A stretch of DNA of 10,253 nt from Rhodocyclaceae bacterium. Lineage in GTDB: Bacteria; Pseudomonadota; Gammaproteobacteria; Burkholderiales; Rhodocyclaceae. The translations under genes and the position numbers were made by a program. Location: NCBI GenBank assembly GCA_027325905.1, contig DAIEEM010000175.1:1-10253 (forward strand). The letters are read 5' to 3'. Below the pieces are notes generated by a model that was given only the letters and a program-made list of their open reading frames with translations, had not been told where the DNA came from and did not search any database. This document shows, piece after piece, positions 1-10,253 of the stretch. The stretch's first letter is position 1. The number at the start of each line of letters is the position of its first letter.

Positions 1-705
1 AATTCGCTTTCCGAGGAGATGCTGGCCGAACTGCAAGGCGCGCTCGACGCCATCGCCAAGGATGCCGCCGTGCGCGCCGTGGTCATCGCCGGCGCCGGCA
101 AGGCCTTCTGCGCCGGGCACGACTTGAAGCAGATGCGCGCCAATCACGACAAGACCTACATGCAGCAGCTCTTCAAGCAGTGCGGCCGCGTAATGACGAC
201 GATCACGCAACTGCCGCAGCCGGTGATCGCGCGCATCCACGGCATCGCCACGGCGGCCGGCTGCCAGTTGGTGGCGGCCTGCGACCTGGCGGTGGCGGCC
301 GACGTCGCGCGCTTCGCCGTATCGGGCATCAACGTCGGGCTGTTCTGCTCGACGCCGGCGGTGGCGCTGTCGCGCAACATGGGACGCAAGCAGGCGATGG
401 AAATGCTGCTCACCGGCGAGTTCATCGACGCCCTCGAAGCGCAGCGCCGCGGCCTGGTCAATCGCGTCGTACCCCTGGAGCAACTCGACGCCGAAGTGAA
501 GAAGCTCACCGACTCGATCTGCGGCAAGTCCGCCGCGGCCGTCGGCATGGGCAAGCAGTTGTTCTACCGCCAGCTTGAGATGGGCCTCGACGGCGCTTAC
601 CAGTTGGCGTCCGAGACCATGGCTTGCAACATGATGTGCTACGACGCGGCTGCCGGCATCGATGCTTTCATGCAGAAGCGCAAGCCGGAGTGGAAAGGGC
701 GCTAG
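1..705 (+). CDS. Enoyl-CoA hydratase/isomerase family protein (ECHDC3-like), 5' partial
   Basis: Crotonase-fold protein that would bind an acyl-CoA. The reading frame is open from base 1 and starts NSLSEEM, a typical crotonase N-terminal stretch, so the ATG at 19 is probably internal and the true start lies outside the window. The oxyanion-hole segments are present: AGHDLKQM near 112-135 and ATAAGCQLVAACD near 250-285, followed by the segment ending VNRVVP. The two glutamates that catalyse hydration in classical enoyl-CoA hydratases are replaced, by Gln (codon 265-267) and Gly (codon 325-327). The NVGLFCSTPAVALSR segment resembles the ECHDC3 branch, which shares these changes. Fold assignment is secure; hydratase activity is doubtful. 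The gene ends with TAG and converges on the minus-strand cluster. Confidence 0.9.
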   Translation, partial: NSLSEEMLAELQGALDAIAKDAAVRAVVIAGAGKAFCAGHDLKQMRANHDKTYMQQLFKQCGRVMTTITQLPQPVIARIHGIATAAGCQLVAACDLAVAADVARFAVSGINVGLFCSTPAVALSRNMGRKQAMEMLLTGEFIDALEAQRRGLVNRVVPLEQLDAEVKKLTDSICGKSAAAVGMGKQLFYRQLEMGLDGAYQLASETMACNMMCYDAAAGIDAFMQKRKPEWKGR

Positions 706-716
706 GCACTCCGTCC

Positions 717-737
717 CGTCGGTATTCTTTCCCGACG
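717..737. terminator. Weak hairpin between convergent genes
   Basis: The arms CGTCGG and CCGACG (6 bp) flank a 9-nt loop in the 68-bp gap between the convergent stop codons at 705 and 774. The position suits a bidirectional terminator, but no clear T-run follows on either strand, so the assignment rests on location and symmetry only. Confidence 0.3.
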
Positions 738-773
738 CCCCGGCTGATAGGTTGTTGCCGCCGCCTATTGCGC

Positions 774-998
774 TTAGTTCCCGTGACCCCGGATGACAGC
801 CAGCCGAGCCTCGATACAGGCGTCAACGAATGGCATGATCTTCTGTCGAAGCCTGCTCGGGATGTCCTCGATGCAGTTGATGAAGGCGATTTCTTCCTTG
901 GTCGCGCCGGTATGGTCTCCGGCATCGAATAAGGCGAGGGCTCTTGCCTTGTGACCAGCCGCACTGGCTCCCATTTTGTAGGCGCGCCCGAGTCTCAT
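774..998 (-). CDS. Small hypothetical protein (74 aa), last gene of the transporter cluster
   Basis: I do not recognise the family. The ORF starts 14 nt after the stop codon of the PRC/MgtE-N/CBS gene and has a strong Shine-Dalgarno, AGGAGAT (1005-1011), 6 nt before its ATG, which is the main reason to accept it. The product is soluble and probably helical: a basic start (MRLGRAYKMG), then an acidic-polar middle (AGDHTGATKEEIAF) and a C-terminal helix-like part with FVDACIEARLAVIRG. It has two cysteines (in FINCIED and DACIEA), no signal peptide and no membrane span. Its position suggests an accessory role in the cation-transport cluster, an inference from synteny alone. Confidence 0.7.
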   Translation of the reverse strand: MRLGRAYKMGASAAGHKARALALFDAGDHTGATKEEIAFINCIEDIPSRLRQKIMPFVDACIEARLAVIRGHGN

Positions 999-1012
999 GT
1001 CGTTATCTCCTG

Positions 1013-2263
1013 CTAGTCAAGGCGAGGCTTGATGCCCTTGATGTTCCTGAACGCCACCACACCGAGGATATGGTCCTCCGCGTCGGTGACCGGAATGGCG
1101 CGGAAGCTGTAGCGTTCGAACATGTCCGTGGCGTCGCGCAGGGTGTCGGTGGAGTTGAGGCTGCGCACATTGTCGGTCATTACCTCCGCCAGGGGCTGGT
1201 CGGCCTCCGCCACGATCAGGTCGCGGATGCCCGCGACACCCAAGAGGACGCCATCTTCGTCCGTGACATAGACGTACTGGACGACGTCCTTGTCCTTGGC
1301 GAGGTGACGGTAGTTGTCTATCACCGAACGCGCCAATTCCCACGGGGGGCGCTTGATGAAGTCATGGGTCGCATAGAGCAGGATGCTCTCGTCGTGCTCG
1401 TCGATCATCTGCTGGACTTTCGGTGCATCTTCCTGGTCCATCAGCTTGAGCAGTTCGTCGGCATCGGCGGCGGGTAGCGCGGCGAGCACGTCGGCGGCCT
1501 GGGCTGGGCTCATTTCGCCGATTAGCTGGGCGGCGCGCTCGGGTTCCATGGAACTGATAAGTTCGCGCTGGACGCGCGGCTCGACTTCTTCCAGCGTGTC
1601 CGACGCGAGCTCGTGATCGAGTTCGTTGAACACGGCCATGCGCTGGTCGCCGTCGAGTTCTTCAAGGATGTCGGCGAGGTCGACCGGATGGATGTCGTGG
1701 ATGTTTTCCTTCAGTACGTTGAGCTTGACGTGTCCCTTGAAGATGCCGATCTTTTCGGGCAGTGGCTGCACATACATCCACGAGACCGTGTCGCTGTCGT
1801 GCTTGTTGGCGGCGAAAAAATCGGCCAGCTTCCTCAGGCCCATACGGCGCAGCAGGCGGTTGCGGCTGAAATCGACTTCGCTGGCGTAAAGCCTATCGTT
1901 CTGCAACGCGAGCTTGATGTCGTAGACGACCTCGACCTCGTGGTCATCCATATCCAGTATCTTCTTGTCGAGGATGTGCGCCTTGAGCAGGATGGCATTC
2001 TCGGGAGTCTGCCGCTCATACTCGGCGAGGTTGTCGATGTCCGCGACGATCTCCGTGTTGGAGATGAGGCTGATTTTGTCCCAAGGGATCAGCAGCGACG
2101 GATATCCGAAAGATCGGCTGACGACGAGGTGCGTGATCTCCGGCAGCTTGCCGGTTTCGACGATCACGAAATCGTCGAGCTTGCCCACTCGTTCCGTCTT
2201 CAAATAGACCTTGCGTTCGAGTACCTCGCTGAGGAAGAAGTCCTTTTCCAATACCGTGACCAT
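1013..2263 (-). CDS. PRC-barrel / MgtE N-domain / CBS-pair protein, no channel domain
   Basis: A 416-residue cytosolic protein built from the regulatory parts of the MgtE Mg2+ channel. Residues about 16-75 and 100-150 look like two PRC-barrel-type beta segments (VYLKTERVGKLDDFVIVETG; EVEVVYDIKLALQNDRLYAS). Residues about 185-290 are an MgtE intracellular N domain of short helical repeats (HPVDLADILEELDGDQ; MSPAQAADVLAALPAADADE). Residues about 300-412 are a CBS pair (YVYVTDEDGVLLGVAGIRDL; AIPVTDAEDHILGVVAF). No hydrophobic segments follow, so the MgtE transmembrane pore is absent. In MgtE, the N and CBS domains bind Mg2+ and gate the pore. Here, the product probably senses a divalent cation or nucleotide and acts on the Nramp-type transporter encoded two genes upstream. 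The SD GAGGAG overlaps the stop codon of the preceding 57-aa gene, implying translational coupling. Domain calls are firm; the role is inferred. Confidence 0.92.
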   Translation of the reverse strand: MVTVLEKDFFLSEVLERKVYLKTERVGKLDDFVIVETGKLPEITHLVVSRSFGYPSLLIPWDKISLISNTEIVADIDNLAEYERQTPENAILLKAHILDKKILDMDDHEVEVVYDIKLALQNDRLYASEVDFSRNRLLRRMGLRKLADFFAANKHDSDTVSWMYVQPLPEKIGIFKGHVKLNVLKENIHDIHPVDLADILEELDGDQRMAVFNELDHELASDTLEEVEPRVQRELISSMEPERAAQLIGEMSPAQAADVLAALPAADADELLKLMDQEDAPKVQQMIDEHDESILLYATHDFIKRPPWELARSVIDNYRHLAKDKDVVQYVYVTDEDGVLLGVAGIRDLIVAEADQPLAEVMTDNVRSLNSTDTLRDATDMFERYSFRAIPVTDAEDHILGVVAFRNIKGIKPRLD

Positions 2264-2273
2264 CGTGTTCTCC

Positions 2274-2447
2274 TCAGCCCAGCAAGGTGACGAACTTGTA
2301 AACCATCAGGCTTACGAGGAACAGCAGGTAGATCCGGAGCGCCAGCAGCGCCCCTCTCACCGCGCCCGACATCTCGATGTGCGGCTTGCTGTAGCGCTGG
2401 TTGATCTCGTGAATCTTGCGGGCGAAGTTCCTGAACGCGTTTGCCAT
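2274..2447 (-). CDS. Small single-span membrane protein (57 aa)
   Basis: A longer frame opens at 2498, but the start MANAFRNFARK at 2447 is preferred. It avoids overlap with the upstream transporter gene, and a GGAG (2457-2460) lies 9 nt before it, directly abutting the transporter's TAA. The first 30 residues are basic and amphipathic (FRNFARKIHEINQRYSKPHI). Residues about 34-55 form one hydrophobic helix (LLALRIYLLFLVSLMVYKFV), with a likely cytoplasmic N-terminus by the positive-inside rule. The gene sits between the Nramp-type transporter and the MgtE-N/CBS gene with very short gaps, so it is a good candidate for a small subunit or adaptor linking the two. I do not recognise a family. Confidence 0.75.
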   Translation of the reverse strand: MANAFRNFARKIHEINQRYSKPHIEMSGAVRGALLALRIYLLFLVSLMVYKFVTLLG

Positions 2448-2460
2448 GTTCGCGGGCTCC

Positions 2461-3729
2461 TTACTTGAACAGATCAGGGAACATGACGCTGATCCCATAG
2501 AGCGAAGACAGAATTACGATAGCCAGCACGATGAAGCCGCCGACCAGGTTTTCCCACAGCGTATTGCAGTAATCGCCCATGTGCTTCTTGTCGTTGAGCA
2601 AGAGGATGAGGAACACCAGCGCAGCGGGCAGCAGCGTCACCGCGATGACCTGAACAAAAAGAGTGATCAGCACCAGCGGTGCGTTGGGGATCAGTACGAC
2701 GAGGCCGGCGGTGATCAGGGTGAAGAAATAGCTGGCGTAGAACCACGGCGCTTCCTTGATCTTTTGATTGAGCGAGTGTGCCCAGCCGAAGATTTCGCCG
2801 AAGGCCCATGAACTCGCCAGCGAGATGCAAATGGCGCCGAGCAGGCCGGCGTCGAAGAGGCCGATGGCCATGAACGTGCCGACCCAATGGTTGGTCTTCA
2901 GCAGCAATTCAGCCGCCTGCGACGCGCTGTCGATATCGACGCCCTTGAGGACGGTGCCAGTGACGATAACGATGAAAATGGCGACGACCACGGTTAGCGT
3001 CGAGCCGAGCATGGTATCGAACTTGCCCCAGGGGATGTCCTTCTCCTGCAAGCCCTTGTCGACGACCGAACTCTGCTGGAAAAACAGCATCCAAGGCGCG
3101 ATTGTGGTGCCGATGTTCGCCATGAGGAAGAAGAACAGCTCGCCGTTGAAGCCGCCGGGGAAGTTTGGAATCATGCCTTCTTTGAGGATGTCGGATACTT
3201 CGGGGTGCACCATGAACGCGCCGGGAATGTAGATCAGGTTGAGTGCGCAGAACAACATGGCGATCTTTTCCCAGGTCCAGTAGCGACCGTTGAGAACGAT
3301 CATGCCCATCAGCAGCACGACGCCCGCTATGGTGGCCCAGGCCGGGATACCGAAGATGCTGAGCGCCGACGTCATGCCGATGAACTCGGTGACCAGGGTC
3401 AGCCAGTCGACGAACATCAGGTCGATCAGCGAGAACCAACCCCAGAAGGCGCCGAAGCCGTCGAAGATGGCTTCCGCGTGGCCGCGCTTCGTCACTGCCC
3501 CCAGCCGCACCGTCATCTCCTGCACATAGTAGGCGACGGGAACCAGTATCAACAGGAACCAGATCAGGTTGTAACCGTACTTGGCGCCGGTGGCGGCGTA
3601 GGTCGTGATGCCGCCGGCGTCGTTGTCGGCAATCATCACTACCAGTCCGGGGCCGGCGATGACGAAGTAGAGCTGTACCGCCTTGATCCACTTGCGCAGG
3701 CCGTAATAGAGTTTTGAGAAAAAGTTCAT
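2461..3729 (-). CDS. Nramp-superfamily divalent cation transporter with a non-classical metal site
   Basis: A 422-residue polytopic inner-membrane protein with about 11 hydrophobic segments and the Nramp/SLC11 TM1 start, IAGPGLVVMIADNDAGG (residues 24-40). The frame opens further upstream at 3786, but MNFFSKLYYG at 3729 is preferred because the extra residues are non-conserved and overlap the porin's end. The classical TM1 motif DPGN reads D37-A-G-G40: the Asp is kept and the Asn is lost. In TM6, the classical A-x-x-M-P-H reads T208-T-I-A-P-W213, so the metal-selecting Met is Ala211 and the His is Trp. Loss of this Met is known from Nramp-related Mg2+ transporters, whereas MntH-type Mn2+/Fe2+ transporters keep it. 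The linked MgtE-N/CBS gene also points to Mg2+. The superfamily is certain; the ion is inferred. Confidence 0.9.
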   Translation of the reverse strand: MNFFSKLYYGLRKWIKAVQLYFVIAGPGLVVMIADNDAGGITTYAATGAKYGYNLIWFLLILVPVAYYVQEMTVRLGAVTKRGHAEAIFDGFGAFWGWFSLIDLMFVDWLTLVTEFIGMTSALSIFGIPAWATIAGVVLLMGMIVLNGRYWTWEKIAMLFCALNLIYIPGAFMVHPEVSDILKEGMIPNFPGGFNGELFFFLMANIGTTIAPWMLFFQQSSVVDKGLQEKDIPWGKFDTMLGSTLTVVVAIFIVIVTGTVLKGVDIDSASQAAELLLKTNHWVGTFMAIGLFDAGLLGAICISLASSWAFGEIFGWAHSLNQKIKEAPWFYASYFFTLITAGLVVLIPNAPLVLITLFVQVIAVTLLPAALVFLILLLNDKKHMGDYCNTLWENLVGGFIVLAIVILSSLYGISVMFPDLFK

Positions 3730-3757
3730 CGTGATCGCCTGTCGATGTCGTTCGGTT

Positions 3758-5149
3758 TCAGAATTCGAGGTGCATGCGCGCGCCAAGGATGGTGGCCGGG
3801 CCGCGGTCGGCGTTGTAGGCGGGGCTGTAAGCGCGCTGGACGTCCATGGCGACCGATATTTCCTTCGTTATCGCGGCATTGTAATAGCCTTCGAATACGC
3901 GCTCGTCGGCATAGTGGTAGCTCATACCGGCCGGCGGCGCGCCGTCGCCGATGAAGGCGCCCAGGCCGCCAGCAGCGAGGTATTGGCGATGGGTCGCCGA
4001 GAGGCCGTTCTGTACGAGGCCTAAGCCGACGACGTCGTCGGGACGGTTCCACGCCGTACCCTTGAGCGACACGCCGCCCGAGACGGAGCGCTCGACTTAG
4101 GTAAAGGCGTAGGTTTCCGTGGCACCGTCGTTGCGGCTGGCGCGTAGGAAGGCGCCAAGATCGGCGCTCAGCGCCTGCTCCATGTTGACGCCGAGACCGC
4201 TCTTGGTCTGCTCCTTGCGCACATCCGCGACCGAAGGCACGCCGATACTGCCGCCGGCGCGCCAGGCGTCGAGGGCATCCTGGAAGCTTCCCATGCGCGC
4301 GCGGTTGCGGAAGACTAGCAGGCGCACTTTGCCCGGCTGGCCGGCGATCTCGTGCGAGTGTTCGACTTCGATCTGGTCGCCGTAGTGGGCGAAGATGCTC
4401 CAGTCGAGCCGCGGACCGTTCGACTCCTTCGGCTGCATGAAGCGGCCGAAGCGGAAGGCCCAGTCGCCCACATAGTGTTCGAGCGCCGCGCCGTTGGTGT
4501 AGCCGCGCGTATCGGCGGCATAGTCGAAGGCGCCGTAGGTCATCAACGTCCAGTTGAGGAATTGCGTGCGCGGGTCATGCGAGTACGTATTGTTGTCGAA
4601 GATGTCGACCAGCGACACCTTGCCAACCGTCAATACCACGCGATTCTTGTCGACTGCGCCGGCCAACTGGTTCGGTGCCGATTCGACCTGTTCGCTGTCG
4701 CCGCCCAGATTCCACGTATGACGGACGAACAGGCGCGCGGAATAGATAGTGGGATTCGGGCCGCCGCCCTTCTGGTCCTCGCCGTTGGTCAGGCCGCCGA
4801 GACCGTGAAGGTCGGATAGCGACTGGCTCGACGTCATCTCGGGATTGAAATAGAGTTCGCCACCCTCCCACGGGCGTAGGCCCAGGAAGGCTGTGGCCGT
4901 CAGCGTATAGCTGCGCGGTTCGCTCTCGGCGCTGAGGCTGTTGGGGCCGGAATAGGCGGCGGGGAAGGCGCCGTGCCGCTGCCAGATGTAGGTCGACTGG
5001 AACTTGGCGTCGGCATCCTGGCGTTCGGGCGCTGCGGCGGCCGCTTCGTCGGGCGATGTCGCCCAGGCTTCGGGCTGCGGTAGCAGCAGGGGCGCGGCGA
5101 TGATCGCGGCCGCGAAGGCGCGGTGCAAGCGTTGCGTTGTAGCGTTCAT
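3758..5149 (-). pseudogene. OprB-type outer-membrane porin interrupted by an in-frame TAA
   Basis: The first open part (4097-5149, 350 aa) has a signal peptide with cleavage likely after AWA near residue 30, then beta-barrel sequence with alternating polar and aromatic residues (GGELYFNPEM, WALRFGRFM-like strands). It stops at TAA 4097-4099. The frame continues without any shift for 112 more codons through GGVSLKGTAWNRPDDVVG, YLAAGGLGAFIGDG and YNADRGPATILGARMHLEF, ending with the C-terminal Phe needed for barrel assembly. Both parts together give the expected length of about 460 residues for a carbohydrate-selective (OprB-like) porin. TAA replaces a position where GAA would need one base change, so a recent nonsense mutation or a sequencing error is likely. 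The truncated product would lack its last strands and terminal Phe. A ribosome site AGGA lies about 10 nt before the ATG. It is the first gene of the cluster, 28 nt before the transporter. Confidence 0.85.
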
Positions 5150-5281
5150 TTCTATCGCTTCCTATGCTCGTCGGCACGGCGCAGTATCGCCCGCGAGGCG
5201 ACTGCGATTACCGACCATGACAGGGAGGTGCCAAGAAAGGCCGCCGCCTGGGCGGACCAACGAACTGCCTGGCTTGACGCA

Positions 5282-5306
5282 CCGTCCCGCTGTTTCAGCG
5301 GAACGG
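5282..5306 (-). other. Strong RNA hairpin in the porin leader
   Basis: Read on the minus strand, arms CCGTTCCGCTG and CAGCGGGACGG form 11 pairs around an AAA loop. The only non-Watson-Crick pair is G-U on the minus strand, whereas the same position on the plus strand is an A-C mismatch. That favours an RNA stem in the leader transcript. No U-run follows, so it is not a simple terminator. Confidence 0.55.
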
Positions 5307-5376
5307 CGGTAGGAGAATGGACTCGTGCCGCGGATCCCGCTGATTACTGCAAAGACCGACTAGGGCAACTGTCCAT

Positions 5377-5387
5377 GGGGTGACCCC
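5377..5387. promoter_or_regulatory. GGGGTGACCCC palindrome near the predicted transcription start
   Basis: A perfect 11-bp inverted repeat (GGGGT-G-ACCCC) falls about 12-22 nt downstream of the predicted start of the porin cluster. The 1-nt centre is too short for an RNA loop without opening pairs, so a DNA operator is the more natural reading. No matching regulator is visible in the window. Confidence 0.3.
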
Positions 5388-5405
5388 GATGCTGAGATGG
5401 CGCGC

Positions 5406-5434
5406 ATTCTGAACGCGCACCGGCCCGATGTCAA
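5406..5434 (-). promoter_or_regulatory. Sigma70-type promoter for the porin-transporter cluster
   Basis: On the minus strand, a perfect -35 TTGACA (5429-5434), a 17-nt spacer and a -10 CAGAAT (5406-5411, four of six) predict a start near 5399. An inverted repeat CCCGA-N11-TCGGG (5424-5444) straddles the -35 and could be a repressor site. The promoter lies downstream of the hydrolase stop (5473), so the cluster can be transcribed independently. Confidence 0.55.
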
Positions 5435-5472
5435 TCGTTTCGGGATGGTAGCCGCGCGACTTGAAGCTATTG

Positions 5473-6420
5473 TTACAACTGAACATCGAGCCACACTTCC
5501 AGCCCCTGGGCGTTGAGCTCGATGTCGGGGCCGAAGAAGTCGAGTGCCGCCCGACCTTGCAGCGGCCAGCCCTGCAAGCCGGCCTCGGCGGCGACGATGG
5601 CGGCGAGGCTTTCCATGATGCGGGCCTTGCGATGCGCGCCGGCATTTTTTTCCCGCAAGGCGACCTCGACCTGGGCATCGATCAGCCGGTGCAGGTCGGC
5701 TGCCAGGCGCGGCGTATCGCCGGCCTTGCCGTAGTGCGTGGCGTAGACCGCCTCCGGCGCGAAGGACATGATGCGGTCGATCGAGCGGTGCAGCGCCCCA
5801 GGATCGAACTGCGTCGGCGTCAGCGTCGGGAAGGCATGGCGGCGGCCGTGGGCGTCGAGTTCGCGGAAGATGAAACCGAAGGTGTCGCCGGTGAAGAAGT
5901 GTCCGGTCAGCCCGTCGCGGATGCAGACGTGGTGGCGCGCGTGGCCCGGCGTGTCGAGGAACAGAAGCTCGCGGCCGGCGAGCTCGATGGTCGCGCCGTC
6001 GGGCGTTTCGACGACGCGGTCCTTGGGCACCGGCACGATCTCGCCGTACATCTTGCGCGCCTTGGCCGCGCCATAGACGGCGTAGGTCGCCGTCGTCAAC
6101 TTCGCCGGGTCGATCATGTGGCGCGCGCCGCGCGGATGTACGGTGAGCTTCGCGTTCGGCAGTTCGCGCATCAACGCACCGGCGCCGCCGGCGTGGTCGA
6201 GATGGACATGGGTGAGCACGACGTAATCGACGGCATCGCGGGGGATATCGAGTTCCTCCAGCGCCGCCAGCACGCGCGGAACGCCGGAATTGACCGCCGC
6301 GTCAATCAGCGCCGCGCGGCCGTTATGGACGAGCAGATGGACGGCGTCGAGATGGGCGCGGCCAAAGCCGGAATCTATGGCGTAGATGCCGTGGCCGAAA
6401 TCGGTGAGGTGTTCGTTCAT
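5473..6420 (-). CDS. Metallo-beta-lactamase-fold hydrolase
   Basis: A 315-residue soluble MBL-superfamily enzyme. The zinc ligands are all visible: T-H71-V-H73-L-D75-H76, TPGH160, GDT with D179, and THYG with H229. This set supports a two-metal site, as in glyoxalase II- and lactonase-type members. The substrate cannot be told from the sequence. There is no signal peptide, so the enzyme is probably cytosolic. The C-terminal part after about residue 240 is helical and alanine-rich and may be specific to its subfamily. The ATG at 6420 is chosen because conserved MBL sequence (FGHGIYAIDSGFG) starts directly after it; its ribosome site is weak. It may be co-transcribed with the 63-aa gene upstream, with a 145-nt gap. 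Confidence 0.9.
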   Translation of the reverse strand: MNEHLTDFGHGIYAIDSGFGRAHLDAVHLLVHNGRAALIDAAVNSGVPRVLAALEELDIPRDAVDYVVLTHVHLDHAGGAGALMRELPNAKLTVHPRGARHMIDPAKLTTATYAVYGAAKARKMYGEIVPVPKDRVVETPDGATIELAGRELLFLDTPGHARHHVCIRDGLTGHFFTGDTFGFIFRELDAHGRRHAFPTLTPTQFDPGALHRSIDRIMSFAPEAVYATHYGKAGDTPRLAADLHRLIDAQVEVALREKNAGAHRKARIMESLAAIVAAEAGLQGWPLQGRAALDFFGPDIELNAQGLEVWLDVQL

Positions 6421-6565
6421 GGATCGGCATTGTGCCCGATCGGAACTGAAACACCCCGCCGGCCCGAGCGATTGGCACCGTGCCTCTTTGGCGGTTCAAT
6501 CCCGCCCTCCTTGGCGCGCACGGACGTCACGTCCTATGCGCCGCCGACATAAACGTCAGCGCACG
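6421..6565. other. Intergenic gap with an inverted repeat and a tRNA-arm-like stem
   Basis: This 145-bp gap holds no gene. It contains a T-arm-like hairpin, GGCGG-TTCAATC-CCGCC (6490-6506), and a longer imperfect inverted repeat at 6516-6541 with core GGACGTCACGTCC. Either could attenuate transcription from the 63-aa gene into the hydrolase gene, or serve as an operator for the hydrolase. Confidence 0.4.
6516..6541. repeat. 26-bp imperfect inverted repeat
   Basis: The core GGACGT-C-ACGTCC (6522-6534) is a perfect inverted repeat, and outer arms GCGCA (6516-6520) and TGCGC (6537-6541) extend it with small bulges. It lies 24 nt beyond the stop of the 63-aa gene on its downstream side. No T-run follows on the minus strand, so a terminator or an operator is equally possible. 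Confidence 0.4.
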
Positions 6566-6757
6566 CTAAGCCAAAACGTCGATCAGTTTCCCGGTGATCT
6601 GCCCGCGTTCGTTCGGCACCGGCCCCGCCTCGTCGTGCCTGTCGTCGTCCTTGCGTTTCTTGCCGTCGCGCCGGGGCTGCGCATCGGGCCTGCCGCGGTC
6701 GGCGTCATTGACGGGACGCACTGCGGGTTGCGGAGAAATTGCCGGTTCGATAGCCAT
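6566..6757 (-). CDS. Small, highly charged hypothetical protein (63 aa)
   Basis: I do not recognise this family. The frame opens at 6808, but the ATG at 6757 has AAAGGAA (6765-6771) at 7-nt spacing and is preferred. The product is proline-rich at the N-terminus (MAIEPAISPQPAVRP), strongly charged in the middle (RRDGKKRKDDDRHDE) and ends with a short apolar tail (GQITGKLIDVLA). It is probably mostly disordered, with no signal peptide or membrane span. The terminal motif could be a binding peptide. Its gene is isolated between the TetR gene and the hydrolase. The good ribosome site supports coding; composition alone does not. Confidence 0.55.
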   Translation of the reverse strand: MAIEPAISPQPAVRPVNDADRGRPDAQPRRDGKKRKDDDRHDEAGPVPNERGQITGKLIDVLA

Positions 6758-6853
6758 GTCGTCGTTCCTTTCGAACTTGCTTAAGGACAACAACGGCATT
6801 GGCGACAAATACTTAATACATCGATCGGTGCCGAAAATATGCCGTACGACTGG

Positions 6854-7417
6854 CTACTGCGTGATGCGCTCCATGATCCAGCGTTTGGTCCGGGCCGCAT
6901 CCATCGGAAACTGGCCGCATTGCATCATCGAAAAGCCGAAGACGTAGGCGTAGAGGAGCACGCTGCGCGCCTTGGCTTCGGCGTCGGGCAGCCCCAGTGC
7001 GAGGAAGAGGGCATGTGTGCAGTCGAGGCGCGTGGCATCGACCGCCTCGACGATGGCGGCGGTGGCGGCGTCCTGGCGCGCCCACATGCGGATGGCGGCC
7101 TCGATGGCGATGCCCTTGCGGTTCTTGGCGGCGGCATAGACGTCGATGGTATGGTGCAGCGCCGCCAGTTCCTGGCCCGGTTCGGCGGCGGTCTGCTTGC
7201 GGATGTCGCGGATGCGGCCTTCGCGCCAGGTGTCGAGCACGGCGTCGACGAGGTCGCGGCGGTCCTTGAAATGCCAGTAGAAGCTGCCCTTGGTGACGCC
7301 CAGCTTTTTCGCCAGCACCTCGACGCGCAGGCCGTCCATGCCGTCGGCGGCGACGACATCGATGGCGCCGTGAATCCAGGCATTGCGGTCGAGGGCGGTG
7401 CGCGGCGCTTTTTCCAT
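6854..7417 (-). CDS. TetR/AcrR-family transcriptional regulator
   Basis: A 187-residue TetR-family protein, the usual length. The N-terminal helix-turn-helix lies at about residues 30-53, with LAKKLGVTKGSFYWHFKDR as the recognition region. The C-terminal, ligand-binding part is helical and typically variable. The frame is open far upstream, antisense to etfB, but the ATG at 7417 gives the normal N-terminus (MEKAPRTALDRNAW). No clear Shine-Dalgarno is seen, so the transcript may be nearly leaderless or weakly translated. It is divergent from etfB, and two similar inverted repeats lie in the gap, one over its own start codon. It therefore probably represses itself and the etf/acyl-CoA dehydrogenase operon, with an acyl-CoA as the likely inducer by analogy with other TetR regulators of acyl-CoA oxidation. 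Confidence 0.9.
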   Translation of the reverse strand: MEKAPRTALDRNAWIHGAIDVVAADGMDGLRVEVLAKKLGVTKGSFYWHFKDRRDLVDAVLDTWREGRIRDIRKQTAAEPGQELAALHHTIDVYAAAKNRKGIAIEAAIRMWARQDAATAAIVEAVDATRLDCTHALFLALGLPDAEAKARSVLLYAYVFGFSMMQCGQFPMDAARTKRWIMERITQ

Positions 7418-7431
7418 ACGGTAGGGTATTG
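7414..7431. promoter_or_regulatory. Operator-like repeat over the TetR gene start
   Basis: CCATAC-N6-GTATTG is a near-perfect 18-bp inverted repeat (five of six arm positions pair). It shares its arms with the site at 7465-7482 and lies 51 bp from it, centre to centre. It covers the TetR gene's start codon and touches the -35 of the etfB promoter, so binding could block both directions. Confidence 0.5.
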
Positions 7432-7457
7432 AAACGGATGTGGGAGTCGCGTAGTAT
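7429..7457 (+). promoter_or_regulatory. Predicted etfB promoter
   Basis: TTGAAA (7429-7434), a 17-nt spacer and TAGTAT (7452-7457) predict a start near 7464, directly next to the operator-like repeat at 7465-7482. On the opposite strand, TATACT (7453-7458) could serve as the -10 of the TetR gene, although its -35 is poor. The two promoters would then overlap. Confidence 0.5.
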
Positions 7458-7464
7458 AGCGCAA

Positions 7465-7482
7465 CCATACTATACCGTATGG
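7465..7482. promoter_or_regulatory. Operator-like palindrome in the divergent TetR/etfB gap
   Basis: CCATACTATACCGTATGG has perfect 6-bp arms (CCATAC/GTATGG) around a 6-bp centre, the size usual for a TetR-dimer operator. It starts at the predicted transcription start of etfB. A neighbouring GTAGTATAG (7451-7459) is a partial mirror of its left half, so a third half-site is possible. Confidence 0.6.
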
Positions 7483-7515
7483 GCTGGAGTGGCCTAAACT
7501 CTTCCGAACAAGCCC

Positions 7516-7531
7516 AAGGAGGTTCCGTTTG
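7516..7531 (+). promoter_or_regulatory. Strong ribosome site with a TTG start for etfB
   Basis: AAGGAGG (7516-7522) stands 6 nt before TTG (7529-7531). The protein reads [14 protein letters not shown] from this TTG, which is the conserved ETF-beta N-terminus, and no ATG nearby would give it. The TTG start is therefore well supported. Confidence 0.85.
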
Positions 7532-8278
7532 AAAATCCTCGTAGCCGTAAAGCGCGTGGTCGATTACAACGTCAAGGTGCGCGTCAAGGCCGACGGCAGC
7601 GGCGTCGATCTCGCCAACGTCAAGATGGCCATGAATCCCTTCGACGAAATCGCCGTCGAAGAGGCGGTGCGGCTCAAGGAAGCCGGCGTCGCCAGCGAAG
7701 TGGTGGCCGTATCCTGCGGACTTGCTGCGTGCCAGGAGACCCTGCGCACCGCCATGGCGCTCGGCGCCGACCGCGCCATCCTCGTCGAAACCGACGTCGA
7801 GCTGCAGCCCCTGGCCGTCGCCAAGCTGCTCAAGGCGCTGGTCGCCAAGGAAACGCCGCAACTGGTGATCCTCGGCAAGCAGGCCATCGACGACGACGCC
7901 AACCAGACCGGCCAGATGCTGGCCGCGCTGCTCGGCTGGCCGCAGGCGACCTTTGCTTCGAAGCTCGTCGTCGCATCGGGCAAGGCGACGGTGACGCGCG
8001 AAGTCGACGGCGGCCTCGAAACGCTCGAATTGGCGCTGCCGGCCGTGGTCACAACCGACTTGCGGCTCAACGAACCGCGCTATGCGACGCTGCCCAACAT
8101 CATGAAGGCGAAGAAGAAGCCGCTCGACAACGTCAAGCCGGCAGACCTCGGCGTCGATGTCGCGCCGCGTCTGGCGACGCTCAAGGTGGTCGAGCCGCCC
8201 AAGCGCACCGCCGGCGTCAAGGTTGCCGACGTCGCGCAACTGATCGACAAACTCAAGAACGAAGCGAAGGTGATCTGA
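7529..8278 (+). CDS. etfB: Electron transfer flavoprotein subunit beta
   Basis: A 249-residue ETF beta subunit, full family length. With the alpha subunit, it forms the FAD/AMP heterodimer that accepts electrons from acyl-CoA dehydrogenases and passes them to ETF:quinone oxidoreductase. Visible hallmarks are the N-terminal [12 protein letters not shown], the [17 protein letters not shown] segment (residues about 36-52), the nucleotide-binding [15 protein letters not shown] (about 115-130) and the signature [19 protein letters not shown] (about 157-175). The C-terminal arm that wraps around the alpha subunit follows. Translation starts at TTG behind a strong ribosome site. The stop overlaps the next start as TGATG, so etfA is translationally coupled. 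Expression is probably controlled by the divergent TetR protein. Confidence 0.96.
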
Positions 8279-9237
8279 TGGCCATACTTGTCATTGCCGA
8301 ACACGACAACGCCAGCCTCAAGGCCGCCACCCTCAATGCGGTCACGGCTGCAGCCAAGATCGGCGCCCAGTCGGGCAGCGAGATTCATGTGCTGGTCGTC
8401 GGCAGCGGCTGCGCCGCCGTCGCCCAAGCCGCAGCGCAGGTTGCCGGCGTCGCCAAGGTGAAAGTCGCCGACGCCGCCCACTACGCCGAACAGACCGCGG
8501 AGAACGTCGCCGCGCTGATCGTAGCCGCCCATGAAGCGGCCGGCTACAGCCATATCCTGGCGCCGTCGACGAGCCACGGCAAGAACGTGATGCCGCGCGT
8601 CGCCGCGCTGCTCGATGTGGCGCAGATCTCCGACATCGTCGGTGTCGATTCCGCCGACACTTTCGTGCGCCCGATCTATGCCGGCAACGCGTTGGCGACG
8701 GTCCGGAGTGCCGATGCCGTCAAGGTCGTCACCGTGCGCACGACCGGCTTCGACGCCGCAGCCATGCACGCAAATGGGGGTGGCGCCGCTGCGGTGGAGA
8801 ACATTGCCGCCGGTCCCGACCTCGGCGCAGCCAAGCTCATGAGCCGCGAACTGACCAAGTCGGCGCGCCCCGAACTCGGCGCCGCCAAGGTCATCGTCTC
8901 CGGCGGGCGCGGCCTCGGTTCCGGCGAGAACTACCATGCGCTGCTCGAGCCGCTGGCCGACAAGCTCGGCGCCGCGCTCGGCGCCTCGCGCGCCGCGGTG
9001 GACGCCGGCTTCGTGCCCAACGACTATCAGGTCGGCCAGACCGGCAAGATCGTCGCGCCGCAGCTCTACATCGCCATCGGTATCTCGGGGGCGATCCAGC
9101 ACCTGGCGGGCATGAAGGACTCGAAGGTGATCGTCGCCATCAACAAGGATCCGGATGCGCCGATCTTCCAAGTGGCCGACTACGGCCTGGTGGCGGACTT
9201 GTTCGCCGCCGTGCCGGAACTGACCGCTGCGGTCTGA
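8278..9237 (+). CDS. etfA: Electron transfer flavoprotein subunit alpha
   Basis: A 319-residue ETF alpha subunit, normal for the family. The N-terminal domain ([18 protein letters not shown] onward) packs against ETF beta. The C-terminal domain carries FAD, with [12 protein letters not shown] near residue 205 and the signature from QTGKIVAP through [16 protein letters not shown] to [10 protein letters not shown] (about 253-296). The frame extends upstream inside etfB, but the ATG at 8278 sits in the TGATG overlap and gives the standard N-terminus. The protein serves the acyl-CoA dehydrogenase encoded downstream and perhaps others in the cell. Confidence 0.96.
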
Positions 9238-9253
9238 CGGCCCGACGACGGCG

Positions 9254-9919
9254 ATGAACTTCCCCGCCGGACTCTTCAGCGATCCCTGGGCCTTCGGGGC
9301 GTTCGTGCCGCTTGCGGCGGTGTGGCTGTGGTGCCTACGCACGGCGCCGTGGAAGCGCCTGCTCGACGGCGCGCAGTCCAACGTCTGGCTCGGCACCATC
9401 GTCACGCTGCTGCTGGTGTGGAGCATGAAGGCCGGTGCCCATCCCGGCCTCAACCTGCACCTGCTCGGAGCCACCGCCTTCACGCTGATGTTCGGCCGCC
9501 AACTGGCGATACTGGGCCTCTCGGCGGTGATGGCGGCGGTGACCTTCAACGGCGGCGCCGGATGGGAGCCGTATGCGCTCAACGTGCTGGTGACGGCGGT
9601 GTTCCCCTGCGTTTTCGCCGACATGCTGCTGCGTATCGTCGAGCGGTACCTGCCGCCGAATTTCTTCGTCTACACCTTCGGCGCCGCGTTTTTCGGCGCG
9701 GCGCTCGCGGTCGTGTCGACGGGCTTTGTGTCGACCCTGCTGCTGTGGCTGGCGGGCGTCTATCCGGCCGACGTACTGTTTTCCGATTACTTCCCGTACT
9801 ACATCCTGCTCGGTTTCGCCGAAGCATGGCTCAACGGCGCGGCCATCACGCTGATGGTCGTGTACTACCCGCATTGGGTCGGCAGCTTCGACGACCGCCG
9901 CTATCTCAACGACAAATAA
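9254..9919 (+). CDS. CbiM/COG3235-like integral membrane protein
   Basis: A 221-residue inner-membrane protein with about six hydrophobic segments. It resembles the CbiM-like membrane proteins (COG3235 type), relatives of the Co2+/Ni2+ ECF transporter components. The supporting signs are the short N-terminus MNFPAGLFS, the H63-P-G-L-N-L-H69-L-L-G motif followed by TLMFGRQLA, and the aromatic [18 protein letters not shown] near the end. True CbiM/NikM proteins start Met-His and use that His to bind metal; here residue 2 is Asn, so Co/Ni transport is uncertain. It starts 16 nt after etfA with no strong ribosome site, so it is probably translated by coupling. No ATPase or other ECF component is adjacent. 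The family call is from motifs, not a search. Confidence 0.7.
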
Positions 9920-9937
9920 TCCTGGAGTGTTGGAATT

Positions 9938-10253
9938 ATGAGCAACTACATTGCCCCGGTGAAAGACATGCTGTTCGTGCTGAACGAGTTGGCCGGCCTC
10001 GACAAGGTCGCGCAATTGCCCGGCTACGAGGAAGCCGATGCCGACGTCGTCGAGGCGATCCTCGACGAAGCCGGCAAGTTCGCCGGCGCGGTGCTGGCGC
10101 CGCTCAACTTCAGCGGCGACCAGGAAGGCGCCAAGTGGCACGACAAGCAGGTGAGCATGCCGGCCGGCTTCAAGGAAGCCTACAGGCAATTTGCCGAAGG
10201 CGGCTGGACGGCGCTCGACTGCCATCCGGAATACGGCGGCCAGGGCCTGCCGC
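9938..10253 (+). CDS. Acyl-CoA dehydrogenase, 3' partial
   Basis: The first 105 residues of an acyl-CoA dehydrogenase of the long form (about 600 residues in full). Such proteins start with a short helical extension (MSNYIAPVKDMLFVLNELAG) before the N-terminal alpha domain (YEEADADVVEAILDEAGKFA, VLAPLNFSGDQEGAKW, and WTALDCHPEYGGQGLP at the window edge). The enzyme would desaturate an acyl-CoA at C2-C3 with FAD and pass electrons to the ETF encoded upstream. The start is supported by GGAG (9924-9927) 10 nt before the ATG. The active-site base and the FAD-binding part lie beyond the window, so substrate chain length cannot be judged. Confidence 0.93.
   Translation, partial: MSNYIAPVKDMLFVLNELAGLDKVAQLPGYEEADADVVEAILDEAGKFAGAVLAPLNFSGDQEGAKWHDKQVSMPAGFKEAYRQFAEGGWTALDCHPEYGGQGLP

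Follow-up and report, generated by a model that had tools for sequence, protein, structure and literature searches.

The window, a stretch of 10,253 nucleotides from a Rhodocyclaceae bacterium (contig DAIEEM010000175.1), carries five closely spaced ORFs on its minus strand. From the highest coordinates downward, these are an OprB-type porin gene (3758..5149), an Nramp-related transporter of 422 aa (2461..3729), a 57-aa membrane protein (2274..2447), a 416-aa cytosolic protein with MgtE-type regulatory domains (1013..2263), and, downstream of the latter, a 74-aa ORF with no family match (774..998). The first-pass annotation had read the first four as a porin, an Nramp-fold protein, a small membrane protein and an MgtE_N and CBS protein lacking the pore; these ORFs proved real, and its gaps of 28, 13, 10 and 14 nt are borne out by the coordinates (3758/3729, 2461/2447, 2274/2263 and 1013/998). 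Its count of five genes also holds, but the fifth is the 74-aa ORF, which lies outside the interval 1013..5149 given for the cluster. It was noted that the annotation had overlooked an in-frame stop in the porin gene and a weak PRC-barrel match at the start of the MgtE-like protein, and that it had listed the 57-aa gene but missed its possible rank as the most informative part of the locus.

The transporter (PF01566, 253 bits) has 11 predicted membrane helices in a hydropathy sketch, with its C-terminus predicted outside. Its helix-1 metal-site motif is D37-A-G-G40 (DxxG; 3610..3621, minus strand) and its helix-6 motif is T208-T-I-A211 (TxxA; 3097..3108, minus strand). DxxG on helix 1 with TxxA/T on helix 6 is the signature of the Nramp-related Mg2+ transporters (NRMTs) according to PMC8806188, which also gives the role of Thr224 and the contrasting DxxN-A/CxxM site. 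As had been proposed, the Met that Nramps have in their metal site is replaced; the motif here is TxxA. Directly after this motif stands P-W, at the place of a His in proton-coupled Nramps, and the proton path of helix 6b is lost: W213 and Q218 replace its His residues, where EleNRMT has W and N, while E115 is retained. The stretches DNDAGG and GTTIAPW are common to all 39 complete trio transporters, the 40th being cut by its contig. Among solved structures, the only ones compared, the nearest is 7qia (EleNRMT) at 218.6 bits, followed by the next at 50.9. By its DxxG-TxxA site, its proximity to EleNRMT and its helix-6b losses, the transporter is a member of the NRMTs.

The 416-aa protein, here called the sensor-like protein, comprises a PRC-like region, a linker, an MgtE_N domain and a CBS pair with no membrane pore (Pfam), so the proposal of MgtE regulatory domains united in one poreless protein was upheld. 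The MgtE_N domain (1406..1693, minus strand) matches PF03448 at 88 bits, and at 90.5 bits in the genome search. The second CBS domain (1040..1189, minus strand) matches PF00571 at 45 bits, and the first is seen only through a longer match to the MgtE model TIGR00400 (stretch 172-407, 118.6 bits, below cut-off). The PRC-barrel match scores 20.2 bits against a cut-off of 21.2, and at E <= 0.01 the domain is recognized in 18 of 21 family members in the alignment. Both in sequence and in fold, MgtE cytosolic domains come closest among solved structures, with 19-28% identity to the ten MgtE rows heading the Foldseek list. A motif at residues 99-111, DKKILDMDDHEVE (1931..1969, minus strand), is identical in 38/38 family members longer than 400 aa, the window included, and is a possible metal site; two divergent members keep its acidic residues, with Asn for His. 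At some of the positions that we take to be Mg2+ ligands in MgtE, the sensor-like protein has different residues (A254, S386). A structure model reached pLDDT 73.3 and pTM 0.37; its domain arrangement was distrusted because residues 99-114, which hold the invariant motif, and 130-186 were badly predicted.

Adjacency of the transporter, 57-aa and MgtE_N/CBS genes, on which the first-pass annotation had staked its case, is kept in all 39 related loci whose contigs cover the trio, always in the order NRMT-type transporter, 57-aa protein, PRC/MgtE_N/CBS protein. The search returned 44 loci, and five were dropped from this count: four because the contig runs out within the sensor gene or shortly ahead of it (L007, L039, L041, L042) and L045 as a non-member (27% identity, residues 180-403). 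Among those kept, contig ends cut the transporter of L017 and the sensors of L026 and L043, and the sensor of L040 lies in two frames. Of 398 Pseudomonadota genomes drawn as a sample, seven contained the 57-aa family; the same seven hold the close Nramp, and MgtE_N is adjacent in 7/7. The trio is a conserved core unit, with linkage far beyond chance. Alignments covered 29 of 40 copies of the 57-aa protein (A1), 21 sensors (A2) and 20 transporters (A3); the tree holds 33 hand-chosen sequences, with a root for drawing only and a warning that long branches meet. By identical coordinates, G430 and G061, G400 and G165, and G422 and G149 are the same genomes.

The two outer genes do not belong to this core. 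The porin gene carries an in-frame TAA at 4097-4099, and both pieces match PF04966 (profile positions 21-268 and 270-372); in this assembly it is therefore either a disrupted gene or an error in the sequence. A similar porin lies in 6 of the 44 related loci, a count obtained by searching with the porin pieces of the window, which more distant porins could escape: downstream in L003, upstream in L013, L027, L028 and L035, and as a 21-bit fragment in L026. Another follows one fused NRMT (L073). With a broken frame here and a minority of loci elsewhere, the porin was rejected as the member of the uptake system that it had been taken for and is regarded as an occasional neighbor; a functional porin-NRMT link is possible but weak. 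The 74-aa gene, with relatives in 4/44 loci (L002, L024, L025, L029), was likewise rejected as a core part.

The 57-aa protein has no Pfam or NCBIfam family and was found in 39 relatives; a cultured bacterium that carries the family is [Acidovorax] ebreus. Its sole membrane helix by hydropathy spans residues 32-50 (2298..2354, minus strand). Some NRMTs are longer than the transporter described here, and a single hhalign profile comparison related the 57-aa family to their C-terminal tails (95.9%, E 5e-9), compared with only 0.1% for the NRMT core. When 10,429 ORFs from the fetched loci were ranked, places 42-49, directly under the 41 true members, were all taken by NRMT tails or a small ORF after an NRMT gene. 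In the reverse direction, an NRMT-tail profile run over 200 genomes matched one 57-aa gene (G177, E 4.9e-4); the window's own copy was missed at E <= 0.001. One further match of this profile, in G014, is unexplained. Tail, separate ORF and 57-aa protein share one position, either as the C-terminal end of the NRMT or encoded immediately behind its gene. Topology fits as well, with 11 helices plus one predicted N-in helix in the trio, compared with 13 helices in both fused forms for which hydropathy was plotted. An AlphaFold model of a fused NRMT (pLDDT 55.3, pTM 0.57) was too low in confidence to place the extra helix on the core. The 57-aa protein thus probably corresponds to the additional C-terminal helix seen in other NRMTs, here encoded as a separate chain, and this likeness argues for a transporter subunit. 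Alternatively, rather than staying with the transporter as a subunit, this small protein might anchor the sensor in the membrane or regulate how stable the transporter is, with the tail likeness reflecting a shared helix-packing motif. Small membrane proteins such as MgtS and MgtR do act on Mg2+ transporters, and the direct similarity extends over only some 30-39 columns, with weak scores of 5.6-17.8 bits for single tails. Given the hhalign result, the ranking of the tails right behind the true members and the shared position of all three forms, we consider this alternative improbable.

A conserved IN..Y segment of the 57-aa protein (2391..2405, minus strand), predicted on the cytosolic side, is a candidate docking site for the sensor-like protein. 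The pattern IN..[YF], picked after the alignment had been viewed, is present in 42/42 sensor-linked copies and in 0/10 tails without an adjacent sensor gene; this co-occurrence suggests that the segment may be where the sensor docks. It also bears on whether the MgtE_N/CBS protein has its target elsewhere, in gene expression for instance, and shares no more than a transcript with the transporter. No published transport effect of the corresponding Acidobacterium capsulatum fragment appears in the passages of PMC4072509 drawn on here, which would suit such a role. However, a separate role is very improbable in view of the IN..[YF] pattern, the strict gene order with membrane genes, and the fact that neither Pfam nor NCBIfam gives the sensor-like protein a DNA-binding domain above threshold. 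Its weak NCBIfam matches to CBS-containing regulators fall in the CBS region.

Mg2+ is the likeliest substrate. MgtA adjoins the trio in one locus (L032; TIGR01524, 1154 bits, cut-off 611) and MgtC in another (L031). A further Nramp over cut-off, of whatever kind, occurs in 21 of 35 trio genomes, and therefore the trio is not simply the one MntH of those genomes. The same parts could form a Mn2+ (or Fe2+) importer, in which the MgtE-like protein senses Mn2+ or buffers metal. The transporter of A. capsulatum acted chiefly on Mn2+ (PMC4072509), and EleNRMT carries Mn2+ as well as Mg2+ (PMC8806188). No Nramp other than that of the trio exceeds the cut-off in 14 of the 35 genomes and in all seven of another set, three genomes being common to both sets, and a His lies within the DMDDHEVE part of the sensor motif. 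This His is missing in two divergent sensors, however, the metal site is DxxG-TxxA and not DxxN-A/CxxM, MgtA and MgtC are neighbors, and no Mn riboswitch was found at the loci searched. On balance, we consider a Mn2+ or Fe2+ importer unlikely, though it is the most serious competitor.

Two further lines were set aside. A riboswitch as proof of Mg2+ was rejected: no M-box lies upstream, no Rfam match was obtained in the window at E <= 1, and neither an M-box nor a Mn riboswitch reached the gathering score at 23 related loci. The only Rfam matches at related loci were c-di-GMP riboswitches (L003, L036, L044) and a tRNA (L031). A lack of other Mg2+ importers was not conclusive either. CorA occurs in 18/35 trio genomes (two of them weak, 30-36 bits), MgtE in 8/35 and neither in 13/35, with genome completeness not given for these counts. 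MgtA was over cut-off in 1/7 genomes searched (G177). In one genome that is 97% complete (G061), MgtE was not matched, nothing reached the MgtA cut-off and CorA gave a single weak match, and the two with a divergent trio (G089, G145) each hold several MgtE and one or two CorA.

Because adjacency is conserved and the transporter site is of NRMT type, the locus is best read, as first proposed, as a system for Mg2+ uptake whose MgtE-type regulator is a separate protein, with Mn2+ as the less probable alternative. We somewhat favor a three-part importer of Mg2+, and probably also of Mn2+, made up of the NRMT, the 57-aa subunit and a docking feedback sensor. As EleNRMT suggests, Mg2+ import by the NRMT would be driven by the membrane potential and uncoupled from protons, with the ion keeping part of its hydration shell. 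The 57-aa protein, taken as a subunit and not a free regulator because of the fused forms, would lie with its N-terminus inside, packed on the NRMT as its missing last helix. The PRC/MgtE_N/CBS protein would dock from the cytosol, most likely on the IN..Y segment and the inner face of the transporter, and would close or slow transport at high cytosolic Mg2+, perhaps sensing ATP too through its CBS pair. In the MgtE channel, the same domains close or slow the pore when cytosolic Mg2+ is high. The model builds on observed gene linkage, domain content, the metal-site motif, the tail likeness of the 57-aa protein and the joint presence of IN..[YF] and a sensor gene; substrate, complex, docking site and feedback are inferred from these. 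Counting against it are the missing M-box and Mn riboswitch, the A. capsulatum results, the CorA and MgtE genes of part of the trio genomes, the restriction of MgtA and MgtC to one locus each, the incomplete reverse search with the tail profile and the changed MgtE ligand positions. A bolder and more doubtful reading is that the MgtE gating module has moved onto a transporter of quite another fold (LeuT/Nramp) through a one-helix adaptor, fused as a 13th helix in NRMTs with no sensor gene beside them, and split, with a cytosolic IN..Y docking segment, in those that work with the sensor.

An MgtE-like fragment beside Nramp-related transporters is not the new arrangement it had been called, as it was published in 2014. 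Shin et al. (PMC4072509) reported that most NrmT-group members adjoin a homologue of the MgtE N-terminal cytoplasmic domain, among them the Clostridium acetobutylicum Ca_c0685 and A. capsulatum loci, and speculated on cytoplasmic feedback. Co-expression of the fragment did not improve Mg2+ rescue by the A. capsulatum pair, and its role was left open. In contrast to those NrmT systems, the present locus has no M-box, and a 57-aa gene is not mentioned for them in the passages of that paper drawn on here. What looks new is this protein as a detachable piece of the importer itself: a conserved small partner whose cytosolic segment is seen only with an adjacent sensor gene, and hence a physical handle on the fragment's role. 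Tests of transporter and fragment alone could miss a subunit in bacteria that have one.

EleNRMT (PDB 7qia) shares with the trio transporter the DxxG-TxxA site, the lost helix-6b proton residues and 11 helices, and the passages of PMC8806188 drawn on describe no extra helix or sensor gene for it. The longer NRMTs of Burkholderia and others, annotated as 'NRAMP family divalent metal transporter' or 'manganese transporter', belong to the same Nramp-related group and have the additional C-terminal helix as part of the same polypeptide, with mostly DxxA at the helix-1 site and no IN..[YF] segment; in the nine genomes where the NRMT has such a tail or is accompanied by a small ORF instead, no MgtE_N match lay on the contig of the NRMT. 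The cytosolic part of the MgtE channel (PDB 2oux, 2yvy, 2yvx and others) has the same succession of MgtE_N and CBS pair as the sensor-like protein, which differs in having no pore or plug helix, in its added PRC-like N-terminal half, and in having an Nramp-fold transporter as its genetic partner.

The cluster lies on the minus strand and comprises an OprB porin gene (3758-5149), the gene of an Nramp-fold transporter (2461-3729), the gene of a 57-aa membrane protein (2274-2447), the gene of a 416-aa protein that combines MgtE_N with CBS domains and lacks a membrane part (the sensor; 1013-2263) and a 74-aa ORF (774-998). The intergenic gaps of 28, 13, 10 and 14 nt given in the first-pass annotation were recovered with the same values. 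The porin that it had placed in the cluster is present, but its gene is split by an in-frame TAA at 4097-4099, either a true loss or a draft-assembly error; the genome carrying the window is a 1.67 Mb draft, 59% complete, and OprB porin genes occur without interruption in related loci such as L003 and L013. Near the cluster, a metallo-beta-lactamase-fold hydrolase (5473-6420) and a TetR-type regulator (6854-7423) are encoded on the minus strand. The plus strand encodes, at 9254-9919, a protein resembling CbiM, a membrane protein of cobalt uptake (PF01891, 70.6 bits); its gene lies between electron-transfer flavoprotein-like genes on one side and, on the other, a gene resembling acyl-CoA dehydrogenase, the flank names having been assigned by eye.

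A scan with the 416-aa protein, taking one genome per species, yielded 44 related loci, and the closest relatives returned were draft genomes of Rhodocyclaceae and Gallionellaceae. The adjacency of the three genes implied by the first-pass annotation was kept across genomes, as the order transporter, 57-aa gene and sensor gene was encountered in all 39 loci whose contig spans the site. With the window counted in, the gap between the transporter and the 57-aa gene was 8-18 nt in 38 of 40 cases (exceptions: L010, with a miscalled start, and L036, at -1), and that between the 57-aa and sensor genes fell between -4 and 16 nt in 36 of the 40 (the others being L006, 49; L024, 111; L029, 215; and L040, with the sensor in two frames). 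This three-gene unit, or trio, was found in beta- and gammaproteobacteria, Magnetococcales and Chlorobiaceae. Among 398 evenly drawn Pseudomonadota genomes, seven encoded a member of the 57-aa family, two of these being remote (25.6-28.4 bits); close transporter relatives (593-881 bits; next match 337) occurred in exactly those seven, and MgtE_N adjoined the transporter in each. A large protein set contained 1839 clustered members of the 57-aa family at E <= 0.001; those of the 120 members listed that carried a name were called 'hypothetical protein'.

The closest solved structure to the window transporter by sequence was 7qia, the Nramp-related Mg2+ transporter (NRMT) EleNRMT, at 218.6 bits, with the next structure at 50.9. 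According to PMC8806188, EleNRMT transports Mg2+, DxxG-TxxA is the NRMT metal-site signature, and the exchange of Thr224 for Ala abolished detectable Mg2+ transport. The window transporter matches this signature, with T208 as the counterpart of Thr224; it carries W213 and Q218 at the places of two helix-6b histidines of proton-coupled Nramps and retains the helix-3 Glu as E115. Both metal-site motifs were identical in the 39 complete trio transporters.

The proposed Mg2+ uptake stood in part. The metal site counts for Mg2+, as do two same-strand genes upstream of the trio, one for MgtA (1154 bits) in L032 at a distance of 144 nt and one for MgtC in L031 at 105 nt; a further Nramp over the cut-off in 21 of 35 trio genomes (of any kind; at least one, that of L028, is a fused NRMT) also speaks against a transporter that carries mainly Mn2+. 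Counting against Mg2+ are the lack of any metal riboswitch found in the window and 23 related loci and the presence of CorA in 18 and MgtE in 8 of the 35 trio genomes. The Mg2+ reading moreover needs care because, in Shin et al. 2014 (PMC4072509), the A. capsulatum member gave full rescue of Mn2+ uptake but needed low-millimolar Mg2+ to rescue Mg2+ uptake. On balance we moderately favor Mg2+ with some Mn2+, and mainly Mn2+ is the less probable reading. As a guard against selective picking, 20 neighbor ORFs, mostly same-strand and within 400 nt, were compared with Pfam (L019, L027, the nearest porin of L028, L033, L038 and the 74-aa genes were left out, and the downstream porin of L003 was compared with NCBIfam only). 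Three OprB, one MgtC and one MgtA-type ATPase were returned; the others were unrelated (BacA, OpuAC, MoaC twice, RNase_T, a sigma factor, an ABC ATPase and others) or had no family. It was also noted that c-di-GMP-I type riboswitches lie no more than a few kb from the trio at L003:1175-1257, L036:6011-6097 and L044:8355-8441.

In the 416-aa protein, MgtE_N and the second CBS gave clear matches and residues 7-70 a weak PRC-barrel match, and the closest structures by both sequence and fold were MgtE cytosolic domains. The residues that serve as Mg2+ ligands in MgtE are kept only in part: in our reading of the alignment, Glu59 is replaced by D222, and two Asp ligands by A254 and S386. The 13-residue stretch DKKILDMDDHEVE (sensor 99-111, window 1931-1969) was identical in 38 of 38 members longer than 400 aa, and two divergent members kept its acidic residues with His replaced by Asn. 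No known family was found to account for this stretch, and our guess is that it could bind metal.

We then assessed the 57-aa protein against the next transporter group in the 398 genomes (306.7-336.8 bits), which took two forms. Seven members (L060, L061, L063, L064, L065, L067 and L076) have a C-terminal extension, or tail, of approximately 90 residues, which contains two additional hydrophobic segments in the two fused proteins sketched; in two others (L062 and L066), which have a different metal site, a small ORF follows the transporter. The last tail segment, S..R.WM.VLR.YL...GL...K, is close to the 57-aa protein. In one comparison with nine tail sequences, the 57-aa profile matched the tail profile at 95.9% (E 5e-9, 39 columns); against the transporter core, itself rich in membrane helices, the same profile gave 0.1%. 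Ranking 10,429 ORFs from the fetched loci by their score to the 57-aa profile put the 41 true members first and, at ranks 42-49, solely NRMT tails or a small ORF behind an NRMT, including the second, fused NRMT of L028 that had not been picked beforehand; ranks 51 and 53 were two more tails amid unrelated ORFs at 5-7 bits. The reverse search of 200 genomes with the tail profile recovered the tails and the 57-aa gene of one genome (G177, E 4.9e-4), and did not find the window's own 57-aa gene. A weak match (23.6 bits) within a 482-aa frame was also seen at G014:C1:65981-66199, in a genome otherwise unmatched.

The window transporter has 11 predicted helices, and its C-terminus is therefore predicted to lie outside. 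The N-terminal half of the 57-aa protein is net positive (median +5, 39 copies), and the protein should run from inside to outside. In the fused forms, one more helix returns across the membrane ahead of the 57-aa-like helix, and the topologies agree. A tree built from 33 sequences selected by hand, with a midpoint root and a long-branch warning, grouped all 25 transporters that have the helix, whatever its form, against the eight without it (support 100/100). In L028, the trio is immediately preceded, in the same orientation, by the genes of another NRMT, of the fused type, and of two OprB-like porins (L028:2-4495), which places both NRMT types within one cluster.

The cytosolic half of the 57-aa protein contains IN..[YF], a pattern picked after the alignment was seen, in 40 of 40 main-set copies and both remote copies; it was found in none of ten tails or small ORFs lacking an adjacent sensor gene. 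Nine of these ten belong to genomes without an MgtE_N match on the contig of the NRMT (G003, G004, G059, G163, G191, G312, G324, G345 and G371; G191 has an MgtE-sized match elsewhere), and the tenth is the fused copy upstream of the trio in L028. The simplest reading of this correlation across few independent lineages is that the segment may contact the sensor.

The first-pass annotation had presented a detached MgtE-type sensor beside the transporter as a new arrangement. This claim falls because Shin et al. 2014 (PMC4072509) already report a homolog of the cytoplasmic N-terminal domain of MgtE as a neighbor of most NrmT-group members, and speculate on feedback regulation. The same paper describes such a fragment, without an M-box, for the A. 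capsulatum member, and its addition brought no improvement. Within the open-access papers searched, no small membrane partner of Nramp-type transporters was found described. Several comparisons support the 57-aa protein, for which no description was found, as the likely new component, and the core of the unit is a Mg2+/Mn2+ importer of a type already described, together with the neighbor already described for it.
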